A stretch of 64,000 bases of DNA, from positions 62,001 to 126,000 of the forward strand of contig NZ_JABFAU010000001.1 in NCBI RefSeq assembly GCF_017168335.1. Reading direction: 5' to 3'. Position numbers and translations under genes: made by a program. Source of the stretch: Rhodococcus sp. KRD162. Lineage in GTDB: Bacteria; Actinomycetota; Actinomycetes; Mycobacteriales; Mycobacteriaceae. Positions 1 to 64,000 of the stretch are shown in pieces (position 1 is the stretch's first letter; each line of letters starts with the position of its first letter). The notes below the pieces were generated by a model. That model was not told the origin of the DNA and did no database searches. It saw only the letters and a program-made list of their open reading frames with translations.

Positions 1-2
1 TG

Positions 3-605
3 TTGTTGCTCGTGTTGTCGCGGATGGATGTGTTGCGGTTCAGCTTCTCCGTACCGGCTTCGGTCGAATCCGATTGGCTTGCAGTGCTTTCGGCGCTCAC
101 CGTGGGTTTGCGTGAGGAGCCGATCCTGGTGGCCCTCCCGGTGCTGCTGCTTGTGGGCAGGGTGCCGATCTGGGCGATCGTGGCGTTGTCGGCGTGCATG
201 CGGGGCCTTCTCTACCTGTACTTCGGCGGCGGCGGCTTCCTGTGGGCGCTGTGCTGGGGCGCGGCCGCGGTGTGGGTGTTCTATCGCTACCGGCGGCTGT
301 GGGTATTGATCGTGGTGCACGGGTTGGTGATGAACGTCCAGGTCTTCGATCGAGTGATCCCGTCCGAGAACGCAGCGACGATCATGCAGTGGGTCAACAT
401 ACTGATCCTGTTCACTGCGCTGTTGTGGTGGCTGACTCCCAGAGCGCTCGAGGCGTTTCTGCCGAACACGGTATCCGTGCGGTACAGCGAGTTGACAGCC
501 GAGATGACGCCCGTGGTGGCCGAGGTCGTGCTCGATCCGAAGAAGCTCGATCCTGGTAGCGGCGATCCGGGTGTGCGTAGAAGCGGACCGCCGGTCACGT
601 CCTGA
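3..605 (+). CDS. CPBP-family intramembrane protease-like protein (5' truncated)
   Basis: The frame is open to the left edge, so the true start is outside the window. The visible 200 residues contain several hydrophobic helices and resemble the CPBP (Abi, PF02517) intramembrane glutamic protease family: an EE pair in LREEPILVALP, an Arg in CMRGLLYLYF and a late His in VVHGLVMN. The usual EExxxR spacing is not exact, because no Arg follows the Glu pair, so activity is uncertain. A polar tail of about 45 residues ends the protein. Its stop overlaps the tail of the convergent acetyltransferase gene by 11 bp. Substrate unknown. A non-catalytic membrane protein of the same fold is the main alternative. 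Confidence 0.6.
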   Translation: MLLVLSRMDVLRFSFSVPASVESDWLAVLSALTVGLREEPILVALPVLLLVGRVPIWAIVALSACMRGLLYLYFGGGGFLWALCWGAAAVWVFYRYRRLWVLIVVHGLVMNVQVFDRVIPSENAATIMQWVNILILFTALLWWLTPRALEAFLPNTVSVRYSELTAEMTPVVAEVVLDPKKLDPGSGDPGVRRSGPPVTS

Positions 606-1107
606 CCATGCGGGCATTGAGGCAGTCCCACTCCGGGTCCAGCACTGTGGTGCCGTCCAATTCGAAACGATGCTTGCGATAGAACGCGATGGCGCGCTCG
701 TTTCCTGCAGCCAGCCACAGATACGCGGGTTCGTCTGTGCCGCCGATCACGTCGGTCATCAGGTCCGTTGCGATTCCGGTGCCGTGGTGCTCGGGCACCA
801 CGTTCAGTGACCACAGTTCGGTCGACGCAGGCGCATCGAGGTCGCGTGGTGGGCCGCCGGTGGCGAAACCGACGATGCGCGCATCGCTGGAGTCGACGGC
901 GCACCGGGTCCGCACACCGCGGCTCGATTCTTCGTCGCGGCGGGCGATGATCCGTTCCCATCGTTCGATGCGATCGCAGGGGCGTATCGCATCGAGCTTG
1001 GCGCTGTTCATCATTCCCGCATACGTGGCCTTCCAGATTGCCACGTGCGCAGTGCCGAGTTGCTCTTCGTCGCCCGGTCGGACGTCACGGATCGTGTAGC
1101 TGGCCAC
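595..1107 (-). CDS. GNAT-family N-acetyltransferase
   Basis: A 170-residue cytoplasmic protein with the GNAT fold: a beta-strand start (TIRDVRPGDEEQL), the acetyl-CoA pyrophosphate-binding motif A seen as VVPEHHGTGIATDLM near residue 110, and the closing strand pair YLWLAAGNERAIAFYRKHRF typical of motif B. The frame is open far upstream (to 1686), but the GTG at 1107 is chosen because family homology begins at its third residue and the upstream frame is antisense to the next gene. The acceptor substrate cannot be read from sequence. It stands alone, convergent with the CPBP gene and divergent from the HNH gene. Confidence 0.8.
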   Translation of the reverse strand: MASYTIRDVRPGDEEQLGTAHVAIWKATYAGMMNSAKLDAIRPCDRIERWERIIARRDEESSRGVRTRCAVDSSDARIVGFATGGPPRDLDAPASTELWSLNVVPEHHGTGIATDLMTDVIGGTDEPAYLWLAAGNERAIAFYRKHRFELDGTTVLDPEWDCLNARMVRT

Positions 1108-1175
1108 GGTTGTAGTTATACCGATACGGGGGTCGATCGGTCGTCGGAATTTCTTGTCGTACCCCTCTCGTACTA

Positions 1176-1191
1176 TCGAATGTATGTTCGA
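1176..1191. promoter_or_regulatory. LexA-like SOS box over the HNH gene start
   Basis: The 16-mer TCGAATGTATGTTCGA differs at one base from the mycobacterial LexA consensus TCGAAC-N4-GTTCGA. The ATG start (1184) lies inside the box, so LexA binding would block initiation directly. Several DUF222/13E12-family genes in mycobacteria are known from memory to be LexA regulated, which fits. Confidence 0.7.
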
Positions 1192-1408
1192 TACGGGTGG
1201 GTGGGGAGCGGCGCAGGCACCGCTGGTCGATGACTGCATTGCAGGGTTTCTCGACGTCATCGCGCTCAACCGTGTCAACGAGAACCTTGCCCGCGCGGCG
1301 ACTGTGCTCGCGTACTGCGATGTGCTCGAGATGCGCCTCGAGGCGGCCGAAGCCGCCGGCGGCGATCCGGGCGAGACCGTCCGCGGTGCCCTGTGCGATC
1401 TGGCGTGA
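1184..1408 (+). CDS. DUF222/HNH protein, N-terminal fragment
   Basis: Seventy-four residues (MFDTGGWGAAQAPLVDDC onward) that look like the beginning of a DUF222-type (13E12 repeat family) HNH endonuclease: a helical segment rich in Ala, Glu and Arg with the pattern LARAATVLAYCDVLEMRLEAAEAA. The frame ends at TGA 1406-1408, and the rest of the DUF222 domain continues in the next frame from a GTG that overlaps this stop (GTGA). Either the gene has suffered a one-base frameshift or the two halves are made separately by translational coupling. The start is placed at ATG 1184 because the family starts here and the SOS-like box overlaps it. Confidence 0.65.
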   Translation: MFDTGGWGAAQAPLVDDCIAGFLDVIALNRVNENLARAATVLAYCDVLEMRLEAAEAAGGDPGETVRGALCDLA

Positions 1409-3219
1409 CGATGACCAAAACGCGTCACGATGCGTCCGTGGTGCACGATGTCGCGGAGCGTCTGCATCGAATGCCGTTGACTGCCTTGCGTTTCGTGACC
1501 GGCAGCTTCGACTGGTCGACGGTGGTCACCATCACCTCGGTCTTGCATCGTGCCAGTGACGAGACGATCGCGAACCTCGAATTCGAGGTGTGTGCATCGG
1601 GTGGTCGAATGCGTCCGCAGGCGCTGCGCAATCGGATCTGGCGGCTGTGGACGAAGGCCGATCCGATCGGTGCCGCAGCGGCCCATGAGACCGCGAAGTC
1701 CGAGGAGCTCGGAGTGAGAGTCGACCGCACCGGTCCGGGCGGGATTGCGTCGCTCATCGCGAAGATCACCGATCTCGAAGCTGCGGAAGCCGACGCACTC
1801 ATCGTCGAGATCGTCGGGACGGTCTGCACGGGCGACCCACGGTCGACGGGTGCGTTGCGGGCCGCGGGTCTGATGGCGTTACTGCACGGCGAGCATTCGC
1901 TGGCGTGTCAGTGCGATCGCGGCGACGACTGCCCGGTGGCGGGCGCTGTCGACGATATTCCTCCTCGGTGCGGGCATCTCCTCCAGATCGTGGTGGCGGT
2001 GGAGACGCTACTGGGACTGTCCTCGGAGCCCGCGACCCTTGCCGACGGGACGCCCATCGACCCCGAAGTGGCGCGCATCGTCGCCACTGACGCGAAGTGG
2101 CAGGCGCTGCTGACCGAGCTGGTCGAGATGGTCAAGCCCGAACGAAAAGACACGGGCGACGACGGATTTGGCAATGGTGGCCCAGACGACGGTGGTCCGG
2201 ACGGCGACGGTGGTCCAGACGGCGGTGGTCCAGACGGCGGTGGTCCGGATTGTGGTGGTCCAGACGACGTCGGCGGTCCTCGTCACGGCGGCACCACGGG
2301 CAACCCGGACAGCCCAGCCCCGGCGCGCCCCGGAGGTCCTTCCTTCTCCGACGTCGACCATGCCGGCTCACTCGGCGGCGAAGGGTCGAGTGTGCAGTCG
2401 AATTCGTTCGGATCGTTCTCTGCGGCGGTGCCGTCGGTGTTGCGTCGGGTGGTCGGCATGGGTCGGGTGCGAGGTCCCGCCCAGCTTCCGTCCGTGCGTC
2501 TTGTGGGTGCCCACTGTCTCCCACCTGCGGTCCCGCTACCGGGGGAGGAGTCTGTCCGCGATGGGCTCGTCGCACGGTGGCTTGCATGGATCGCCGAACG
2601 GCCCGAGCGTGCTCGCGGTATCTTTCCCGACGGTCACGGCGGTGAGTTCGCTCCGTCGAAGTCGGCGATCACGTATCGGCCCGGTGCCCGCGTCGCCGCG
2701 TTCGTTCGTGCTGCGTATCGCACGTGTACGTTCCCCAACTGCGACGTGCCGGCGGCCCGGTGTCAGATCGATCATCTGGTTCCCTTCGATCACGACGATC
2801 CGGGGCGCGGCGGCTGGACGATCGTGACCAATCTTCAGCCGGTGTGCGTGTTCCATCATCAGGCCAAGACCTCGGGGGCGTGGTCGGCGGTGATGCTCGC
2901 CGACGGCGCGATTCTGTGGTCGAACTCCCTCGGTCTGCGCACAGTCACGTTGCCGGAGTTGTCCATCGCGGCTCCCCGCCTATCGCGCCGACGGCGAAAG
3001 GCCTCGTCCAGGCCGGGAGCGAGGCCGGTCGAACCCACCCGCTGGGAGCTCGACTACAGCGGGTGTATACCTCCGACGCTCGACGACTGTCGCTCTGCAG
3101 CAACAGATATCGATCGAAGAAGGTTGGCGGAGAGACGGCGTGCCTACCTCGAACACTGTCGCGTCGTCCACGCGCGCGTTCGATACGACCGCACCCGATA
3201 CGACCCTCCGCCGTTCTGA
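1405..3219 (+). CDS. DUF222 domain HNH endonuclease (main part)
   Basis: About 604 residues. The first 240 are DUF222 (for example LPLTALRFVTGSFDWSTVV-like text and a Cys-rich CQCDRGDDCPVAG). A Gly/Pro/Asp repeat linker follows (bases 2161-2280), then a variable segment, and a C-terminal HNH nuclease at bases 2721-2880 with CTFPNCDVPAARC, the catalytic QIDHLVPFD, NLQPVCVFHH and a trailing Lys. Zinc-binding Cys pairs and the DH of HNH are present, so the nuclease module looks intact. Family members are multicopy in mycolata and some are SOS-induced; their biological role is not settled. Start: GTG 1405 overlapping the upstream stop, or ATG 1411. Together with the upstream frame this is one split gene. 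Confidence 0.8.
   Translation: MTMTKTRHDASVVHDVAERLHRMPLTALRFVTGSFDWSTVVTITSVLHRASDETIANLEFEVCASGGRMRPQALRNRIWRLWTKADPIGAAAAHETAKSEELGVRVDRTGPGGIASLIAKITDLEAAEADALIVEIVGTVCTGDPRSTGALRAAGLMALLHGEHSLACQCDRGDDCPVAGAVDDIPPRCGHLLQIVVAVETLLGLSSEPATLADGTPIDPEVARIVATDAKWQALLTELVEMVKPERKDTGDDGFGNGGPDDGGPDGDGGPDGGGPDGGGPDCGGPDDVGGPRHGGTTGNPDSPAPARPGGPSFSDVDHAGSLGGEGSSVQSNSFGSFSAAVPSVLRRVVGMGRVRGPAQLPSVRLVGAHCLPPAVPLPGEESVRDGLVARWLAWIAERPERARGIFPDGHGGEFAPSKSAITYRPGARVAAFVRAAYRTCTFPNCDVPAARCQIDHLVPFDHDDPGRGGWTIVTNLQPVCVFHHQAKTSGAWSAVMLADGAILWSNSLGLRTVTLPELSIAAPRLSRRRRKASSRPGARPVEPTRWELDYSGCIPPTLDDCRSAATDIDRRRLAERRRAYLEHCRVVHARVRYDRTRYDPPPF
2161..2280 (+). repeat. In-frame GGPD low-complexity repeat
   Basis: Imperfect 12-15 bp units (ggtggtccagacggc and variants) encode alternating GGPDD, GGPDG and DGGPDGG stretches. 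They form a flexible acidic linker between the DUF222 domain and the HNH part. Such arrays vary in length by slippage. Confidence 0.8.
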
Positions 3220-3261
3220 CGGCAACTCGCGCAGGTGTGATCGAGCCTGCAGACCTGCTAC

Positions 3262-3278
3262 CTTGAACGCCGTTCAAG
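3262..3278. promoter_or_regulatory. BioQ-like operator upstream of bioY
   Basis: The perfect inverted repeat CTTGAAC-GCC-GTTCAAG lies 43 bp before the bioY start. Its core TGAAC-N3-GTTCA resembles the 13-bp operator (TGAAC-N3-GTTAC) recalled for the TetR-type biotin repressor BioQ of Corynebacterium. The downstream gene is a biotin transporter, so biotin-responsive repression is the natural reading. The regulator itself is not in this window. Confidence 0.7.
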
Positions 3279-3321
3279 TCTTTGGGGGCAGCGCGCTGCC
3301 CCACTCCTCGAGGAGCCACCC

Positions 3322-3924
3322 GTGTCCGATGTCGACAGCAATACTCGCCCGCCGAGCCGTAAGGTCAGCCGAATGAACGTCTCTGCCCGCGACATGGCAC
3401 AGATCGCAGTGTTCGCGGCGCTCATCGCCGCCCTCGGTCTGCCGGGATCGATCACGGTCGGATTCTCGGGCGTCCCCATCACCCTCCAGACCCTCGGCAT
3501 CATCCTGTGCGGCGCGATCCTCGGTGCCCGTAAAGGCACGGCCGCGGTCCTGGTGTTCCTCGCGCTGACCATGATCGGCCTGCCCCTGCTGGCAGGCGGA
3601 CGTACCGGGTTGTCGGCGATGGCCGGGCCCACCGTCGGCTACCTGATCGGCTGGATTCCTGCCGCATTCCTGATCGGCCTACTCACCGCACGCATCCTGC
3701 CCAAGTACTCGATTCCGCTCGGTCTGCTGATCAACGCGGTCGGCGGCATCCTCGTCATCTACGTGTTCGGCATCATCGGACTGTTCCTACGCACCGATGT
3801 CGGGTTCTGGGCCGCCATCACCTCCAACGGCCCGTTCCTGCCCGGTGACGTTGCCAAAGTCGTCGTCGCCACCGTCGTGGCCAAGAGCGTGCATCGTGCG
3901 TACCCCGGTCTGATCACGAAGTGA
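3322..3924 (+). CDS. bioY: BioY, substrate-binding membrane component of biotin ECF transporter
   Basis: A 200-residue integral membrane protein that captures biotin for import. It shows the BioY signature SGVPITLQTLGIILCGAILG around residues 50-68, the ARKG motif that follows it, and about six hydrophobic helices (ALTMIGLPLLAGG, GPTVGYLIGWI, LLINAVGGILVIYVFG). A soluble stretch of about 20 residues precedes the first helix. GTG 3322 is supported by AGGAG at 3311-3315. Its stop overlaps the GTG of the following ligase gene, and the transporter partners BioM and BioN lie 2.3 kb further on in the same operon, so uptake and the interposed enzymes should be made together. Confidence 0.95.
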   Translation: MSDVDSNTRPPSRKVSRMNVSARDMAQIAVFAALIAALGLPGSITVGFSGVPITLQTLGIILCGAILGARKGTAAVLVFLALTMIGLPLLAGGRTGLSAMAGPTVGYLIGWIPAAFLIGLLTARILPKYSIPLGLLINAVGGILVIYVFGIIGLFLRTDVGFWAAITSNGPFLPGDVAKVVVATVVAKSVHRAYPGLITK

Positions 3925-5057
3925 CCGTCGAGCTGGGAGGGAGAGGGAGTGACACCGCCATCGTCTGGGCGGGTCGCACCCTCACCTACGCCGAACTCGA
4001 CGCAGCCGTCGAGCAGTGGCCTCACCTCCCGGTGCACGGCGCTCGATCCCACAGCGTTCGATCCCACGACGCATCAGCGCTCGATCTGCCCGATGTGTTG
4101 ATCTGCGTTTTCGCAGCAGCGCGGCAGGGGAGCGCGGTGCGAGTCGAGGACCCGGCCACCCGTCCCGAACGCCCTGCGCACCCCGATCCTGACGCGTTCC
4201 TGCTGGTGGCGACCTCCGGTTCCACCGGCCGCCCGAAACCGCTCGCTCGCACGGCCGAGTCGTGGGCCGACAGTTTCCCCGAGTTCACCGACATCACCGG
4301 GATCCGCCCCACCGACACCGTGTTGATCACCGGGCCGCTGCACGCCACGATGCATCTGTTCGCCGCGGTGCACGCACTGTGGCTGGGGGCCTGCGTCACC
4401 GATGACCCGGCCGAGGCCACCGCAGTGCACGCTGTGCCTGCAGTGCTCCGCGAGGTGGTCGGCCGAATGCCGCGCGCTCGGCTCGCGGTGTCGGCAGGAG
4501 CCGGCCTCGGCTCAGCTGCGGAGCAGGCGATCTCGACACGCGGAATCCGACTCGTCGAGTACTACGGCTCGGCAGAACTGTCGTTGGTGGCCACGCGCGT
4601 GGTGGGCGAACATTCTGCGCTGCGTCTGCTTCGGGAGGTCGAAGCACGCACCGAGGACGGCTACCTGTTCGTTCGATCGCCGTACGCCGCGCTCGATGCG
4701 CGCGGCTGGTTCGGCGTCGGTGATCTGGCCGAACTGAACGGCACCGAACTCCTCGTCCACGGACGCGGGGATGCAGCGATCAACGTGGGCGGAACCACCG
4801 TGATCGCCGAGGACGTGGAGAACATCTTGACCGCGCTCGACGGTGTCCGGGCTGCGGCCGCGATCGGTACACCACATGCGGTACTCGGCGAAACGGTCTG
4901 CGCTGTGATCGAACTCGACGGAACCCGCGAGCTCGACCTCGTTCGCGCCGAGGCTCGCGCAGTCATGGCCAAGGAAGCGTTGCCGCGACGGTGGACGGTG
5001 GTGCAGCAGTTGCCCCGCACCGCGAGCGGCAAGATCGCACGAGGGGCCCTGCAGTGA
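3921..5057 (+). CDS. Short AMP-dependent acid-CoA ligase-like enzyme in biotin operon
   Basis: A 378-residue adenylate-forming enzyme (ANL superfamily) with the full core set: P-loop VATSGSTGRPKPL near residue 96, YYGSAE (A5) near 217, GDLAEL (A7), RGDAAINVGG (A8) and C-terminal PRTASGKIAR carrying the adenylation Lys. Compared with usual acyl-CoA synthetases (500 residues or more) the N-terminal subdomain is very short, like small MenE-type ligases. The carboxylic acid substrate is unknown; position between bioY and bioMN suggests biotin, a biotin vitamer or a pimelate-like acid. Start GTG 3921 overlaps the bioY stop and its own stop overlaps the thiolase start, so translation is coupled on both sides. 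Confidence 0.8.
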   Translation: MTVELGGRGSDTAIVWAGRTLTYAELDAAVEQWPHLPVHGARSHSVRSHDASALDLPDVLICVFAAARQGSAVRVEDPATRPERPAHPDPDAFLLVATSGSTGRPKPLARTAESWADSFPEFTDITGIRPTDTVLITGPLHATMHLFAAVHALWLGACVTDDPAEATAVHAVPAVLREVVGRMPRARLAVSAGAGLGSAAEQAISTRGIRLVEYYGSAELSLVATRVVGEHSALRLLREVEARTEDGYLFVRSPYAALDARGWFGVGDLAELNGTELLVHGRGDAAINVGGTTVIAEDVENILTALDGVRAAAAIGTPHAVLGETVCAVIELDGTRELDLVRAEARAVMAKEALPRRWTVVQQLPRTASGKIARGALQ

Positions 5058-6172
5058 CTGTGCCGGTCATCGTTGCGGCGAAACGCACGGCAATCGGCAT
5101 CGCCGGGCATGGCTTCGCCGAGGTCACTGCCCCGAACCTCGCCGGACCGGTGTTGAAAGCGGTTGCAGAACAAGTAAGTTCGATCGACAGCCCGATCGAC
5201 GACGTGATCCTCGGCAACTGCCTCGGTCCCGGCGGCGACCTCGCGCGGGTCTCGTCGCTGCTCGCGGGTCTCGGAGTCGGCGTTCCCGGAGTCACCGTCG
5301 ATCGGCAGTGCGGATCGGGGCTCGACGCCGTCGTGCAGGCCGCGTCGCGTATCCGCGCCGGCGACGAGACGCTGATTCTGGCCGGCGGCGTCGAATCGGC
5401 AAGCACCAGCCCGTGGCGATTCTGGCCACCGGTGGACGGCGCAGACCCGGTCCGCTACACGCGAGCGCCGTTCGCTCCACACGGCTTCGAAGACCCGGAC
5501 ATGGGTGTGGCCGCGGACGACCTCGCGCGAATCCGCGGTATCGGGCGCGAACGCCAAGATGCCTACGCGGCGCGGTCGTTCGCGCGCGCGGCGGCCTGCG
5601 ACTTCTCGGCCGAGATCGTCACGGTGAACGATGTCGCACGCGATGAGCGCATCCGCCCCAACATGACCGTCCAGCGGCTCGGCAGGCTCCGCCCCACGTT
5701 CACCCCCGACGGCACGGTGACGGCGGGTAACTCGTGCGGAATATCGGATGGCGCAGCGGTTCTGGCCCTCACCACGGCCGAGCGGGCAGCTGGGATGTCT
5801 GCGTTGCGTGTTCTCGGCAGTGCGGTCGCAGGGTCCGATCCGGCTCTTCCCGGCCTCGGCCCGGTACCGGCGATCGAGAAGCTGCTCGCCCGGACCGGGG
5901 TGCGTCCCGCAGACATCGACACGATAGAGATCACCGAGGCATTCGCATCGGTGGTACTCGCGGTCTCGGACGAGTTGGGTCTCGACGAAGAGCGGATCTG
6001 CCCGGAGGGTGGAGCCATCGCGATGGGTCATCCGTGGGGTGCATCGGGTGCGATTCTGCTGGTGCGGTTGGCGTCACGAATGCTGCAATCGAACGGTCCG
6101 GCACTGGGATTGGCAGCCTGCGCCATCGGCGGCGGGCAAGGTATAGCGATGTTGGTGGAGCGAGTGGCATGA
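5054..6172 (+). CDS. Thiolase-family enzyme in biotin operon
   Basis: A 372-residue thiolase (acetyl-CoA acyltransferase family), which cleaves or forms beta-ketoacyl-CoA. Active-site elements: nucleophile Cys86 in VDRQCGSGLDAV, a TEAFAS block (Asn of the usual NEAFA replaced by Thr), GGAIAMGHPWGASGA with the catalytic His, and the second Cys in CAIGGGQGIAML. The protein is slightly short for the family (about 390). GTG 5054 overlaps the stop of the upstream ligase; an upstream open stretch to 4991 lies inside the ligase gene and is not used. A ligase plus thiolase would allow chain shortening or condensation of an acid brought in by, or related to, the biotin transporter. This last point is inference. 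Confidence 0.85.
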   Translation: MTVPVIVAAKRTAIGIAGHGFAEVTAPNLAGPVLKAVAEQVSSIDSPIDDVILGNCLGPGGDLARVSSLLAGLGVGVPGVTVDRQCGSGLDAVVQAASRIRAGDETLILAGGVESASTSPWRFWPPVDGADPVRYTRAPFAPHGFEDPDMGVAADDLARIRGIGRERQDAYAARSFARAAACDFSAEIVTVNDVARDERIRPNMTVQRLGRLRPTFTPDGTVTAGNSCGISDGAAVLALTTAERAAGMSALRVLGSAVAGSDPALPGLGPVPAIEKLLARTGVRPADIDTIEITEAFASVVLAVSDELGLDEERICPEGGAIAMGHPWGASGAILLVRLASRMLQSNGPALGLAACAIGGGQGIAMLVERVA

Positions 6173-6182
6173 GCAGGATTCG

Positions 6183-6863
6183 ATGAGCACGGTCAGGTTC
6201 GAGAACATTTCCCACTCGTTCGGAGAGCGGCAGGTTCTGCGCGGCATCGATCTCGCATTCGACGAGCGCCGCATCGGCATCATCGGATCGAACGGGTCCG
6301 GCAAGTCCACCCTCGCGCGAATGATCAACGGGCTGATCAAGCCCGATACCGGCCGTGTCACCGTCGACGGCGTCGATGCAGCCAAGAAGGGGGCGCAGGT
6401 CCGCAAGAAGGTCGGGTTCGTGTTCACGGACCCCGATTCGCAAATCGTGATGCCCACTGTCTCCGAGGATCTCGCGTTCTCGCTCCGCAGGTCCGGTTTG
6501 AGCAAGGCCGAGGTGGCCGAGCGGGTGGAGGAGATTCTCGTCCGCTTCCGTCTCGATCAGCACCGCGACCACCCGGCGCACCTGCTCTCGGGTGGACAGA
6601 AGCAGCTGTTGGCGATCGGTGCCGTGCTCATCAGGCGGCCGGAGGTGGTCGTGGCCGACGAGCCGACCACGCTGCTGGATCTGCGCAACGGACGCGTCGT
6701 CGCGCAGGCGTTGGATTCGATGGACCAGCAAGTCATCGTCGTGACCCACCAACTGGCATTACTGGACAGTTTCGAGCGAGTCATCGTCATCGACGACGGC
6801 CGGGTCGCCTTCGACGGTGCCCCGGACGCTGCAGTCCCGGCGTATCGGGAGTCGATCGGATGA
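6183..6863 (+). CDS. bioM: BioM, ATPase of biotin ECF transporter
   Basis: A 226-residue ABC ATPase of the EcfA/CbiO type that powers biotin uptake. Walker A is GSNGSGKST at residues 35-43, the Q-loop region is FVFTDPDSQI (the DPDxQ form is typical of ECF ATPases), the signature is LLSGGQKQ, Walker B is VVVADEPTT, and the switch His lies in VVTHQ. Only one ATPase gene is present, so a homodimer is expected as in BioMNY systems. It begins 10 bp after the thiolase stop and its stop overlaps the ATG of bioN (ATGA). Confidence 0.93.
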   Translation: MSTVRFENISHSFGERQVLRGIDLAFDERRIGIIGSNGSGKSTLARMINGLIKPDTGRVTVDGVDAAKKGAQVRKKVGFVFTDPDSQIVMPTVSEDLAFSLRRSGLSKAEVAERVEEILVRFRLDQHRDHPAHLLSGGQKQLLAIGAVLIRRPEVVVADEPTTLLDLRNGRVVAQALDSMDQQVIVVTHQLALLDSFERVIVIDDGRVAFDGAPDAAVPAYRESIG

Positions 6864-7507
6864 TCGGTCTCTACCGTCCTGGCACCTCGTTGCTGCACCG
6901 GATGAGTCCGGGGTCGAAGCTGCTGGCGTTGATCCTCGCGATTCTGGCGACGGTGATCTTTGCCCGCACACCGCTCGAGGTGGGTATGGTGGCCGTTCTC
7001 GTCGCCGCTCTGTTCGCGGTAGCCCGAATCCCGGTGAAAGTCGCACTGGCACAGCTGCGTCCGGTGTTGTGGATGCTGTTGATCATCGGCGTGTTCCAGG
7101 TCCTGTTCACCACCTGGCAACGCGCTCTCGTGGTGTGCGGGGTGCTGGTGATCTCCGTGGCCCTGGCGGCCCTGGTCACGTTGACCACCCGAGTGACCGA
7201 CATGCTCGACACCGTCACCCGATCGCTCGGTCCGGTCCGACGCTTCGGCGTCGACCCCGATCGCATCGGTCTGCTTCTCGCCCTGGCCATCCGCTGCATC
7301 CCGCTGCTCGCGTCCATCGTGCAGGAGGTATCGCAGGCCCGCAAAGCACGCGGACTGCAGTGGTCGATGACGGCCCTGGCCACTCCGGTCCTGGTGCGCG
7401 CGCTGCGCACCGCCGATGCAATGGGTGATGCCCTCGTGGCCCGCGGTGTGGACGACGACGGTGTGGACAACGACGGTGTAGACGACAACGGTGCCGAACG
7501 TGAGTGA
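6860..7507 (+). CDS. bioN: BioN, coupling membrane protein (EcfT) of biotin transporter
   Basis: A 215-residue membrane protein with four to five hydrophobic segments and the two EcfT coupling motifs that touch the ATPase: ARKARGL near residue 157 and DALVARGVD near residue 193 (Ala-Arg-Gly in each). It starts with the family-typical YRPGTSLLHRMSPGSKLLAL. The last 18 residues are an odd acidic repeat, DDDGVDNDGVDDNG, made by a tandem DNA repeat at 7453-7493 and probably not functional. ATG 6860 overlaps the bioM stop. The following ligase gene begins inside its 3' end. Confidence 0.92.
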   Translation: MIGLYRPGTSLLHRMSPGSKLLALILAILATVIFARTPLEVGMVAVLVAALFAVARIPVKVALAQLRPVLWMLLIIGVFQVLFTTWQRALVVCGVLVISVALAALVTLTTRVTDMLDTVTRSLGPVRRFGVDPDRIGLLLALAIRCIPLLASIVQEVSQARKARGLQWSMTALATPVLVRALRTADAMGDALVARGVDDDGVDNDGVDDNGAERE

Positions 7508-8948
7508 GTTGCTCACTGCCCGCGTGGCACGTCATGCCGGGAGTCACAATGCTGCGCTTGTCGACGCGACGGGCGAGATCACCTACCGCCGATTCTGGGA
7601 TCGAGTCGAGCGCACAGCTGGTGCCCTGGTGGGGATGCGGCGCATCGCAGTGTTGCCGACGTCCGATATCGGGTCGCTGGTCGTCGTGCTGGCGGCGATG
7701 CATGCAGGCGTGAGTGTCGTTCTGTTGCATCGGCATCTCGTGCCCAGCGAATTCGCCGAGGCGATGACGGTGTGCGAGCCGTCGCTGATCGCAGCGCACC
7801 CGCGCTCGCATGCACGGCTGCGCACCTGGGGCGCGCAGAACGTTCGGGCTCCGGCCGATCTCGCTACCGGTATTTCCGGCACCGTCGGTGGTCCTTCGCC
7901 GAGTTCGGAGCTTCTGGTGGGCATCACATCCGGAACCACCGGGCCACCCAAGTTGTTCGTGCGCAATCATGCGTCGTGGGCGGCGACGCTCGATCGCTCC
8001 GATGCCCTGTTCGATCTCGGTCCAGGCGATCGGGTGTCCGCACCCGGCACACTCGATCACACGCACTTCCTCTACGGCGCTGTGCATGGACTCACTCGTG
8101 GTGCGACGGTAGACCTGCGGGAGCCGGCAGCGGCTCTCGCCGACGCTGCGAGCCATCTGTATTCGGTACCCACCATTGCCTGGAACATCGCTCGTTCGGG
8201 ACGGCGATCGGCGAGTGTCCGTGAGGTGCTCTCGTCTGCGGCGCGGTGGGCGGAGTCGGGTCGAGAGGCACTGGCGACGGCCCTACCGAACGCAACAATG
8301 ACGCACTTCTACGGCGCATCGGAGTTGAGTTTCGTCTCGTACGACCGTCGAACTGCCGTCGGCGCGGAGGTGGAAGGCGCGTTGTTCGACGGCGTCGAGG
8401 TCGAGAGCAGGGACGAGCTGCTCTACGTCCGCAGTGACATGCTGTTCGACGGCTATCTGGGTCGTTCGGGGCAGCAGGAGTCGGTGGCCGGAGGACCGGA
8501 CGACGACGGGTGGATGACGGTCGGCGATCGTGGCAGTGTCGAACAGGGGCGACTGATCCTGCACGGCCGTGGCAGCGAGACGATCGTCCGGGCCGGGCTC
8601 AACGTCGAGTTGGTGCCGATCGAAGCGGCGCTGCTCGCAATTCCCGGTGTGCTCGAGGCCGGGGTGGTCGGGCTGCCCCACGACCGAGCCGGTGAGGAGC
8701 CTGCGGCCGGAGTTGTTGTTGCGCAGACCGATCCGATATCGGTGGCGCAGATTCGCCGCCACCTACGCACCGTGCTACCGGGGCCGAGCATGCCGGTGGT
8801 GATCGCCGCCGTGGATTCCCTGCCCCGAACACCACGCGGCAAGCTAGACCGTCACGCCTTGGGCGCAACCTTGGCCACGGTGCGGACCGTCGGCTCTCCC
8901 GATGCTCCTGTGACGACGAACCAGACGGTCAACGCGCCGCCGTCGTAG
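7491..8948 (+). CDS. AMP-dependent acid-CoA ligase-like enzyme, end of biotin operon
   Basis: A 485-residue ANL-superfamily enzyme. Motifs: YRRFWDRVERTAGALVG (N-terminal A1 area), P-loop VGITSGTTGPPKLFV near residue 143, HFYGASELSFV (A5), VGDRGSVEQGRLILHGRG (A7/A8) and PRTPRGKLDR (A10 Lys). It is not closely similar to the short ligase at the head of the operon, so the two probably do not duplicate each other. The start is GTG 7491 or GTG 7500; both overlap bioN, so expression is coupled to the transporter. Substrate unknown. The last 97 bp overlap the 3' end of the thioesterase gene on the opposite strand. Confidence 0.82.
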   Translation: MPNVSELLTARVARHAGSHNAALVDATGEITYRRFWDRVERTAGALVGMRRIAVLPTSDIGSLVVVLAAMHAGVSVVLLHRHLVPSEFAEAMTVCEPSLIAAHPRSHARLRTWGAQNVRAPADLATGISGTVGGPSPSSELLVGITSGTTGPPKLFVRNHASWAATLDRSDALFDLGPGDRVSAPGTLDHTHFLYGAVHGLTRGATVDLREPAAALADAASHLYSVPTIAWNIARSGRRSASVREVLSSAARWAESGREALATALPNATMTHFYGASELSFVSYDRRTAVGAEVEGALFDGVEVESRDELLYVRSDMLFDGYLGRSGQQESVAGGPDDDGWMTVGDRGSVEQGRLILHGRGSETIVRAGLNVELVPIEAALLAIPGVLEAGVVGLPHDRAGEEPAAGVVVAQTDPISVAQIRRHLRTVLPGPSMPVVIAAVDSLPRTPRGKLDRHALGATLATVRTVGSPDAPVTTNQTVNAPPS

Positions 8949-9643
8949 CGGTGGCGCAGGGAGACACGTTCGTGGCCGAGCACCGGGGTCAGATATTCGA
9001 TGACGGCGCGGTGCGGCGCGGCGGCCAGCTCCGGCAAGTCCACCAGCAGCTCCTCGATCGCATGCCAGTAGGCAGCATTGTTGAGGTGGTTGAACGGATC
9101 GATATCGGTTGCGCGCAAAGGAAAGTGGAGATCGGTGGGCGACTCGGTCGGCACCGGCTCGGTCAGCCATGCCTTCCATCGCAGCCGGTGCTGGTCGGTG
9201 GTTCGGGCCAGCATTTCCAGTGCCCCGTCGCTGATGCGCGTCGGCATCCCCGTGTCCTTGCTGATGTTGATCCAGAAGCCCTCGGTCTCGATGCGTCCGC
9301 CCTTCGGCGTCGTCAGCGCCACTCGCATGTTCGACCATCGCGTCGACATCGACGAGCACCACCGGCGCAGGTGCACACGATCCGGGAAGTGGATGGGTTC
9401 GATGACGTCGATGACGGTGCGCCGGACGATCCACATCGGGTCGGTCTTGCCGAGGGGAGTGGCGTCGAGGTTGTCGGTGCCGACGTCCTGTAGATAGCGG
9501 GCCACGCCGTCGAATCGGAGCCGATTGTTCGGATCGATGTCGCCCGTACGCACCGGCCAGCTGGTCTCGAAGCCCTCACCCGGCGGTGGCTCGGGAGCGA
9601 GTTCGTCGTCGAAGCCACCCGGTTCCACACGCGCATTGGTCAC
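8852..9643 (-). CDS. Acyl-ACP thioesterase family protein
   Basis: A 263-residue double hot-dog protein of the acyl-ACP thioesterase family (PF01643, FatA/FatB-like). The first hot-dog holds the catalytic-type RTGDIDPNNRLRFDGVARYLQDVGTDNL-like region (residues 31-58), and the second repeats the pattern as RATDIDPFNHLNNAAYWHAIEELL with an Asp, Asn and His set. Such enzymes release fatty acids from acyl carrier protein or CoA. It is convergent with the biotin operon and overlaps its last gene by 97 bp. Whether it acts with that operon is open; free acids it made could be substrates for the ligases. Confidence 0.82.
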   Translation of the reverse strand: MTNARVEPGGFDDELAPEPPPGEGFETSWPVRTGDIDPNNRLRFDGVARYLQDVGTDNLDATPLGKTDPMWIVRRTVIDVIEPIHFPDRVHLRRWCSSMSTRWSNMRVALTTPKGGRIETEGFWINISKDTGMPTRISDGALEMLARTTDQHRLRWKAWLTEPVPTESPTDLHFPLRATDIDPFNHLNNAAYWHAIEELLVDLPELAAAPHRAVIEYLTPVLGHERVSLRHRYDGGALTVWFVVTGASGEPTVRTVAKVAPKA

Positions 9644-9694
9644 GTTCGCACTCTACTCGGGCGCCCAGTACTCGGGCGCGCGCGATGCGCTGTG

Positions 9695-11215
9695 TCAGAT
9701 GATGTGGCGGGCTCGCATTCCGTCGAATACCGGTGCCACCCGGACGACGTCGCCGGTGGTGGGTGCATGCACCATCTGGCCGTTGCCCATGTAGATCGCC
9801 ACGTGGCCCGGGCCCGCAGGTCCCCAGTTTCCGAAGAGGAGATCACCGGGTTGGGCGAGTTCCATCGGAACCTCGGTGCCGACGTTCCACTGCGTCTCCG
9901 ACGTGCGGGGCAGTGTCACTTTTCCGCCCGATGCCTTGAACAGGGCGTACGAGGTCAGTCCGGAGCAGTCGAATCCTCCGCCGGAGGGCCCGTTGATGTT
10001 TCCGCCTCCCCAGACATAGGGCAGTCCCAGGTAGTCCATCGCCAATTGCACTGCCCGGCCACCGATTCCGGTGAGATCGAGACCGGCGAACGGGGTCAGG
10101 ATCGCGGCGAACTGTGCCTCGGTCGCCCGGATGCGTGCCACATACGGCTTGGTCTGCGTCTCGTAATCGACTGTGCCCGATGGCATACCGCCGGAACGCA
10201 GCACCGCTCCCGCCCCCGCGTTGTACCCGGCGAGAGTCAGGTCGAGCGTATCGCCGGATACCTTGCCCTCACGCTTCCAACCTTCGACCTGCCCGTAGAT
10301 ATCGCACAGCAATGTGCCCGACGCCATCACCGCGTCACCGATGCTGTTGACGTCGACGACGCCGTTTCCGTCGTAGTCCTTGCCGTAGGTCGCCCAGGTG
10401 CTCGGCATGAATTGCCCTGGTCCTCGCGCGCCGGTACTCGAGACCGGCGCGGTAGGGCCGTACCTGAAACCGTTTTCGGCGGCGTAGAGGGCGGCAATCG
10501 TGGTGGCTTTGACACCCCCGCAGATGGTGCCTGCCTTCTGCAGCCACGGCACGAAGGCGGTGATGGCTCCCACCGGACTCAGGTTGATGCCGGTGAACGT
10601 CGCAGGCTGCCCGGGGAACAATGCGCGCCGAATGGCCTCGGCCGAGGCCATGAATGCGGTCTGGGTGGCGAGATCGACGGCGGAATACGTCCGCCCGGCG
10701 AACTGCACCGCACCTGTGCCGAGGGCGGCGGCAGCGGTGGACAGCGGATTCGGCGTCGCTGCATTCGGCGTCGCTGCATTCGAGGAGAACACACTGAACG
10801 GAAGCGGGGCGTTGGACTGGGCCGCCGGAGCAGTCGTCGCCGCAGTTGCGCCGCCAGGGGTTTCGGCTGCCGTGCCCGGGGCCGAGTCGGGTGCGGTCGC
10901 GTCGGCATCCGCAGTCTCGATCTCGGCGACCGTCGGAAGATCGGGGAGCATCGGTTCGACGGCGGTGTGCAGTCCCTCGGCGGCGTCGGTCAGTGTGCGG
11001 TCGGCAACCTCTGCGGCGGGCTCGGGCATGCTGCCCAGCAGTTCGTCCCACTGATCGGTCATGGTCTTCGCTTGGTCTTCGGCGGTGGCCGCGATATCAG
11101 CGGCCTGGTCCTTCACCGTCTGATTCTGTAACGGAGCCGGGGCGTCCGTTCCAGCGACGGCACCCGCGGCGGACACGATGACGGCAACGATGACTGCGAT
11201 GGGATCGCCTGCCAT
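9695..11215 (-). CDS. Secreted lytic transglycosylase / NlpC-P60 peptidoglycan hydrolase
   Basis: A 506-residue exported wall hydrolase. An N-terminal hydrophobic stretch (AVIVAVIVSAAGAVAG) works as signal or anchor. About 170 residues of Ala/Thr/Pro-rich, low-complexity linker follow, including NAATPNAATPN. An SLT-type transglycosylase domain at about 215-370 has the catalytic Glu in LYAAENGF and GARGPGQFMPSTW. The C-terminal NlpC/P60 domain (about 380-506) has Cys in GGGFDCSGLTSYAL, His in GPGHVAIYMG and a last polar His in MVHAP. The pairing of glycan and peptide cleavage suggests a role in daughter-cell separation, as for RipA-like proteins. I looked for a c-di-AMP riboswitch in the 120 bp upstream and did not find one. 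Confidence 0.9.
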   Translation of the reverse strand: MAGDPIAVIVAVIVSAAGAVAGTDAPAPLQNQTVKDQAADIAATAEDQAKTMTDQWDELLGSMPEPAAEVADRTLTDAAEGLHTAVEPMLPDLPTVAEIETADADATAPDSAPGTAAETPGGATAATTAPAAQSNAPLPFSVFSSNAATPNAATPNPLSTAAAALGTGAVQFAGRTYSAVDLATQTAFMASAEAIRRALFPGQPATFTGINLSPVGAITAFVPWLQKAGTICGGVKATTIAALYAAENGFRYGPTAPVSSTGARGPGQFMPSTWATYGKDYDGNGVVDVNSIGDAVMASGTLLCDIYGQVEGWKREGKVSGDTLDLTLAGYNAGAGAVLRSGGMPSGTVDYETQTKPYVARIRATEAQFAAILTPFAGLDLTGIGGRAVQLAMDYLGLPYVWGGGNINGPSGGGFDCSGLTSYALFKASGGKVTLPRTSETQWNVGTEVPMELAQPGDLLFGNWGPAGPGHVAIYMGNGQMVHAPTTGDVVRVAPVFDGMRARHII

Positions 11216-11335
11216 GTATCGACTCCTGCTACTCGAACGATCTCCCCCGAGCCAGCAGGTGTGATCAGGCTCACTCGGGTGCTGTACCCATCATGCACGG
11301 TGAGGCCGATCGACTCATGAGAACTGCGAAACTGT

Positions 11336-11902
11336 TCAGAACAGGGACGCCCAATAGTCCGAGAAGCGGATCCCGATGAGCGCGATGACGATTGCGTACC
11401 ACACAGCCAGCAGGGTCCACCGCCATTCGAGAAAGAGACGGCCGACGGTGCCGGGGTTCTCGCGCGTGATCAGTCGGCTCAGGGCCAAGACGAACAGCGG
11501 CATCGTCACCGTCCACACGACCATGCAGTAAGGGCACAGCGCATTGATCGTGTACAGGCTCTCGAAGATCAGCCAGTGGATGAACACCTCACCCAGCAAC
11601 AGGCCCGCGCTCATTCCCAGCCAGAACCAGTGGGGCAGTTCGATGCGGCCGAGCAGCAGAACGCCTGCCACGAGTGCGACCGAGAATGCGACGATGCCCA
11701 GGATGGGGTTGGGAAATCCGAACAGCGCCGCCTGCTTGGTCACCATCACCGAACCGCAGGAGAGCACGGGGTTCAGGCTGCAGGACGGCACGTACGACGC
11801 GTCCTCGAGCAACTTGATGCGCTCGATGGTCAGCGTCAGCGCGGCGAGCAGACCGAGAGCGCTGAAGGCAGTGAAAACTACCGCACCGGCGCGGGCCTTC
11901 AT
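11336..11902 (-). CDS. Vitamin K epoxide reductase (VKOR) family protein
   Basis: A 188-residue four- to five-helix membrane protein. It carries the redox pair CPYC near residue 122 (NALCPYCMVVW) and the loop Cys pair of PSCSLNPVLSCGS near residues 40-50, with a conserved Ser/Trp environment. In actinobacteria VKOR replaces DsbB: it reoxidises DsbA and passes electrons to menaquinone. The gene lies 2 bp downstream of a DsbA-like gene, so the two form a complete extracytoplasmic disulfide-forming unit. Confidence 0.92.
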   Translation of the reverse strand: MKARAGAVVFTAFSALGLLAALTLTIERIKLLEDASYVPSCSLNPVLSCGSVMVTKQAALFGFPNPILGIVAFSVALVAGVLLLGRIELPHWFWLGMSAGLLLGEVFIHWLIFESLYTINALCPYCMVVWTVTMPLFVLALSRLITRENPGTVGRLFLEWRWTLLAVWYAIVIALIGIRFSDYWASLF

Positions 11903-11904
11903 GG

Positions 11905-12675
11905 TCAGTTGCCGGCCGCGGCCGCTGCCGCCAGGATGTTCTCCGGCGTCGGGTTACTGATCTCGGTGCCGTTCACGCGCACGTTCGGCGTCCCGTTGAT
12001 GCCCTCGCTGATGACGGACTGCGTCTGGCTGGTGACCCAATCGGTGTAGCTGCCATCGGTGATGCACGACGCGGTTTCGGGGGAGTCGGCTCTTGCCGAT
12101 GCCGCGATGGCGACGAGCTCGTCATCGGGCAGGCCGGTGCCGTTCTCGGGCGGCTGCTTCTCGAACATCGTCGTGTGCCAGTTCATCCAGCTGTCTCGAT
12201 CGTTCTCGGCGACGCAGATCGAGGCATTTGCCGCCCGCGTCGAGTACATCGCGCCGTTGGAGAAGCGGTCGAGGATCGCAATGGGGCGGTAGTCCACGGC
12301 GACGTTGCCTGCGTCGGCCAGCTGCTGAAGTGTCGATCCGCTGGTGGACTCGAAGGCCTTGCACGCCGGGCACTGGAAGTCCTCGACGACGCTGATCACG
12401 GTGGTGGCATCGGGATTGCCGAAGCGGATGGCCCCGTTGTCGGTCAGGGAGGTGGGCGTCAGTTGTGGCCCCTGAGCGGAGCTCGTGGCGGTCGACGCGT
12501 CGCCCGACGTCGACCTGTTGTTGACGATGAACAGAGCAATTGCCGCTACCAGAGCAATCAGAACCACGGCGACGAGGATCTGAATCAGGGTGCGGCGGTT
12601 CTTGTCGCCGTTCTGCATGGCCCTGATGTCTTTGGATGCCCCGTTGCCTTTGGAGGCTTTTTTGCTCGTGTTCAC
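11905..12675 (-). CDS. Membrane-anchored DsbA-like thiol oxidoreductase
   Basis: A 256-residue protein with a basic N-terminus, one membrane helix (LIQILVAVVLIALVAAIALFIV, shortened here to its core VVLIALVAAIALF, about residues 37-49), then an extracytoplasmic thioredoxin fold of the Thioredoxin_4/DsbA type. The active site is FQCPACKAF near residue 109 and the cis-Pro loop is GTPNVRVNG. It introduces disulfides into exported proteins and would be recycled by the VKOR encoded directly downstream. It follows aroQ by 46 bp on the same strand. Confidence 0.92.
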   Translation of the reverse strand: MNTSKKASKGNGASKDIRAMQNGDKNRRTLIQILVAVVLIALVAAIALFIVNNRSTSGDASTATSSAQGPQLTPTSLTDNGAIRFGNPDATTVISVVEDFQCPACKAFESTSGSTLQQLADAGNVAVDYRPIAILDRFSNGAMYSTRAANASICVAENDRDSWMNWHTTMFEKQPPENGTGLPDDELVAIAASARADSPETASCITDGSYTDWVTSQTQSVISEGINGTPNVRVNGTEISNPTPENILAAAAAAGN

Positions 12676-12721
12676 GCGGCCAGTGTAGGCAGTCGATCCT
12701 GAGCACTTGATGAGAGCTGGG

Positions 12722-13171
12722 TCAACCGAGGAGAGTGGCGAGCCGTTCGATGGCGAATCGGTACCCGTCGATCCCGAGTCCGGCGATGACGCCGCTGGCG
12801 ATAGGGGAGACGAACGAGTGGTGCCGAAACTCCTCGCGGGCGTGCACGTTGCTGATATGGACCTCGATGATCGGCACTTCGGGGATGACGAGGGCGTCGC
12901 GCAGCGCCACGGAGGTATGGGTCAATCCGCCCGGGTTGATGACGATGCCCGACGCCACCCCGCGGGCCTGGTGGATCCAGTCGATGAGCTGGCCTTCGTG
13001 GTTGGACTGTTCGGCGGTGACGGTGAGGCCGTGGGCAGCAGCGGACTGCTCGCACAGCGCGACGATGTCGGCGAGGGTGGCGTGGCCGTACACCTGCGGC
13101 TGCCGAGTGCCGAGCATGTTCAGATTCGGACCGTTGAGTACCAGCACCTGCTTGGCCAAGACGTCACTCAC
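12722..13171 (-). CDS. aroQ: Type II 3-dehydroquinate dehydratase
   Basis: A 149-residue cytosolic enzyme of the shikimate pathway that converts 3-dehydroquinate to 3-dehydroshikimate. Family hallmarks are all visible: [19 protein letters not shown] with the catalytic Tyr loop, [30 protein letters not shown], the His of VEVHISN-like text ([19 protein letters not shown]) and the closing [11 protein letters not shown]. Length matches the 145-150 residue dodecameric type. Start GTG 13171. First gene of the aroQ-dsbA-VKOR run on the minus strand. Confidence 0.96.
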
Positions 13172-13249
13172 TTTCTTGCCGCGAACAAATCTGGAAAATG
13201 CGTACTACCGGGTCCGATCCTTGCACAGTGGTGTTGACACAATCGTCCC

Positions 13250-14542
13250 GTGAGTACTGGACGGTCCGTGTGGCTGGTGTGGGGCATCGGTGTGTTCGCC
13301 TACGTGGTCGGGGTGCTGCATCGGACGTCGTTCGGGGTCGCCGGGCTCAGCGCTGCGGATCGGTTCTCGGTGTCACCGTCGCTGCTGTCCTCGTTCGTGG
13401 TGCTTCAGGTGATCGTGTACGCGGGGATGCAGATCCCGGCCGGGGTGTTGCTGGACCGGATCGGATCACGACGGATGATCGCGGCGGGCGCGTTGATCAT
13501 GGGGTCGGCGCAGATCACGTTGGCGCTCACCGATTCGCTGCCGGTCGCGGTTGCCGCGCGCGCCTTGGTCGGCGTGGGTGACGCACTCACCTTCGTCTCG
13601 GTGCTTCGCTTGGTACCGCACTGGTTCTCGCCGCGTCGGGTGCCGATCGTCTCCCAGTTGACCGGTCTGCTGGGGCAACTCGGGCAGGTGCTCTCGGCGG
13701 TTCCGTTCCTGATTCTGTTGAACGGCCCGGGCTGGACGTTCGCGTTCGGCAGCGCGGCAGCGTTGGGACTGCTCGCTCTCGTGCTGGTGCTCGCGTTCGT
13801 TCGAGATCGCCCGGACGGTGGAGCGGTGACCGCGGAACCCCAGTCGGCGTCGCTGCGGAGCACCCTTGCCTCCATCGTTGCGGTGTGGCGCCGGCCGGGA
13901 ACCCGGCTCGGCTTCTTCTCCCACATGGGCACCCAGTTCTCGATCACGGTGTTCGCGTTGCTGTGGGGGGTGCCGTACCTGACCTCGGCGCAAGGGCTGT
14001 CGGCGTCGACGGCCGGTGCGTTGCTGACGGTGTCGGTGCTGTCCGCGGTGGCGTCGGGCATCGTCTTGGGGTTGCTCACCGGGCGTTATCCGATGCGACG
14101 GTCGTGGCTGGTGCTGGCGATCATGATCAGTAACGCCACGATGTGGGCGATCGTGTTGGCGCTACCAGGTCCTGCTCCGCTGTGGTTGTTGGTGCTGCTC
14201 GTGGTGGTGATCTCGGTGGGTGGCCCCGGTTCGGTGATCGGCTTCGACTACGCCCGCACGTTCAATCCGAGTGCCAATCTGGGGACGGCGCAGGGGATGG
14301 TGAACATCGGCGGTTTCTCGGCGTCGCTGTTGGTCATCGCTGCGATCGGCTGGATTCTCGATGCGGCGGGCGGCTACTCCTTCGACGCCTTTCGGTTGGC
14401 GATGCTCGCTCAGTTCCCGGTGTGGATCGTCGCCATCATCGGTGTTCTGTCGACGCGTCGGGAGACCAGGAAGGTGCTCGCTGCGGAGGGCATCCACCCG
14501 CACACGATGCGTGAGGTGCGTGACCGAATCAGGGGTAGGTGA
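13250..14542 (+). CDS. MFS transporter (12-helix type)
   Basis: A 430-residue major facilitator protein with about 12 hydrophobic helices. The loop 2-3 signature is GVLLDRIGSRRMIAAGALIMG and the first helix reads VWGIGVFAYVVGVLHRTSFGVAG. The C-terminal cytoplasmic tail is short and basic. This subgroup resembles nitrate/oxalate-like or sugar-acid MFS permeases, but the substrate cannot be told. Divergent from aroQ. No regulator gene is next to it. ATG is absent; GTG 13250 gives the family-typical N-terminus. Confidence 0.85.
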   Translation: MSTGRSVWLVWGIGVFAYVVGVLHRTSFGVAGLSAADRFSVSPSLLSSFVVLQVIVYAGMQIPAGVLLDRIGSRRMIAAGALIMGSAQITLALTDSLPVAVAARALVGVGDALTFVSVLRLVPHWFSPRRVPIVSQLTGLLGQLGQVLSAVPFLILLNGPGWTFAFGSAAALGLLALVLVLAFVRDRPDGGAVTAEPQSASLRSTLASIVAVWRRPGTRLGFFSHMGTQFSITVFALLWGVPYLTSAQGLSASTAGALLTVSVLSAVASGIVLGLLTGRYPMRRSWLVLAIMISNATMWAIVLALPGPAPLWLLVLLVVVISVGGPGSVIGFDYARTFNPSANLGTAQGMVNIGGFSASLLVIAAIGWILDAAGGYSFDAFRLAMLAQFPVWIVAIIGVLSTRRETRKVLAAEGIHPHTMREVRDRIRGR

Positions 14543-14648
14543 ACGACCTCCCGATATCTCGTTGCACCGATGCGATTCTGCGCGCATGCTGTTGGTCCAA
14601 TATCGTTGCAGGACACAAGCAAGCATTACGTAAAGGTGTATTAAAGAG

Positions 14649-16343
14649 ATGGTTACCGAGCGAGAAGCGACTCCCGTGAGCGGCGAGTATTCGCACCGTC
14701 AGATCATGACCATTCTGTCCGGCCTGATGATGGGCATGTTCCTCGCTGCCCTCGACCAGACCATCGTGTCGACATCGGTCCGCACCATCGCCGACGACCT
14801 GAACGGGTTCTCGGTCCTTGCCTGGGTCACCACGGCGTACCTGATCACCTCGACGGTGTCCACCCCGTTGTACGGCAAGCTCTCGGACCTCTACGGCCGC
14901 AAGCCGTTCTTCATGGCGGCCATCTCGATCTTCGTCATCGGGTCCATGCTGTGCGGTATCGCGACGTCGATGTACGAGCTCGCCGCATTCCGCGCCATCC
15001 AGGGACTCGGTGCCGGTGGACTGATGTCGATGGCGTTGGCGATCATCGGCGATATCGTGCCGCCCCGAGAACGAGCCAAGTATCAGGGTTACTTCCTGGC
15101 GGTGTTCGGCACGTCGAGTGTGCTCGGCCCGGTGATCGGCGGACTCCTGGCCGGGCAGTCGTCGATCCTCGGGATCACGGGCTGGCGTTGGGTTTTCTAC
15201 ATCAACGTCCCGTTCGGCATCATCGCGCTCATCGTCGTCTGGCGGGTGCTGAATCTGCCGGTGTACCGGCGTGAGGCGCGCGTCGACTGGTGGGGCGCTC
15301 TACTACTCGGTGTGGGCCTGGTGCCGCTGCTCATCATCGCCGAGCAAGGACGCGTGTGGGGCTGGAGTTCGCCGCGCGCCCTGCTGTGCTTCGGAGTCGG
15401 CATCGTGGGCGTCCTCGCCTTCGTGCTCGCGGAGATCAAGATGGGCGACGACGCGTTGATCCCGATGCGGTTCTTCCGAAACCCATTGTTCTCGTTGTGT
15501 ATTGCTGTCAGCGTCATCGCGGGTGCCGCCATGTTCGGCGGCATCTCACTGCTGCCGCAGTACCTGCAGGTGGTCAAGGGATCCTCGCCGACGCTGGCCG
15601 GTTATCAGACCTTGCCGCTCGTCGGAGCTCTGATGATCGCCTCGATCGTGTCGGGTCGGTTGATCTCGAAGACGGGACGCTACAAGATCTTTCCGATCGT
15701 CGGCACCGCGCTGATGGCCGTTGCGATGTTCATCTTCCACTACGTCCATGCCGACACCCCGTTGTGGCAGACGATGGTCGTGATGGGCCTGTTCGGTCTC
15801 GGCCTCGGGTCGATGATGCAGCCGCTGACACTGGCGATCCAGAATGCGATGCCGCCCAAGGACATGGGTGTATCCACCTCTGCCGCAACGTTCTTCAGGC
15901 AGATCGGCGCGACGGTCGGCGTTGCGGTGTTCCTGTCGATGCTGTTCACGCAGCTCACCCCGAAGACGGGGGACGCACTGATGGCCGCGAGTTCGAAGCC
16001 GGCATTCCAGCAGGCGGTGCAGAGTGCGGCAGGCAGTTCCGATCCACTCGAATCCGGCTTCGCTCGGGCGATCGCCTCGGGTGATGCCTCGGTCCCAGGC
16101 AGTGCGTTGCAGGACAGCTCGTTCATCCAGAAGCTCGAACCCGCACTCGCCGAGCCTTTCCGCATCGGGTTCTCCGACGCCATGGACTACGTGTTCCTGG
16201 CCGTGTCGATTCTGATGGTCCTCGGATTCGTACTGGTGCTCTTTCTGAAGGAGGTTCCGCTGCGCACGCAATCGGGACTGGCTGCAGCTCGGCAGCAGCG
16301 GGACGAGGAGGCCAGTGCGGCCGAACAGGCAGGGGAGAAGTAA
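14649..16343 (+). CDS. DHA2-family (14-helix) multidrug MFS exporter
   Basis: A 564-residue EmrB/QacA-type proton antiporter. Motif D1-like MGMFLAALDQTIVSTSVRTIADDL opens helix 1, LYGKLSDLYGRKPFFMAA is motif A, GLGAGGLMSMALAIIGDIVPPRERAK is the antiporter motif C area, and SSVLGPVIGGLLAG follows. A soluble insertion (about residues 435-490) precedes the last helices. AAAGAG just before ATG 14649 is a plausible RBS. Substrates are likely lipophilic drugs or cell-envelope lipids, as in mycolata homologues; no cognate regulator is adjacent. Confidence 0.9.
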   Translation: MVTEREATPVSGEYSHRQIMTILSGLMMGMFLAALDQTIVSTSVRTIADDLNGFSVLAWVTTAYLITSTVSTPLYGKLSDLYGRKPFFMAAISIFVIGSMLCGIATSMYELAAFRAIQGLGAGGLMSMALAIIGDIVPPRERAKYQGYFLAVFGTSSVLGPVIGGLLAGQSSILGITGWRWVFYINVPFGIIALIVVWRVLNLPVYRREARVDWWGALLLGVGLVPLLIIAEQGRVWGWSSPRALLCFGVGIVGVLAFVLAEIKMGDDALIPMRFFRNPLFSLCIAVSVIAGAAMFGGISLLPQYLQVVKGSSPTLAGYQTLPLVGALMIASIVSGRLISKTGRYKIFPIVGTALMAVAMFIFHYVHADTPLWQTMVVMGLFGLGLGSMMQPLTLAIQNAMPPKDMGVSTSAATFFRQIGATVGVAVFLSMLFTQLTPKTGDALMAASSKPAFQQAVQSAAGSSDPLESGFARAIASGDASVPGSALQDSSFIQKLEPALAEPFRIGFSDAMDYVFLAVSILMVLGFVLVLFLKEVPLRTQSGLAAARQQRDEEASAAEQAGEK

Positions 16344-16368
16344 GAGGGCACGCGAGGTGCTCTGACGA

Positions 16369-16399
16369 GGCCCGGCCCGGTTACTTCCGCGGCCGGGCC
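16369..16399 (+). terminator. Putative terminator after the DHA2 exporter
   Basis: Perfect 9-bp stem GGCCCGGCC (16369-16377) and GGCCGGGCC (16391-16399) with a 13-nt loop, 25 bp after the exporter stop, followed by a weak T-containing stretch. It ends only 14 bp before the start of the next gene. Confidence 0.5.
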
Positions 16400-16413
16400 C
16401 GGTCTGTTTCGAT

Positions 16414-17137
16414 GTGACGAAACACAGAGACGGCTACGTGCAGCTCGGTCCGGTGCGAACCTGGTTCGCCGACACCGGCGAGGGGTCTGAGCCGGGTGCC
16501 CCCGTGGTGCTGATGCATCCGGGTGGGGTGGATTCGACGGCCCTGGACGTCACCACGGCGTCGCTGGCCTCGGCGTTTCGCGTCTACACGCCGGAACGCC
16601 GAGGCCATGGGCGCACGGCGAATGTTTCGCCCATGACGTTCGCGGCGATGGCGTCGGACATGATCGAGTTCCTCGAGAATGTCGTCGGCGGGCCGGCTCG
16701 TTTGGCCGGATGCAGCGATGGCGCGGTGGTGGCTCTCCTCGTCGCGTTGCAGCGGCCGGACCTGGTGGATCGGCTCGCATGCGTAGCGGGCGTGTTTCAC
16801 CGAGATGGGTGGGGCGGGCGGGGGTGTCTCCGGCGGGGCGGACAGATCCGAATTCGCGCGCGATCTCGACGACATGCATCGAAGTGCCCCAGCTCTCGTG
16901 GCGAACGACCTTGCCGAGCTCGCGGTGCGCACGCTCGTGATGATCGGCGACGACGACGAGGTGAGCATCGAGCACGCGGCCGAGTTCTACCGAAGCGTGC
17001 CCGTCGCCGAACTGGCGATCGTGCCGGGAACCTCGCATGGGTTGCTGGTCGAGAAGCCCGCGCTGTGCAACGCGATTCTGTTGGACTTCCTCACCCACGA
17101 CCCAGTGCAGACCTTCGCGCCGATCCGGCGAATCTGA
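16414..17137 (+). pseudogene. Alpha/beta hydrolase, frameshifted and internally shortened
   Basis: Frame 1 from GTG 16414 encodes an alpha/beta hydrolase start: strand-turn VVLMHPGGVDST (oxyanion region), ERRGHGRT, and the nucleophile elbow AGCSDGAV (Ser replaced in the usual GxSxG by a Cys-Ser-Asp context). At a G-rich stretch near 16806-16826 the reading passes to another frame, which continues in proper homology: LAELAVRTLVMIGDDDEVSIEH and the His in VPGTSHGLLVEKP. About 35-40 residues of the cap region expected between the halves are missing as well. The gene is therefore probably broken; a sequencing error could explain the frame change but not the missing cap. It ends 5 bp before the TetR gene on the other strand. 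Confidence 0.7.
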
Positions 17138-17142
17138 CCGTC

Positions 17143-17832
17143 TCAGCCTGTGTGGCCGACGGTTCGGCCGATGCCCTCGAACAGCACGTCCAGTCCCCGC
17201 TCGAGCTCGCGGGCACCGTCGTACGCCGTGATGAGCGAAGGCAGGGTGGACAGCAGCGGAAATTCGCCGGTGGGGAGTCGGCGTAGTGCCAGACGTACGA
17301 GATCGCCGGTCTCGTCTGCACTCCTGCCGGCTTCCTGCGTCTCGCTCAGCACGTGACCTCGGAGGAAGGATTTCAGCATCCGATAGGTCGAAAGTGCCTC
17401 GGGCACAGTGAATCCTGCGTTGGACAACAGGCCGAGTACGCTCTCGAGCGACGCCAGAGATCGAGACGTGCCCAGGCCGAGAGGGGTGCGCTGCGGCCGA
17501 GTCGACAGCAGAATCACCGCGTTCGGATGGGCAATGGCCAATTCGCGGTAGTGCCGAGCGAATGTCCTCAATTGCTCTTGCCACCGGCAATCGTCGACAT
17601 CGACCGTGACGAGCGTGCGGAGGATGGAATCGGCGACGGCGTCGAGCAGCGCTTCCTTGGTGGGAACGTAGCGGTACACCGTCATCGGATCGCGATCGAT
17701 CGATGCCGCCAGGTTCCGAATCGACAGACTCTCCAGTCCGGTTCGGTCGACGATGGACAGTGCCGCTGACACCACGAACTCACGATCGATCTTTGCTCTG
17801 GAGCTCGAGAAGAATTGGTCCGAAGGAGCCAT
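17143..17832 (-). CDS. TetR/AcrR-family transcriptional regulator
   Basis: A 229-residue repressor. The N-terminal HTH (residues 16-60) reads REFVVSAALSIVDRTGLESLSIRNLAASIDRDPMTVYRYV, broken here as LSIRNLAASI and DPMTVYRYVPTKEALL. The C-terminal half matches the TetR_C (PF02909) ligand-binding type. ATG 17832 is preferred over the open upstream stretch to 17913, since the extension lacks homology and covers likely operator DNA. Two overlapping inverted repeats 60-80 bp upstream are candidate self-operators. Its target is probably itself and the divergent DUF3494 gene or nearby exporters. Confidence 0.85.
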   Translation of the reverse strand: MAPSDQFFSSSRAKIDREFVVSAALSIVDRTGLESLSIRNLAASIDRDPMTVYRYVPTKEALLDAVADSILRTLVTVDVDDCRWQEQLRTFARHYRELAIAHPNAVILLSTRPQRTPLGLGTSRSLASLESVLGLLSNAGFTVPEALSTYRMLKSFLRGHVLSETQEAGRSADETGDLVRLALRRLPTGEFPLLSTLPSLITAYDGARELERGLDVLFEGIGRTVGHTG

Positions 17833-17892
17833 CGGCTCCCACCGCCTTCCGTCGTTTCGATGAGAAGCGTATCGACCGTTTAGCGACCCGTA

Positions 17893-17914
17893 AACAAACT
17901 TGTTGTTCGACAAC
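17893..17914. promoter_or_regulatory. Candidate TetR operator (two overlapping inverted repeats)
   Basis: AACAA-AC-TTGTT (17893-17904) overlaps GTTGT-TCG-ACAAC (17902-17914). They lie in an AT-richer stretch between the TetR gene and the DUF3494 gene, where an autoregulatory operator would be expected. Confidence 0.5.
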
Positions 17915-18215
17915 GACTTTGGCTTGACTGCTTACCCTACACGTGGTGGGCTGTAGCCCTACACCGTAGAGATACGGGGAAACTCTTAGTCGCGGAGTGG
18001 GACCGAGCCTTCGCTGATGTACATTCCTGTCGCCCGGCTGCCGACAGCTGGCCGGCGACGCCATCGAAGTATCTCTTCGCCACGCCTCAGTGATGAACGG
18101 ACCGGACGCTAGATAGGTGCGGATCTACTGAAGCACACACCAATTCGTCGAGAACTCGTCGGTTGACACCCGAAGCCGACAACACGCCTGCTTCGGACCC
18201 TCCAAGCAGATCGGT
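17915..18215 (+). other. Intergenic region upstream of DUF3494 gene
   Basis: About 300 bp without a credible gene. It holds a TTGACT at 17933-17938 followed by a direct repeat of CCCTACAC (around 17934 and 17963) and a TTGACA near 18162. Either hexamer could be a -35 element, but no convincing -10 partner is visible. No riboswitch was recognised. Confidence 0.4.
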
Positions 18216-19628
18216 ATGCAATCCATGCACGTTCCGCCGCCCAGTCATCCATCCACCGCCCCCGGTCGCGGCCGGGCTCTCGTCCCGCTGGCCGGGACGA
18301 TCGCTCTCGCAACCAGCGCACTGATGCTGGTCAATGCCCCTCTCGCGCTCGCTCAGCCGACTACCGTCGGACTGGGAACCGCCGCGAGCTATGCCGTGCT
18401 GGCCGGTTCCAAGATCACGAACACCGGACCGTCGAAAATCGGCGGCAACATCGGAGTGAGCCCTGGCGTCGGTGTCGAACCGTTCATCACCGGATTCCCG
18501 CCGGGTGAGCTCACCAGCGGGGTTGTCAACGATCGTAATTCGGTTGCGGCGCAGGCAAAAGCGGATCTGAGTACCGGGTACGACGACGCGGCCGGACGGC
18601 CGGGAGCAACCTCTACCGGAGTCGAACTGGGTGGTCAGACACTGCTGGCCGGCCTGTACGGCTCTGGCACGCTCGGCCTCACCGGAACACTGACACTCGA
18701 TGCGCAGGGCGACGCCAATGCTGTGTTCATCTTCCAAGCTGCATCCACTTTGATCACGGCGTCCGACAGCAGTGTCTCGCTGATCAACGGGGCCAACGCC
18801 TGCAATGTGTTCTGGCAGGTCGGAAGCTCGGCCACGCTCGGTACCAATACCGATTTCGTGGGAACGGTCATGGCTCGGGCGTCGATCACTGCGACCATCA
18901 ATGCCGATGTGCAGGGGCGACTGCTGGCTCTCGACGGTGCCGTCACCCTCGACTCGAACACCATCACCAACCCCGGCTGTGGGGCAACCGAGCCTCCGGT
19001 GACCACGACGCCTCCGACGACCACGCCTCCTGTCACGACCACGCCGCCCGTCACGACGGAGCCTCCGGTGACCACGCCTCCCGTTACGACGACGCCTCCG
19101 GTGACCACGCCGCCCGTCACGACGACGCCGGGTGATGGTGGCGGTACTCCGGGCACGCCGGGTGATGGTGGCGGAACACCGCCGATCGTGATCGATGTGC
19201 CCCCGATTCCGGGCCTACCTTCGATTCCCGGCATCACGCTCCCACCGATCCCGGGCGTCCCGAACACACCGAATCAGCCGAACACACCGAACCAGCCGAA
19301 CACACCGAATCAGCCCAACACTCCCAACCAGCCCAACACTCCCAACCAGCCGAACACGCCGAATCAGCCCAACACTCCCAACCAGCCCAACACTCCCAAC
19401 CAGCCGAACACACCAAATCAGCCGAACACTCCGAGTGGCCCTGATCAGCCGGGCACGTACAACCCGGGTGGTCAGATCACGCAGATTCCCAATGGTGGCG
19501 TCGAAACCGGTGACGGCAGCATGTCATCGCCGTCGTCCGATTCGTCGGTCGTGACGATGTGGACCGTGCTCGGGTTGCTCACCGTAGGTGCGGTCTCGGT
19601 GACGATGATGACTCGTCGTCGGCGCTGA
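18216..19628 (+). CDS. Wall-anchored DUF3494 (ice-binding-like) surface protein
   Basis: A 470-residue exported protein. A long signal peptide ends near AQPTTVG (about residue 47). Residues 50-255 form a DUF3494 / ice-binding-like beta-solenoid domain: YAVLAGSKITNTGPSKIGGNIGVSPG, DANAVFIFQAASTL, NVFWQVGSSATLGT, and a closing NPGC. A Thr/Pro linker of PPVTT units and then a PNTPNQ repeat rod follow. The C-terminus is a sorting signal: VETG at 429-432, a 12-residue spacer, a hydrophobic helix (WTVLGLLTVGAVSV) and RRRR. The domain binds ice in some organisms but is also common in actinobacterial adhesin-like proteins, so ice binding is not assured. The sortase gene 6 bp downstream is its likely anchor enzyme. 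Confidence 0.88.
   Translation: MQSMHVPPPSHPSTAPGRGRALVPLAGTIALATSALMLVNAPLALAQPTTVGLGTAASYAVLAGSKITNTGPSKIGGNIGVSPGVGVEPFITGFPPGELTSGVVNDRNSVAAQAKADLSTGYDDAAGRPGATSTGVELGGQTLLAGLYGSGTLGLTGTLTLDAQGDANAVFIFQAASTLITASDSSVSLINGANACNVFWQVGSSATLGTNTDFVGTVMARASITATINADVQGRLLALDGAVTLDSNTITNPGCGATEPPVTTTPPTTTPPVTTTPPVTTEPPVTTPPVTTTPPVTTPPVTTTPGDGGGTPGTPGDGGGTPPIVIDVPPIPGLPSIPGITLPPIPGVPNTPNQPNTPNQPNTPNQPNTPNQPNTPNQPNTPNQPNTPNQPNTPNQPNTPNQPNTPSGPDQPGTYNPGGQITQIPNGGVETGDGSMSSPSSDSSVVTMWTVLGLLTVGAVSVTMMTRRRR
19260..19439 (+). repeat. PNTPNQ hexapeptide repeat (18-bp units, ten copies)
   Basis: Nine full PNTPNQ units and a degenerate tenth (PNTPSG). Two synonymous codon versions alternate: ccg-aac-aca-ccg and ccc-aac-act-ccc. 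Units 4-6 and 7-9 repeat as 54-bp blocks, showing that the rod grew by block duplication. Confidence 0.9.
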
Positions 19629-19634
19629 TCTTCG

Positions 19635-20318
19635 ATGCGCTCGTTCGCGCAGGTGCGCTCGGCCCCTGCCTGCCCCGCCCGCAGCACCACCCTGTATCGG
19701 GTCGTGCTGCGGGCGGTGGCGGCAGTGTCCTTCATGTCGCTGTTGCTGATTTCCGGGTGTGCAACGCCGTCGGATTCGGTTGATAACGAGAGCAATTCGC
19801 CGTCGGTGAGCATCTCGGTTCCGGTAGAAACGGCACCGACCGACGATGCCGCAGATCCGTCGGCTTCCTCGACCGCCGGATCGCCTCCGGCCCGCGTCGA
19901 AATTCCGGCGATCGACGTCGATTCGGATGTGATGGGCCTCGGTCTGCTTCCGGACGGTTCCATGGAGGTTCCGGCGGGAGGCTTTCCGGCCGGCTGGTAC
20001 ACCGGATCGCCGGTGCCAGGTCAGCTCGGTCCGTCGATCGTGGCCGGGCATGTCGATTGGGGTGGTAGCCCCGGCGTGTTCTATCGACTCCACGATCTCG
20101 AACAGGGTGACGACGTCACAGTCGTCAGCGAGGACGGCAATGCGGTCCGGTTCGTCGTCAGTGCAGTCGAGCAATATGCGAAGGACGCGTTCCCCTCCGA
20201 CAAGGTGTACGGCGATATCGATCATCCCGGCCTACGCCTGATCACGTGCGGTGGGCCGTTCGACTCGAACGTGTCGAGCTACGAGGACAACATCGTCGTG
20301 TACGCCGATCGCGTCTGA
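19635..20318 (+). CDS. Class F sortase with lipobox
   Basis: A 227-residue transpeptidase of the actinobacterial class F sortases. The catalytic Cys205 sits in LRLITCGGPFD and His139 in SIVAGHVDWGG; the domain opens with VEIPAIDVDSDVMGLGL. Unusually the N-terminus ends in a lipobox-like LLLISGC (Cys42), so the enzyme may be a lipoprotein instead of helix-anchored. A Ser/Thr/Asp-rich spacer of about 50 residues then leads to the catalytic domain. It directly follows the DUF3494 gene, which encodes a VETG-type sorting signal, suggesting a dedicated enzyme-substrate pair. I could not assign the catalytic Arg with confidence. Confidence 0.88.
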   Translation: MRSFAQVRSAPACPARSTTLYRVVLRAVAAVSFMSLLLISGCATPSDSVDNESNSPSVSISVPVETAPTDDAADPSASSTAGSPPARVEIPAIDVDSDVMGLGLLPDGSMEVPAGGFPAGWYTGSPVPGQLGPSIVAGHVDWGGSPGVFYRLHDLEQGDDVTVVSEDGNAVRFVVSAVEQYAKDAFPSDKVYGDIDHPGLRLITCGGPFDSNVSSYEDNIVVYADRV

Positions 20319-20382
20319 GTTGGTCGACCGACGTCGGCGAGCAGTAGTGCGCTGATCGCGCCCTGCTGGGGCCGCCCCGCCC

Positions 20383-20808
20383 TCACTCCGTAACGAGTGT
20401 GAACCGCTCGAGTACCACTCGCGTGTTCTCGTCGACGGTGAAGTGTGGGTCGCCCAGTTCTTCGCGGACCTCCGTCGAATGCCAGAACTGCTCATGCCCG
20501 GCTCGCCATTGCGCTACGTCGGCGTATCCCTCACCCTCGTCGAGGGCGTGCTGCAGTGAAACATCTTTCAGTGCAACGATTTCTACCGAGATCGTTTCGA
20601 CTACCGCGACCGTATCGCCTGCCGAGTCCACCACCGCACCGCGGTCGCCGACTCGCGGCAGTGCCTCATCCCGGTACTGAACCAACAGGCTGGCCGTGCT
20701 GGTCTTGGCGCCGGACAGAACAGCCGCAACCAGGGTCTCTCGCAGCGGGCCAGGGTAGGCGAATTCGACGATCGGAAGTTCGGTCACTCGAGCATCATAT
20801 TTCGACAT
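20383..20808 (-). CDS. ASCH-domain protein
   Basis: A 141-residue cytosolic protein with the ASCH (PUA-like) fold: FAYPGPLRETLVAAVLSGAKTSTASLL gives the conserved GxKxxT motif, and VGDRGAVVDSAGDTVAVVETISVEIVALKDVSLQHALDEGEGY carries the GD and E-G-x motifs in shorter segments. Members are thought to bind RNA or nucleosides; some hydrolyse N4-acetylcytidine. It overlaps the end of the upstream lipoprotein gene by 14 bp and is probably co-transcribed with it. Confidence 0.82.
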   Translation of the reverse strand: MSKYDARVTELPIVEFAYPGPLRETLVAAVLSGAKTSTASLLVQYRDEALPRVGDRGAVVDSAGDTVAVVETISVEIVALKDVSLQHALDEGEGYADVAQWRAGHEQFWHSTEVREELGDPHFTVDENTRVVLERFTLVTE

Positions 20809-21895
20809 CGGCCCACACCAGTCGGTGGTCCGAGGGGTGCTCGGGTAGATCCGGCCAGTACACCTTCGAATCGATCACCGTCAGATCGTCCGAGGGAAGC
20901 ACGTAGTCCACGCGCAGGTCTCCCGGCGTCGGATCGGCGAAATCGGCTGTGTCCGTGCCGTGTCCATCGGACGTGGGGGCCGGGTCCTGTACTCGTGGTA
21001 GATCGAGAACCTGCGCGATGGCTCCCTCGACGGAGTCGCCGTCGACCGGATCGCTGTTCTGATCGCCCAGCATGACGAACGACGCGCCCTCGTCCAGTCC
21101 GCCGCGCACGCCCTTGTCGTCGTAGAGGTAGTCCGCGCCGGAGATGTAGTCGGCACTGAGTCGGATCTCGTCGTGGTTGCGCTTGCCGTTGCGGTCTTCC
21201 GGTCCGTCGAAGGACGGGGGAGTGGGGTGCGAGGCCAGTACATGCAGAGTCCGGCCGTTCACGTCGATCGGCACGTCCCAGTGCGATTTGCTGGACAGTC
21301 GCAGCGCATCGGAGTCATCTCCGTAGTAGTCACGTGGCAACAGTGAATCCGGCATGTCCTTCCACAGAAAGTTCTGGAACGTGCGCACCGAATCTGTGTC
21401 GATCGGATACTTCGAGAACACCACCATCCCGTACTGACCTGGGAACTGTCCGAATCCCCAGGCATCGCCCGGGCCGCCGAGTTCGCCGTCCTCGTCCAGG
21501 TCCAGTCCCGAGTCCACGCCGGTGTTGACGGGCGCGGTGTACCAGTACGGGTACTGGTTGTCGAGATAGTTCTCGCCGAACAACCTCGCCGCATCGTCAC
21601 CCGAGTAGTCGAACTCGTTGATCAGCAACACATCCGGCGAGTGTGCGGCAATGGTGTCGGCTACCGCGCGCGCCTGTGCGTTCTCGCCGGCCAGATCGGC
21701 CACCAACTGGCCGGCCTCGGGTCGATTGAGACTTGCGTTGAACGTTGCGACCCGGATGCTCGTCCTCTCGTCGGAGGCGCGTCCGCCGGGAGGGGATGCG
21801 TCTGTCGCCGAGCAGCCTGCGGCAGCGACGGTGAGGGCAACGGCAGTGAGGGCGACGGTGACGGTCACAAGTCTCGGCATTTTCACGTTCGTCAC
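20795..21895 (-). CDS. Secreted endonuclease/exonuclease/phosphatase-fold lipoprotein
   Basis: A 366-residue lipoprotein: signal peptide with lipobox TVAAAGC (Cys28), then the EEP fold. Motifs: VATFNASLNRP, DVLLINEFDY with the metal-binding Glu, VLASHPTPPSFDGPEDRNGKRNHDEIR, FVMLGDQNSDP (catalytic GDxN) and the final PSDHRLVWADV. Proteins of this group hydrolyse phosphodiesters or phosphomonoesters outside the cell; the DxDxDG-like LDLDEDGELG insertion may bind calcium. The substrate (DNA, phospholipid or organic phosphate) cannot be chosen from sequence. It is divergent from the TIGR03084 gene. Confidence 0.85.
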   Translation of the reverse strand: MTNVKMPRLVTVTVALTAVALTVAAAGCSATDASPPGGRASDERTSIRVATFNASLNRPEAGQLVADLAGENAQARAVADTIAAHSPDVLLINEFDYSGDDAARLFGENYLDNQYPYWYTAPVNTGVDSGLDLDEDGELGGPGDAWGFGQFPGQYGMVVFSKYPIDTDSVRTFQNFLWKDMPDSLLPRDYYGDDSDALRLSSKSHWDVPIDVNGRTLHVLASHPTPPSFDGPEDRNGKRNHDEIRLSADYISGADYLYDDKGVRGGLDEGASFVMLGDQNSDPVDGDSVEGAIAQVLDLPRVQDPAPTSDGHGTDTADFADPTPGDLRVDYVLPSDDLTVIDSKVYWPDLPEHPSDHRLVWADVEI

Positions 21896-21980
21896 CGTAA
21901 ATACGGCATGCGAACACGAGGTAACAAATTAACAAGCAGTCGTGCTTGCTTTTTTCTCGACCCTTTGTGAAGCTGAACCC

Positions 21981-22778
21981 ATGGCAGACCTCCACTCCCT
22001 CGTCGACGATCTGCGCGCCGAGGGCGACGACCTCGATGCGCTCGTGGGCGAACTGACTTCCGAGCAGTGGGCGACACCGACCCCCGCTGCAGGCTGGACC
22101 ATCGCCCACCAGATCGGCCACCTGTCCTGGACGGATCACGTCGCGGAACGAACCACGTCCGCGGCCTCCGGCGATACCGAGGCCGAAACAGAGTTCGGCG
22201 TCACGCTGAAGAAGGCATGGGAGGACCCCACCGGCTTCGTCGACGCCGCCGCCGAGGAGGAATCCCGGAATCCGGACCTGTTGAGCACCTGGCGTACCCG
22301 ACGCCGCGCCATGACCGAGGCCCTGACACAGGTCCCGTCCGGAACCAAGATCGCGTGGTTCGGACCCCCGATGAGCGCCGCCTCGATGGCCACTGCCCGG
22401 TTGATGGAGACCTGGGCACACGGACAGGACGTCGCCGACGCGCTGGGGATCACGCGCACTGCCACCGACCGGATCCACGGGGTTGCCCACATCGGCGTCC
22501 GAACAAGAGATTTCGCCTATGTGGTGAACCAGCAGGCTCCGCCGAGCGAACCGTTCCGGATCGAGCTCACCGCACCGTCGGGTCAGCTCTGGACCTGGGG
22601 GCCCGAGGACGCCGCTCAACGTGTCCTCGGCCCCGCCCTGGACTTCTGCCTTCTCGTCACCCAGCGCGCACATCGCGACTCCCTCGACCTCGAGGTCGAG
22701 GGAGCCGATGCACTGCACTGGCTCACCATCGCCCAAGCCTTCGCAGGCCCTCCCGGAGTAGGACGAGAGAAAGCATGA
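21981..22778 (+). CDS. TIGR03084-family DinB-like metal-binding protein
   Basis: A 265-residue protein with an N-terminal mycothiol-dependent maleylpyruvate isomerase / DinB-like four-helix domain: [17 protein letters not shown] gives two metal-ligand His and [15 protein letters not shown] the third. A small C-terminal domain follows. Family members may use mycothiol as cofactor, but no reaction is established for this subgroup. ATG 21981 is preferred over the open upstream stretch because homology starts there. Its stop overlaps the ATG of the DUF1446 gene, making it the first gene of the catabolic operon. Confidence 0.82.
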
Positions 22779-24604
22779 CAGTCCGTATCGGCAACTGTTC
22801 CGGCTTCTACGGAGACCGGATCTCCGCGATGCGTGAGATGCTGGAGGGCGGTGAACTCGATTACCTCACCGGTGACTACCTTGCAGAGCTTACGATGCTC
22901 ATTCTCGGCCGCGACCGGATGAAGGACGCGACTCGCGGCTACGCCAAAACCTTTCTGCGCCAAGCCGAGGACTGTCTGGGCCTGGCCCTGGACAAGGGCG
23001 TCAAGATCGTGGCGAACGCCGGCGGACTCAATCCGCGGGGCCTCGCCGAGGCATTGAACAAGCTCGACTCCGGCGCGAAGATCGCCTACGTAGACGGCGA
23101 CGATCTCCTCGATCGTGCTGCCGAGCTCGATCTCGGAAGTCCACTGACTGCCAATGCCTATCTCGGCGCGTGGGGAATCGTGGAATGCCTGAACTCCGGT
23201 GCAGACGTCGTCGTGACGGGCCGCGTCACCGATGCCAGCGTGATCGTCGGGCCTGCAGCAGCACACTTCGGTTGGGCCCGCACCGATTACGACGCCCTGG
23301 CTGGAGCAGTCGTCGCCGGGCACGTCATCGAGTGCGGAACACAGGCCACCGGTGGCAACTATTCGTTCTTCACCGAGATCGCGGACATGTCTCGACCGGG
23401 CTTTCCGATCGCGGAAATTCACCGTGACGGCTCGAGCGTCATCACCAAGCACGAGGGCACCGGCGGCGCGGTCAGCGTCGGCACCGTCACCGCTCAGTTG
23501 CTCTACGAAATCACCGGCGGACGCTACGCGAACCCCGATGTCACCGCGCGAATCGACTCGGCGATCCTGACTCGAGAATCGAGCGATCGCGTGTCCATCA
23601 CCGGGGTGAGCGGAGAGGCTCCGCCGCCCACTTACAAGGTCTCCCTCAACGCACTCGGCGGTTTCCGCAACGAATTCACGATGGTCCTCACCGGTCTCGA
23701 CATCGAAGCCAAAGCCGCACTCGCGCAGCGCCAGTTCGAGTCCTGGCTGTTAAGCCGGCCGGCCGAGCTGGACTGGACTCTGGTGCGCACCGACAAGCCG
23801 GACGCCGAGACCGAGGAGACGGCCAGCGCGCTGCTGCGCTGCGTGGCCCGCGACAGCAACCCCGACGTAGTGGGACGTCAGTTCTCCTCGGTGGCAATAG
23901 AACTCGCACTGGCCAGCTATCCGGGATTCTCGGTGACCGCGCCGCCGGGAAACGGAGCCCCGTACGGGGTGTTCACCGCCGGCTTCGTCGACGCGGCCGA
24001 GATCGCACACGTCGCGCATTTCGCCGACGGCACCGACAGCGTCATCGCCCCGTCGCCACAGACCCGAGCACTGGAGGAACTCGAACAGCCAGCGCTGCCC
24101 ACACCCAGGCCACACGAACCCACCATCCGAGCTCCACTCGGAATCCTCGCCGCTGCGCGAAGCGGAGACAAAGGCGGCAGTGCCAACGTCGGGGTCTGGG
24201 TGCGCACCGAGGATGAATTCGCCTGGCTGGTACATGCATTGACGATCGACACTCTGAAGAAGATGCTGCCCGAGGCCGAGCCGCTGACCGTAACCCGGCA
24301 CGTACTGCCGAACCTGAAGGCGGTGAACTTCGTCATCGACGGCATCCTCGGCCAAGGCGTCGCATCACAGGCGAGATTCGATCCACAGGCCAAGGGGCTC
24401 GGTGAGTGGCTGCGGTCACGGCACATCGACATTCCCGAAACGCTTGCTTACAGCTCAGGAGTGGAGCCTGCGGAACGACCCGGCGGCTCAGGAGTGGAGC
24501 CTGCGGAACGACCCGGCGGCTCAGGAGTGGAGCCTGCGGAACGACCCGGCGGCTCAGGAGTGGAGCCTGCGGAACAACCTGATAAGAAGGGAGAACTCGG
24601 ATGA
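22775..24604 (+). CDS. AtuA-like DUF1446 protein
   Basis: A 609-residue protein. The N-terminal DUF1446 domain (about 1-455) begins [13 protein letters not shown] and contains [39 protein letters not shown] and [21 protein letters not shown]. The C-terminal AtuA-like domain (about 470-590) contains [17 protein letters not shown]. AtuA is required for acyclic terpene (citronellol/geraniol) use in Pseudomonas, but its reaction is not known. The last 50 residues are a tandem repeat [11 protein letters not shown] with no relation to the family. The frame is open 700 bp upstream, but ATG 22775 (ATGA with the previous stop) is the real start. From memory it corresponds to Rv0976c. Confidence 0.88.
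24455..24577 (+). repeat. 33-bp tandem repeat at the end of the AtuA-like gene
   Basis: Three perfect 33-bp units starting TCAGGAGTGGAGCCTGCGG (24455, 24488, 24521) and a partial fourth to 24577 encode [11 protein letters not shown]. The copies are identical at the DNA level, including third positions, so the array is recent. Each unit contains AGGAG. Confidence 0.95.
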
Positions 24605-25749
24605 GTATCTGGACGACGCCCGAGCGTCTGCAGCTCCGAAAGACCGTCCGCAGTTTCGTGGAGCAGGACATCGCGCCGTACCTGAATCAGTGGGAGAACG
24701 ACGGCGAGATTCCGCGTGAGCTGCACAAGAAGGCCGCAGCGCTCGGTTTGATCGGAGCCGGGTTTCCCGAGGAGGTCGGCGGCGACGGCGGGGATCTCGC
24801 CGACGCCGTGGTGATCTGCGAGGAGATGCATCAGGCCGGTGCCTCGGGTGGTCTGTTCGCCTCACTGTTCACCAGCGGAATCGCCTTGCCGCACTTGATC
24901 GCTGCGGGCGATGCCGATCAGATCGAGAAGTGGGTACGGCCCACATTGGCGGGGGAGAAGATCGGTTCGCTCGCGATCACCGAGCCCGGTGGTGGCTCGG
25001 ATGTCGGCCATCTCAGAACGAAGGCTGTCAGGGACGGCGAGCACTACCTCGTGAACGGGTCCAAGACGTACATCACCTCCGGCTGCCGAGCCGATTTCGT
25101 CGTCACCGCGGTCCGCACCGGCGGCGACGGTGCGGCCGGGGTATCACTTCTCGTCATCGAGAAGGGGACGCCCGGTTTCGAGGTCACCGGCAAGCTCGAC
25201 AAGATGGGCTGGCGTGCCTCCGATACGGCCGAACTGTCGTTCGTCGACGCCCGGGTTCCGGTGCGCAATCTGGTCGGGGCCGAGAACAGTGGCTTCGCGC
25301 AGATCGCGCAGGCGTTTCTCACCGAGCGCATCGCGCTGGCCGCCCAGGCCTACGCCAGCGCGCAACGGTGCCTCGATTTGACGCTGCAGTGGGTCCGCGA
25401 TCGTGAGACATTCGGAAAGCCGCTCATCGCACGGCAATCCGTGCAGAACACCGTCACCGAAATGGCGCGCAAGATCGACATCGCGCGGGTATATACCCGC
25501 GCGCTGGTCGAGCGGTCGATGCAGGAGAACCAGGACTTCATCGCCGAGGTCTGCTTCGCCAAGAACACCGCCGTCGAGTCCGGGGAGTGGGTGGCCAATC
25601 AAGCGGTGCAACTGTTCGGCGGACTCGGTTACATGCGTGAGAGCGAGGTCGAGCGGCAGTACCGGGACATGCGCATCCTCGGCATCGGCGGGGGCACCAC
25701 CGAGATTCTCACCGGACTGGCAGCAAAACGATTGGGGTATCAGGCATGA
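24601..25749 (+). CDS. fadE13: Acyl-CoA dehydrogenase (FadE13-like)
   Basis: A 382-residue flavoenzyme that oxidises acyl-CoA to 2-enoyl-CoA. Signatures: LAITEPGGGSDVGHLRTKA (FAD/substrate region), YLVNGSKTYITSGCRADF, RQSVQNTVTEMA, and the C-terminal FGGLGYMRESEVERQYRDM followed by IGGGTTEIL. The Glu of the family active site is expected in the last segment. ATG overlaps the upstream stop. In M. tuberculosis the gene order AtuA-like, fadE13, accD2, accA2, fadE12, echA7 is the same (from memory), which is the basis of the symbol. An electron-transfer flavoprotein is needed as acceptor and is not encoded here. Confidence 0.85.
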   Translation: MSIWTTPERLQLRKTVRSFVEQDIAPYLNQWENDGEIPRELHKKAAALGLIGAGFPEEVGGDGGDLADAVVICEEMHQAGASGGLFASLFTSGIALPHLIAAGDADQIEKWVRPTLAGEKIGSLAITEPGGGSDVGHLRTKAVRDGEHYLVNGSKTYITSGCRADFVVTAVRTGGDGAAGVSLLVIEKGTPGFEVTGKLDKMGWRASDTAELSFVDARVPVRNLVGAENSGFAQIAQAFLTERIALAAQAYASAQRCLDLTLQWVRDRETFGKPLIARQSVQNTVTEMARKIDIARVYTRALVERSMQENQDFIAEVCFAKNTAVESGEWVANQAVQLFGGLGYMRESEVERQYRDMRILGIGGGTTEILTGLAAKRLGYQA

Positions 25750-27344
25750 GCGTGCTCGAGTCCACCCTCGACACCACTTCGGAGCAATTCGCTGTGAGTG
25801 TCGAGGCCATGAACACCAAGCTCGACGAGATCGACGCAGAGCACTCGAAAGCTCTGCTCGGCGGCGGCGAGAAGTACATCGAGCGGCACCGCAAGCGCGG
25901 CAAACTGCTCGCCCGCGAACGTATCGAGTTGCTGATCGACGAGGACTCCGCGTTTCTCGAACTGTGCCCACTTGCGGCCTGGGGCAGCGATTTCCCGGTC
26001 GGGGCCAGCACTGTCATGGGGATCGGCGTGGTGTGCGGGGTCGAGTGTCTGATCGTCGCCAACGATCCGACGGTCCGCGGCGGAGCCAGTAATCCGTGGA
26101 CCCTCAAGAAGGGATTCCGCGGCAACGACATCGCAACCCAGAACCGACTTCCGGTCATCTCCCTGGTCGAGTCCGGCGGTGCCGATCTGCCGACACAGAA
26201 GGAGGTGTTCATCCCCGGTGGGCGCATGTTCCGCGACCTGACGCAGCTCTCCGCGGCGGGCATACCCACGATTGCCCTGGTGTTCGGCAACTCCACTGCC
26301 GGTGGCGCCTACATCCCCGGCATGTCCGATCACGTCGTCATGGTCAAAGAGCGGTCCAAGGTTTTCCTCGCGGGCCCGCCTCTGGTCAAGATGGCCACCG
26401 GTGAGGACTCCGACGACGAGTCACTCGGCGGGGCCGAGATGCACGCTCGAAAGTCCGGTCTCGCAGACTACTTCGCCGTCGACGAGCAGGATGCCATCCG
26501 GATCGGCCGCAACATAGTGTCCCGATTGAACTGGAAGAAGAAGGGGCCCGAGCCGCGCGCCGAGGTCGTCGAACCGCTCGCGGACCCCGAGGATTTGCTC
26601 GGCATCGTCCCCACCGACCTGAAGATCCCGTTCGACCCACGTGAAGTCATCGCCCGCATCGTCGACGGTTCGGATTTCGACGAGTTCAAACCCATGTACG
26701 GAGGGTCCCTCGTCACGGGTTGGGCCCAGTTGCACGGCTACCCGATCGGCATCCTCGCCAATGCTCGCGGCGTGCTGTTCAGCGAGGAATCGCAGAAGGC
26801 AACCCAGTTCATCCAGCTGGCGAACCGGTCTGACACGCCACTTCTGTTTCTGCACAACACCACCGGATACATGGTCGGCAGAGAGTACGAGGAAGGCGGC
26901 ATGATCAAGCACGGCTCGATGATGATCAACGCCGTCTCCAATTCGACAGTGCCGCACATCTCGATCCTGCTCGGTGCCTCCTACGGTGCCGGCCATTACG
27001 GCATGTGCGGCCGCGCCTTCGATCCACGCTTTCTCTTCGCCTGGCCGTCGAGCAAATCCGCCGTGATGGGCGGCGCGCAACTCGCCGGTGTCATTTCCAT
27101 CGTCGGACGGGCCGCCGCGGAGGCTCGCGGCCAAGCCTTCGACGCCGAGGCCGACGCAGGGCTGCGCGCCATGATCGAAGCCCAGATCGAAGCCGAGTCG
27201 CTGCCGATGTTTCTCTCCGGGCGCCTGTACGACGACGGCGTCATCGATCCCCGTGACACCCGTACGGTAGTGGGAATGTGCCTGTCGGCCATTGCATCTG
27301 CCCCGATCGAAGGCACCGCCAACTTCGGTGTCTTCCGGATGTGA
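25746..27344 (+). CDS. accD2: Acyl-CoA carboxylase carboxyltransferase (beta) subunit
   Basis: A 532-residue carboxyltransferase of the methylcrotonyl/geranyl-CoA carboxylase type. It starts with the family pattern GGGEKYIERHRKRGKLLARERIELLIDED in shorter blocks, has the two crotonase-like halves with oxyanion Gly pairs GNSTAGGAYIPGM (first half) and LLGASYGAGHYGMCGRAFDPRF (second half), and FLHNTTGYMVGREYEEGG, a stretch typical of enzymes acting on branched enoyl-CoA. It transfers CO2 from carboxybiotin of the following alpha subunit to the gamma or alpha carbon of an acyl-CoA. ATGA overlap with the upstream gene. Confidence 0.92.
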   Translation: MSVLESTLDTTSEQFAVSVEAMNTKLDEIDAEHSKALLGGGEKYIERHRKRGKLLARERIELLIDEDSAFLELCPLAAWGSDFPVGASTVMGIGVVCGVECLIVANDPTVRGGASNPWTLKKGFRGNDIATQNRLPVISLVESGGADLPTQKEVFIPGGRMFRDLTQLSAAGIPTIALVFGNSTAGGAYIPGMSDHVVMVKERSKVFLAGPPLVKMATGEDSDDESLGGAEMHARKSGLADYFAVDEQDAIRIGRNIVSRLNWKKKGPEPRAEVVEPLADPEDLLGIVPTDLKIPFDPREVIARIVDGSDFDEFKPMYGGSLVTGWAQLHGYPIGILANARGVLFSEESQKATQFIQLANRSDTPLLFLHNTTGYMVGREYEEGGMIKHGSMMINAVSNSTVPHISILLGASYGAGHYGMCGRAFDPRFLFAWPSSKSAVMGGAQLAGVISIVGRAAAEARGQAFDAEADAGLRAMIEAQIEAESLPMFLSGRLYDDGVIDPRDTRTVVGMCLSAIASAPIEGTANFGVFRM

Positions 27345-27349
27345 GAGAC

Positions 27350-29311
27350 ATGCTGAACAGCATCCTGGTAGCCAACCGTGGTGAAATCGCTCGACGTGTC
27401 TTCACCACGTGCCGAGCCGAAGGAATCGACACCGTCGCGGTGTTCTCGGACGCCGACGCGAACTCCCCGCACGTACGGGAGGCCGACGCCGCCGTACGCC
27501 TACCCGGCAACAGCTCGTCCGAGACCTATCTGCGCGGTGACCTCGTCATCGCCGCCGCGGTACAGGCCGGAGCCGACGCAGTGCATCCGGGATACGGATT
27601 CCTCTCCGAGAACGCCGATTTCGCGCAGCAGGTGCAGAACGCGGGCCTGACCTGGATCGGACCGCCCGTCAAGGCCATCGAACTGATGGGGTCCAAGGTC
27701 GAGTCGAAGAAGATGATGGCCGACGCAGGTGTGCCGGTGTTGACCCGGCTCGATCCCGCGTCGGTCACCGCGAACGAACTCCCGGTGTTGATCAAAGCCT
27801 CCGCTGGAGGTGGCGGGCGCGGCATGCGCATCGTGCGCAGCCTCGAGAACCTGCAGTCCGAACTCGAAGCGGCCGAGCGGGAGGCACTCTCGGCATTCGG
27901 TGACGGCACGGTATTCGTAGAGCGGTACATCGAGACCGGCAGGCACATCGAAGTCCAGGTGATGGCCGACCGATTCGGCACCGTGTGGACGGTGGGTGAG
28001 CGTGAATGCTCGATCCAACGCCGACACCAGAAGGTGGTCGAAGAGGCGCCGTCGCCGCTCGTCGAACGCATCGACGGTATGCGTGGGAAACTCTTCGAGG
28101 CGGCGAGACTGGCTACCGAGGCCATCGGCTACGAGGGTGCGGGGACCGTGGAATTCCTCGCCGACGACAGGGGCAACTTCTTCTTCCTCGAGATGAACAC
28201 CCGTCTGCAGGTGGAGCATCCGGTCACCGAATGTACGACAGGTCTGGATCTGGTTGCGCTGCAGATTCGGGTGGCAGCGGGGCAGCGATTGCCCGCCGAG
28301 CAACCCACGACGCGCGGGCACTCCATCGAGGTTCGGCTCTATGCCGAGGATCCGGCTCTGGATTGGCAACCGCAGAGCGGTGCCGTGCACCGATTCGAGA
28401 TCCCCGGAGCGCACTTCGAGGTGCTCACTCGTGCCGGAATCAGAGTGGACTCCGGAGTCGAGACGGGCAGTGTGGTGAGCACTCACTACGACCCGATGCT
28501 CGCCAAGGTCATCTCCTTCGCCCCGACGCGAGACCAGGCCGCGAACCTGCTGGCGAAAGCGCTGCAGCGGGCCACTATCCACGGCCTGAAGACCAACCGT
28601 GATCTGCTGGTCAACATTCTGCGGCATCCTGCATTTCTGGCGGGGGACACCGACACCGCGTTCTTCGACACCCACGGCCTCGATGTTCTGTCCCGACCGA
28701 TTGCGCAGGGTCGCTCCGAACAATTGTCCGCGCTCGCGGCGGCCCTCGCCGATGCATCGAGCAACAGGCAGCGGGCCCGTGTGAATGCGGGACTGCCCGC
28801 GGGGTGGCGAAACCTTCGATCGCAACCACAGCGGAAGACCTACGACGACATCATCGTCGAGTACTCGATCGGTCGGGGTGGTCTCACCTGCTCGGTGGAC
28901 GGCGTGTCGTTGGACGATGTCGAACTCGTCGAGCACACTCCGATGTCGGTGACGCTCGACGACAGGGGAATTCGTCGCACCTTCGAGGTGCACAGCTACG
29001 GATCGGCTGTGTTCGTCGACTCCGCTCTCGGGCCGGTGCGGTTGGTTCGGGCACCTCGTTTCACCGACCCGGCAGACGAGGTGGCGGCCGGGTCGCTGTT
29101 GGCTCCGATGCCGGGCAGTGTCATCAGAGTTGCTGCAGCGCAGGGCGATACCGTCACGATGGGCCAGCCAATCCTGTGGCTGGAGGCCATGAAGATGGAA
29201 CACACGATCACTGCACCCGCAGACGGTGTGCTCACCGAGCTCAACGTCCAGCAGGGTCAGCAAGTCGAAGTAGGGCAAGTTCTGGCAGTAGTAGGAGAGG
29301 AACAAGCATGA
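27350..29311 (+). CDS. accA2: Acyl-CoA carboxylase biotin carboxylase/carrier (alpha) subunit
   Basis: A 653-residue alpha subunit. Biotin carboxylase at 1-445: ILVANRGEIARRVF, PGYGFLSENADF, the ATP-grasp Gly loop KASAGGGGRGMRIV, HIEVQVM, FLEMNTRLQVEHPVTE with catalytic residues. A linker BT-like domain follows, and a C-terminal biotinyl domain has the biotinylation site EAMKMEHT near residue 610. GTG 27341, overlapping the accD stop as GTGA, is an alternative start three codons earlier. The enzyme depends on biotin, so this operon is a consumer of the vitamin imported by the bioYMN operon 20 kb upstream. Confidence 0.94.
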   Translation: MLNSILVANRGEIARRVFTTCRAEGIDTVAVFSDADANSPHVREADAAVRLPGNSSSETYLRGDLVIAAAVQAGADAVHPGYGFLSENADFAQQVQNAGLTWIGPPVKAIELMGSKVESKKMMADAGVPVLTRLDPASVTANELPVLIKASAGGGGRGMRIVRSLENLQSELEAAEREALSAFGDGTVFVERYIETGRHIEVQVMADRFGTVWTVGERECSIQRRHQKVVEEAPSPLVERIDGMRGKLFEAARLATEAIGYEGAGTVEFLADDRGNFFFLEMNTRLQVEHPVTECTTGLDLVALQIRVAAGQRLPAEQPTTRGHSIEVRLYAEDPALDWQPQSGAVHRFEIPGAHFEVLTRAGIRVDSGVETGSVVSTHYDPMLAKVISFAPTRDQAANLLAKALQRATIHGLKTNRDLLVNILRHPAFLAGDTDTAFFDTHGLDVLSRPIAQGRSEQLSALAAALADASSNRQRARVNAGLPAGWRNLRSQPQRKTYDDIIVEYSIGRGGLTCSVDGVSLDDVELVEHTPMSVTLDDRGIRRTFEVHSYGSAVFVDSALGPVRLVRAPRFTDPADEVAAGSLLAPMPGSVIRVAAAQGDTVTMGQPILWLEAMKMEHTITAPADGVLTELNVQQGQQVEVGQVLAVVGEEQA

Positions 29312-30468
29312 GTTTCATCGAAACCGAAGAGCAGAAGGGGCTGCGTCACGCGGTCTCGTCACTGGGCAAGCGGTACAACTACATCGACTACGTGTTGCCC
29401 AGAGCGCGCAAGGGCGAGCCGCTGACCGAACTGTGGAACGAGGCAGGCAAGCTCGGCTTCCTCGGCGTCAACCTGCCCGAGGAATACGGCGGAGGCGGCG
29501 CGGGCATCTACGAACTCGCGCTCGTCCAGGAGGAGTTGTCCGCGCACGGTGCCGGTCTGTTGCTCGTCGTCGTCAGCCCGGCGATCTGCGGCACCATCAT
29601 CGGCAGATACGGCACAGCCGATCAGAAGCAGAAGTGGCTCACCGGCCTCGCCGACGGCTCCAAGATCATGGCCTTCGGTATCACCGAGCCCGACGCCGGT
29701 TCCAACTCACATCAGATCACCACCACGGCCCGTCGCGATGGCGACGATTGGGTGTTGAAGGGCAACAAGATCTATATCTCCGGTGTCGATCAGGCCGATG
29801 CGGTGTTGATCGTTGCACGCACCGAGGATTCCAAGACCGGCAAGCTCAAGCCCGCCCTGTTCATCGTTCCTACCGACGCGCCCGGTCTGCAGAAGACACA
29901 GATGGACATGGACATCGTCGAGCCCGATCACCAGTTCGTGTTGTTCCTCGACGACGTCCGCCTGCCCGCCGAGTCACTCGTCGGCGAGGCCGACGCCGCC
30001 CTGATGCAGCTGTTCGCGGGCCTGAACCCCGAACGCATTCTCGGTGCCGCGATGGCGATCGGCATCGGCCGGTACGCCATCGACGCCGCGGTGAAGTACG
30101 CCAATGAGCGCACGGTCTGGAAGGCACCGATCGGGGCGCATCAGGGACTGTCTCATCCGTTGGCGCAGTGCAAGATCGAGCTGGAGCTCGCGAAGCTGAT
30201 GATGCAGAAAGCAGCTGTGCTCTACGACTCCGGCGACGATTTCGGTGCCGCCGAGGCCGCGAACATGGCCAAGTACGCTGCCGCCGAGGCCAGCATCAAG
30301 GCGCTCGATCAGGCGATCCAGACCCACGGAGGTGCCGGTCTGACCAGCGAGTACGGCTTGGCGGCGCTGCTCGGGAACGCCCGTATAGCGCGTGTGGCAC
30401 CGGTGAGTCGAGAGATGATTCTGAACTTCGTGAGCCAGCATTCGCTCGGACTGCCGAGAAGCTACTGA
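29308..30468 (+). CDS. fadE12: Acyl-CoA dehydrogenase (FadE12-like)
   Basis: A 386-residue acyl-CoA dehydrogenase, distinct from the one at the operon start. Segments: LPEEYGGGGAGIYELALVQEEL, MAFGITEPDAGSNSHQ, WVLKGNKIYISGVDQADAVL, FAGLNPERILGAAMAIGIGRYAID, and the C-terminal QTHGGAGLTSEYGLA. Two dehydrogenases in one operon suggest two oxidation steps on the substrate, for example before carboxylation and after chain cleavage. ATG overlaps the carboxylase stop, and its stop shares a base with the next ATG (TGATG). Confidence 0.86.
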   Translation: MSFIETEEQKGLRHAVSSLGKRYNYIDYVLPRARKGEPLTELWNEAGKLGFLGVNLPEEYGGGGAGIYELALVQEELSAHGAGLLLVVVSPAICGTIIGRYGTADQKQKWLTGLADGSKIMAFGITEPDAGSNSHQITTTARRDGDDWVLKGNKIYISGVDQADAVLIVARTEDSKTGKLKPALFIVPTDAPGLQKTQMDMDIVEPDHQFVLFLDDVRLPAESLVGEADAALMQLFAGLNPERILGAAMAIGIGRYAIDAAVKYANERTVWKAPIGAHQGLSHPLAQCKIELELAKLMMQKAAVLYDSGDDFGAAEAANMAKYAAAEASIKALDQAIQTHGGAGLTSEYGLAALLGNARIARVAPVSREMILNFVSQHSLGLPRSY

Positions 30469-31217
30469 TGGCGGTCACGTACGAGTTGGCAAGCGGGACA
30501 GCGTACGTGACGCTGGATTCGCCGGAGAATCGAAATGCGCTGTCCTCGGTGTTGGTCGAGGAGCTCACCGCCGGATTCACCGCGGCGGCGCAGGATCGAG
30601 CCGTCCGAACGATCGTGCTGGGTCACACAGGTACGACGTTCTGCGCCGGAGCCGATCTGCGCGAGGTCGGCTCGTCACCGGAACTTCGTACTCGGCAGAT
30701 GCTCGACGTGATGCGGTTGATCATCGACACCCCGAAGCCCGTGATCGCACGCATCGATGGGCATGTGCGAGCCGGCGGCATGGGATTGGTCGCGGCCTGC
30801 GACATCGCAGTCGCCGGGCCCGAGAGCTCGTTCGCACTCACCGAGGTTCGCCTCGGTCTCGCCGCGTCGGTGATTTCCGTGGCCGTCCTACCGCGATTGT
30901 CATCGCGGGCCGCGAGTCGCTACTTTCTCACCGGCGAGACCTTCGACGGAGCCGTCGCGGAGGCCATCGGGCTGATCACCGCGGCCGAGGACTCGCCCGC
31001 GGCTGCCGTTGCCGACTACACGACCATGTTCGGCAAGTGCTCGCCGCAGGGTTTGGCCGAGTCGAAGGGGCTCACCACAGCGGCGATCCGGCGCGAGATC
31101 GACGAGCGCGGGACGGCCGTCGCCGAGCAATCTGCCAGGTTGTTTGCATCGGACGAGGCCAGAGAGGGGATGATGTCCTTTCTGGAGAAGAGGTCCCCGT
31201 CCTGGGCGGCTCAGTAA
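30468..31217 (+). CDS. echA7: Enoyl-CoA hydratase/isomerase family protein
   Basis: A 249-residue crotonase-fold enzyme. Oxyanion-hole parts are FCAGADLREVGSS near residue 60 and GHVRAGGMGLVAACDIAVAG near residue 97-115; SSFALTEVRLGLA supplies one candidate catalytic Glu. It would hydrate the product of one of the dehydrogenases or of the carboxylated enoyl-CoA (compare methylglutaconyl-CoA or isohexenylglutaconyl-CoA hydratase). Last enzyme gene of the operon, with the TetR regulator 10 bp downstream. Confidence 0.87.
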   Translation: MAVTYELASGTAYVTLDSPENRNALSSVLVEELTAGFTAAAQDRAVRTIVLGHTGTTFCAGADLREVGSSPELRTRQMLDVMRLIIDTPKPVIARIDGHVRAGGMGLVAACDIAVAGPESSFALTEVRLGLAASVISVAVLPRLSSRAASRYFLTGETFDGAVAEAIGLITAAEDSPAAAVADYTTMFGKCSPQGLAESKGLTTAAIRREIDERGTAVAEQSARLFASDEAREGMMSFLEKRSPSWAAQ

Positions 31218-31227
31218 GTAGAGGGAG

Positions 31228-31854
31228 ATGGTGGTGGCGCGCGAACCCAAGCAGGACCGAAGCAGGGTGACGCGTCAGCGACTGCTGGAGGCGACGATCG
31301 ACTCGCTCGCCGAGCAGGGCTGGGGCGCAACGACGGTCGGTGTGGTCGCCGAGCGCGCAGGCGTCTCCCGCGGTGCCACCCAACACCATTTCCCGACGCG
31401 TGAAGACCTGATCACCGGCGCACTCGAGTACATGTTCGACCTGCGAATGGACCACGCACGCCGCGAGGCACAGGACATTCCGCCGGGGCCGGGGCGGACG
31501 AAGCTCGTGGTGGAGCGGCTCGTCGAGTACTACACCGGTCCGATGTTCAAAGCGGCACTGCAGGTGTGGACGGCTGCATCGGCCGATCCGGAGCTACGCG
31601 ATCGGATCGTGCCGCTCGAGGAACGGTTCGGCCGCCGGGCCCACAAGATGGCCGTCGAGAATCTCGGGGTGGACGACAACGATCCGGTCACCCACCGTCT
31701 CGTCCAGGCAACCCTGGACCTGGCCCGCGGTCTGGGACTGGCCGATGTGCTCACCGACGATGCGCGGCGACGCGTCGAGATCGTCCGCACCTGGGCAGAT
31801 GTACTCGATTCCTCGCTCAACGCCAGGGACACAGCTGGATCGATAGCGCTCTGA
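31228..31854 (+). CDS. TetR/AcrR-family regulator of the catabolic operon
   Basis: A regulator of up to 208 residues. HTH at about 17-60: RQRLLEATIDSLAEQGWGATTVGVVAERAGVSRGATQHHF, seen here as TVGVVAERAGVSRGATQHHFP. GAGGGAG ends right before ATG 31228, which is too close, so GTG 31234, six bases after it, is the better start (206 residues). It is at the end of the carboxylase operon on the same strand and therefore probably controls it in response to an acyl-CoA intermediate. No operator was identified in front of the operon. Confidence 0.85.
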   Translation: MVVAREPKQDRSRVTRQRLLEATIDSLAEQGWGATTVGVVAERAGVSRGATQHHFPTREDLITGALEYMFDLRMDHARREAQDIPPGPGRTKLVVERLVEYYTGPMFKAALQVWTAASADPELRDRIVPLEERFGRRAHKMAVENLGVDDNDPVTHRLVQATLDLARGLGLADVLTDDARRRVEIVRTWADVLDSSLNARDTAGSIAL

Positions 31855-31900
31855 TTCGCCCGGTCTGCAGCACCTGGCAACCTGTGCTTGAGTCTGGCTG

Positions 31901-33316
31901 GTGACTTCCGATACCGCTCGCGTGCACCGCGGCCACATCTTTCACGTCGCCGGCTCACCCACGATGGTCGACGCCGCGGCTGCGCTGGTGTCGATTCCCG
32001 ATGGCGTCCTCGTCGTCGGCGATGACGGCGTCATCGAGTTCTGCGGCGAATTCGATTCACTCCCAAGTCGATTCGCTGACCTGTCGGTGGCCGATCATCG
32101 TCCGGGCTTCCTCCTGCCGGGATTCGTCGACACACATATTCACTTCCCGCAGACCTACGCCGGAGACTCGTACGGCGGCGGCCAGCTGCTCGAATGGTTG
32201 AACACGTGCATCTTCCCGTCCGAGTCCCGCTTCGCCGATCCCGAGTTCGCAGCCGCAGCGGCCAGGGATTTCTGTGCCGCACGCATCCGGGCGGGCACCA
32301 CACAGGCGATGGTGTTCGGGTCGGCCTTCCCTCATGCGCAGGATTCGCTGTTCTCCGAGACGAGCAGGCACGGACTACGCATCGTCAGCGGTCGCGGAGT
32401 CCAGACCACCGGTCCGTCATCCGCCCAGGCCCTGATCACCAGCGAGGACGAGGCGATCCGGCTGGTATCGGAGGAGATCGAGAAGTGGCACGCTGCAGAC
32501 ACCGGCGACGTCGACACGGCCATGCTGCACGTGGCCGTCGTACCGAGGTTTTCGCTGTCGGTCACCACGCGGACGCTGAAGAATCTCGGTGACCTCTACG
32601 ATTCGGTGCGAACGCGAGGTGTCTACTTCCACACGCATCTGAACGAGAACAACCGGCCGGGCACCGGCGAGATCGATGCCACCAAGGCCGCGTATCGAGT
32701 GGACAACTATCTCGACACCTACGACGGCAAATTCCTGCCCGGTTCGCAGGTCGGCGGCAAGAGCTTCCTCGGCAAGCGCAGCATCCTCGCTCACGCCGTG
32801 CACTGTCAGGACGCCGAGTTGGCACGGATGGCCGAGACCGGTACATCCATCGCGCACTGTCCCACCTCCCAGCAATTTCTCGGCTCGGGCACGATGCCAT
32901 GGAAACGAACCGTCGCCGCGGGGGTGAACATCGCCATCGGATCCGATTTCGGCGGCGGCGACGAATGGCTACTGCCGCAGGTGCTCGCCGACGCATTCAA
33001 AGTGCACATCTCCGAGGCCGGAGACGCGGGGCTGTCCTTGCATCCGGCCGAGCTGTTGTTCACCGGAACTCTCGCCGGTGCCCGCGCGCTGGACATGGAG
33101 AGCCGAATCGGCAACTTCGACGCCGGCAAGGAAGCAGACTTCGTCGTGGTCGATCCGAACGCGTGGCCGAACTTGGCGGCGGCCATCGATCACGGCGTAC
33201 GCGCCGAGGATCCAGAGCTGGCTCGGGAGCAAACGCTGTTCGCACTCTTGATGGCCATGCGCGAGCCCGCCATCGTCGGCGTGTATGTCCGAGGACGCGC
33301 CGTGCACGGCAAATGA
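31901..33316 (+). CDS. guaD: Guanine deaminase
   Basis: A 471-residue amidohydrolase converting guanine to xanthine. Metal and catalytic motifs in order: PGFVDTHIHFPQ (HxH) near residue 76, the family-specific Glu/Arg region WLNTCIFPSE, YFHTHLNEN near 245, ILAHAVH near 288, and IGSDFGGGD with the catalytic Asp near 349. The PHAQ and SIAHCPTSQQFLGSG segments are typical of guanine deaminase and distinguish it from chlorohydrolases. Start GTG 31901. It stands between the catabolic operon and the lipoprotein pair; no purine transporter or xanthine dehydrogenase is nearby. Confidence 0.92.
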   Translation: MTSDTARVHRGHIFHVAGSPTMVDAAAALVSIPDGVLVVGDDGVIEFCGEFDSLPSRFADLSVADHRPGFLLPGFVDTHIHFPQTYAGDSYGGGQLLEWLNTCIFPSESRFADPEFAAAAARDFCAARIRAGTTQAMVFGSAFPHAQDSLFSETSRHGLRIVSGRGVQTTGPSSAQALITSEDEAIRLVSEEIEKWHAADTGDVDTAMLHVAVVPRFSLSVTTRTLKNLGDLYDSVRTRGVYFHTHLNENNRPGTGEIDATKAAYRVDNYLDTYDGKFLPGSQVGGKSFLGKRSILAHAVHCQDAELARMAETGTSIAHCPTSQQFLGSGTMPWKRTVAAGVNIAIGSDFGGGDEWLLPQVLADAFKVHISEAGDAGLSLHPAELLFTGTLAGARALDMESRIGNFDAGKEADFVVVDPNAWPNLAAAIDHGVRAEDPELAREQTLFALLMAMREPAIVGVYVRGRAVHGK

Positions 33317-33389
33317 CTCGGGGATCATCCGATTGATAGGTTCACAACGACACCCGAACTTCGGCACCGAACAGCAGGCGAAGGACGAC

Positions 33390-33908
33390 ATGAAGCGAGT
33401 GGCAGTGGTCATCACCGCAGTCGCCGCTCTGGTCGCCGGGTGCGGCGGCGAGGGCGACACCGCGTCCTCGTCCGCAGCCACGGACACGACCACCACCGCG
33501 GCGTACGAGCCCGGCCCCTTCTTCGGTGAATGCGGATCGATCTCCGATGCCGAGGTGCAATCCGCGTTCGGAGTGGGTCCGTTCGGGCAGATCACCCGTA
33601 ACTCCGTCGGCTGCCAGTGGGAAACCGTGGGCTTCAGCGGTCCCCGCATCAGCTTCTCCTGGTACCGCGGCAGCCCGATCGGACGCGAACGTGCCGGTTC
33701 CGAGCTGATCGGTCGGCCCGCGAAGGACATCGCGATCGACGGCAACCCCGGGTTCGAGGCCGAGCAAGGACCCTTGTGCGAGATCGGTGTGCAGTTCGGC
33801 GACGACTTCATTCACTGGTCGATCACCTATTCCGACTCACCGGTGGTGCGGCCGCCCTGCGAGGTCGCGAACGAACTGGCGAAGCTGACCGTGGAGCGCA
33901 AGCAATGA
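33390..33908 (+). CDS. DUF3558 lipoprotein (first of pair)
   Basis: A 172-residue exported lipoprotein: MKRVAVVITAVAALVAGC gives signal peptide and lipobox (LVAGC, Cys18), followed by a Ser/Thr-rich spacer and a DUF3558 domain with paired Cys (FFGECGSISDAEV, SVGCQWE, LCEIGV, PPCEVAN) likely forming disulfides. ATG 33390 is chosen for the signal peptide; the frame is open further upstream into guaD. Function unknown; DUF3558 lipoproteins are a mycolata and streptomycete family. Its stop overlaps the start of a paralogue. Confidence 0.85.
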   Translation: MKRVAVVITAVAALVAGCGGEGDTASSSAATDTTTTAAYEPGPFFGECGSISDAEVQSAFGVGPFGQITRNSVGCQWETVGFSGPRISFSWYRGSPIGRERAGSELIGRPAKDIAIDGNPGFEAEQGPLCEIGVQFGDDFIHWSITYSDSPVVRPPCEVANELAKLTVERKQ

Positions 33909-34432
33909 GCACCAGACGCGTGATTGCCGCCGCAGCGACGCTGTTGCTTGCCGCAGGCTGCTCCCAGACCGTCGAGGGGACAGCCCGGCCTGCCGCGTTC
34001 GGTGGATCGGGTGGTGAAGAATTCACCAAGTTGTTGACCGAGTGCGATGCCGTCACCGACGACCAGATCCTCGACGCCACCGAGGCCGAGGACATCGCCC
34101 GGGGGTTCTTCGGGGCGATCTGTCGGTGGGATCTCATCGGCTCCGCCGGTACCGTGAAGGTGACGTTCAACTGGTTCGAGTACGGCACCCTGGCCGCCGA
34201 GCGAGCCGCCGACGAGAAGATGAACTACACCGTCAGCGACACAACTGTGCAGGGCCGCAAAGCAATCCAGACGCAACGGCCGAACGATTCGGCGTCGTGT
34301 GGGGTTTCCGCGGGTGCGGATCGCTCGGGCATATTCGGGTGGTGGGTGCAGTATCAGCCGGACGTCGTTCATCCCGACCCCTGTCAGGCCGCGACCAAGC
34401 TCGCCGACCTCACTCTCAACCTGAGCCGGTAG
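33905..34432 (+). CDS. DUF3558 lipoprotein (second of pair)
   Basis: A 175-residue lipoprotein paralogous to the preceding gene. Signal peptide TRRVIAAAATLLLAAGC with Cys19 of the lipobox LAAGC; mature part starts SQTVEGTA. DUF3558 Cys pattern: LTECDAVTD, AICRWDL, SASCGVSAG and DPCQAAT. It is coupled to the first gene by ATGA. The pair probably forms a surface complex or has divided ligand specificity; neither is shown by the sequence. Confidence 0.85.
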   Translation: MSTRRVIAAAATLLLAAGCSQTVEGTARPAAFGGSGGEEFTKLLTECDAVTDDQILDATEAEDIARGFFGAICRWDLIGSAGTVKVTFNWFEYGTLAAERAADEKMNYTVSDTTVQGRKAIQTQRPNDSASCGVSAGADRSGIFGWWVQYQPDVVHPDPCQAATKLADLTLNLSR

Positions 34433-34457
34433 CTCGAGCGGTCACAGCAGGGGTGTT

Positions 34458-34487
34458 TTGACCCGAGGCGACGCTGCCGGGTATCGT
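34458..34487 (+). promoter_or_regulatory. Candidate promoter of the str operon
   Basis: TTGACC (34458-34463), an 18-bp spacer and TATCGT (34482-34487) match the housekeeping sigma pattern. It would give a leader of about 230 nt before rpsL, inside the otherwise gene-free stretch 34433-34727. A short hairpin GAGCA-N9-TGCTC occurs late in that leader. Confidence 0.5.
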
Positions 34488-34727
34488 TATGGGTCGTGTC
34501 CGGCATGGCCGGAACGTTTGTGTGCCTATGCGAGGTACAGCCGTGCGCACGTTCGAGTGAAAGAGCGCGCAACCGGCTGGACGTGTGGGGGTATGCGACA
34601 CACCCGACCGCGGGGTGCAAGAGACCCGCAGAAGTAGTACTGGAGCAGCAGCGGTACCGGGTGAGGAGCAGTGTTCTCTTGCTCCAACTGCTAGATCCCT
34701 GTTTATCGACACGAAGAAAGCCGGTTT

Positions 34728-35102
34728 ATGCCAACGATCAACCAGCTGGTCCGTAAGGGACGCACCGACAAGGTCGCGAAACTGAAGACCGCTGCCCTCA
34801 AGGGCAGTCCCCAGCGCCGTGGTGTGTGCACTCGCGTGTACACCACCACCCCCAAGAAGCCGAACTCCGCTCTCCGTAAGGTCGCGCGTGTTCGCCTGAC
34901 CTCCTCGGTCGAGGTCACCGCATACATCCCCGGTGAGGGTCACAACCTGCAGGAGCACTCGATGGTGCTCGTTCGCGGTGGTCGTGTGAAGGACCTCCCG
35001 GGTGTGCGTTACAAGATCATCCGCGGCTCGCTCGACACCCAGGGTGTCAAGAACCGCAAGCAGGCTCGCAGCCGCTACGGAGCCAAGAAGGAGAAGAGCT
35101 GA
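34728..35102 (+). CDS. rpsL: 30S ribosomal protein S12
   Basis: A 124-residue decoding-centre protein, full length for actinobacteria. [12 protein letters not shown] opens it and KKPNSALRK and [10 protein letters not shown] are intact, so both Lys positions equivalent to 43 and 88, where streptomycin resistance mutations arise, are wild type. First gene of the str operon (rpsL-rpsG-fusA-tuf). Only one base separates its stop from rpsG. Confidence 0.99.
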
Positions 35103-35103
35103 T

Positions 35104-35574
35104 ATGCCACGCAAGGGCCCAGCACCCAAGCGGCCGCTGATCAACGACCCGGTCTACGGATCGCCGTTGGTCACGCAGCTCGTCAACAAGATCCTCCTCG
35201 ACGGCAAGAAGTCGACCGCAGAGCGCATCGTCTACCAGGCGCTCGAGCAGGTTCGCGAGAAGACCGGCAGCGATCCCGTCGTCACGCTCAAGCGTGGACT
35301 GGACAACGTCAAGCCGGCCCTCGAGGTTCGCAGCCGTCGCGTCGGTGGTGCCACCTACCAGGTGCCCGTCGAGGTTCGTCCCGGCCGCTCCACCACGCTG
35401 GCACTGCGCTGGCTGGTCACGTTCTCGCGCGCTCGTCGTGAGAAGACCATGGTCGAGCGTCTGGCGAACGAGTTGCTCGACGCCAGCAACGGCCTCGGTG
35501 CCGCTGTGAAGCGTCGCGAGGACACTCACAAGATGGCCGAAGCCAACAAGGCGTTCGCCCACTACCGCTGGTGA
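35104..35574 (+). CDS. rpsG: 30S ribosomal protein S7
   Basis: A 156-residue primary 16S rRNA-binding protein of the small-subunit head: [26 protein letters not shown] in shorter segments, [27 protein letters not shown] and the C-terminal [15 protein letters not shown], all typical. Length is standard. It follows rpsL immediately and precedes a stem-loop and fusA. In other bacteria S7 feeds back on its own operon. Confidence 0.99.
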
Positions 35575-35580
35575 TCTCCT

Positions 35581-35621
35581 CGCTCCGGTGGTGCTCGGAA
35601 CTATCCGATACCGCCGGAGCG
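35581..35621 (+). promoter_or_regulatory. Stem-loop between rpsG and fusA
   Basis: CGCTCCGGTGGT (35581-35592) pairs with ACCGCCGGAGCG (35610-35621) over 12 bp with one G-U pair and a 17-nt loop. It starts 6 bp after the rpsG stop. It could be a processing or attenuation site, or an S7 regulatory target; there is no T-run, so simple termination is unlikely. Confidence 0.55.
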
Positions 35622-35669
35622 TTGATCAGCTCAGGCAATACCTCTTCCAACACCAAGGCGGGTTAACTC

Positions 35670-37772
35670 GTGGCACAGGACGTGCTGACCGACCTCAACA
35701 AGGTCCGCAACATCGGCATCATGGCCCACATCGATGCCGGCAAGACCACCACTACCGAACGCATCCTCTTCTACACCGGTATCTCCTACAAGATCGGTGA
35801 AGTTCACGATGGCGCAGCCACCATGGACTGGATGGAGCAGGAGCAGGAGCGTGGCATCACGATCACCTCTGCTGCCACGACGTGCTTCTGGAACGACAAC
35901 CAGATCAACATCATCGACACCCCCGGTCACGTCGACTTCACCGTCGAGGTGGAGCGCTCGCTCCGCGTCCTCGACGGCGCTGTCGCAGTGTTCGACGGCA
36001 AAGAAGGTGTCGAGCCGCAGTCCGAGCAGGTGTGGCGTCAGGCCGACAAGTACGACGTGCCGCGTATCTGCTTCGTCAACAAGATGGACAAGCTCGGCGC
36101 TGACTTCTACTACACCGTGCAGACCATCGTCGATCGTCTCGGTGCCAAGCCGCTGGTCATCCAGCTGCCCATCGGTGCAGAGAACGAGTTCGAGGGCGTC
36201 ATCGACCTCGTGCAGATGAAGGCGCTCGTGTGGAGCGGCGAGACCAAGCTCGGCGAGAAGTACGAGATCCAGGAGATCCCGGAACACCTCAAGGAGCGTG
36301 CAGACGAGTACCGCACGCAGCTGCTCGAGACCGTGGCCGAGTCCGACGAAGCGCTTCTGGAGAAGCACTTCGAGGGCGAAGAGCTCACGATCGAGGAGAT
36401 CAAGGGCGCCATCCGCAAGATGACGGTCAACAGCGAGCTGTACCCGATTCTGTGTGGATCCGCGTTCAAGAACAAGGGCGTTCAGCCCATGCTCGACGCG
36501 GTCATCGACTACCTCCCGTCACCTCTCGACGTTGCCGAGACCGTCGGTCACGCTGTCGGCGACGAGGAGACCGAGCTCACTCGCAAGCCGTCCGCGGACG
36601 AGCCGTTCGCCGCTCTCGCGTTCAAGATCGCGACACACCCCTTCTTCGGCAAGCTGACCTACGTCCGGGTGTACTCGGGCAAGGTCGACTCCGGTGCTCA
36701 GGTCATCAACTCGACCAAGGGCAAGAAGGAGCGTCTGGGCAAGCTCTTCCAGATGCACTCCAACAAGGAGAACGCGATCGCGACCGCGTCCGCCGGTCAC
36801 ATCTACGCCGTCATCGGCCTCAAGGACACCACGACGGGTGACACGCTCTGCGATCCGCAGAACCAGATCATCCTCGAGTCCATGAGCTTCCCGGACCCGG
36901 TCATCCAGGTCTCGATCGAGCCGAAGACCAAGTCCGACCAGGAGAAGCTGGGAACAGCTATCCAGAAGCTCGCCGAAGAGGACCCCACCTTCTCGGTCAA
37001 GCTGGACGAGGACACCGGCCAGACCGTCATCGGCGGCATGGGCGAGCTCCACCTCGACATCCTCGTCGACCGCATGCGTCGCGAGTTCAAGGTCGAGGCC
37101 AACGTCGGCAAGCCGCAGGTCGCGTACCGCGAGACCATCCGCAAGACGGTCGACAAGCACGACTACACGCACAAGAAGCAGACCGGTGGCTCCGGCCAGT
37201 TCGCGAAGGTCATCATCAAGCTCGAGCCTTTCGAGGGCGAAGACGGCGCGACCTACGAGTTCGAGAACAAGGTCACCGGTGGTCGAGTGCCCAGGGAGTA
37301 CATCCCCTCGGTCGACGCAGGTGCTCAGGACGCCATGCAGTACGGTGTTCTCGCCGGATACCCCCTGGTCAACGTCAAGGTCACACTGCTCGACGGTGCG
37401 TACCACGACGTCGACTCGTCGGAAATGGCCTTCAAGGTCGCCGGCTCACAAGCGTTCAAGGAAGCCGCCCGCAAGGCCAGCCCCGTCATTCTCGAACCCG
37501 TCATGGCCGTCGAGGTCATCACGCCCGAGGATTACATGGGTGAGGTCATCGGCGACCTGAACTCCCGCCGTGGTCAGATTCAGGCCATGGAGGAACGCAG
37601 CGGTGCCCGTATCGTCAAGGCACTGGTTCCGCTGTCGGAGATGTTCGGCTACATCGGAGACCTTCGGTCGAAGACACAGGGCCGCGCTAACTACTCCATG
37701 GTCTTCGATTCGTACGCAGAGGTTCCCGCGAACGTGTCGAAGGAAATCATCGCGAAGGCGACCGGAGAGTAA
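35670..37772 (+). CDS. fusA: Elongation factor G
   Basis: A 700-residue translocase GTPase. G1 AHIDAGKTT near residue 18, switch [10 protein letters not shown] near 88, G4 NKMDK near 142, then domains II-V with [17 protein letters not shown] and the domain IV loop. Full family length. GTG 35670 follows a weak GGCGGG-type RBS. It is the single canonical EF-G of the str operon; the residues around the fusidic-acid site were not examined in detail. Confidence 0.98.
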
Positions 37773-37828
37773 CTCTCTCCCGGCTGCTGGACCACGCTCG
37801 ACCTGTAATAAGTAACAACACATACGCG

Positions 37829-37853
37829 TGCGTGCCCCACGGGGCCACGCACA
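37829..37853 (+). other. Stem-loop in the tuf leader
   Basis: GTGCGTGCCCC (37829-37839) pairs with GGGGCCACGCAC (37842-37853) with one bulged C and a 2-nt loop (or 4 nt if the top pair opens). It lies 10 bp before the tuf AGGAGG and could stabilise the tuf message or tune readthrough from fusA. Confidence 0.5.
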
Positions 37854-37873
37854 GATCAGTCCAGGAGGACACA

Positions 37874-39064
37874 GTGGCGAAGGCGAAGTTCGATCGGACG
37901 AAGCCGCACGTCAACATCGGCACCATCGGTCACGTTGACCACGGTAAGACGACGCTGACGGCTGCAATCACGAAGGTTCTGCACGACAAGTTCCCGGACC
38001 TGAACGAGGCATCGGCTTTCGATCAGATCGACAAGGCTCCGGAGGAGAAGGCTCGTGGTATCACGATCAACATCTCCCACGTCGAGTACCAGACCGACAA
38101 GCGCCACTACGCGCACGTCGATGCACCGGGTCACGCCGACTACATCAAGAACATGATCACCGGCGCGGCACAGATGGACGGCGCAATCCTGGTCGTGGCA
38201 GCCACCGACGGCCCGATGCCGCAGACCCGCGAGCACGTGCTGCTCGCTCGCCAGGTCGGCGTGCCGTACATCCTGGTCGCACTGAACAAGGCCGACATGG
38301 TCGACGACGACGAGATCATCGAGCTCGTCGAGATGGAGGTCCGCGAGCTCCTCGCTTCGCAGGAGTTCGACGAGGACGCACCGGTGGTCAAGGTGTCCGC
38401 TCTCAAGGCCCTCGAGGGTGACGAGAAGTGGGGCGAGTCGGTCATGGAGCTCATGCAGGCCGTCGACGATTCCATCCCGGACCCGGTTCGTGAGACCGAC
38501 AAGCCGTTCCTCATGCCCGTCGAGGACGTCTTCACCATCACCGGCCGTGGCACCGTGGTCACCGGACGTATCGAGCGCGGCTCGGTCAACGTCAACGAAG
38601 AGGTCGAGATCGTCGGCATCCGCCCCGGCTCGACCAAGACCACCGTCACCGGAATCGAAATGTTCCGCAAGCTGCTCGACTCGGGTCAGGCAGGCGACAA
38701 CGTCGGCCTCCTCGTTCGTGGCATCAAGCGCGAAGACGTCGAGCGTGGACAGGTCATCATCAAGCCCGGCACCACGACTCCCCACACGGAGTTCGAGGGC
38801 AACGCCTACATCCTGTCCAAGGATGAGGGTGGCCGCCACACGCCGTTCTTCAACAACTACCGCCCGCAGTTCTACTTCCGTACCACGGACGTTACGGGCG
38901 TCGTGACCCTCCCCGAGGGCACCGAGATGGTCATGCCCGGTGACAACACCGAGATGTCCGTCACGCTGATCCAGCCGGTCGCCATGGACGAGGGCCTGCG
39001 TTTCGCAATCCGTGAGGGCGGTCGTACCGTCGGAGCCGGTCGCGTCACCAAGATCATCAAGTGA
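37874..39064 (+). CDS. tuf: Elongation factor Tu
   Basis: A 396-residue GTPase that delivers aminoacyl-tRNA. G1 GHVDHGKTT, switch region RGITIN, G3 [13 protein letters not shown]4 NKADM and the domain III end [11 protein letters not shown] are intact. GTG 37874 is fixed by a strong AGGAGG at 37863-37868; the open stretch upstream to 37832 is leader. Last gene of the str operon, ended by a good terminator at 39088-39123. Confidence 0.99.
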
Positions 39065-39087
39065 TCTAGCTTCACCAGCTGTACCGA

Positions 39088-39123
39088 AAGCGGCACTCAC
39101 CCGACAGGGTGGGTGCCGCTTTT
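39088..39123 (+). terminator. Rho-independent terminator of tuf
   Basis: AAGCGGCACTCACCC (39088-39102) pairs with GGGTGGGTGCCGCTT (39107-39121) over 15 bp with one G-U pair and loop GACA, flanked by A and T residues (TTTT at 39120-39123). It starts 24 bp after the tuf stop. Confidence 0.88.
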
Positions 39124-39146
39124 GCGTGCGTGCGGCTCCGCCGCCC

Positions 39147-39197
39147 GCGTGAATGGACCCTTGCACCGCCCAGACGTATGCAGTGGTTCATTCACGC
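39147..39197. repeat. 51-bp palindromic element, copy A
   Basis: Outer arms GCGTGAATGGACC and GGTTCATTCACGC (13 nt, one G-U) enclose CTTGCA-CCGCCCAGACGTA-TGCAGT. It belongs to a family of four identical-length copies (39147, 39232, 62508, 62572). The central CCGCCCAGACGTA is kept in three of the four copies and differs at one base in copy C. Confidence 0.9.
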
Positions 39198-39231
39198 GGA
39201 GGGGGCGGCAACCGCGCCGCTATCCCCCACT

Positions 39232-39282
39232 GGGTGAATGGACCCTTGCACCGCCCAGACGTATGCAGTGGTCCATTGACGC
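39232..39282. repeat. 51-bp palindromic element, copy B
   Basis: Same element, 85 bp after copy A start to start. The core CCTTGCACCGCCCAGACG and TATGCAGTGG is identical to copy A, while the ends have drifted (GGGTGAATG left, CATTGACGC right), so the outer stem is weaker. Confidence 0.88.
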
Positions 39283-39345
39283 AGCCCGAGGCGGCACACG
39301 AAAAATAGGACGCATCGGACGCGGCGGTCCCGTAACGTCGCTGCG

Positions 39346-40653
39346 GTGCTACTGACCGTGACTGCAAATGCCACAACCGATTTCCCGGACGCCTCCGAGA
39401 TCGGGTATTTGTTGCACAAGCACCCCGATCGCGTGCAGAGCTGGAACCTGCCGATGGGCACCACGACCGTGCTGTATCCGGAAGTCTCGGCTCAGCGTAC
39501 GACTGTCGCCGTCCTGCTGAGCGACGGTGCCGCATCCGGATTGGCCGTGGCCCTGTCACGACTGTTCAAGCAGACGCTGGCAGGCGTGTGCAGTACCCGG
39601 CCTGAATTGGTCTCTACTGCAATGGATCTGACGATCTCGATGCCGTCCGCGCCGTCACGTGGTTCCGCTGATCTCGCGTCACGGATGTTCGGTCCGTTGG
39701 GCTGGACGGTAGACGCGAGGCCCATTCCGCTCGATCCGACGCAGCCGACGTGGGGCGACTCCGAGTACATCGACCTCGTTCTCACCGGCACCTTCACACT
39801 GTCTGCCGCACTGCGGCACTTGTATGTTCTGCTTCCGGTCCTCGACGACGGGAAGCACTACTGGGTGGGTGAGGACGAGGCCGACAAACTCGTTCGAGTG
39901 GCAGGGGATTGGTTAGGAGATCACCCGGAGTCATCGCTCATCTCCTCCCGATACTTGGCGCATCGCCGCGAACTGGTGGCCTCGGCGCTGGATCGACTCG
40001 TGCCCGACGCGCCGCAGGACGACGTGGCCCCGAGGGATCCGACGTTGGCCGAGCAGAGAGTGCACGCTGTATTGGCCGCCCTGGCCGAGTCCGGCGCGAG
40101 ATCGGTGATCGATCTCGGCTGCGGTGAGGGGCGTCTACTTCGGGACTTGCTCGCACACAGCACCTTCGAGCGTATTCTCGGTGCCGACGTGAGTGACCGG
40201 GCGCTTGCCAAGGCGCACCGGCGGCTACGTCTGGACGAGATGGCCGATCGGCAGCGGTCACGGATCGAACTGATCCAGTCTTCGGCGACGTATCGCGACG
40301 TCCGGTTGCAGGGATTCGATGCGATGGTGCTCATGGAGGTGATCGAGCACGTCGATCTCGCGAGGCTTCCGGCATTGGTGCGTTCGGTGTTTTCTCAGGC
40401 ACGTCCGCGAACGGTTCTGGTCACCACACCCAACTCCGAATACAACGTGTTGTATCCCGGCCTCGAAGCGGGATCTTTCCGTCACGTCGACCACCGCTTC
40501 GAGTTCACCCGCGCGCAATTCGAGCAGTGGTCTGCGGCGGTGGCGGGTGATCATGCCTATGCGGTCCGCGTCGAGGGAATCGGGCCGCGCGATCCGAATC
40601 ACGGAACCCCGACCCAGATGGCAGTATTCACCAGAGAGGAGCAGTCCGAGTGA
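39346..40653 (+). CDS. hen1: Hen1, 3'-terminal RNA ribose 2'-O-methyltransferase
   Basis: A 435-residue bacterial Hen1. The N-terminal half (about 1-230, starting LLTVTANATTDFPDASEIGYLLHKHPDR in shorter form) is the domain that activates the Pnkp ligase. The C-terminal methyltransferase has the SAM motif VIDLGCGEGRLL near residue 254 and the metal site Glu331, Glu334, His335 (MEVIEHVD) plus His380 (FRHVDHRFEF). It marks the 3' end of cleaved RNA before religation, protecting the repaired site from the same ribotoxin. GTG 39346 lies about 10 bp after TAACGT with no visible RBS, so a leaderless message is possible. Stop overlaps the Pnkp start (GTGA). Confidence 0.95.
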   Translation: MLLTVTANATTDFPDASEIGYLLHKHPDRVQSWNLPMGTTTVLYPEVSAQRTTVAVLLSDGAASGLAVALSRLFKQTLAGVCSTRPELVSTAMDLTISMPSAPSRGSADLASRMFGPLGWTVDARPIPLDPTQPTWGDSEYIDLVLTGTFTLSAALRHLYVLLPVLDDGKHYWVGEDEADKLVRVAGDWLGDHPESSLISSRYLAHRRELVASALDRLVPDAPQDDVAPRDPTLAEQRVHAVLAALAESGARSVIDLGCGEGRLLRDLLAHSTFERILGADVSDRALAKAHRRLRLDEMADRQRSRIELIQSSATYRDVRLQGFDAMVLMEVIEHVDLARLPALVRSVFSQARPRTVLVTTPNSEYNVLYPGLEAGSFRHVDHRFEFTRAQFEQWSAAVAGDHAYAVRVEGIGPRDPNHGTPTQMAVFTREEQSE

Positions 40654-43175
40654 GTACCTTCGAGATTCCGGATCTGTCCCTCGTCGTTCTGATCGGTATC
40701 AGCGGCTCCGGTAAGTCGTCCTTCGCCGCGGAGCACTTCGGTCCGTACGAGGCAGTGTCCAGCGATGCCTGCCGGGGCATGGTGAGCAACGACCCCAATC
40801 TGCAGAGTGCGACCAAGGACGCGTTCGCGCTGTTGGAGTTTCTCGTCGCAACCAGGCTTCGCGCCGGTCTACTCACCGTCGTCGATGCGACCAACGTTCA
40901 ACCAGCCGCGCGCAAAGCGCTGATCGCGCTGGCACGTGACCACGATGTGCTTCCGGTCGCCGTTGTGCTCGATGTGGCCGAATCGGTGTGTGCGCAGCGC
41001 AACGCCGAGCGAAGCGACCGAGCTTTCGGCCGAGATGTATTGCGTCGCCAACACTCCCAGTTGCAGCGCTCGATGCGTGGGCTGGCCAAAGAAGGTTTTC
41101 GGACGGTCCACGTACTGAGCGGCGTCGATGCGGTGGCGTCGGCGCAGTTCGTTCGCACGCCGCTGCGCAGTGATCGACGAGACCTGACCGGACCGTTCGA
41201 TGTTGTCGGTGATGTTCACGGCTGTCTGTCCGAGCTCGAAAGCCTGCTCACTGCACTCGGATACACGCTCATACGGGATGGAGTAGGCAGATCCGTCGGT
41301 GCGACGCCGCCGGACGGTCGAACCGCGGTGTTCGTCGGAGACTATGTCGATCGCGGACCGGATTCGGTGGGTGTGCTACGGCTGGTGATGGGAATGGTCG
41401 ATGCCGGAGCGGCATTGGCTGTTCCTGGCAATCACGAGAACAAGCTCGTCAAGGCACTGCGGGGGCGGAAGGTGACGGCCTCGCACGGTCTCGCCGAGAC
41501 CCTCGAACAGCTCGACGGAGAACCGGAGGAGTTCCGCCGGGAGGTTCTCGAGTTCTGCGATGGTCTGGTCGCGCACCTCGTGCTCGACGGCGGCAAGCTC
41601 GTCGTCGCGCACGCCGGACTGATCGAGAAGTACCACAACAGGGCGTCGGGCAGGGTTCGGAGCTTTGCTCTGTACGGAGACACCACGGGCGAGACCGACG
41701 AGTTCGGCTTGCCGGTGCGGTATCCGTGGGCGCAGGACTATCGGGGCTCGGCGACGGTGCTGTACGGGCACACTCCGGTGCCGGAAGTGGAGTGGGAGAA
41801 CAACACTGCGTGCCTCGACACGGGGTGCGTCTTCGGTGGCAAGCTCACGGCACTGCGCTATCCGGAGCGCGAGATCGTTTCGGTTCCGGCCGAGAAAGTC
41901 TGGTACGAGCCTGCGCGACCGATGGGTGCGTTCACGCGTGATGCTGCGTCGCTCGATCTGTCGGACGTGATCGGCCCGACGGGGGTGGAGACATCGCTAC
42001 GTGGACGCGTGTCGGTACGTCCGGAGAATGCCGCTGGCGCACTGGAGGTGATGAGTCGGTTCGCGCTGGCTCCGCAGTGGCTGCACTATCTGCCGCCGAC
42101 GATGGCTCCGAGCGGAACATCGATGCGCGAGGGCTATCTCGAGTATCCGACGGAGGCGTTCGAGGCGTATCGCACGCTCGGTGCCTCGACGGTGATCTGC
42201 GAGGAGAAGCACATGGGCTCGCGGGTGGTTGTGGTGGTGTGTCGAGATGCAGACACCGCTCGGGAGAAGTTCGATGCCCTGGAGGGAGCGCTCGGCACTG
42301 CGTACACGCGGACCGGTCGTCCGGTGTTCGACGAGTCGCTCACCGGCGAGCTGATCTCGGGGGTGTCCGACGCGGTCGAGAAGGCCGGTGTGTGGGAGGA
42401 ATTGGCCGCGCGCTGGCTTGTTCTCGACTGCGAACTGATGCCGTGGTCCGCCAAAGCGGAGGGCCTGATCAAGACCGAGTACGCCGCGGTCGCAGCGGTG
42501 TCTCGGGCGAATCTCGGGGCCGAGGCGGCAGTGCTGGCATCGGCCGGATCGCGCGGTCTGGATGTGCAGGAGTTGCAGGATCGGAACACCGTTCGGCACA
42601 ACAACCTGGGTGAGTACACCGCCGCGTATCGGCGATACGTCTGGCCTACCGACGGGCTCGACGGAGTTCGGATCGCGCCGTTTCAGGTACTGGCGTCGAA
42701 CGTCGAGACGTATGCGGATCGTCCGCACACGTGGCACCTCGACGTTGCCGACCGCTTGGTGGCAGCAGATCCCGGTTTGTTCGCCACCACCGGTCGAATC
42801 GAGGTCGATCTGTCGAGGCCGGATTCGGTTGCGGCAGGGGAGAAGTGGTGGGAGGAGTTGACGGCGCAGGGCGGAGAGGGGATGGTCGTCAAACCGGCAG
42901 CCAACGCTCCACGCGGAAAGATGCAGCCCGGCATGAAGGTTCGCGGCCGAGAGTACCTACGGCTGATCTACGGTGCCGATTACACCGACCCGGATCGACT
43001 GACTGCACTGCGCAACCGAAACGTGGGGCACAAGCAGTCGATGGCCCTGCGTGAATACGCGCTGGGAATGGAAGCGCTGGATCGCTCGGTGCGAGGTGAG
43101 CCGCTGTATCGCATCCACCAGGCGGTGTTCGCGGTCCTGGCACTGGAATCGGAGCCGGTGGACCCGCGACTGTAG
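40650..43175 (+). CDS. pnkp: Pnkp, polynucleotide kinase-phosphatase-ligase
   Basis: An 841-residue three-domain RNA repair enzyme. The 5'-kinase (1-170) has P-loop GISGSGKS at residues 16-23. The 2',3'-phosphatase (about 180-420) has the calcineurin-like motifs GDVHGC near 188, GDYVDRGPD near 230 and GNHENK near 260. The ligase/adenylyltransferase (about 480-841) has the nucleotidyl Lys in EEKHMGSRVV near 518 and the late motif GEGMVVKP. It heals both ends of broken tRNA or other RNA and, with Hen1, seals them. Translationally coupled to hen1. Confidence 0.96.
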   Translation: MSTFEIPDLSLVVLIGISGSGKSSFAAEHFGPYEAVSSDACRGMVSNDPNLQSATKDAFALLEFLVATRLRAGLLTVVDATNVQPAARKALIALARDHDVLPVAVVLDVAESVCAQRNAERSDRAFGRDVLRRQHSQLQRSMRGLAKEGFRTVHVLSGVDAVASAQFVRTPLRSDRRDLTGPFDVVGDVHGCLSELESLLTALGYTLIRDGVGRSVGATPPDGRTAVFVGDYVDRGPDSVGVLRLVMGMVDAGAALAVPGNHENKLVKALRGRKVTASHGLAETLEQLDGEPEEFRREVLEFCDGLVAHLVLDGGKLVVAHAGLIEKYHNRASGRVRSFALYGDTTGETDEFGLPVRYPWAQDYRGSATVLYGHTPVPEVEWENNTACLDTGCVFGGKLTALRYPEREIVSVPAEKVWYEPARPMGAFTRDAASLDLSDVIGPTGVETSLRGRVSVRPENAAGALEVMSRFALAPQWLHYLPPTMAPSGTSMREGYLEYPTEAFEAYRTLGASTVICEEKHMGSRVVVVVCRDADTAREKFDALEGALGTAYTRTGRPVFDESLTGELISGVSDAVEKAGVWEELAARWLVLDCELMPWSAKAEGLIKTEYAAVAAVSRANLGAEAAVLASAGSRGLDVQELQDRNTVRHNNLGEYTAAYRRYVWPTDGLDGVRIAPFQVLASNVETYADRPHTWHLDVADRLVAADPGLFATTGRIEVDLSRPDSVAAGEKWWEELTAQGGEGMVVKPAANAPRGKMQPGMKVRGREYLRLIYGADYTDPDRLTALRNRNVGHKQSMALREYALGMEALDRSVRGEPLYRIHQAVFAVLALESEPVDPRL

Positions 43176-43200
43176 CTGCCGCATGCATTACTCTTCGGCG

Positions 43201-43497
43201 ATGACCATCAGAGTCGTTGTGTCCGTGGAAACGAAGGCCGGTCTCGGCGAACGTCAGGTTCAGGCGTTCGCCAAGCTGGCACCACTGGTTCGAGCGGAAT
43301 CGGGTTGCCTCCGGTACGACCTGCATCGAGTCGTCGGCTCCGAGGAAAAGTTCGTGATACTCGAACACTGGGAGTCGGCGGAGGCCTTGGCGGCCCATGC
43401 CGAAGCCCCACACATGCGCGACGCGGCTGCCGCGAACAAGGAGTTCCGGGCTGGTCCAGCCCAGGTGTTGGTCATCGACGGTGTGGCAGTCCGTTAG
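43201..43497 (+). CDS. Antibiotic biosynthesis monooxygenase (ABM)-domain protein
   Basis: A 98-residue dimeric alpha+beta barrel protein of the YgiN/ABM type: IRVVVSVETKAGLGERQVQAF, LVRAESGCLRYDLHR, FVILEHWESAEALAAHAEAPHM. Family members oxidise quinols or polyketide phenols or degrade heme. No heme-ligand set is evident, so a YgiN-like quinol role is more likely. ATG 43201 begins 26 bp after pnkp; whether it belongs to the RNA-repair operon is unknown. Confidence 0.85.
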   Translation: MTIRVVVSVETKAGLGERQVQAFAKLAPLVRAESGCLRYDLHRVVGSEEKFVILEHWESAEALAAHAEAPHMRDAAAANKEFRAGPAQVLVIDGVAVR

Positions 43498-43515
43498 ACC
43501 GCGAGGGCAACGGCA

Positions 43516-43905
43516 CTAGTTTTTGGGCGACGAGAACGGAGTGATTCCGGCACTGATCGGTGCCGCGATTGCAGCAGCTACCCCGATCGACGCCCAGAAG
43601 GTCTGCGAGTCCAGCATCAGAGCGCCGGCAAGTCCGCAGGCAGCGACAACGATGCCGCATCCGATCAGCAGTGCCGATGCAACAGCGGCGTGTAGCAGGC
43701 CGGTTCGATCGCGGTTATGACGGGCATTGAGCCAGATCATCGTCCCGGTCGTCGCGAACACCAGGGGGACGTAGAAGTAGACCGAACTGTCACCCAGTTT
43801 CGAGGCGAAGGCGGCAATCACCAGCACCGCCCCGAATGCCACCGGAACGGTGAGAGGCATTCCGCCGGACCATCGCTCGAATCTGCTACGCCTCGATGCC
43901 GTCAT
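43516..43905 (-). CDS. Small four-helix membrane protein, unknown
   Basis: 129 residues with a basic N-terminus (TASRRSRFERW), four hydrophobic helices (LTVPVAFGAVLVIAAFA, FYVPLVFATTGTMIWL, AAVASALLIGCGIVVAACG, SIGVAAAIAAPISAG) and a short polar tail. I do not recognise a family. ATG 43905 is chosen because the upstream extension is highly basic and non-conserved in character. It is convergent with the ABM gene and follows the Asp23-type pair on the same strand with a 20-bp gap, so it may belong to that unit. Confidence 0.7.
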   Translation of the reverse strand: MTASRRSRFERWSGGMPLTVPVAFGAVLVIAAFASKLGDSSVYFYVPLVFATTGTMIWLNARHNRDRTGLLHAAVASALLIGCGIVVAACGLAGALMLDSQTFWASIGVAAAIAAPISAGITPFSSPKN

Positions 43906-43925
43906 GGATCCACCGTAACGTGACG

Positions 43926-44480
43926 TCAAGTCCGTTTGTCGATGTGCAGTTGGACGCGTGTCGCCACATCTGCGCCGCCCAGAGACCGTGCCACGAACGC
44001 GGCGCAAGACTCGGCGTCCGTCGTGAAAGCAACTACATCGAAATCTGCTGCAGCATAGACCGACACAGCGACTGTGGGCATTCCCCGATCATCGATCGCC
44101 GTTCCCTTGGCTCGTCGAACACCGGGGAACTCGGCCAACTCTGCTGCGACGCCGGAGGCGATGGCGCTCAGGTCCGCGTGCGCCGAGAAGTGGGGCTCCT
44201 CGATGACGCTCGCGGTTCCCGTCGTGCGCGGAGAGAAGTTGCCGATCAACATCAGCAGTGCAACGACAACTGCGACGCAGACGACCACGGCCAGTGTCGG
44301 CACCCACCAGCTCTGTTCCGGTAGGGCGGCGCTTCGTGCACGGTCGAAGCGAGAGAGCCACTCTCGCGCCCACGGGGCGTCGTAGTGCCAGGCAAGCGTG
44401 AAGCTACCTCCCGCGATCAACCCCAGCCCGGCCACGACCGCGAGCAGTCGATCGACTCCGGCGACGAACGTCTTCATCAC
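43926..44480 (-). CDS. Two-helix membrane protein of the Asp23 cluster (DUF6286-like)
   Basis: A 184-residue protein with two membrane helices (about residues 8-30 and 60-83) and a C-terminal soluble domain of about 100 residues that reads like an Asp23-associated (AmaP/DUF6286) fold: ASGVAAELAEFPGVRRAKG and VAVSVYAAADFDVV. Its first codons overlap the 3' end of the upstream Asp23-domain gene. The pair probably forms a membrane complex linked to envelope stress. Assignment is by pattern and context only. Confidence 0.65.
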   Translation of the reverse strand: MMKTFVAGVDRLLAVVAGLGLIAGGSFTLAWHYDAPWAREWLSRFDRARSAALPEQSWWVPTLAVVVCVAVVVALLMLIGNFSPRTTGTASVIEEPHFSAHADLSAIASGVAAELAEFPGVRRAKGTAIDDRGMPTVAVSVYAAADFDVVAFTTDAESCAAFVARSLGGADVATRVQLHIDKRT

Positions 44481-45418
44481 GACACCCTCGTCGGGGCCGT
44501 CACCGAATGCTTCACCGTCAGACGCCGGCCACCGGAGACGACGGACAGTACCGAAGCAAGTGCGTCGCGCACTGCGGCGTCCACGCTCGTGGCGTCGACG
44601 GCCCCGTCACGCTCGACGCGTACGTCGATCTTCCTGCGTGTGACGACGGTGTGGGCGTCCACGACTGCGCGGGTGGACTGCGCTGCAGCACTGCACAATC
44701 GAGCGATATCGGTCGGCGTGGCCCAGACCGTCGACGCGGACTCGCCTAGGCCGGAATGAGTCCTCGTTCGCGGCTTGACCCCGACGAACACCAGAAGCAA
44801 CCCGAGGACGACGGCAGCGATTGCGGCGGCGATCATCCAACTCTGCCAGTGCAATCGGGCGATCCAGGACACGGCCTCGGCGATCCACGGGCTACCGCCG
44901 AGGTGGCCGCGCGCGATGAGAAATTCCCGTCCCGCGAGGAACGCGGTAGCGAGGAGGGCGAACCCGAACAACAGGGCGACCGGCATCGCGGCCGGCCCAG
45001 CAGTGGGTGGACGAGGTGGGATGAATTGCGATACTTCGGTATTCGAGGTGGCCGAGAGTCTGGTGTCCAGGGTGGTGTCCGAGACCAGAACGTTGACCCG
45101 ATGCACATCCAGCCCCGTCATCGTTGCCAATGCTTCCTCGACGCTGGCGTGCACGGACGCGGCCACCTCCGTGATCTGCGATGGCCACCTCACCCCGATG
45201 TAGAGGTTCACTGCGATCGTGTCCTCACCCAGTGTGACGTCGGCCCGTGGAAGTTCTCGGCCGGTCAGTCGCGAGAGACCACCGGTGGTGCGAGTGACAC
45301 GAGGGTCCTTCAACGCAGCAGCAATCGCGGTTCGGGAGATCGCCCGGTCCTTGATCTCGAGGCTGCCGCGCGTCTCGAGATCCTTGCCGACCTCGTCGGA
45401 TGCAGCCTGCGTCGTCAC
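44477..45418 (-). CDS. Asp23/Gls24-domain membrane protein
   Basis: A 313-residue protein. The N-terminal Asp23 (alkaline shock) domain runs from GSLEIKDRAISRTAIAAALK through VNLYIGVRWPSQITEVAASVH and VHRVNVLVSD (residues 15-130). A linker, two membrane helices (about 145-165 and 190-215) and a C-terminal soluble domain with SAAAQSTRAVVDAHTVV follow. GTG 45418 is supported by GAAGGA 7 bp upstream; the open frame extends to 45472. First gene of a two- or three-gene envelope unit, divergent from ilvA. Confidence 0.75.
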   Translation of the reverse strand: MTTQAASDEVGKDLETRGSLEIKDRAISRTAIAAALKDPRVTRTTGGLSRLTGRELPRADVTLGEDTIAVNLYIGVRWPSQITEVAASVHASVEEALATMTGLDVHRVNVLVSDTTLDTRLSATSNTEVSQFIPPRPPTAGPAAMPVALLFGFALLATAFLAGREFLIARGHLGGSPWIAEAVSWIARLHWQSWMIAAAIAAVVLGLLLVFVGVKPRTRTHSGLGESASTVWATPTDIARLCSAAAQSTRAVVDAHTVVTRRKIDVRVERDGAVDATSVDAAVRDALASVLSVVSGGRRLTVKHSVTAPTRVS

Positions 45419-45534
45419 CGCGAGTCCTTCGTGCCGGTCGTGGCTCGCTCGGGTGCGGCTCACGCTCCACAACTGTAGTGATGACCGACCGCAGGTGCCG
45501 CCGTGGGCGTAATCGTTGCTGGCATACTGCGACG

Positions 45535-46764
45535 GTGTCGGAAATTGTGCGGGTGACCGCAGCGGATATCGCCTCGGCCGAGCAGTTGCTGGAGCCGGTC
45601 ATGCGCCGGACGCCGGTGGTAGCGTCCCGCATTCTCTCGGACCTGACCGGTCACGAGGTGCGGCTCAAATGCGAGAACCTGCAGCGCACCGGATCGTTCA
45701 AGCCCCGAGGGGCGTACAACCGCATCGCCAGGCTCGATGCCGAACAACGCGCCCACGGAGTCGTCGCGGCCAGCGCCGGAAACCATGCTCAGGGTGTCGC
45801 GTGGGCCGCGTCGCAGGTAGGCATCGAGTCCACAGTGTTCATGCCGGTCGGGGCGTCACTGCCGAAATTGATGGCCACCAAGGCGTACGGCGCGACGGTA
45901 CATCTGGTCGGGAACACGGTGGACGAGGCGCTGGTATCGGCGCGGGAGTTCGCTGACCGAACCGGGGCCACTCTCATCCATCCGTTCGACCATCTCGACA
46001 TCGTGGCGGGGCAGGCCACGCTCGGTACCGAACTGCTGCAGCAGATGCCCGAGGTCGGAACCGTCGTGATTCCCACCGGCGGCGGGGGACTCCTGGCCGG
46101 AGTCGCCGCGGCGGTCAAGTTGACCAAACCCGAAATCCGGATCGTCGGGGTACAGGCAGAGGGTGCTGCCGCCTGGCCCGCATCACTGAAGGCGGGGCAC
46201 CCGATCGCACTGGAGGCGATGTCGACCATGGCCGACGGCATCGCTGTCGGCCTACCCGGATCGGTGCCCTTCGACCATGTGCAGGGCTGGGTCGACGAGA
46301 TCGTCACCGTCAGTGAAGATGCACTGTCGCGCGCATTGGTGCTCTGCATAGAGCGAGCCAAGCTGATCGTCGAGCCGGCAGGTGCGGCGGCGGTGGCAGC
46401 GTTGATGACGCATTCCGCGGCGGACATCGGATTGACCGGCCCGGTGTGCGCCGTACTCTCCGGAGGAAACATCGATCCGCTGCTACTCACCCATGTCATC
46501 ACGCACGGACTGCGTGCGGGCGGGCGCTATCTGGCTGTGCGCGTGATCATCTCGGACAAGCCGGGCGGACTGACCGGCGTCCTCGAGGTGGTACGTGACG
46601 CCGGGGCCAGTGTGGTCGACGTCGTCCACTCCCGTACCGGTGGACGGCTGGGGCTCGAAGAGGTCGACGTGATGCTCACCGTCGAGACCCGCGGTCCCGA
46701 TCACCGCGAGGCGGTGCTGGAGGCATTGGGAGCAGCCGGATACTCGGTACAGGTCGAGAGCTGA
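45535..46764 (+). CDS. ilvA: Threonine ammonia-lyase (threonine dehydratase)
   Basis: A 409-residue PLP enzyme that deaminates threonine to 2-oxobutanoate, the entry to isoleucine. PLP Lys in RTGSFKPRGAYNR near residue 55, GGGGLLAGVA phosphate loop near 182, CAVLSGGNIDP near 305, and one C-terminal ACT-type regulatory domain (about 332-405: YLAVRVIISDKPGGLTGVL) suggesting allosteric control by isoleucine or valine. Length and single ACT domain match the actinobacterial IlvA type; a catabolic TdcB role cannot be excluded. GTG 45535 is chosen; the frame is open upstream into the Asp23 promoter region. Confidence 0.9.
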   Translation: MSEIVRVTAADIASAEQLLEPVMRRTPVVASRILSDLTGHEVRLKCENLQRTGSFKPRGAYNRIARLDAEQRAHGVVAASAGNHAQGVAWAASQVGIESTVFMPVGASLPKLMATKAYGATVHLVGNTVDEALVSAREFADRTGATLIHPFDHLDIVAGQATLGTELLQQMPEVGTVVIPTGGGGLLAGVAAAVKLTKPEIRIVGVQAEGAAAWPASLKAGHPIALEAMSTMADGIAVGLPGSVPFDHVQGWVDEIVTVSEDALSRALVLCIERAKLIVEPAGAAAVAALMTHSAADIGLTGPVCAVLSGGNIDPLLLTHVITHGLRAGGRYLAVRVIISDKPGGLTGVLEVVRDAGASVVDVVHSRTGGRLGLEEVDVMLTVETRGPDHREAVLEALGAAGYSVQVES

Positions 46765-46838
46765 CGGTCCGGTCCGCACAGGTCCGGCTGGTACCTTGAT
46801 CAGCGATCTGGACCAGGACATCGGTGGGAGATATTTGC

Positions 46839-49800
46839 ATGGCTAGGCTCGTCGCGATCGCCTCCGCTGTGCTGGGAATTCTCCTGACGATCGCGATACC
46901 GCTGCTGCCGATCGAGCAACAACAGTCCTTGTTGACGTGGCCGCAATCCGACCCGATCGGCAGTGTCGAAGCTCCGCTCGTCGCCTACACCCCGATCAGC
47001 GTCGACGCGTCAGTTCCGTGTGCCGCGACGAGTCAACTCCCCGACGGCGGTCTGCTGCTGTCCACCTCGCCCAAGGGATCGCCCGACGCATATCGCTACG
47101 GTCTCGTTGCCGAGGTGACGGGAGGTGAGACATCGCAACTGAAGGTGACGTTGCGTGATTCGGTCCTCCTCGAGCAACCGGTCTCGGAACTGAACGACTG
47201 CGCATTGACGGTCGCCTCGAACGGCGCGTCGACCACTGTCGGATTGACGGGCGAGGACGCTGTGACGCGTGACGGCGACGTCCGGCCGCAGATGGTCGGC
47301 GTGTTCAGCGATCTTCAGGGCAACGTTCCCGGTCTGCAACTGCAGGCCGAGCTGGACAGTAGGTTCTCCTCGACCCCGAGCGTCCTGAAGTGGTTCGCGA
47401 TGATCGTCGGAGTGCTCGCCACGGGTGTGTCACTGGTGGCACTGCACCGCCTGGACCTGTCCGACGGCCGCCGGGCTCGACGCTTCCTGCCTCGGCGCTG
47501 GTGGAGCTTCGGGGCGGCCGACGCGGTGGTGATCGGCACGCTACTGGTGTGGCACATCATCGGCGCGAACACCTCCGACGACGGATATCAGCTCGGCATG
47601 GCTCGCACGGCCGATCATGCCGGCTACATGGCCAACTATTTCCGCTACTTCGGTGTGCCCGAGACGCCGTTCGGCACACCGCTGTACGACATGTTCGGGC
47701 TGATGTCGCACGTCTCGACTGCCAGTGTGTGGATGCGTCTGCCGACGCTGATCTGCGCGGTCGTGGCATGGCTTGTCATCAGCCGCGAGGTGATCCCGCG
47801 GTTCGGCGCCGCGGCGCGTGCGTCGAAGACCGCGCTGTGGACCGGCGGGCTGGTGCTGCTCGCGTTCTGGTTGCCTTACAACAACGGCCTGCGCCCCGAG
47901 CCGTTCGTGGCGATCGGCGTGCTCTTGACGTGGTGCTCGGTGGAGCGCTCGATCGCGACCCGAAGACTGCTCCCTGCTGCTGCCGCCATCGCGATCGCGG
48001 CGTTGACGGTCACGTGTGCGCCGTCCGGATTCATCTGCTTTGCTCCGCTGATCGCCGGCGCCAGGCCGGTGCTGCAGATCGTCGTGGCCCGCGCACGAGA
48101 ATTCGATCGCACCGCGTTGGGCGTGGCGACGCTGCTGGCCCCGTTGATCGCGTCGGGCACGGTGGTGCTGGTGTTCGCGTTCGGCAACCAGACGGTGGCG
48201 GGCATGCTCGAGATGCAGCGGGTGCACAACGCGGCCGGGCCGAGCCAGGCCTGGTTCGACGAATACCTGCGCTATCAGTGGCTGATGAACATGGATATCG
48301 ACGGCTCGCTCGCGCGCCGGTTCGGGGTGTTCGTGATGATCGTCTCGCTGATCACGGTGGTTCTCGCCATGCTGCGCAAGGGCGGCACGATCCCGGGCAC
48401 CGCACTCGGTCCGGCGCGGCGGATCGTCGGCATCACCGTCGGGGCGATGGCGTTGATGATGATCACCCCCACCAAGTGGACTCATCATTTCGGCGTCTTC
48501 GCCGGTCTGGCGGCCTCCGTTGCGGTACTGGCCGCCGTGGCCACCGGGGCGTCGGTGCTGCGCTCACGGCGCAACAGACTGCTGTTCGCCGCCGCCGTGT
48601 CGTTCCTGATGGCCGTGGCTTTCACCGGAACCAACGGGTACTGGTACGTCTCGGCCTGGGGAGTTCCGTTCTGGGACAAGCCGATTCTCGTTGCCGGGCT
48701 CGGCATCTCGACGATGTTCCTCGGCCTGACCGTGCTGCTGTTGCTCGCGGCGGTGTGGTTTCATCTCCGCGCGCCCTATGTGCGCACAGGCAAGCCCATG
48801 GCGCGCTGGTGGTCGATCCCGCCCATCGCGGTCGCAGCAGCTGTGATGGTGCTGCTCGCCGTCGCGTCGATGGCCAAGGGCGCGGTGGCGCAATGGCCGT
48901 CGTACTCGGTTGCCAAATCCAATCTCTCGGCGTTGACCGGAAACACCTGTGGTCTCGCCGAGGACGTGCTGCTCGAGACCGATCCCAATGCCGATGTGCT
49001 GCAACCGGTCAGCGGGGACGCCTTTTCCGCACTCGGTGCCGAGAACGACGGGTTCACCCCGGACGGGGTGGCCGGTGACCTCACCGCGGACAAAGAGGCG
49101 TCGGCGTCGGGTACCTCCAACACCGTCGATACCGGGGAACAGCAGCAGCCCACGTCGACCACCGGAGCCGGAACCGGAGGCAGCGCACTGCCGTACGGCT
49201 TGGACCCTGCACGAGTGCCGGTGCTCGGCTCGTTCGGTTCCGATACTCCCGCGACGTTGACCACCGGGTGGTACGCGCTCCCGGCCGAACCAGGGGATCT
49301 GATCTCCATTGCCGCTGCCGGACGCATCCGCTCGGTGAACTCCGACGGCGTCGTCACCTACGGTCAGAGCCTCGAACTCGAATACGGAATCGACGGTCGC
49401 GCACAGGGCCGGGTGACGCCCATCGATATCGGACCGGCACCGTCGTGGCGCGACCTGAGGGTTCCGATGGACCAGATTCCGGCCGGTACCAACATGATTC
49501 GCCTCGTGCTCAGCGATACCGACCGCGCGTCGGATCAGTGGCTCGCGATCACTCCACCGCGAGTACCGCGGACCCAGACGTTGAACGAGGTCGTCGGACG
49601 TGAGAGTCCGGTGTTGTTGGACTGGGAAGTGGGCTTCAACTTTCCCTGCCAGCATCCGTTCGACCACCGCCTCGGCGTGGCCGAAGTTCCGCAGTACCGG
49701 GTGCTTCCGGACCGCAGCGGTGCCGTCATCACCAATGCCTGGCAGGACCATTTCGGTGGTGGCCCGCTCGGGTGGATCGACGTGCTCGCCTCGGCGCGCA

Positions 49801-49955
49801 CCATTCCGTCGTATCTGAAGGACGACTGGGATCGCGACTGGGGATCGATCGAGCGGTACGTCCCGTACGACGAGTCGGCCGTGCCGGCTCGGATCACCGC
49901 CACCGAGGTCCAGCGTTCGGGCCTGTGGACCCCGGGTCCGATCAAAACCGGTTAA
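46839..49955 (+). CDS. Membrane arabinosyltransferase of the EmbC/EmbA/EmbB family
   Basis: A 1038-residue arabinosyltransferase that adds arabinofuranose from decaprenyl-phosphoryl-arabinose to arabinogalactan or lipoarabinomannan. After the first helix comes an extracytoplasmic jellyroll (about 30-190), then a GT-C bundle with the catalytic Asp pair in TSDDGYQLGM (Asp247, Asp248) and DHAGYMANYFRYFG, ten or more helices, and a C-terminal carbohydrate-binding region from about residue 690 (SKNxL-like start, closing LGWIDVLASARTIPS). ATG 46839 has GGGAG eight bases upstream; a GTG five codons earlier is less likely. It stands alone, without a second emb gene, and is followed by an ABC exporter. 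Confidence 0.93.
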   Translation: MARLVAIASAVLGILLTIAIPLLPIEQQQSLLTWPQSDPIGSVEAPLVAYTPISVDASVPCAATSQLPDGGLLLSTSPKGSPDAYRYGLVAEVTGGETSQLKVTLRDSVLLEQPVSELNDCALTVASNGASTTVGLTGEDAVTRDGDVRPQMVGVFSDLQGNVPGLQLQAELDSRFSSTPSVLKWFAMIVGVLATGVSLVALHRLDLSDGRRARRFLPRRWWSFGAADAVVIGTLLVWHIIGANTSDDGYQLGMARTADHAGYMANYFRYFGVPETPFGTPLYDMFGLMSHVSTASVWMRLPTLICAVVAWLVISREVIPRFGAAARASKTALWTGGLVLLAFWLPYNNGLRPEPFVAIGVLLTWCSVERSIATRRLLPAAAAIAIAALTVTCAPSGFICFAPLIAGARPVLQIVVARAREFDRTALGVATLLAPLIASGTVVLVFAFGNQTVAGMLEMQRVHNAAGPSQAWFDEYLRYQWLMNMDIDGSLARRFGVFVMIVSLITVVLAMLRKGGTIPGTALGPARRIVGITVGAMALMMITPTKWTHHFGVFAGLAASVAVLAAVATGASVLRSRRNRLLFAAAVSFLMAVAFTGTNGYWYVSAWGVPFWDKPILVAGLGISTMFLGLTVLLLLAAVWFHLRAPYVRTGKPMARWWSIPPIAVAAAVMVLLAVASMAKGAVAQWPSYSVAKSNLSALTGNTCGLAEDVLLETDPNADVLQPVSGDAFSALGAENDGFTPDGVAGDLTADKEASASGTSNTVDTGEQQQPTSTTGAGTGGSALPYGLDPARVPVLGSFGSDTPATLTTGWYALPAEPGDLISIAAAGRIRSVNSDGVVTYGQSLELEYGIDGRAQGRVTPIDIGPAPSWRDLRVPMDQIPAGTNMIRLVLSDTDRASDQWLAITPPRVPRTQTLNEVVGRESPVLLDWEVGFNFPCQHPFDHRLGVAEVPQYRVLPDRSGAVITNAWQDHFGGGPLGWIDVLASARTIPSYLKDDWDRDWGSIERYVPYDESAVPARITATEVQRSGLWTPGPIKTG

Positions 49956-50009
49956 TCTCTACGGGTTCGGGAGTCCTTACACCGACAGAGGAGAAACGGG
50001 GAGAGGGCC

Positions 50010-50978
50010 ATGGCGAACGCTATCGAAGTAGAGAATCTCGTGCTCCGGTACGGGAAGAACGTTGCGCTCGACGGAATCGATTTCACCGTTCCGGAGGGCA
50101 CGGTGCTCGGTGTGCTCGGTCCCAACGGGGCAGGGAAGACGACGGCCGTCCGGATTCTGGCTACGTTGCTGAAGGCGACGTCGGGCTCGGCGCGGATCTT
50201 CGGTCTCGACGTGCTGACGCAGGCGAACGAGGTTCGCGGCACGATTGGATTGACCGGTCAGTTCGCGGCAGTGGACGAGTATCTGACCGGATACGAGAAC
50301 CTCGAGATGGTCGGGCGACTGTTCGGCCTGCGCAAGGCCGAGGCCAAGAAGCGCGCCGGCGAACTGCTCGAACGGTTCGACTTGGAGTACGCGCGAGATC
50401 GCACCGCCAAGCAGTACTCGGGCGGTATGCGCCGACGACTCGACATCGCGGCCAGTTTGATCGGGCGACCGCGGGTGGTGTTTCTCGACGAACCCACCAC
50501 CGGATTGGATCCGCGGAGCCGAATCACCATGTGGGAGTTCATCGCGGACCTCGTTCGCGACGGAACGACCATTCTGTTGACCACGCAGTACCTCGAAGAG
50601 GCCGATCGGCTCGCCGATTCGATCATCGTGTTGAACAAGGGCAAGATCATCGCCCGCGGCACCGCCGACGAACTCAAGGCGCAAACTGGGGGCGAGCGAG
50701 TCGAATTCGTGCTCACCGATCGGTCTCAGGCCGATCGGGCCAAGGAGATCCTGACTCCGCTCGGGGTCGAGCCACCCACCCTCGACGAGCAGGTGGGACG
50801 GATCGTCATGCCTGTCAACGGCGGGTCGAAGGATCTGTCCTCGGCGTTGAATCATCTCGAAGCAGCGGGGATCGGGGTGGTCGACGTCGGTCTGCGACGG
50901 CCGAACCTCGACGACGTGTTCCTGAGTCTGACCGGTCAGACCACCGGCGAGCCCGAGACGGCGGAGGAAGACAAATGA
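50010..50978 (+). CDS. ABC transporter ATPase, DrrA type
   Basis: A 322-residue ATPase: Walker A GPNGAGKTT near residue 38, TGQFAAVDEYLTGYENL (the DrrA-family Q-loop stretch), signature YSGGMRRRLD near 137, Walker B VVFLDEPTTGLD, switch His replaced by Gln in LLTTQYLEEADRLAD, which is normal for DrrA-like proteins. A C-terminal DUF4162-like domain with PNLDDVFLSLTG closes it. Exports a lipophilic compound together with the next gene. Located 54 bp after the emb gene on the same strand, so the cargo may be an envelope lipid, not a drug. Confidence 0.92.
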   Translation: MANAIEVENLVLRYGKNVALDGIDFTVPEGTVLGVLGPNGAGKTTAVRILATLLKATSGSARIFGLDVLTQANEVRGTIGLTGQFAAVDEYLTGYENLEMVGRLFGLRKAEAKKRAGELLERFDLEYARDRTAKQYSGGMRRRLDIAASLIGRPRVVFLDEPTTGLDPRSRITMWEFIADLVRDGTTILLTTQYLEEADRLADSIIVLNKGKIIARGTADELKAQTGGERVEFVLTDRSQADRAKEILTPLGVEPPTLDEQVGRIVMPVNGGSKDLSSALNHLEAAGIGVVDVGLRRPNLDDVFLSLTGQTTGEPETAEEDK

Positions 50979-51769
50979 GCAATGTTCTCCTGGATTCCGC
51001 GATCATCACCAAGCGAAATCTGATCAAGCTCAAGCGAGTTCCAGATCTGCTGTTCTTCGCGACACTGTCGCCCATCATGTTCGTACTGTTGTTCGCGTAT
51101 GTGTTCGGCAGCGCGATCGACGTTCCGGGAATCGACTACAAGAGTTTCCTGATGGGCGGCATCTTCGTACAGACCATGATCTTCGGTGCGTCGATCACCG
51201 GGTCCTCGCTCGCAGAGGACCTGCAGAAGGGCGTGATGGACCGATTCCGGTCGTTGCCGATGGCACGGTCGGCGGTGGTGATCGGGCGCACCGCAGCCGA
51301 TGTGGGCAACAACATCGTCACCATCACGATCATGTCGATCACCGGGCTCATCGTGGGCTGGCGCATCACGTCCTCGTTCTTCGACGCTTTGCTCGGATAC
51401 GTGCTGCTGTTGCTGTTCGCGTACTCGATCTCGTGGGTGATGGCGTTGGTCGGCCTGATCGTGCGTTCGCCGGAGATCTTCAACAACGCGTCGTTCATCG
51501 TGATCTTCCCGTTGACCTTCATCGCCAACACGTTCGTCCCGATCGACAATTTCCCGAGCGTGCTCAAGACGATCGCGGAGTGGAATCCCATCTCGTCGGT
51601 GACGTTGGCGGTGCGAGAGCAATTCGGAAACACCAACCCGATGGCGCCGCCGCCCGAGGTGTGGCCACTGCAGAATCCAGTGCTCTACACCTTGATCTGG
51701 GTCGTGGTGATGTTGGTGGTGTTCGTGCCGTTGTCGGTACGCAAGTACCAGAAAACGATGACCGCCTGA
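50975..51769 (+). CDS. ABC-2 type permease, DrrB type
   Basis: A 264-residue permease with six helices. The ABC-2 signature region reads DLQKGVMDRFRSLPMARSAVVIGRTAAD, split here as EDLQKGVMDRFRSLPMARS, followed by IFNNASFIVIFPLTFIANTFVP and the C-terminal VVMLVVFVPLSVRKYQKTMTA. It partners the DrrA-type ATPase, whose stop its ATG overlaps. A strong bidirectional terminator follows. Confidence 0.92.
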   Translation: MSNVLLDSAIITKRNLIKLKRVPDLLFFATLSPIMFVLLFAYVFGSAIDVPGIDYKSFLMGGIFVQTMIFGASITGSSLAEDLQKGVMDRFRSLPMARSAVVIGRTAADVGNNIVTITIMSITGLIVGWRITSSFFDALLGYVLLLLFAYSISWVMALVGLIVRSPEIFNNASFIVIFPLTFIANTFVPIDNFPSVLKTIAEWNPISSVTLAVREQFGNTNPMAPPPEVWPLQNPVLYTLIWVVVMLVVFVPLSVRKYQKTMTA

Positions 51770-51781
51770 CCCTGCACACAG

Positions 51782-51820
51782 AACTGCACCCCTGGTCGCC
51801 GAGCGACCGGGGGTGCAGTT
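51782..51820. terminator. Bidirectional terminator between the ABC permease and greA
   Basis: AACTGCACCCCTGGTCGC (51782-51799) pairs with GCGACCGGGGGTGCAGTT (51803-51820), 18 bp with one G-U pair and a CGA loop. It sits between two convergent genes. Confidence 0.85.
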
Positions 51821-51841
51821 GTGAGCCCTCCGCGAGAAGAC

Positions 51842-52336
51842 TTACGTGTGGTAGGGCTCCGCGCTGACGAGCGTGACCTTCATGGTCTTGCCGTTGGGCA
51901 GCGTGTATTCGCGGGTGTCTCCGACCTTGGCGTCGATGAGCGATCCACCCAGCGGGGATGCGGGGGAGTACACCTCGAGCTTGTTGTCGCGGGCACCCTC
52001 TTCGCGGGTGGCGATCAGGAAGGTCTCTGTGTCGGACTCGTCACCGTCGTAGTAGACCTTGACGACGGAACCGGGCAGTGCGACGCCGGACTGGGTGGGT
52101 GCCTCGCCGACTTTCGCGTTGTTGAGCAGCTCCTGCAACTGGCGAATACGCGCTTCCTGCTGACCCTGCTCCTCGCGCGCAGCGTGGTAGCCGCCGTTCT
52201 CCTTCAGATCGCCCTCTTCGCGACGCTCGTTGATCTCGGCGGCGATGACGGGGCGATTGGAAATGAGCTGGTCGAGTTCGCTCTTGAGCCTGTCGTGTGA
52301 TTCCTGGGTAAGCCAGGTCACCTGGGTCTCGGTCAT
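51842..52336 (-). CDS. greA: Transcription elongation factor GreA
   Basis: A 164-residue factor that rescues backtracked RNA polymerase. The coiled-coil part holds the acidic tip [20 protein letters not shown] and the C-terminal FKBP-like half runs through [15 protein letters not shown] and [21 protein letters not shown] 52336 with GGGAG nearby; the frame stays open upstream without homology. Matches Rv1080c in gene order. The 222 bp to the DUF4307 gene must contain its promoter. Confidence 0.97.
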
Positions 52337-52558
52337 CTCGATCACTCCCTCGTAGTCGGAATCTCGACATCGATTCCGTTTCTGAGCAGGTAGGGCACGC
52401 AACGAACAGGGGACTCCAATGGTTGGATCCCCTTGGTCGGCCCACGTCCTGGAGCCGTCGTCATCGTTCGCAGTTGAACCCTGCCCGCAATGCAGCAATA
52501 CACGGCACTTGTTCGGCGACCGTGTATGGCCCGAGCTTACCACGAACAGGCAGTTCGC

Positions 52559-52999
52559 CTATCGAGCTCGTAAATACTCGGGAACATCGAGGCTGCAACC
52601 GTAGACATCGCCGACGGCAGGCGGAGACGATGTCGTCACCTCCGTGGTCAGCTCGACGGTGGTCGATGCCGACTCCGGCGGGATGTACACCTCGCGGCGT
52701 CCGGTCTCGGAACCGTCGCGCGAGCGAGCGCGCACGATGCAGACGGCCGGTTGCTCGGGATCCTGTCGGGTGACACTGAAACGGATCGACATCGTGTCCT
52801 CGTCGACGATGTCGAACGAGAGTTGGTTGCCTTCGATGGGTTTGACCGCGAACTTGGTGTAGCCGTAGTAGGCCACGCCCAGTCCGACCAGCAGGACCAG
52901 TGCCACCAGTGCGATCTTCGTCGCACGTTTCGGCGCTTGCCGAATGCCGCTGGGACCGGAACCCGAGGGGTATCTACCTGCGGGAAGTGCGTTGGTCAT
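52559..52999 (-). CDS. DUF4307 membrane protein
   Basis: A 146-residue protein: a Pro/Gly-rich cytoplasmic start, one membrane helix (IALVALVLLVGLGVAYYGY, residues 28-46) and an extracytoplasmic beta-rich domain with two Cys (AVCIVRARSRDGSE, VYGCSLDVPEYL) ending at the very C-terminus. DUF4307 is found next to mca across mycolata (Rv1081c); function unknown. Divergent from mca. Confidence 0.88.
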   Translation of the reverse strand: MTNALPAGRYPSGSGPSGIRQAPKRATKIALVALVLLVGLGVAYYGYTKFAVKPIEGNQLSFDIVDEDTMSIRFSVTRQDPEQPAVCIVRARSRDGSETGRREVYIPPESASTTVELTTEVTTSSPPAVGDVYGCSLDVPEYLRAR

Positions 53000-53102
53000 G
53001 TCAGCTCTCGGAGTGAAATCGGGGGTGCCGCTGGGGCCATGTCGGCGTCAGGTGGAACTATAGGGCAGGCAAGATCAAGGTGAATCCGAGGTGAGGAAGA
53101 AC

Positions 53103-53978
53103 GTGTCCGGACTGCGGCTCATGGCAGTGCATGCCCATCCCGACGACGAGTCGAGCAAAGGCGCTGCGACTACGGCGCGCTACGCGGCCGAGGGACATGA
53201 CGTTCTCGTCGTCACCCTCACCGGCGGCGAACGGGGTGACATTCTCAACCCGGCCATGGACATTCCAGGAGTGCACGAGCGCATCCACGAGGTCAGGCGC
53301 GAGGAAATGGCCGAGGCTGCTCGAGTCCTCGGCGTCTCGCAGACCTGGCTCGGATTCGAGGATTCCGGGTTGCCCGAGGGCGATCCACTTCCTCCTCTAC
53401 CCGAGGGCTGCTTCGCGTTGGTTCCTCTCGAGGTCTCGACCGAGGCGCTCGTGAAGGTGGTGCGCGAGTTCAAGCCGCACGTCATCACCACCTACGACGA
53501 ACGCGGCGGCTATCCGCACCCGGACCACATCCGCTGCCACGAGGTCTCGATGGCCGCATGGGAGGCAGCGGGAGACCCCGAGCGTTTCCCCGATGCCGGC
53601 GAGCCCTGGACGCCGCTCAAGCTCTATTACTCGCACGGCTTCATCCGCAAACGCATGCAGCTCTTTCACGACTGGTTCATCGACCGCGGTGAGGAAAGCC
53701 CGTTCGTCGGCTGGCTCGAGCGGTGGGACGGTCAGAAGGACGAGATCATCGGCCGCATCACCACCCAGGTCACCGTCGGCGACTACTTCGGGCAGCGTGA
53801 CGATGCTCTTCGTGCACACGCGACGCAGATCGATCCCAACGGATCGTTCTTCGCGGTGCCGCTCGACGTGCAACGCAAGCTGTGGCCCACCGAGGAATTC
53901 GAGCTGGCTCGCACTCGGGTGACCACCTCGCTGCCCGAGACGGACCTGTTCGCCGGGATCGAAGAGACAGAGCAGTGA
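53103..53978 (+). CDS. mca: Mycothiol S-conjugate amidase
   Basis: A 291-residue zinc amidase that cleaves mycothiol conjugates to release mercapturic acids, part of electrophile and drug detoxification. Zinc site [10 protein letters not shown] near residue 10-14 and the third ligand in [11 protein letters not shown] near residue 140; [13 protein letters not shown] and the Mca-specific [18 protein letters not shown] are present. The latter helps separate Mca from the MshB deacetylase. GTG 53103 with GGAAG upstream; GTG 53091 is an alternative. Its stop overlaps the next small gene. Confidence 0.95.
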
Positions 53979-54246
53979 TCATCGAGATTCTCGCCCAGCA
54001 GCCAACCGGACCCGAGTACGGCAAGTCCTCGCCGGTCGGTCTGGTGATCGTGGTGGCGCTCCTGGTCGGCACCGCCCTGCTGATCTGGTCGATGAACAAG
54101 AAGATCAAGCGGCTGCCCACCACCTTCGAGAAGGCAGATCCGACGCCGGATCAGGCCCTCGACGAGGGCACCGATCGCGGCGGGATCGCGGGATCGACGC
54201 CACCGAGAACGAACTCCGGCGACCCCACCGCTCGCGACGAAACCTG

Positions 54247-54247
<1 letters not shown>
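53975..54247 (+). CDS. Small single-helix membrane protein downstream of mca
   Basis: A 90-residue protein with one helix ([20 protein letters not shown], about residues 18-37), a basic stop (NKKIKRLP) and a polar Pro/Thr tail. It corresponds in position to Rv1083. GTG 53975 overlaps the mca stop and its own stop overlaps the next ATG, so it is translated as part of the mca operon. Function unknown. Confidence 0.82.
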
Positions 54248-56256
<2,009 letters not shown>

Positions 56257-56350
56257 CGAACTGCGTCGATGCTTCGGCGGACACACAGTATCGTTGCGAG
56301 AGCGTCTTCGGCTGCGGGAGGCCGAACCCAACCAGCTGATCGGCGGTGTC

Positions 56351-57283
56351 ATGACTGAGGGCGTAACCAGCGACAGTGTCCTGAGCGACGCTGTGGTGGA
56401 CGGGGAAATGACCGACGAGCAACTCGCGGCCGTGGCCGAGTTCGTCGCCGCGATCCCGATGGCGGTCATGGTCCACTCGATGCAGTACGCGGTGGTCGGC
56501 GCGAACCTACTGTGTGAGGAAATTCTCGACTGCCCGGTGGAGGGCATGCTGGGTCGGCCGGTGGCTGATTTCGTGCCGCTGGGGGATCGGGTGTCGGCCA
56601 AGCGGATCGCGATGCAGCTCGAGCACAGCTACCCCGTGGCAGGTCCACCCGACCTCGGACGGCCGATCGGAGCCCTGCGGCGAGTGCGGCGCAGTGACGG
56701 CGAGGTCGTCTCCTGTTGGATGCATGTCGGCATTTCGACCATCGCCGGCCGACGATTCATCGTCGCATTGCTCGATCTTGTCAATCCCGTCGTCGACGAC
56801 ACCGTGCACTGGCGCGACCGGGCCGAGCGCGACGACCTGACCGGTCTGCTCCGACGGGGTTCGCTGTTGACTCATGTCGAGGAATGGATCACGGCCGATC
56901 TGCCGGTTGCCCTGGCGTTCGTCGACGTCGATCGGTTGAAGTCGATCAACGACGCTCACGGCCACGCTGCCGGTGATGCGGTGCTCGAGGCGGCAGGCCG
57001 TCGACTTCAACAATGGTCGTCGCGCTCCGCCGTCGTCGGTCGATATGCCGGAGACGAGTTCGTCGTCGCGATCACCGACGAACCGCAAGAACTGGACAGC
57101 GCACGCCTTGCAGAGTCGATTCGAGCAGCAATCTGTGGCGAACCGGTGCCGTTCGAGTCCCGATTGCTCGCGATGAGCGTGAGTGTGGGCGTGGCGGTGC
57201 GAGAACCCGACGAGTCGAGGGATCGGCTCATCCGACGTGCCGACGCACTGATGTACCGAGACAAGGCGTCCGGGCACACCTGA
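56351..57283 (+). CDS. PAS-GGDEF protein, likely diguanylate cyclase
   Basis: A 310-residue signalling protein. A PAS-like sensor (about 20-155: AAIPMAVMVHSMQYAVVGAN) is joined to a GGDEF domain (about 160-305): RDDLTGLLRRGSLL, VALAFVDVDRLKSINDAHGHAAGD, and the signature RYAGDEFVV, an AGDEF variant still compatible with activity. No RxxD inhibitory site is present five residues before it. It would make cyclic di-GMP. ATG 56351 is chosen; a TTG at 56294 extends the frame. It follows the DUF255 gene by 94 bp. Confidence 0.85.
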   Translation: MTEGVTSDSVLSDAVVDGEMTDEQLAAVAEFVAAIPMAVMVHSMQYAVVGANLLCEEILDCPVEGMLGRPVADFVPLGDRVSAKRIAMQLEHSYPVAGPPDLGRPIGALRRVRRSDGEVVSCWMHVGISTIAGRRFIVALLDLVNPVVDDTVHWRDRAERDDLTGLLRRGSLLTHVEEWITADLPVALAFVDVDRLKSINDAHGHAAGDAVLEAAGRRLQQWSSRSAVVGRYAGDEFVVAITDEPQELDSARLAESIRAAICGEPVPFESRLLAMSVSVGVAVREPDESRDRLIRRADALMYRDKASGHT

Positions 57284-57289
57284 GCTGCG

Positions 57290-57955
57290 TCAGAACAGCA
57301 CGAGCCAGACGGCAACGAGGTGGCACAGTGCCGCCAATACCGTTGCTGCGTGAAAGAACTCGTGATGGCCGAACGTCCTCGGCCAGGGATTCGGCCACTT
57401 GGCTGCGTACAGTACGCCCCCGACGCTGTAGAAGACCCCGCCCACGAGCAGCAGGACGAACGGTGCGTAACCGACCTGCTCGATCAGTGTGGGTGCGACG
57501 GGGACGATCGCCCAGCCGAGTATCAGGTACAGGGGCACCCCGACCCATCGGGGAGCGGTGGGCCAGAGCATTTTCAAGGCCACTCCAGCGAGGGCTCCGG
57601 TCCACACGATGATCAGGAGCGTGCGTCCGGTCGAGGTGGGCAGGCCCAGTACGGCGAACGGGGTGTAGCTGCCTGCGATGAACAGGAAGATCATCGAATG
57701 GTCGGCGCGTTTCATCCATATCTGCGACGTGGTGGTCTTCCAGTGCACGCGATGGTAGGTGGCGCTGACGCCGAACACGCCGCAGACGGTGATGGAATAC
57801 ACCCCCGTCGCCACCCCGGCGCTGACCGAGACCATGGTGAAGGCGAGCGTGACGAGTGTGATCGCGCAGAACACGGCCACCACGAAGGCGTACAGGTGAA
57901 TCCAGCCGCGCATGCGGGGTTTGACGGGTATCTCGTCGAGTCCGAACATCGTCAT
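57290..57955 (-). CDS. Hemolysin III / PAQR-family membrane protein
   Basis: A 221-residue seven-helix protein of the YqfA/HlyIII group. Family residues: GVFGVSATYHRVHW with the Ser-x3-His zinc-type motif near residue 67, KRADHSMIFLFIAGSYTP, and the C-terminal HHEFFHAATVLAALCH carrying two more zinc His. The fold is that of adiponectin receptors (putative lipid hydrolases). It corresponds to Rv1085c. A perfect 13-bp inverted repeat lies 23 bp upstream of its start, indicating tight control. Confidence 0.92.
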   Translation of the reverse strand: MTMFGLDEIPVKPRMRGWIHLYAFVVAVFCAITLVTLAFTMVSVSAGVATGVYSITVCGVFGVSATYHRVHWKTTTSQIWMKRADHSMIFLFIAGSYTPFAVLGLPTSTGRTLLIIVWTGALAGVALKMLWPTAPRWVGVPLYLILGWAIVPVAPTLIEQVGYAPFVLLLVGGVFYSVGGVLYAAKWPNPWPRTFGHHEFFHAATVLAALCHLVAVWLVLF

Positions 57956-57977
57956 GTCGATTTCCTCCCGTAGCGCC

Positions 57978-58007
57978 GTCAGAACCTACGCAACCGTAGG
58001 TTCTGAC
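57978..58007. promoter_or_regulatory. Perfect palindromic operator upstream of hemolysin III
   Basis: GTCAGAACCTACG (57978-57990), CAAC, CGTAGGTTCTGAC (57995-58007). The inverted repeat is exact and sits between divergent genes, close to the hemolysin III start. The size and symmetry fit a TetR-family repressor site. Confidence 0.7.
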
Positions 58008-58086
58008 GTTACTGTACCGGCGGTCTGCTCTCGGGTGTCGGCGTAAGGTGATTCCCCGTGGTGATGGGAGCAGTGGTGACGAAGCA

Positions 58087-58869
58087 GTGGTGATCATTCC
58101 GCAGAAGGTGCGCGGCGTGCTCTACAACGTCTACGAGCGGCGACTGTTGAGCCAGCTCGACGGGGTGCAGCATCCGCGACACGTGGCGGTGATGTGCGAC
58201 GGCAATCGACGCTGGGCACGCGAGAACGGGTTCACCGACGTCGCACACGGCCACCGTATGGGCGCATTGAAGATCGCCGAGATGCTCGGCTGGTGCGATG
58301 CCGCCGGAATCGAGATGGCCACCATCTATCTGCTCTCCACCGAGAACCTCAGGCGCGACGCCGACGAACTCGATTCGTTGCTCGAGATCATCACCGATGT
58401 CGTGGAGGAGATCTGCGGCCCGGAGCAGAACTGGGGCGTCAAACTCGTCGGCACCCTCGACCTGTTGCCCGCATCGACCTCACGCCGACTCAAAGAAGCG
58501 GCAGCGCTCACCGAGGGGCGGACGGGAACGCACGTCAATGTCGCGGTCGGATACGGCGGTCGGCAGGAAATCGCCGACGCCGTGCAGTCCCTGGTGAGCG
58601 AGAAGATCGCCGAGGGCGTCACCGGAGACGAGCTGATCTCCGCCATCAACGTCGACGGTATCGACAGCCACCTCTACACCTCCGGCCAGCCCGATCCCGA
58701 TCTCGTCATCCGCACCTCCGGCGAACAGCGTCTGTCCGGATTTCTGCTGTGGCAGAGCGCGTACTCGGAAATCTGGTTCACCGAGGCCTACTGGCCCGAA
58801 TTCCGGCGCGTGGATTTCCTGCGCGCGCTTCGCGATTTCGCGGCCAGGCACCGGCGTTTCGGTATCTGA
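58087..58869 (+). CDS. Short-chain Z-isoprenyl diphosphate synthase (UppS family)
   Basis: A 260-residue cis-prenyltransferase making Z-prenyl diphosphates for decaprenyl phosphate. Catalytic Asp in VAVMCDGNRRWAREN near residue 39, STENLRRD, VAVGYGGRQEIADAV and the C-terminal DPDLVIRTSGEQRLSGFLLW with the Arg pair and WFTEAYWPE. It matches Rv1086, the Z-farnesyl diphosphate synthase, in sequence start (VIIPQKV versus its VEIIP) and in context. GTG 58087 is preferred over GTG 58048 on that basis. The product feeds decaprenyl-phosphate arabinose, the donor for the Emb enzyme in this window. Confidence 0.92.
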   Translation: MVIIPQKVRGVLYNVYERRLLSQLDGVQHPRHVAVMCDGNRRWARENGFTDVAHGHRMGALKIAEMLGWCDAAGIEMATIYLLSTENLRRDADELDSLLEIITDVVEEICGPEQNWGVKLVGTLDLLPASTSRRLKEAAALTEGRTGTHVNVAVGYGGRQEIADAVQSLVSEKIAEGVTGDELISAINVDGIDSHLYTSGQPDPDLVIRTSGEQRLSGFLLWQSAYSEIWFTEAYWPEFRRVDFLRALRDFAARHRRFGI

Positions 58870-58877
58870 GGCCCGGT

Positions 58878-59801
58878 TTACAACTTCCGCAGGCGCAGCC
58901 GGTTGATCGCGTGGTCGTTGTCCTTGCGCAGCACCATCGTCGCTCGCGGACGCGTCGGCAGGATGTTCTCCACGAGGTTCGGCAGGTTGATCGAATGCCA
59001 CAGGTCCTCGGCGGCGATCTGCGCGTGCTCGTCGGACAGGCCGGCGTAGTGGTGGAAGTGCGAGGACGGATCGGTGAACGATGTCTTGCGCAACGCGAGG
59101 AAGCGCCTGACGTACCAGCTCTCGATGTCCTCGATCCGAGCGTCGACGTAGATGGAGAAGTCGAACAGGTCCGAGACCATCAACCGCGGCCCGGTCTGTA
59201 ATACGTTGAGCCCCTCCACGATCAGAATGTCGGGCTGCCGGACCATGTGGTACTGGCCCTTGACGATGTCGTAGGAGACGTGCGAATAGACCGGTGCGCC
59301 CACCTCTTCGGTCCCGGATTTGACCTCGGTGACGAATCTGAGCAGCTTTCGCCTGTCGTAACTTTCCGGGAAACCCTTGCGGTGCAGGATGCCTCGACGC
59401 ATCAGCTCGGCCGTCGGGTACAGGAACCCGTCGGTGGTGACGAGGTCGACGCGCGGATGGTGGTCCCAGCGGGCCAGGAGTGCCTGCAGCACACGAGCTG
59501 TCGTCGACTTGCCGACGGCAACGCTGCCGGCGACACCGATGACGAAGGGGACCTGACGATCGGGATGCTTCTCGCCCAGGAACGTCGCGGTCGCGGCGAA
59601 CAGTCTTTGCCGAGCAGCGACCTGAAGGTGGATCAGTCGCGCAAGCGGCAGGTAGACCTCGGCCACCTCGTCCAAGTCGATCTGCTCACCGAGACCGCGG
59701 AGACCGATCAGTTCTTCTTCGGTGAGTGCCAGCGGCGTGGATTGGCGCAGCGTGCGCCACTGTGCACGGTCGAACTCGACGTACGGACTGGATTCGCTCA
59801 C
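58878..59801 (-). CDS. coaA: Pantothenate kinase (type I)
   Basis: A 307-residue kinase for the first step of coenzyme A synthesis. P-loop [15 protein letters not shown] near residue 92, [49 protein letters not shown] and [30 protein letters not shown] in shorter blocks are all as in mycobacterial CoaA. GTG 59801 is chosen because family homology ([12 protein letters not shown]) begins five codons later; the open frame to 59855 would be coded by a palindrome. Convergent with the prenyltransferase, 8 bp apart. Equivalent to Rv1092c. Confidence 0.96.
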
Positions 59802-59814
59802 GCGCGGCTCCCGT

Positions 59815-59856
59815 CGTGCGCCTTTTGCGTACTTGGGGGTACGCAAAAGGCGCACG
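59815..59856. promoter_or_regulatory. Perfect 18-bp inverted repeat in the coaA leader
   Basis: CGTGCGCCTTTTGCGTAC (59815-59832), loop TTGGGG, GTACGCAAAAGGCGCACG (59839-59856). The repeat is exact and begins 14 bp before the coaA start, between divergent genes. As RNA it would make a very stable hairpin next to the ribosome-binding region; as DNA it could bind a dimeric regulator. Confidence 0.7.
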
Positions 59857-59945
59857 ATGAGTCCGGAAGTCGCATGGCTTCAGATTGTGCTCGGTCGCGG
59901 ACGCTTGCGCACGGGCGGGGTCGTTCGCCGTACTAGGGTTCGGGT

Positions 59946-61142
59946 ATGGATGCTCCTTCCCTGGTTCGCGAATACCTGCTGTTGGGCCTGAGTTTCGACC
60001 GACTCGAAGAAGGCTTCGTCGACGCGTACACCGGCGATCCCGAGCTGCGCCGAATCACCGAGAACGCCCCGGCCCCCGAGCCGCGCGAGCTGATTCGCCG
60101 CGCGCAGACGCTGCGTGCGGAACTCGGCAACGTCGATCTGACACCCGAACGTTCGACGTTCCTCGACGTACACCTGCGCGCTCTCGAATGCTCGGCCCGT
60201 AAGTTCGCAGGCGAGGACATCGGCTTCGTCGACGAGGTGTACTCCTACTTCGACGTTCGTATCGCCCCCGGTGACCAGGACCAATACCTGCAGGCGCACC
60301 GCAAGATGGACGAGGTCCTCGCCGGACCCGGCTCGCTGAGCGAACGGTTGATCGCCCACCGCCGCGCCGACGTCATTCCGGCCGACCGACTGCAGGACTG
60401 CGTCGAGGCGTTCTCCTCGGCCCTACGCGACCGCGTCCGCGCCGAGTACACACTGCCCGACACCGAGCAGGTGACCTACGAGGTCGTCGGAGACAAGCCG
60501 TGGTCCGGGTTCAACTACTACCTCGGTGACTACCGGTCGACCGTCGCGATCAACTCCGATATCGAACAGCAGATGGCCAACCTGCCGCACCTGATCGCGC
60601 ACGAGTCCTACCCCGGTCATCACACCGAGCACTGCCGCAAGGAAGCCGGACTGGTCGGTGCCGGACAGCTCGAGCAGACGCTGTTCGTGGTCAACACCCC
60701 TCAGTGTTTGATGGCCGAGGGCCTCGCCGATCACGCCCTCGGGGCCATCGTGGGCGAGGGATGGGGGCTGTGGGCACAGGAGATCTACGCCGATCTGGGA
60801 CTGCGTTTCGACGGTGAGAAGGCCGAGCGCCTCTCGTCCGCGTCGAGCCTGCTGTTGGGGGTGCGTCAGGACGCGGCCCTGCTGTTGCACGATCAGCACA
60901 AGAGCGAGGACGACGTGGCCGCGTATCTGGAGCGGTGGTCCCTGACCTCCCCGCAGCGCGCCCGGCACAGTCTCCGATTTCTGTCGTCCCCGCTGTGGCG
61001 GGCATACATCAGTACCTATGTCGAGGGCTACAAGCTTCTCGCCGGCTGGCTGGATCAGGGTGAGACCGTCAGCGAGCGGGCACAGCTGTTCGGCAGGCTG
61101 CTCGACGAGCCGCTGACACCCGGTGCAGTGCGCGTCTCGTAA
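59946..61142 (+). CDS. DUF885 putative metallopeptidase
   Basis: A 398-residue cytosolic protein of the DUF885 family. The zinc-type motif is AHESYPGHHTEHC near residue 219, and downstream EGLADHALG and GWGLWAQE provide acidic residues. Family members usually exceed 500 residues, so this is a short form that lacks the N-terminal extension. Substrate unknown. TACTAG at 59930-59935 with start ATG 59946 leaves almost no leader, so the transcript may be nearly leaderless. It precedes glyA by 45 bp. Confidence 0.82.
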   Translation: MDAPSLVREYLLLGLSFDRLEEGFVDAYTGDPELRRITENAPAPEPRELIRRAQTLRAELGNVDLTPERSTFLDVHLRALECSARKFAGEDIGFVDEVYSYFDVRIAPGDQDQYLQAHRKMDEVLAGPGSLSERLIAHRRADVIPADRLQDCVEAFSSALRDRVRAEYTLPDTEQVTYEVVGDKPWSGFNYYLGDYRSTVAINSDIEQQMANLPHLIAHESYPGHHTEHCRKEAGLVGAGQLEQTLFVVNTPQCLMAEGLADHALGAIVGEGWGLWAQEIYADLGLRFDGEKAERLSSASSLLLGVRQDAALLLHDQHKSEDDVAAYLERWSLTSPQRARHSLRFLSSPLWRAYISTYVEGYKLLAGWLDQGETVSERAQLFGRLLDEPLTPGAVRVS

Positions 61143-61187
61143 ACTGGCCTCGCCCTCTTACTCAGCTGTCCCTTGGAGACCCTCGTT

Positions 61188-62471
61188 ATGACTGACGTCA
61201 ACAACCTGTCACTGGCCGAACTCGATCCCGAGGTCGCCGAGGCGATGGCCGGTGAGCTCGGACGTCAGCGCAACACCCTCGAGATGATCGCCTCGGAGAA
61301 CTTCGTTCCCCGCGCGGTTCTCCAGGCCCAGGGCAGCGTCCTGACCAACAAGTACGCCGAGGGCTATCCCGGACGCCGCTACTACGGCGGATGCGAGCAT
61401 GTCGACATCGTCGAGGACCTCGCGCGCAACCGTGCCAAGGAACTCTTCGGAGCCGAGTTCGCGAACGTGCAGCCGCACGCAGGAGCGCAGGCCAATGCGG
61501 CCGTGCTGATGGCGCTGATCAACCCGGGCGACAAGATCATGGGCCTGGACCTGGCGCACGGCGGCCATCTCACCCACGGCATGAAGCTCAACTTCTCGGG
61601 CAAGCTCTACGAGGTCGAGTCCTACGGCGTCAGCAAAGAAGACCACCGCATCGACATGGACGAGGTGCGCAAACAAGCCATCGCCGCCAAGCCGCAGGTG
61701 CTCATCGCAGGCTGGTCGGCCTACCCACGCCACCAGGACTTTGCTGCCTTCCGCTCCATCGCCGACGAGGTCGGCGCACTGCTGTGGGTCGACATGGCGC
61801 ACTTCGCCGGGCTCGTGGCCGCAGGCCTGCACCCCTCGCCGGTGCCCTACGCCGACGTGGTCTCCTCCACGGTGCACAAGACCCTCGGCGGACCCCGCTC
61901 CGGCATCATCCTGGCCAAGAAGGAATGGGCCAAGAAGCTCAACTCCGCAGTGTTCCCCGGCCAGCAGGGCGGACCGCTGATGCACGCCATCGCAGCCAAG
62001 GCCGTCGCCTTCAAGATCGCCGCGACGCCGGAGTTCAAGGAACGCCAGGAGCGCACCCTGCTCGGGGCCTCGCTGCTCGCCGAGCGTCTCACCGCATCCG
62101 ACGTCGCCGACAAGGGCGTGTCGGTCCTCACCGGCGGCACCGACGTGCACCTGGTGCTGGTCGACCTCCGCAACTCCGAGCTCGACGGTCAGCAGGCCGA
62201 GGACCTCCTCCACGAGGTCGGCATCACCGTCAACCGCAACGCAGTGCCCTTCGACCCGCGCCCGCCGATGGTCACCTCCGGCCTGCGCATCGGCACCGGA
62301 GCACTGGCCACCCGGGGATTCGGCGAAGCCGAGTTCACCGAGGTCGCAGACATCATCGCCACCGCCCTGGCAACCGGTGAGGCCAGCGATGCGCTCAAGG
62401 ATCGCGTGGTGAAGCTCGCGCAGAGCACGCCGCTGTACGAGGGCCTGGAAGACTGGGGATTGCTGGGCTGA
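61188..62471 (+). CDS. glyA: Serine hydroxymethyltransferase
   Basis: A 427-residue PLP enzyme interconverting serine and glycine with tetrahydrofolate as C1 carrier. [62 protein letters not shown] and the PLP Lys in [14 protein letters not shown] are intact, as is the closing [12 protein letters not shown]. Full length. Upstream ATG 61188 follows GGAGA. Equivalent to glyA1 (Rv1093). Two copies of the 51-bp palindromic element follow its stop, in place of a conventional terminator. Confidence 0.98.
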
Positions 62472-62507
62472 CCCTGGCCGCCGCCTGCCCTCGCCCACCC
62501 CAGTCTG

Positions 62508-62558
62508 CGTCAATGGACCCTTGCACCGCCAAGACGTATGCAGTGGTTCATTCACGCA
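62508..62558. repeat. 51-bp palindromic element, copy C
   Basis: Same family as the copies after tuf. Left end GCGTCAATGGACC, right end GGTTCATTCACGC, core CTTGCACCGCCAAGACGTAT with one base changed in the loop. It begins 37 bp after the glyA stop. Confidence 0.9.
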
Positions 62559-62571
62559 GAATGTTGGCCCG

Positions 62572-62622
62572 CGTGAATGAACCCTTGCACCGCCCAGACG
62601 TATGCAAGGGTCCATTCACGCG
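62572..62622. repeat. 51-bp palindromic element, copy D (complete palindrome)
   Basis: The best-formed copy: GCGTGAATGAACCCTTGCA (62572-62590) and TGCAAGGGTCCATTCACGC (62604-62622) make a 19-bp stem with one G-U pair around the 13-nt loop CCGCCCAGACGTA. The other copies keep the loop (one base changed in copy C) but have mismatches in the inner stem. Confidence 0.92.
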
Positions 62623-62911
62623 TCCGGGGAGGGCGGTTTCGACACCGATCGACCGTCGACCAGGTCCGATGTCGACGTAACGCGTTGTTCACCGACACGC
62701 CAGACTCCCAGCGAGCCGAACCCGGGTTTCGGCGGTACCGTCGGCAGTAACAGGCAGCGGGGAAGCTACCTGTGCGGGAGGTTCTGATACGTGACTGAGC
62801 TAGTGAGCGCGAGAGGGCCGGCACCCGGCCCTCGTGTCATCTGACACGTCAGGACCGACCGGCCCGAGCGACCAACGTTCGTGCGGTGTCGTGCGAACAT
62901 AGGAGCCCCAC
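62623..62911 (+). other. Gene-free leader region of phoH2
   Basis: No credible gene. It contains two hairpins close together: GAGGGCCGG-CAC-CCGGCCCTC (62813-62833) and CGTGTCA-TC-TGACACG (62833-62848). A third fold, CTGAC-AC-GTCAG (62841-62852), excludes the second. A weaker ACAGG/CCTGT stem lies near 62750-62770. An AGGAG RBS follows at 62901. I matched this to no known riboswitch class, and a phoAT-like antitoxin frame is not evident. Confidence 0.5.
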
Positions 62912-64000
62912 GTGACCACTTCACGCTCCGTTTCCGCCCCTCTTCGGACCTTCGTGCTGGACACCTCGGTGTTGCTTTCGGACCCCTGGGCAGTCATTCG
63001 GTTCGCCGAGCACAATGTGGTTCTCCCGCTGGTGGTCATCAGCGAGTTGGAGGGTAAACGCCACCACCACGAGCTGGGGTGGTTCGCGCGGGAATCCTTA
63101 CGGATGCTCGATGATCTCCGCGTCGAATTCGGCCGACTCGATCAGCCTGTTCCGATCGGAACCGACGGTGGCACACTGCAAGTCGAGCTCAATCACACCG
63201 ATCCTTCGGTGCTTCCAGTGGGCTTTCGCACCGACACCAACGATTCGAGGATCCTCGCCTGTGCACTCAATCTGAAGGCAGAGGGCAAGGATGTCGTGCT
63301 CGTCAGCAAGGATATCCCGCTGCGAGTCAAGGCCGGTGCCGTCGGCCTTCCCGCCGACGAATATCACGCTCACGATGTGGTGCCGTCCGGTTGGACGGGG
63401 ATGACCGAGCTCGACGTGCAGCCCGATGCAGTGGACACGCTGTTCAACGACGGCGTCATCGATCTCGCGGAGGCGCGAGACCTGCCGTGCCACACCGGGG
63501 TTCGGTTGCTGGCGGGTCGCCAGAGCGCGTTGGGTCGGGTGACTCCTGATAAGCAGATTCAGTTGGTTCGCGGTGAGCGAGAGGCATTCGGCCTGCACGG
63601 GCGTTCGGCGGAGCAGCGGGTGGCGCTGGACCTGCTGCTCGACGAGAGCATCGGCATCGTCTCGTTGGGTGGTAAGGCCGGAACGGGTAAGTCGGCGCTG
63701 GCGCTGACGGCCGGGCTCGAAGCGGTGCTCGAGCGTCGGTCGCATCGGAAAGTCGTTGTGTTCCGGCCGCTTTACGCGGTCGGTGGACAGGAGCTCGGCT
63801 ACCTACCAGGTAGCGAGAGTGAGAAGATGGGCCCGTGGGGTCAGGCGGTGTTCGATACTCTCGAAGGGCTCGCGAGTCCCGAGGTGATGGAAGAGGTCAT
63901 CGCACGCGGGATGTTGGAAGTGTTGCCGCTCACGCACATTCGCGGTCGGTCGTTGCACGATTCCTTCGTCATCGTCGACGAGGCGCAGTCGCTGGAGCGC
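62912..64000 (+). CDS. phoH2: PhoH2, PIN-domain/PhoH ATPase fusion (3' truncated)
   Basis: The visible 363 residues (of about 430 expected) run off the right edge. The N-terminal PIN RNase domain (about 13-150) begins [16 protein letters not shown] with the first catalytic Asp17 and contains [10 protein letters not shown] and [14 protein letters not shown] with further acidic residues. The C-terminal PhoH ATPase has Walker [14 protein letters not shown] (GGKAGTGKS 253-261), [17 protein letters not shown] and the Walker [15 protein letters not shown] at the edge. Mycobacterial PhoH2 (Rv1095) is a sequence-specific RNA helicase and RNase. GTG 62912 is supported by AGGAG six bases upstream. Confidence 0.93.

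Follow-up and report, generated by a model that had tools for sequence, protein, structure and literature searches.

The window analysed here, a 64,000-nt stretch of the Rhodococcus sp. KRD162 genome, contains a six-gene operon in which the components of a biotin ECF transporter are combined with genes for two ligases and a thiolase-like enzyme, in the order bioY, ligase A, thiolase, bioM, bioN, ligase B. The first gene, bioY (3322-3924, + strand, as are the others), encodes the substrate-binding S component (Pfam BioY, 129.5 bits against a cut-off of 25), for which sequence comparison gave a single solved relative, the BioY structure 4dve. The ECF ATPase is encoded by bioM (6183-6863; Pfam ABC_tran, with ECF_ATPase_1 as the best NCBIfam model, below its cut-off) and the transmembrane T component by bioN (6860-7507; Pfam CbiQ), such that S, A and T components are all present together. 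Ligase A (3921-5057) is a short ANL ligase of the acyl-CoA synthetase type (378 aa; Pfam AMP-binding and AMP-binding_C), the thiolase-like enzyme (5054-6172; 372 aa) matches Pfam Thiolase_N and Thiolase_C, and ligase B (7491-8948; 485 aa) is a full-length ANL ligase with both the AMP-binding and the C domain. Pfam assignments of all six proteins exceed the curated cut-offs, and they agree, as do the coordinates, with a sequence-only reading that had placed these genes together on one strand.

Adjacent genes overlap at four junctions, by 4, 4, 4 and 17 bases, and the sole gap is 10 bp immediately 5′ of bioM; the sequence-only reading had this gap right but counted five overlapping genes, whereas all six overlap a neighbour. 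The thiolase start was set at 5054, although the longest open frame begins at 4991, because of the GTGA overlap with the ligase A stop and agreement with relatives. An acyl-ACP-thioesterase-like gene lies convergently downstream (8852-9643, minus strand); found in 29 of 35 genus loci and none of 27 others, it was not counted as part of the set. Searches of the window against Rfam returned no match at gathering scores.

The BioQ-type operator

Upstream of the operon, 44 bases from the bioY GTG, is the sequence TTGAACGCCGTTCAA (3263-3277, no strand assigned), an exact match to TGAACNNNGTTCA, the BioQ box consensus taken from work on Corynebacterium glutamicum (PMC3398298). Within the window alone an occurrence of the 15-mer at up to one mismatch is not rare, with one observed against 1.20 expected. 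Across the whole genome, however, the 15-mer at this stringency is found in only four places, three of them exact, and a reversed control pattern has no match at all. The remaining three genomic boxes are located at bioF and bioB, where a gene that appears TetR-like by eye is divergent from bioB with two TGAAC-N3-GTTCA boxes in between. The TGAACNNNGTTCA box is also found, exactly, near the bioY start in all 36 loci of the genus that were compared. Judged by its sequence, the operon box is of the biotin-regulator (BioQ) type.

Other regulator boxes were sought at more distant loci. BioR boxes were not detected at 0-1 mismatch near the operons of loci L147-L149 and L151, nor at 0 mismatches in L244 and L246; two one-mismatch BioR-type matches are present in L148, kilobases downstream of the operon. 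A BirA-like box with two mismatches (4866-4897; bioY start at 4914) can be detected in the Fictibacillus barbaricus locus L160, although it is a weak one, since shuffling the locus 200 times produced an equally good match 12 times.

Linkage to bioY across genomes

The arrangement of six genes is more than a chance juxtaposition. Loci of the genus, 36 including that of KRD162, were examined from 37 genomes, with G018 left out as it ends at a contig end, and 28 of the 36 match all six genes (including L022 and L034, in which ligase B matches in two pieces). The others comprise one without a ligase B match, six without a ligase A match and one with bioYMN only. At least one ligase is found in all 35 loci that have the thiolase, and the thiolase-less locus has neither. 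In Actinomycetota, Alphaproteobacteria and a single Bacillota genome, bioY is again accompanied by this set; in the last, that of F. barbaricus, the adjacent genes follow the order bioY-ligase-thiolase seen in the KRD162 operon. Rhizobium cassette-type thiolases are not located beside bioY.

Among 150 genomes of the order, 31 contain a cassette-type thiolase and every one of these encodes BioY, whereas the enzyme is missing from all 57 genomes without BioY (Fisher p = 4e-8, for genomes that are not independent); it is also missing from 62 of the 93 genomes with BioY. By comparison of their positions by eye, 28 of the 31 thiolases are encoded within 3 kb of bioY, one at ∼8.5 kb and two elsewhere. 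Ligase and thiolase genes in relatives are thus not found mostly away from bioYMN, and this linkage, together with the box of biotin-regulator type, supports the proposed association of the enzymes with the biotin transporter. Within BioY itself, Arg94 was considered as a possible marker of the cassette. All 68 cassette-linked proteins of the first sets carry it (58 belong to the order set and 10 to other collections), whereas among BioY not linked to the cassette it was seen in 9 of 28 proteins encoded with bioM and in 2 of a further 30. In a fresh set Arg was also found in 8 of 10 readable non-cassette BioY, one further protein being unalignable, and it was therefore rejected.

BioB over cut-off is missing from 19 of the 31 genomes with a cassette-type thiolase, 15 of which also lack a strong BioF match; only strong and weak BioF matches can be separated, because the BioF model cut-off is reached in none of the 150 genomes. 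BioB is present in 12 of the 31 cassette genomes and 30 of the 62 other BioY genomes (p = 0.51), i.e., there is no enrichment. KRD162 itself encodes BioF-like and BioB proteins, and BioQ-type boxes accompany their genes. BioW has no match at E 1e-10 in this genome or any of the 150, and the BioC model has none over its cut-off in the KRD162 genome, which says little.

Neighbouring genes were compared across 62 cassette loci (35 of the genus, 27 other). Beyond cassette genes and antisense frames, the clusters found in at least five non-genus loci were background shared within a single genus or family, apart from one SDR-type group assigned by eye. This group, present in 5 of 27 non-genus loci and located ∼3-5 kb from bioY on differing strands in the four that bear bioY, was not counted because SDR genes are common. 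Consistent linkage of the cassettes to a ketoreductase or dehydratase gene was not seen, and no acyl-CoA or hydroxyacyl-CoA dehydrogenase was recognized by eye among the recurrent neighbours. In some Rhizobiaceae and in Streptantibioticus the set is accompanied by an MDR reductase, which matches quinone-reductase entries best, and by a thioesterase. These partners are located beside bioMNY in Shinella, Sinorhizobium and Streptantibioticus and occur without bioY in Rhizobium; neither was found near the cassettes of the order set.

Catalytic residues and relationships of the enzymes

The thiolase-like enzyme matches NCBIfam TIGR01930 above its cut-off and the solved thiolase 5f38 with E 3e-70; the second NCBIfam model, PRK06690, scores far below its cut-off (325 bits against 498), although when this model is run against the KRD162 genome the cassette enzyme is its best match (324 bits, the next being 239). 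Acetyl-CoA acetyltransferases and 3-ketoacyl-CoA thiolases (5f38, 4n44, 1dlu) share with it the family, the acyl-enzyme nucleophile of the thiolase fold (Cys86, codon 5309-5311, + strand throughout) and the GHP histidine (His326, 6029-6031), both of which are conserved in 72 of 72 cassette-type and 85 of 85 other thiolases. They differ at two further positions. The catalytic Cys of the CxG motif, present in all 85 other thiolases, is replaced by Ala, Ser or Gly in every one of the 72 cassette-type enzymes, including that of F. barbaricus, and by Ala357 (6122-6124) in KRD162, while the NEAF Asn, likewise present in all 85, is retained in only 15 of the 72 (lost in 57) and corresponds to Thr294 (5933-5935) in KRD162. 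Both KRD162 residues align with their counterparts in 5f38, and the CxG column, which was fixed by aligning ordinary thiolases, agrees with that alignment. Since the CxG Cys is missing throughout the cassette type and present in all the others, the cassette enzymes are unlikely to carry out ordinary thiolase chemistry. In 47 of 58 order-set thiolases, that of KRD162 among them, the residue immediately preceding the canonical CxG place is a Cys, which might substitute for the missing one.

Both ligases have PRK07638 as their best NCBIfam model, and both fall far below its cut-off of 518 bits, with ligase A at 121 and ligase B at 201. Run against the KRD162 genome, the model places ligase B second (200.5 bits, behind 210.8), whereas ligase A ranks much lower, its match being split into segments of 62 and 53 bits. 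We take PRK07638 and PRK06690 to stand for YhfT and YhfS. In ligase A the Pfam AMP-binding match starts only at profile position 147 of 384, and the ANL core motifs and the C-terminal GK lysine are present. The Pfam BioW domain is absent from both ligases, in which AMP-binding is found instead. The cassette ligases separate from nine other ligases of the genome with a support of 0.999. Within the bioY-linked ligase group, ligase B lies on a different branch from ligase A, its closest match outside its own kind among the ligases compared being a bioMNY-linked ligase of Azospirillum (36.9%).

Possible roles and known relatives

BioZ is a member of the wider thiolase superfamily. It acts in the biotin synthesis of Alphaproteobacteria as a KAS III-type enzyme that makes a pimeloyl precursor (PMC7645780, PMC8024396) and is likewise a condensing enzyme used for biotin; the cassette, however, occurs in genomes without BioB. 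The BioYMN system of C. glutamicum (PMC3398298) resembles the KRD162 operon in having S, A and T components and, judged by the box, probably in being biotin-regulated, and the text of that paper does not use the word thiolase, its ligase passages concerning biotin protein ligase. A closer parallel is provided by bioY, yhfT (ligase) and yhfS (thiolase) of Bacillus subtilis and Staphylococcus aureus, which are described as BirA-controlled and biotin-repressed (PMC11089781, PMC7235819, PMC6391492). By published description and by comparison with the F. barbaricus locus, the two systems share bioY, an acyl-CoA-ligase-type gene and a thiolase-type gene, which in the published one are under biotin control; in KRD162, by contrast, the enzymes are located inside a full bioYMN operon, the two ligases are of different branches and the box is BioQ-type rather than BirA-type. 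The earlier description of the operon as an undescribed system thus holds only in part, given that bioY, yhfT and yhfS are already in print as a BirA-controlled set; a function for the bioY-linked ligase and thiolase was not found in the literature surveyed, mostly titles and the openings of abstracts. New here are the recurrence beside bioY in several phyla, the presence in genomes lacking BioB, the loss of the CxG Cys and the reductase and thioesterase partners.

Gene content and layout, the box, the linkage to bioY across phyla, the BioB-less genomes and the CxG loss are what we observe, and they lead us to favour, at a probability of roughly 0.4, a role for the cassette in biotin salvage, in which a vitamer with an intact ring is activated, its side chain lengthened in a KAS-like manner and biotin released, with both substrate and reaction being inferred. 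When biotin is scarce, BioQ would let go of the operon and BioYMN would import biotin together with related vitamers whose double ring is intact. Either ligase would then convert a shortened vitamer, for which bisnorbiotin is a candidate suggested by general knowledge, to the CoA thioester of its side-chain carboxylate via AMP, and the acyl group would pass to Cys86. With no CxG base, a reversible reaction with acetyl-CoA would not be available and two carbons could be added in a decarboxylative, KAS-like step, the small Ala, Ser or Gly at the old Cys position perhaps leaving room for the malonyl carboxylate. Biotinyl-CoA would be obtained by reduction, either with shared enzymes or, in some Rhizobiaceae and in Streptantibioticus, with the linked MDR reductase, and a thioesterase would free biotin from it for BirA. 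The module may in this way serve to rebuild damaged biotin, and the side-chain-vitamer option raised from sequence survives in this form. Several points weigh against salvage: loss of the CxG Cys would fit an acyl-transfer role equally well, the Cys next to the CxG place might substitute for it, and two ligases per operon are left unexplained. The lack of a consistently linked ketoreductase or dehydratase, the quinone-reductase-like matches of the MDR reductase and the absence of this reductase and the thioesterase near order-set cassettes also count against it, as do the cassette-type thiolases encoded away from bioY and the 62 BioY genomes that have none.

In an acyl-transfer role, the ligase would make vitamer-CoA or biotinyl-CoA, and the acyl group would be passed from CoA, via Cys86 of the thiolase-like enzyme, to another acceptor or to water without carbon-carbon chemistry, which would trap, unload or un-mask imported vitamers. 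The residue pattern (nucleophile and GHP His in 72/72, CxG base lost in 72/72, NEAF Asn lost in 57/72) accords with it, as do actinobacterial cassettes without consistently linked β-oxidation or reduction genes, yet no acceptor gene is linked and the reductase and thioesterase partners of some lineages suggest further chemistry; we regard it as unlikely. Biotin sparing is an explanation in which the enzymes never meet biotin: acetyl-CoA carboxylase would fail at low biotin, and a fatty-acid ligase and a thiolase-type enzyme would be co-induced to use outside fatty acids. General profiles do call the ligases fatty-acid-type acyl-CoA synthetases, the set is described as co-controlled with bioY in Bacillus and Staphylococcus (PMC6391492, PMC7235819, PMC11089781) and it is found both with and without BioB. 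Interleaving of the enzyme genes one by one with bioY and bioMN in several phyla, the split of the cassette ligases from nine others of the genome (0.999) and the absence of a CxG base, without which condensation of acetyl-CoA is not readily expected, nevertheless make this account unlikely.

The remaining two candidates were both raised by the sequence-only reading and neither fares well. The idea that the enzymes feed ring assembly with pimeloyl-CoA or a dicarboxylate precursor, much as BioW or BioZ would, could draw on the lack of BioW matches in the 150 genomes, on the BioF-like and BioB genes of KRD162 with their BioQ-type boxes and, for what little it says, on the missing BioC match. As a general role it is not supported because 19 of the 31 thiolase genomes lack BioB over cut-off (15 of these also strong BioF), and it would be ruled out as such if these genomes are truly without BioB. 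With no BioB enrichment (12/31 vs 30/62, p = 0.51) and a cassette linked to the transporter and not to bioF or bioB, it is very unlikely. Shortening of longer-chain vitamers by β-oxidation would make use of the acyl-CoA, and ligase and thiolase are a classical pair; the catalytic Cys for thiolysis is nevertheless gone from all 72 enzymes and neither of the two dehydrogenase types named above was recognized by eye among the recurrent neighbours, leaving this with very little probability.

Salvage would have a wider reach if bisnorbiotin-like vitamers were commonly imported, also by bacteria incapable of biotin synthesis, and re-extended by a CoA ligase and a decarboxylating KAS-like enzyme of thiolase fold, a widespread and unrecognized form of repair that would also explain yhfT-yhfS of Bacillus and Staphylococcus; this generalization we consider unlikely. 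The genes yhfT and yhfS are biotin-controlled members, with no proven function found, of regulons in well-studied Gram-positive bacteria, and the evidence against a general pimelate role and for a non-ordinary thiolase makes the question directly testable with one enzyme pair and a few vitamers. If the repair reading is true, bacteria now regarded as strict biotin auxotrophs would live on a broader range of compounds than has been assumed, with consequences for vitamin exchange in soils and microbiomes.

Organization and predicted control of the bioY operon

At 3322-8948 on the plus strand, bioY, a short ANL ligase gene (ligase A, 378 aa), a thiolase-like gene (372 aa; 5054-6172), bioM, bioN and a full-length ANL ligase gene (ligase B, 485 aa) are arranged head to tail, and the products of all six exceed their Pfam cut-offs. 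The junctions consist of overlaps of 4, 4, 4 and 17 bases and a single gap of 10 bases upstream of bioM. The gene content and layout given in the sequence-only reading are thus borne out, with the correction that all six genes, not five, overlap a neighbor. The C-terminal lysine and the core motifs of ANL enzymes are present in both ligases. A DUF222 protein gene (1393-3219) lies directly upstream on the same strand, and an acyl-ACP-thioesterase-like gene on the minus strand (8852-9643), found in 29 of 35 cassette loci of the genus and in none of 27 others, converges on ligase B with a 97-base overlap.

BioY is encoded in all 37 same-genus genomes, and 28 of the 36 loci examined have matches to all six genes, ligase B being in two pieces in two of them (L022 and L034, genomes G014 and G011; the pieces are separate, as if the gene were interrupted). 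Of the remainder, six contain the thiolase and ligase B but have no ligase A match, one has no ligase B match, and one consists of bioYMN only. In these loci, therefore, the thiolase never occurs without a ligase, either ligase can occur alone, and loss of the thiolase coincides with loss of both ligases.

Upstream of bioY is a palindrome, TTGAACGCCGTTCAA (3263-3277), predicted from sequence to be an operator of the BioQ type, for which an excerpt of PMC3398298 gives the consensus TGAAC-N3-GTTCA. Within the window such a box is unremarkable (one found with at most one mismatch versus 1.20 expected). Across the whole 5.9 Mb genome the 15-mer, again with at most one mismatch, occurs at four places (reversed control pattern, none): at the bioY operon, just upstream of a bioF-like gene (contig C45), and twice beside bioB (C56), where the adjoining gene is, as judged by eye, a TetR-type bioQ candidate. 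The box upstream of the bioF-like gene (about 7664-7678 of locus L006; G000:C45:235663-235677) overlaps the end of a bioA-like frame. It also overlaps a possible upstream start codon (ATG) for bioF, and the true bioF start may accordingly be further downstream. An exact 13-mer box is located close to the bioY start in 36/36 same-genus loci examined and, among the remaining 23 cassette loci in the order set, in three (L048, L101, and L122).

Distribution of the bioY-linked enzyme genes

Of 150 genomes drawn evenly from the order, 93 encode BioY. A profile (A1) built from 12 cassette thiolases, some of them from the 150 genomes themselves, was scored against the 13 best thiolase candidates per genome and separated them cleanly: 31, each from a different genome, reached at least 496.9 bits, and the others listed scored no more than 346.7. 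All 31 genomes with a cassette-type thiolase encode BioY and none of the 57 BioY-less genomes has one (Fisher p 4e-8, the genomes being related and hence not independent trials); the enzyme is absent from 62 of the 93 BioY genomes. When places were compared by eye, 28 of the 31 thiolase genes were less than 3 kb from bioY and two were elsewhere (G064 and G181, with a ligase adjoining or about 2 kb off). In G136 the distance is about 8.5 kb because the cassette is split by a cluster resembling inositol-breakdown genes (by eye; L241, about 6100-13200), which sits between its ligase and thiolase genes.

Ligase and thiolase genes linked to bioY also occur in the plasmid collection, in Azospirillum, Sinorhizobium, Shinella, Microvirga, Salipiger and Paracoccus alcaliphilus, and among actinomycetes in Nonomuraea and Streptantibioticus; ten further BioY loci of this collection had no ligase-thiolase match within about 4.5 kb on either side. 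The linked ligase of Sinorhizobium meliloti Ak57 pSymB (L149, 4485-5971) is unannotated and spread over two frames, reflecting either gene disruption or an error in the sequence. On Rhodococcus pyridinivorans plasmid pA (L158, NZ_CP113799.1, 9051-26679), bioY lies at the end of a catabolic-looking cluster of biotin carboxylase, biotin/lipoyl protein, carboxyltransferase and beta-oxidation genes, and perhaps feeds that cluster's carboxylase. Among the best 80 of 591 loci from named genomes, bioY was beside the thiolase in three: Fictibacillus barbaricus (Bacillota), in the order bioY-ligase-thiolase, Nocardia donostiensis, with all six genes ordered as in the window, and Microbispora siamensis, where bioY adjoins the thiolase. 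In the other 77, some of them truncated by contig ends, the retrieved stretch contained no bioY match.

The bioY cassette is accordingly a real and widely recurring transporter-enzyme module behind a box of the biotin-regulator type. BirA represses bioY, yhfS and yhfT (excerpt of PMC11089781), and the window operon is a variant of the known bioY-yhfT-yhfS kind. Titles and opening abstract lines on yhfT, on bioY with ligase and thiolase, and on bisnorbiotin in bacteria give no function, subscription journals being mostly outside their scope.

The thiolase-like enzyme and the two ligases

In thiolases the CxG cysteine acts as the acid/base that generates the acetyl-CoA carbanion or protonates it. 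In an alignment to a solved acetyl-CoA acetyltransferase, the window enzyme has Ala357 at this position and Thr294 at the NEAF asparagine. A set of 72 cassette-type thiolases was compared, comprising 58 from the order and genus sets (picked at 45% identity or more, 35 from the window's genus), nine from the plasmid collection (two of them Rhizobium sequences without bioY), three from named genomes and two more read by eye. The nucleophilic cysteine and GHP histidine are present in 72/72, the CxG cysteine is replaced by Ala, Ser or Gly in 72/72, and the NEAF asparagine is found in 15/72. All four residues are present in 85/85 comparison thiolases, namely the 77 without a nearby bioY match, used as controls, and eight others of the window's genome. 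Judged by these residues, the cassette enzyme is not an ordinary thiolase; without the CxG cysteine, it should be unable to carry out reversible Claisen chemistry but still able to form an acyl-enzyme. One residue before the CxG position, 47 of the 58 order- and genus-set enzymes have a cysteine, which may serve as a displaced base.

In a tree that included nine other ligases of the genome, the cassette ligases were all separated from those nine (support 0.999). Ligase A clustered with other actinobacterial cassette ligases and ligase B with those of Fictibacillus and Microvirga (0.8, weak); in a smaller tree omitting the latter two, ligase B was closest to the outgroup (0.587). On these placements, the window and Nocardia operons each hold two kinds of ligase that occur singly elsewhere in the set.

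Biotin synthesis genes, partner genes and proposed role

BioB exceeded the cut-off in 98 of the 150 order-set genomes, including 12 of the 31 with a cassette-type thiolase compared with 30 of the 62 BioY genomes without it (p 0.51); BioW had no match in the 150. Among the 19 thiolase genomes lacking BioB, five of which are listed as single contigs, 15 also lack a strong BioF match and four have one (by eye). Within the genus BioB is lacking in four of 37 genomes, three of which retain the thiolase and ligase B. Genomes without BioF and BioB would gain nothing from a module whose product must still be processed by these enzymes, and on this gene content the cassette does not appear to be a precursor pathway in general. 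The likely product is therefore biotin itself, made from a compound already carrying both rings, although another enzyme may stand in place of BioB in these genomes.

Genes for a 4HBT thioesterase and an MDR reductase are found alongside the cassette in Shinella, Sinorhizobium and Streptantibioticus, and also alongside a Rhizobium ligase-thiolase pair with no bioY nearby. The Sinorhizobium MDR protein best matches the putative quinone reductase 3gms (7e-34), followed by mitochondrial 2-enoyl thioester reductases (1e-22), its top curated family being a quinone-oxidoreductase subfamily, below cut-off. In Fictibacillus a MaoC-like gene (by eye) is downstream of the set, and in Salipiger and Paracoccus alcaliphilus the bioY cassette adjoins an annotated nitroreductase gene (L244, 5091-5768, and L246, 7360-8034; related, 62% identical). 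None of these four partners was found near order-set cassettes, the sole MDR match being at L059, a locus with bioYMN but no cassette. A two-carbon extension would result from activation followed by condensation, reduction and release. The preferred, still tentative reading (probability roughly 0.4) is that the module salvages ring-intact biotin vitamers by rebuilding the side chain, with substrate, condensation and direction all proposed.

What the first reader, a model, noticed from the sequence alone, without database searches (positions are those of the whole stretch)
3322..8948. Biotin ECF transporter operon with two acid ligases and a thiolase built in
Seen: bioY, a short ANL ligase, a thiolase, bioM, bioN and a second ANL ligase follow one another on one strand. 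Five of the genes overlap a neighbour at GTGA/ATGA or a few codons, and the only gap is 10 bp before bioM. Known: BioMNY alone suffices for uptake, and neither ligases nor a thiolase are part of standard biotin systems. Inference: the enzymes act on what the transporter brings in or on a biotin precursor. Options are CoA activation and beta-oxidation-type shortening or repair of biotin side-chain vitamers, or supply of a pimeloyl-type thioester for ring assembly. This is the best candidate for an undescribed system in the window.
Basis: partly seen in the sequence, partly recalled or inferred. Interest (0 to 1): 0.87.

Follow-up and report, generated by a model that had tools for sequence, protein, structure and literature searches.

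The report
Biotin importer with possible side-chain repair
A bacterial biotin-import operon carries acid-activating enzymes and a thiolase-like enzyme that has lost one of its two catalytic cysteines; the same genes sit beside the biotin importer in three bacterial phyla and may rebuild damaged biotin, a role nobody has tested here.

Summary
Confirmed: bioY, a short ANL ligase, a thiolase-like gene, bioM, bioN and a second ANL ligase lie head to tail at 3322-8948, behind an exact BioQ operator (3264-3276). The kind is not undescribed: bioY-ligase-thiolase is the biotin/BirA-regulated yhfUTS operon of B. subtilis, whose function I found in none of the papers searched.

New here: (1) in 168 actinomycete genomes, 24 carry this thiolase type and all 24 within 2 kb of bioY; the trio also occurs in Bacillales (20 of 20 loci opened) and alphaproteobacteria. 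(2) 64 of 64 members keep Cys89 and His348, none has the second catalytic Cys378; 12 of 12 ordinary thiolases do. (3) Ketoreductase, MaoC dehydratase, enoyl-reductase-like and thioesterase genes adjoin the trio in part of the Bacillales and rhizobial loci, not in the Actinobacteria examined.

18 of the 24 genomes lack bioB, so precursor supply is not the general role. Best explanation: under biotin limitation, CoA activation and two-carbon re-extension of imported shortened biotin (bisnorbiotin). Substrate, direction and each catalytic step are inferred.

The parts
3264..3276 (.). BioQ-type operator TGAACGCCGTTCA, 46 bp before the bioY start codon
   Evidence: Exact match to TGAAC-N3-GTTCA (consensus from passages of PMC3398298); 6 sites in the 5.9 Mb genome, 0 for the reversed control
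3322..3924 (+). bioY, biotin-specific S component of an ECF importer
   Evidence: PF02632 1.2e-37; matches solved BioY 4dve at 2.8e-24
3921..5057 (+). ligase 1, short (378 aa) ANL acyl-CoA ligase in the position shared with other Actinobacteria
   Evidence: PF00501, PF13193; best profile PRK07638, below cut-off; A3, A5 and A10 motifs present
5054..6172 (+). thiolase-fold enzyme of the YhfS clade, Cys89 and His348 kept, Cys378 and Asn316 lost
   Evidence: PF00108, PF02803; residues; model pLDDT 95 and thiolase fold
6183..6863 (+). bioM, ECF ATPase
   Evidence: PF00005; best NCBIfam hit TIGR04520, below cut-off
6860..7507 (+). bioN, ECF T component
   Evidence: PF02361 3.7e-15
7491..8948 (+). 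ligase 2, full-length (485 aa) ANL acyl-CoA ligase, seen next to bioN only in the window and two relatives (L093, L097)
   Evidence: PF00501, PF13193; own clade with support 1.0; distribution

Best explanation
A BioQ-controlled biotin uptake operon of the YhfUTS kind. Shown by sequence: a BioYMN importer, CoA ligases with intact motifs, and a thiolase-fold enzyme with Cys89 and His348 but no Cys378, behind an exact BioQ operator. Inferred: when biotin is scarce the importer brings in biotin and shortened biotin vitamers, above all bisnorbiotin (biotin less two side-chain carbons). A ligase makes the CoA thioester and the thiolase-like enzyme adds two carbons, probably as a ketoacyl-synthase-like condensing enzyme. 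A ketoreductase, dehydratase, enoyl reductase and thioesterase, encoded beside the trio in some Bacillales or rhizobia and presumably elsewhere in this genome, would complete the cycle to biotin. In the window ligase 1 is the trimmed copy in the shared position and ligase 2 a full-length extra one that may do most of the activation.
For: Exclusive linkage to bioY in 24 of 24 actinomycete carriers, 20 of 20 opened Bacillales loci and 6 of 10 alphaproteobacterial loci. Exact BioQ box here and in L093 and L097; published BirA control of the B. subtilis and S. aureus homologues. Carriers without bioB: 18 of 24 actinomycetes, 4 of 6 rhizobia, 5 of 30 Bacillales, so the substrate should already hold the ring. 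Cys378 absent in 64 of 64 against present in 12 of 12 paralogues, which speaks against thiolysis. Neighbours that fit chain extension: MaoC dehydratase gene(s) in 7 of 20 and FabG-like SDR in 5 of 20 Bacillales loci; thioesterase plus MDR reductase-like protein in 9 of 10 alphaproteobacterial loci. Bisnorbiotin is 13-23% of urinary biotin-related excretion (passage of PMC9106636), so such vitamers exist to be salvaged.
Against: No assay, phenotype or bound ligand. Loss of Cys378 also impairs the ordinary Claisen step of thiolases, so condensation needs an unproven mechanism; in all 24 actinobacterial members (window included) Asn316 is lost too. No extension-type neighbour adjoins the operon in 23 actinomycete loci, and no single locus holds the whole set. 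25 of 30 Bacillales carriers have bioB, where a precursor role is still possible. Three of 10 alphaproteobacterial loci (L117, L121, L302) have the enzyme pair without bioMNY beside it. A BioQ box is exact in only 2 of 23 other enzyme-bearing actinomycete loci. Whether BioY carries bisnorbiotin is unknown.
Confidence: 0.38

Rival explanations
1. Biotin-sparing lipid module. When biotin, and so acetyl-CoA carboxylase, is limiting, the ligase activates exogenous or recycled fatty acids and the thiolase-like enzyme feeds them into fatty acid synthesis as primers, sparing malonyl-CoA.
For: The best profiles are general acyl-CoA ligase and acyltransferase models; SDR and MaoC neighbours also fit fatty acid elongation; it works without bioB and explains control by biotin.
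Against: Does not explain why all 24 actinomycete copies adjoin bioY itself and why none lies with fatty acid genes instead.
Confidence: 0.2
2. Acyl transfer without condensation. With Cys89 and His348 only, the thiolase-like enzyme passes an activated biotin-type acyl group to another acceptor or releases it, for retention or processing of imported biotin.
For: Cys378 lost in 64 of 64, Asn316 lost in 24 of 24 actinobacterial members; no elongation neighbours in 23 actinomycete loci.
Against: Asn316 is kept in 40 of 64, all Bacillales and alphaproteobacteria; the neighbours there form an extension set.
Confidence: 0.17
3. Supply of a pimeloyl-type thioester for de novo biotin synthesis, for example by extending an activated C5 diacid.
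For: 25 of 30 Bacillales carriers have bioB; the window genome has bioB and a bioF-like gene, both with BioQ boxes.
Against: 18 of 24 actinomycete and 4 of 6 rhizobial carriers lack bioB. Genes for other pimelate routes (bioC, bioW, bioI, bioZ) were not searched.
Confidence: 0.12
4. Beta-oxidation-type shortening of biotin or longer side-chain vitamers by a true thiolase.
For: Annotated as ligase plus thiolase; MaoC and SDR enzymes can also run in that direction.
Against: Cys378 missing in 64 of 64; breaking down biotin when it is scarce makes no sense; no acyl-CoA dehydrogenase among the annotated neighbours of L117, L118, L119 and L121 (other loci not checked for it).
Confidence: 0.06

Closest known systems
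B. subtilis yhfUTS and S. aureus yhfS-yhfT, BirA/biotin-regulated
   Same: BioY-like gene, YhfT-type ligase, YhfS-type thiolase in that order in B. subtilis; best profiles PRK07638 and PRK06690; one clade with the Bacillales members, support 1.0
   Different: Here bioM and bioN are interleaved, a second ligase is added, control is by a BioQ-type box, and scores are below the curated cut-offs
BioYMN/BioMNY ECF biotin importer (C. glutamicum bioYMN)
   Same: bioY, bioM, bioN on one strand and a TGAAC-N3-GTTCA box upstream
   Different: Three enzyme genes within and after the importer genes; C. glutamicum has bioYMN alone as its operon (passages of PMC3398298)
Thiolases (acetyl-CoA acetyltransferases)
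   Same: Fold (TM 0.92-0.94 in the ten best PDB matches), Cys89 and His348
   Different: Second catalytic cysteine absent in all 64 members examined
S. meliloti pSymB and Azospirillum bioMNY-ligase-thiolase clusters
   Same: Same ligase and thiolase families directly after bioY
   Different: Order bioM-bioN-bioY-ligase-thiolase; S. meliloti adds thioesterase and MDR genes

Membership tests
ECF biotin importer BioYMN | S component BioY, ATPase BioM and T component BioN encoded together | tested here: met
   Pfam PF02632, PF00005, PF02361 on consecutive genes
ECF biotin importer BioYMN | Transports biotin | not testable with these tools
   Needs uptake assay; homology only
YhfUTS-type biotin operon | bioY followed by YhfT-type ligase and YhfS-type thiolase on one strand | tested here: met
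   Order; thiolase in one clade with Bacillales members, support 1.0
YhfUTS-type biotin operon | Scores above the curated PRK07638 and PRK06690 cut-offs | tested here: not met
   120.6 and 201.4 against 518 bits; 324.7 against 498 bits
YhfUTS-type biotin operon | Under a biotin regulator | tested here: met
   Exact BioQ box at 3264-3276, rare in the genome; binding itself not tested
Thiolase (enzyme) | Thiolase fold with nucleophilic Cys89 and His348 | tested here: met
Thiolase (enzyme) | Second catalytic cysteine, Cys378 | tested here: not met
   Ala in the window; 0 of 64 family members, 12 of 12 paralogues
ANL acyl-CoA ligase | Core motifs A3, A5 and the A10 lysine | tested here: met
   Both window ligases; A10 lysine in 49 of 50 aligned ligases, A5 glutamate in 50 of 50
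Pimeloyl supply for biotin synthesis | Carriers have biotin synthase bioB and so can use a pimeloyl thioester | tested here: inconclusive
   bioB in 6 of 24 actinomycete, 2 of 6 rhizobial and 25 of 30 Bacillales carriers: not met as a general rule, met in Bacillales and in the window genome

The most novel reading that the evidence does not exclude
A biotin side-chain repair pathway spread over three phyla: cells import bisnorbiotin with BioY, activate it, and rebuild the valerate side chain with a thiolase converted into a ketoacyl-synthase-like condensing enzyme, giving biotin without any ring-assembly gene. Many 'biotin auxotrophs' could then live on degraded biotin.
Probability: 0.32. Interest if true: 0.88.

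Novelty: new variant of a known kind. Interest (0 to 1): 0.62.

Why it matters
The passages I read on yhfS and yhfT call them putative fatty-acid ligase and acetyltransferase and give no role. The missing catalytic cysteine, the extension-type neighbours and the presence in genomes without bioB turn that into a direct question: does this set make biotin from bisnorbiotin? If yes, some bacteria scored as biotin auxotrophs can recycle spent biotin, and the 'acetyl-CoA acetyltransferase' label on this clade is wrong.

Tried and rejected
Riboswitch: no Rfam match at gathering threshold in the window. Pimeloyl supply as the general role: set aside on missing bioB. bioF as a second marker was uninformative: 110 of 168 genomes match at 1e-70 but none passes the cut-off; I suspect (recall) that the related Kbl enzyme is hit. 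Thiolytic shortening: disfavoured by Cys378 loss. The neighbouring Cys in the window's AACAIGGG is not a general substitute, since many members lack it. Cys228 is frequent in the family (58 of 64) but Ser in 6 and present in 3 of 12 paralogues, so it is no clean replacement. Window thioesterase 8852-9643 as part of the unit: no hit above 60 bits in L093 or L097. BirA-like palindromes upstream of bioY in 20 Bacillales loci: fewer mismatches than the shuffle mean in 20 of 20 but below the best of 20 shuffles in only 11 of 20, so supportive at most. BioQ boxes: 95 of 99 bioY loci could be scored; exact in 2 of 23 with the enzymes (L093, L097; the window makes 3 of 24) and 17 of 72 without, so BioQ control holds for the window's relatives, not for all carriers. 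BioR boxes in alphaproteobacteria: not tested. Excess of bioB-less genomes among carriers: Fisher p 0.026, not corrected for kinship. The ligase 1 model is poor (pLDDT 77.4, pTM 0.61), so its matches say only ANL-like. The BirA-box scan stopped at 120 loci; none holds a homologous thiolase (80 loci, the other 40), and one (L127) has a ligase hit far from the box. A weak ligase hit near a bioY in L032, without a thiolase, was not counted. From the ligase count two distant ligases (in L276 and L278) were dropped. Papers: ten searches showed no function for YhfS/YhfT and no bacterial bisnorbiotin salvage; they cover open-licence PMC papers only. I saw passages of PMC6391492, PMC7235819, PMC11089781, PMC4016012, PMC3398298, PMC4595758, PMC9106636 and PMC7337054, and listings with abstract starts of the rest. 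Names such as Cys89/Asn316/His348/Cys378 follow the Zoogloea numbering, recalled and in part; motif names A3-A10 are recalled.
Full report
WHAT IS THERE. Six genes run head to tail on the + strand: bioY 3322-3924, ligase 1 3921-5057, thiolase-like 5054-6172, bioM 6183-6863, bioN 6860-7507, ligase 2 7491-8948 (sequence). Pfam shows BioY, two-domain ANL ligases, both thiolase domains, an ABC ATPase and a CbiQ-type T component; BioY matches the solved BioY 4dve. Three junctions overlap by 4 bp, one by up to 17 bp, one has a 10-bp gap. Upstream, at 3264-3276, lies an exact copy of the published BioQ operator TGAAC-N3-GTTCA (consensus from passages of PMC3398298). The 5.9 Mb genome has six such sites and none of the reversed control pattern. 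One is here; one lies at the start of a bioF-like gene (L017); two lie between bioB and a divergent TetR-family gene that I take for bioQ (L018). Of the other two, one is inside a helicase gene (L016) and one inside a possible 89-codon frame, 136 bp before an amidase frame (L015). So four of six sites sit at biotin genes.

WHAT KIND IT IS. The best NCBIfam profile of both ligases is PRK07638; the best equivalog-type profile of the thiolase is PRK06690. All score below the curated cut-offs, so these are divergent members. At E up to 1e-95 the PRK06690 model rings in one of 14 control genomes, B. subtilis, and there over the cut-off; that this is YhfS is inference. B. subtilis yhfUTS (BioY-like protein, ligase, thiolase) is bound by BirA and regulated by biotin (passages of PMC4016012), and S. 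aureus yhfS-yhfT likewise (passages of PMC6391492 and PMC7235819).

LINKAGE TO THE IMPORTER. Of 168 Actinomycetes genomes drawn evenly from the class, 107 have BioY over the cut-off. I opened 98 bioY loci besides the window's own, leaving out seven genomes of one genus, one short hit (G093) and the second BioY of G077. In 22 of the 98 the thiolase follows bioY, with a ligase between them in 21 (L097 has none). Ten of the 22 continue with bioM and bioN as in the window; eleven continue straight with bioN and show no bioM hit anywhere in the stretch; in one the contig ends. Searching the same 168 genomes with the window's thiolase at E up to 1e-75 gives 24 genomes, one hit each, and in 24 of 24 the hit is on the same contig as a BioY hit, 57 to 1822 bp away. 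Only the best 11 first-look candidates per genome were scored, so this speaks for close homologues. Ligase 2 was seen only in the window and two relatives, L093 and L097. In the ligase tree ligase 1 groups with other positional ligases and ligase 2 forms its own clade (1.0); how the two groups join is weakly supported (0.35).

THE TRIO IN OTHER PHYLA. In 150 Bacillales genomes 14 have the thiolase over the cut-off; the 30 best loci, 16 of them below it, all have a ligase directly upstream. I opened 20 of the 30 more widely: 20 of 20 are bioY-ligase-thiolase on one strand. In alphaproteobacteria S. meliloti pSymB and an Azospirillum plasmid carry bioM-bioN-bioY-ligase-thiolase; R. phaseoli and R. 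etli plasmids carry ligase-thiolase without bioMNY beside them. Six of 101 Rhizobiaceae genomes match at 1e-95; four of these loci include bioM and bioY, one does not, and one contig begins inside the ligase.

NOT AN ORDINARY THIOLASE. I aligned 64 members (24 actinobacterial with the window, 10 alphaproteobacterial, 30 Bacillales) with 12 other thiolases: eight from the window's genus and four from Bacillota. Cys89 and His348 are present in 64 of 64. The second catalytic cysteine, Cys378, is present in 0 of 64 (Gly 40, Ala 22, Ser 2) and in 12 of 12 others; the 64 form one split, support 1.0. The actinomycete members were picked by place beside bioY, the Bacillales and Rhizobiaceae ones by profile score, none by these residues. 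Asn316 is kept in 40 and is Val in 18 and Thr in 6, the 24 being the actinobacterial ones. PMC4595758 treats both cysteines as catalytic (passages). The fold is intact: mean pLDDT 95, ten best PDB matches thiolases with TM 0.92-0.94. The ligases look active: A10 lysine in 49 of 50, A5 glutamate in 50 of 50.

NEIGHBOURS POINT TO ELONGATION. In 10 of 20 opened Bacillales loci the following same-strand genes include MaoC-type dehydratase gene(s) (7 of 20) or a FabG-like SDR (5 of 20); L290 and L292 have both. Nine of 10 alphaproteobacterial loci have a hot-dog thioesterase and an MDR protein with PIG3 and acrylyl-CoA reductase profile matches below cut-off; L304 also has an SDR. Two of these nine supplied the queries, and several are close relatives. 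Together these are the parts of one two-carbon extension: activation, condensation, keto reduction, dehydration, enoyl reduction, release. No single locus holds all of them, and in 23 actinomycete loci none adjoins the operon, a real weakness for the window.

INDEPENDENCE OF RING ASSEMBLY. bioB over its cut-off is found in 80 of 168 actinomycete genomes but in 6 of the 24 carriers (Fisher p 0.026, not corrected for kinship), in 2 of 6 rhizobial carriers, and in 25 of 30 Bacillales carriers. Feeding ring assembly is thus not a role all carriers can share. The window genome itself has bioB and a bioF-like gene; bioC, bioW, bioI and bioZ were not searched.

MOST LIKELY MECHANISM. Enzymes derepressed when biotin is scarce, tied to the biotin importer, and kept by cells that cannot build the ring most simply act on acids that already hold the ring. 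The best candidate is bisnorbiotin, two carbons shorter, 13-23% of biotin-related excretion in human urine (passage of PMC9106636). Activation, two-carbon extension, reduction and release would return biotin. Shown: gene content, linkage, operator match, active-site residues, distribution. Inferred: substrate, direction, extender unit and every catalytic step. Rivals: a biotin-sparing fatty-acid module, a pure acyl-transfer role, pimeloyl supply in bioB-bearing carriers, and true thiolytic shortening.

NOVELTY. The operon kind is known and biotin-regulated. The interleaving with bioMN and a second ligase, the clade-wide loss of Cys378, the extension-type neighbours and the spread into bioB-less genomes I did not see in ten searches of the open-licence library; papers outside it were not searched.

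Noticed in passing
window 8852-9643 (-): Acyl-ACP thioesterase-type gene (PF01643, PF20791) converges on the operon and overlaps the end of ligase 2 by 97 bp; no hit above 60 bits in L093 or L097.
   Followed up: partly
window 1393-3219 (+): 608-aa DUF222 protein with a repetitive Gly/Asp-rich middle just upstream of the operon.
   Followed up: no
L018 5971-6677: bioB and a divergent TetR-family gene (probable bioQ) share an intergenic stretch with two BioQ boxes 16 bp apart.
   Followed up: partly
L015 4567-6119: A BioQ-type palindrome lies 136 bp before an amidase frame (PF01425) but also inside a possible 89-codon frame; a biotin-regulated amidase is not excluded.
   Followed up: partly
L054, L064, L079, L095, L098, L100, L101, L102, L103, L105, L110: Eleven actinomycete loci, all of one family (f18), have bioY-ligase-thiolase-bioN with no bioM hit in the stretch fetched, so the importer there may use an ATPase encoded elsewhere.
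   Followed up: partly
L097 (G102, same genus as the window): Operon bioY-thiolase-bioM-bioN-ligase 2 without ligase 1, in a genome without bioB; suggests ligase 2 can serve alone.
   Followed up: partly
L117, L121, L302 (Rhizobium-type): Thioesterase-ligase-thiolase run with a divergent MDR gene and no bioMNY beside it.
   Followed up: partly
L306 6215-7660 (+): A 481-aa open frame with a C-terminal 4HBT match lies across the place of the MDR hit; gene limits there not resolved.
   Followed up: no
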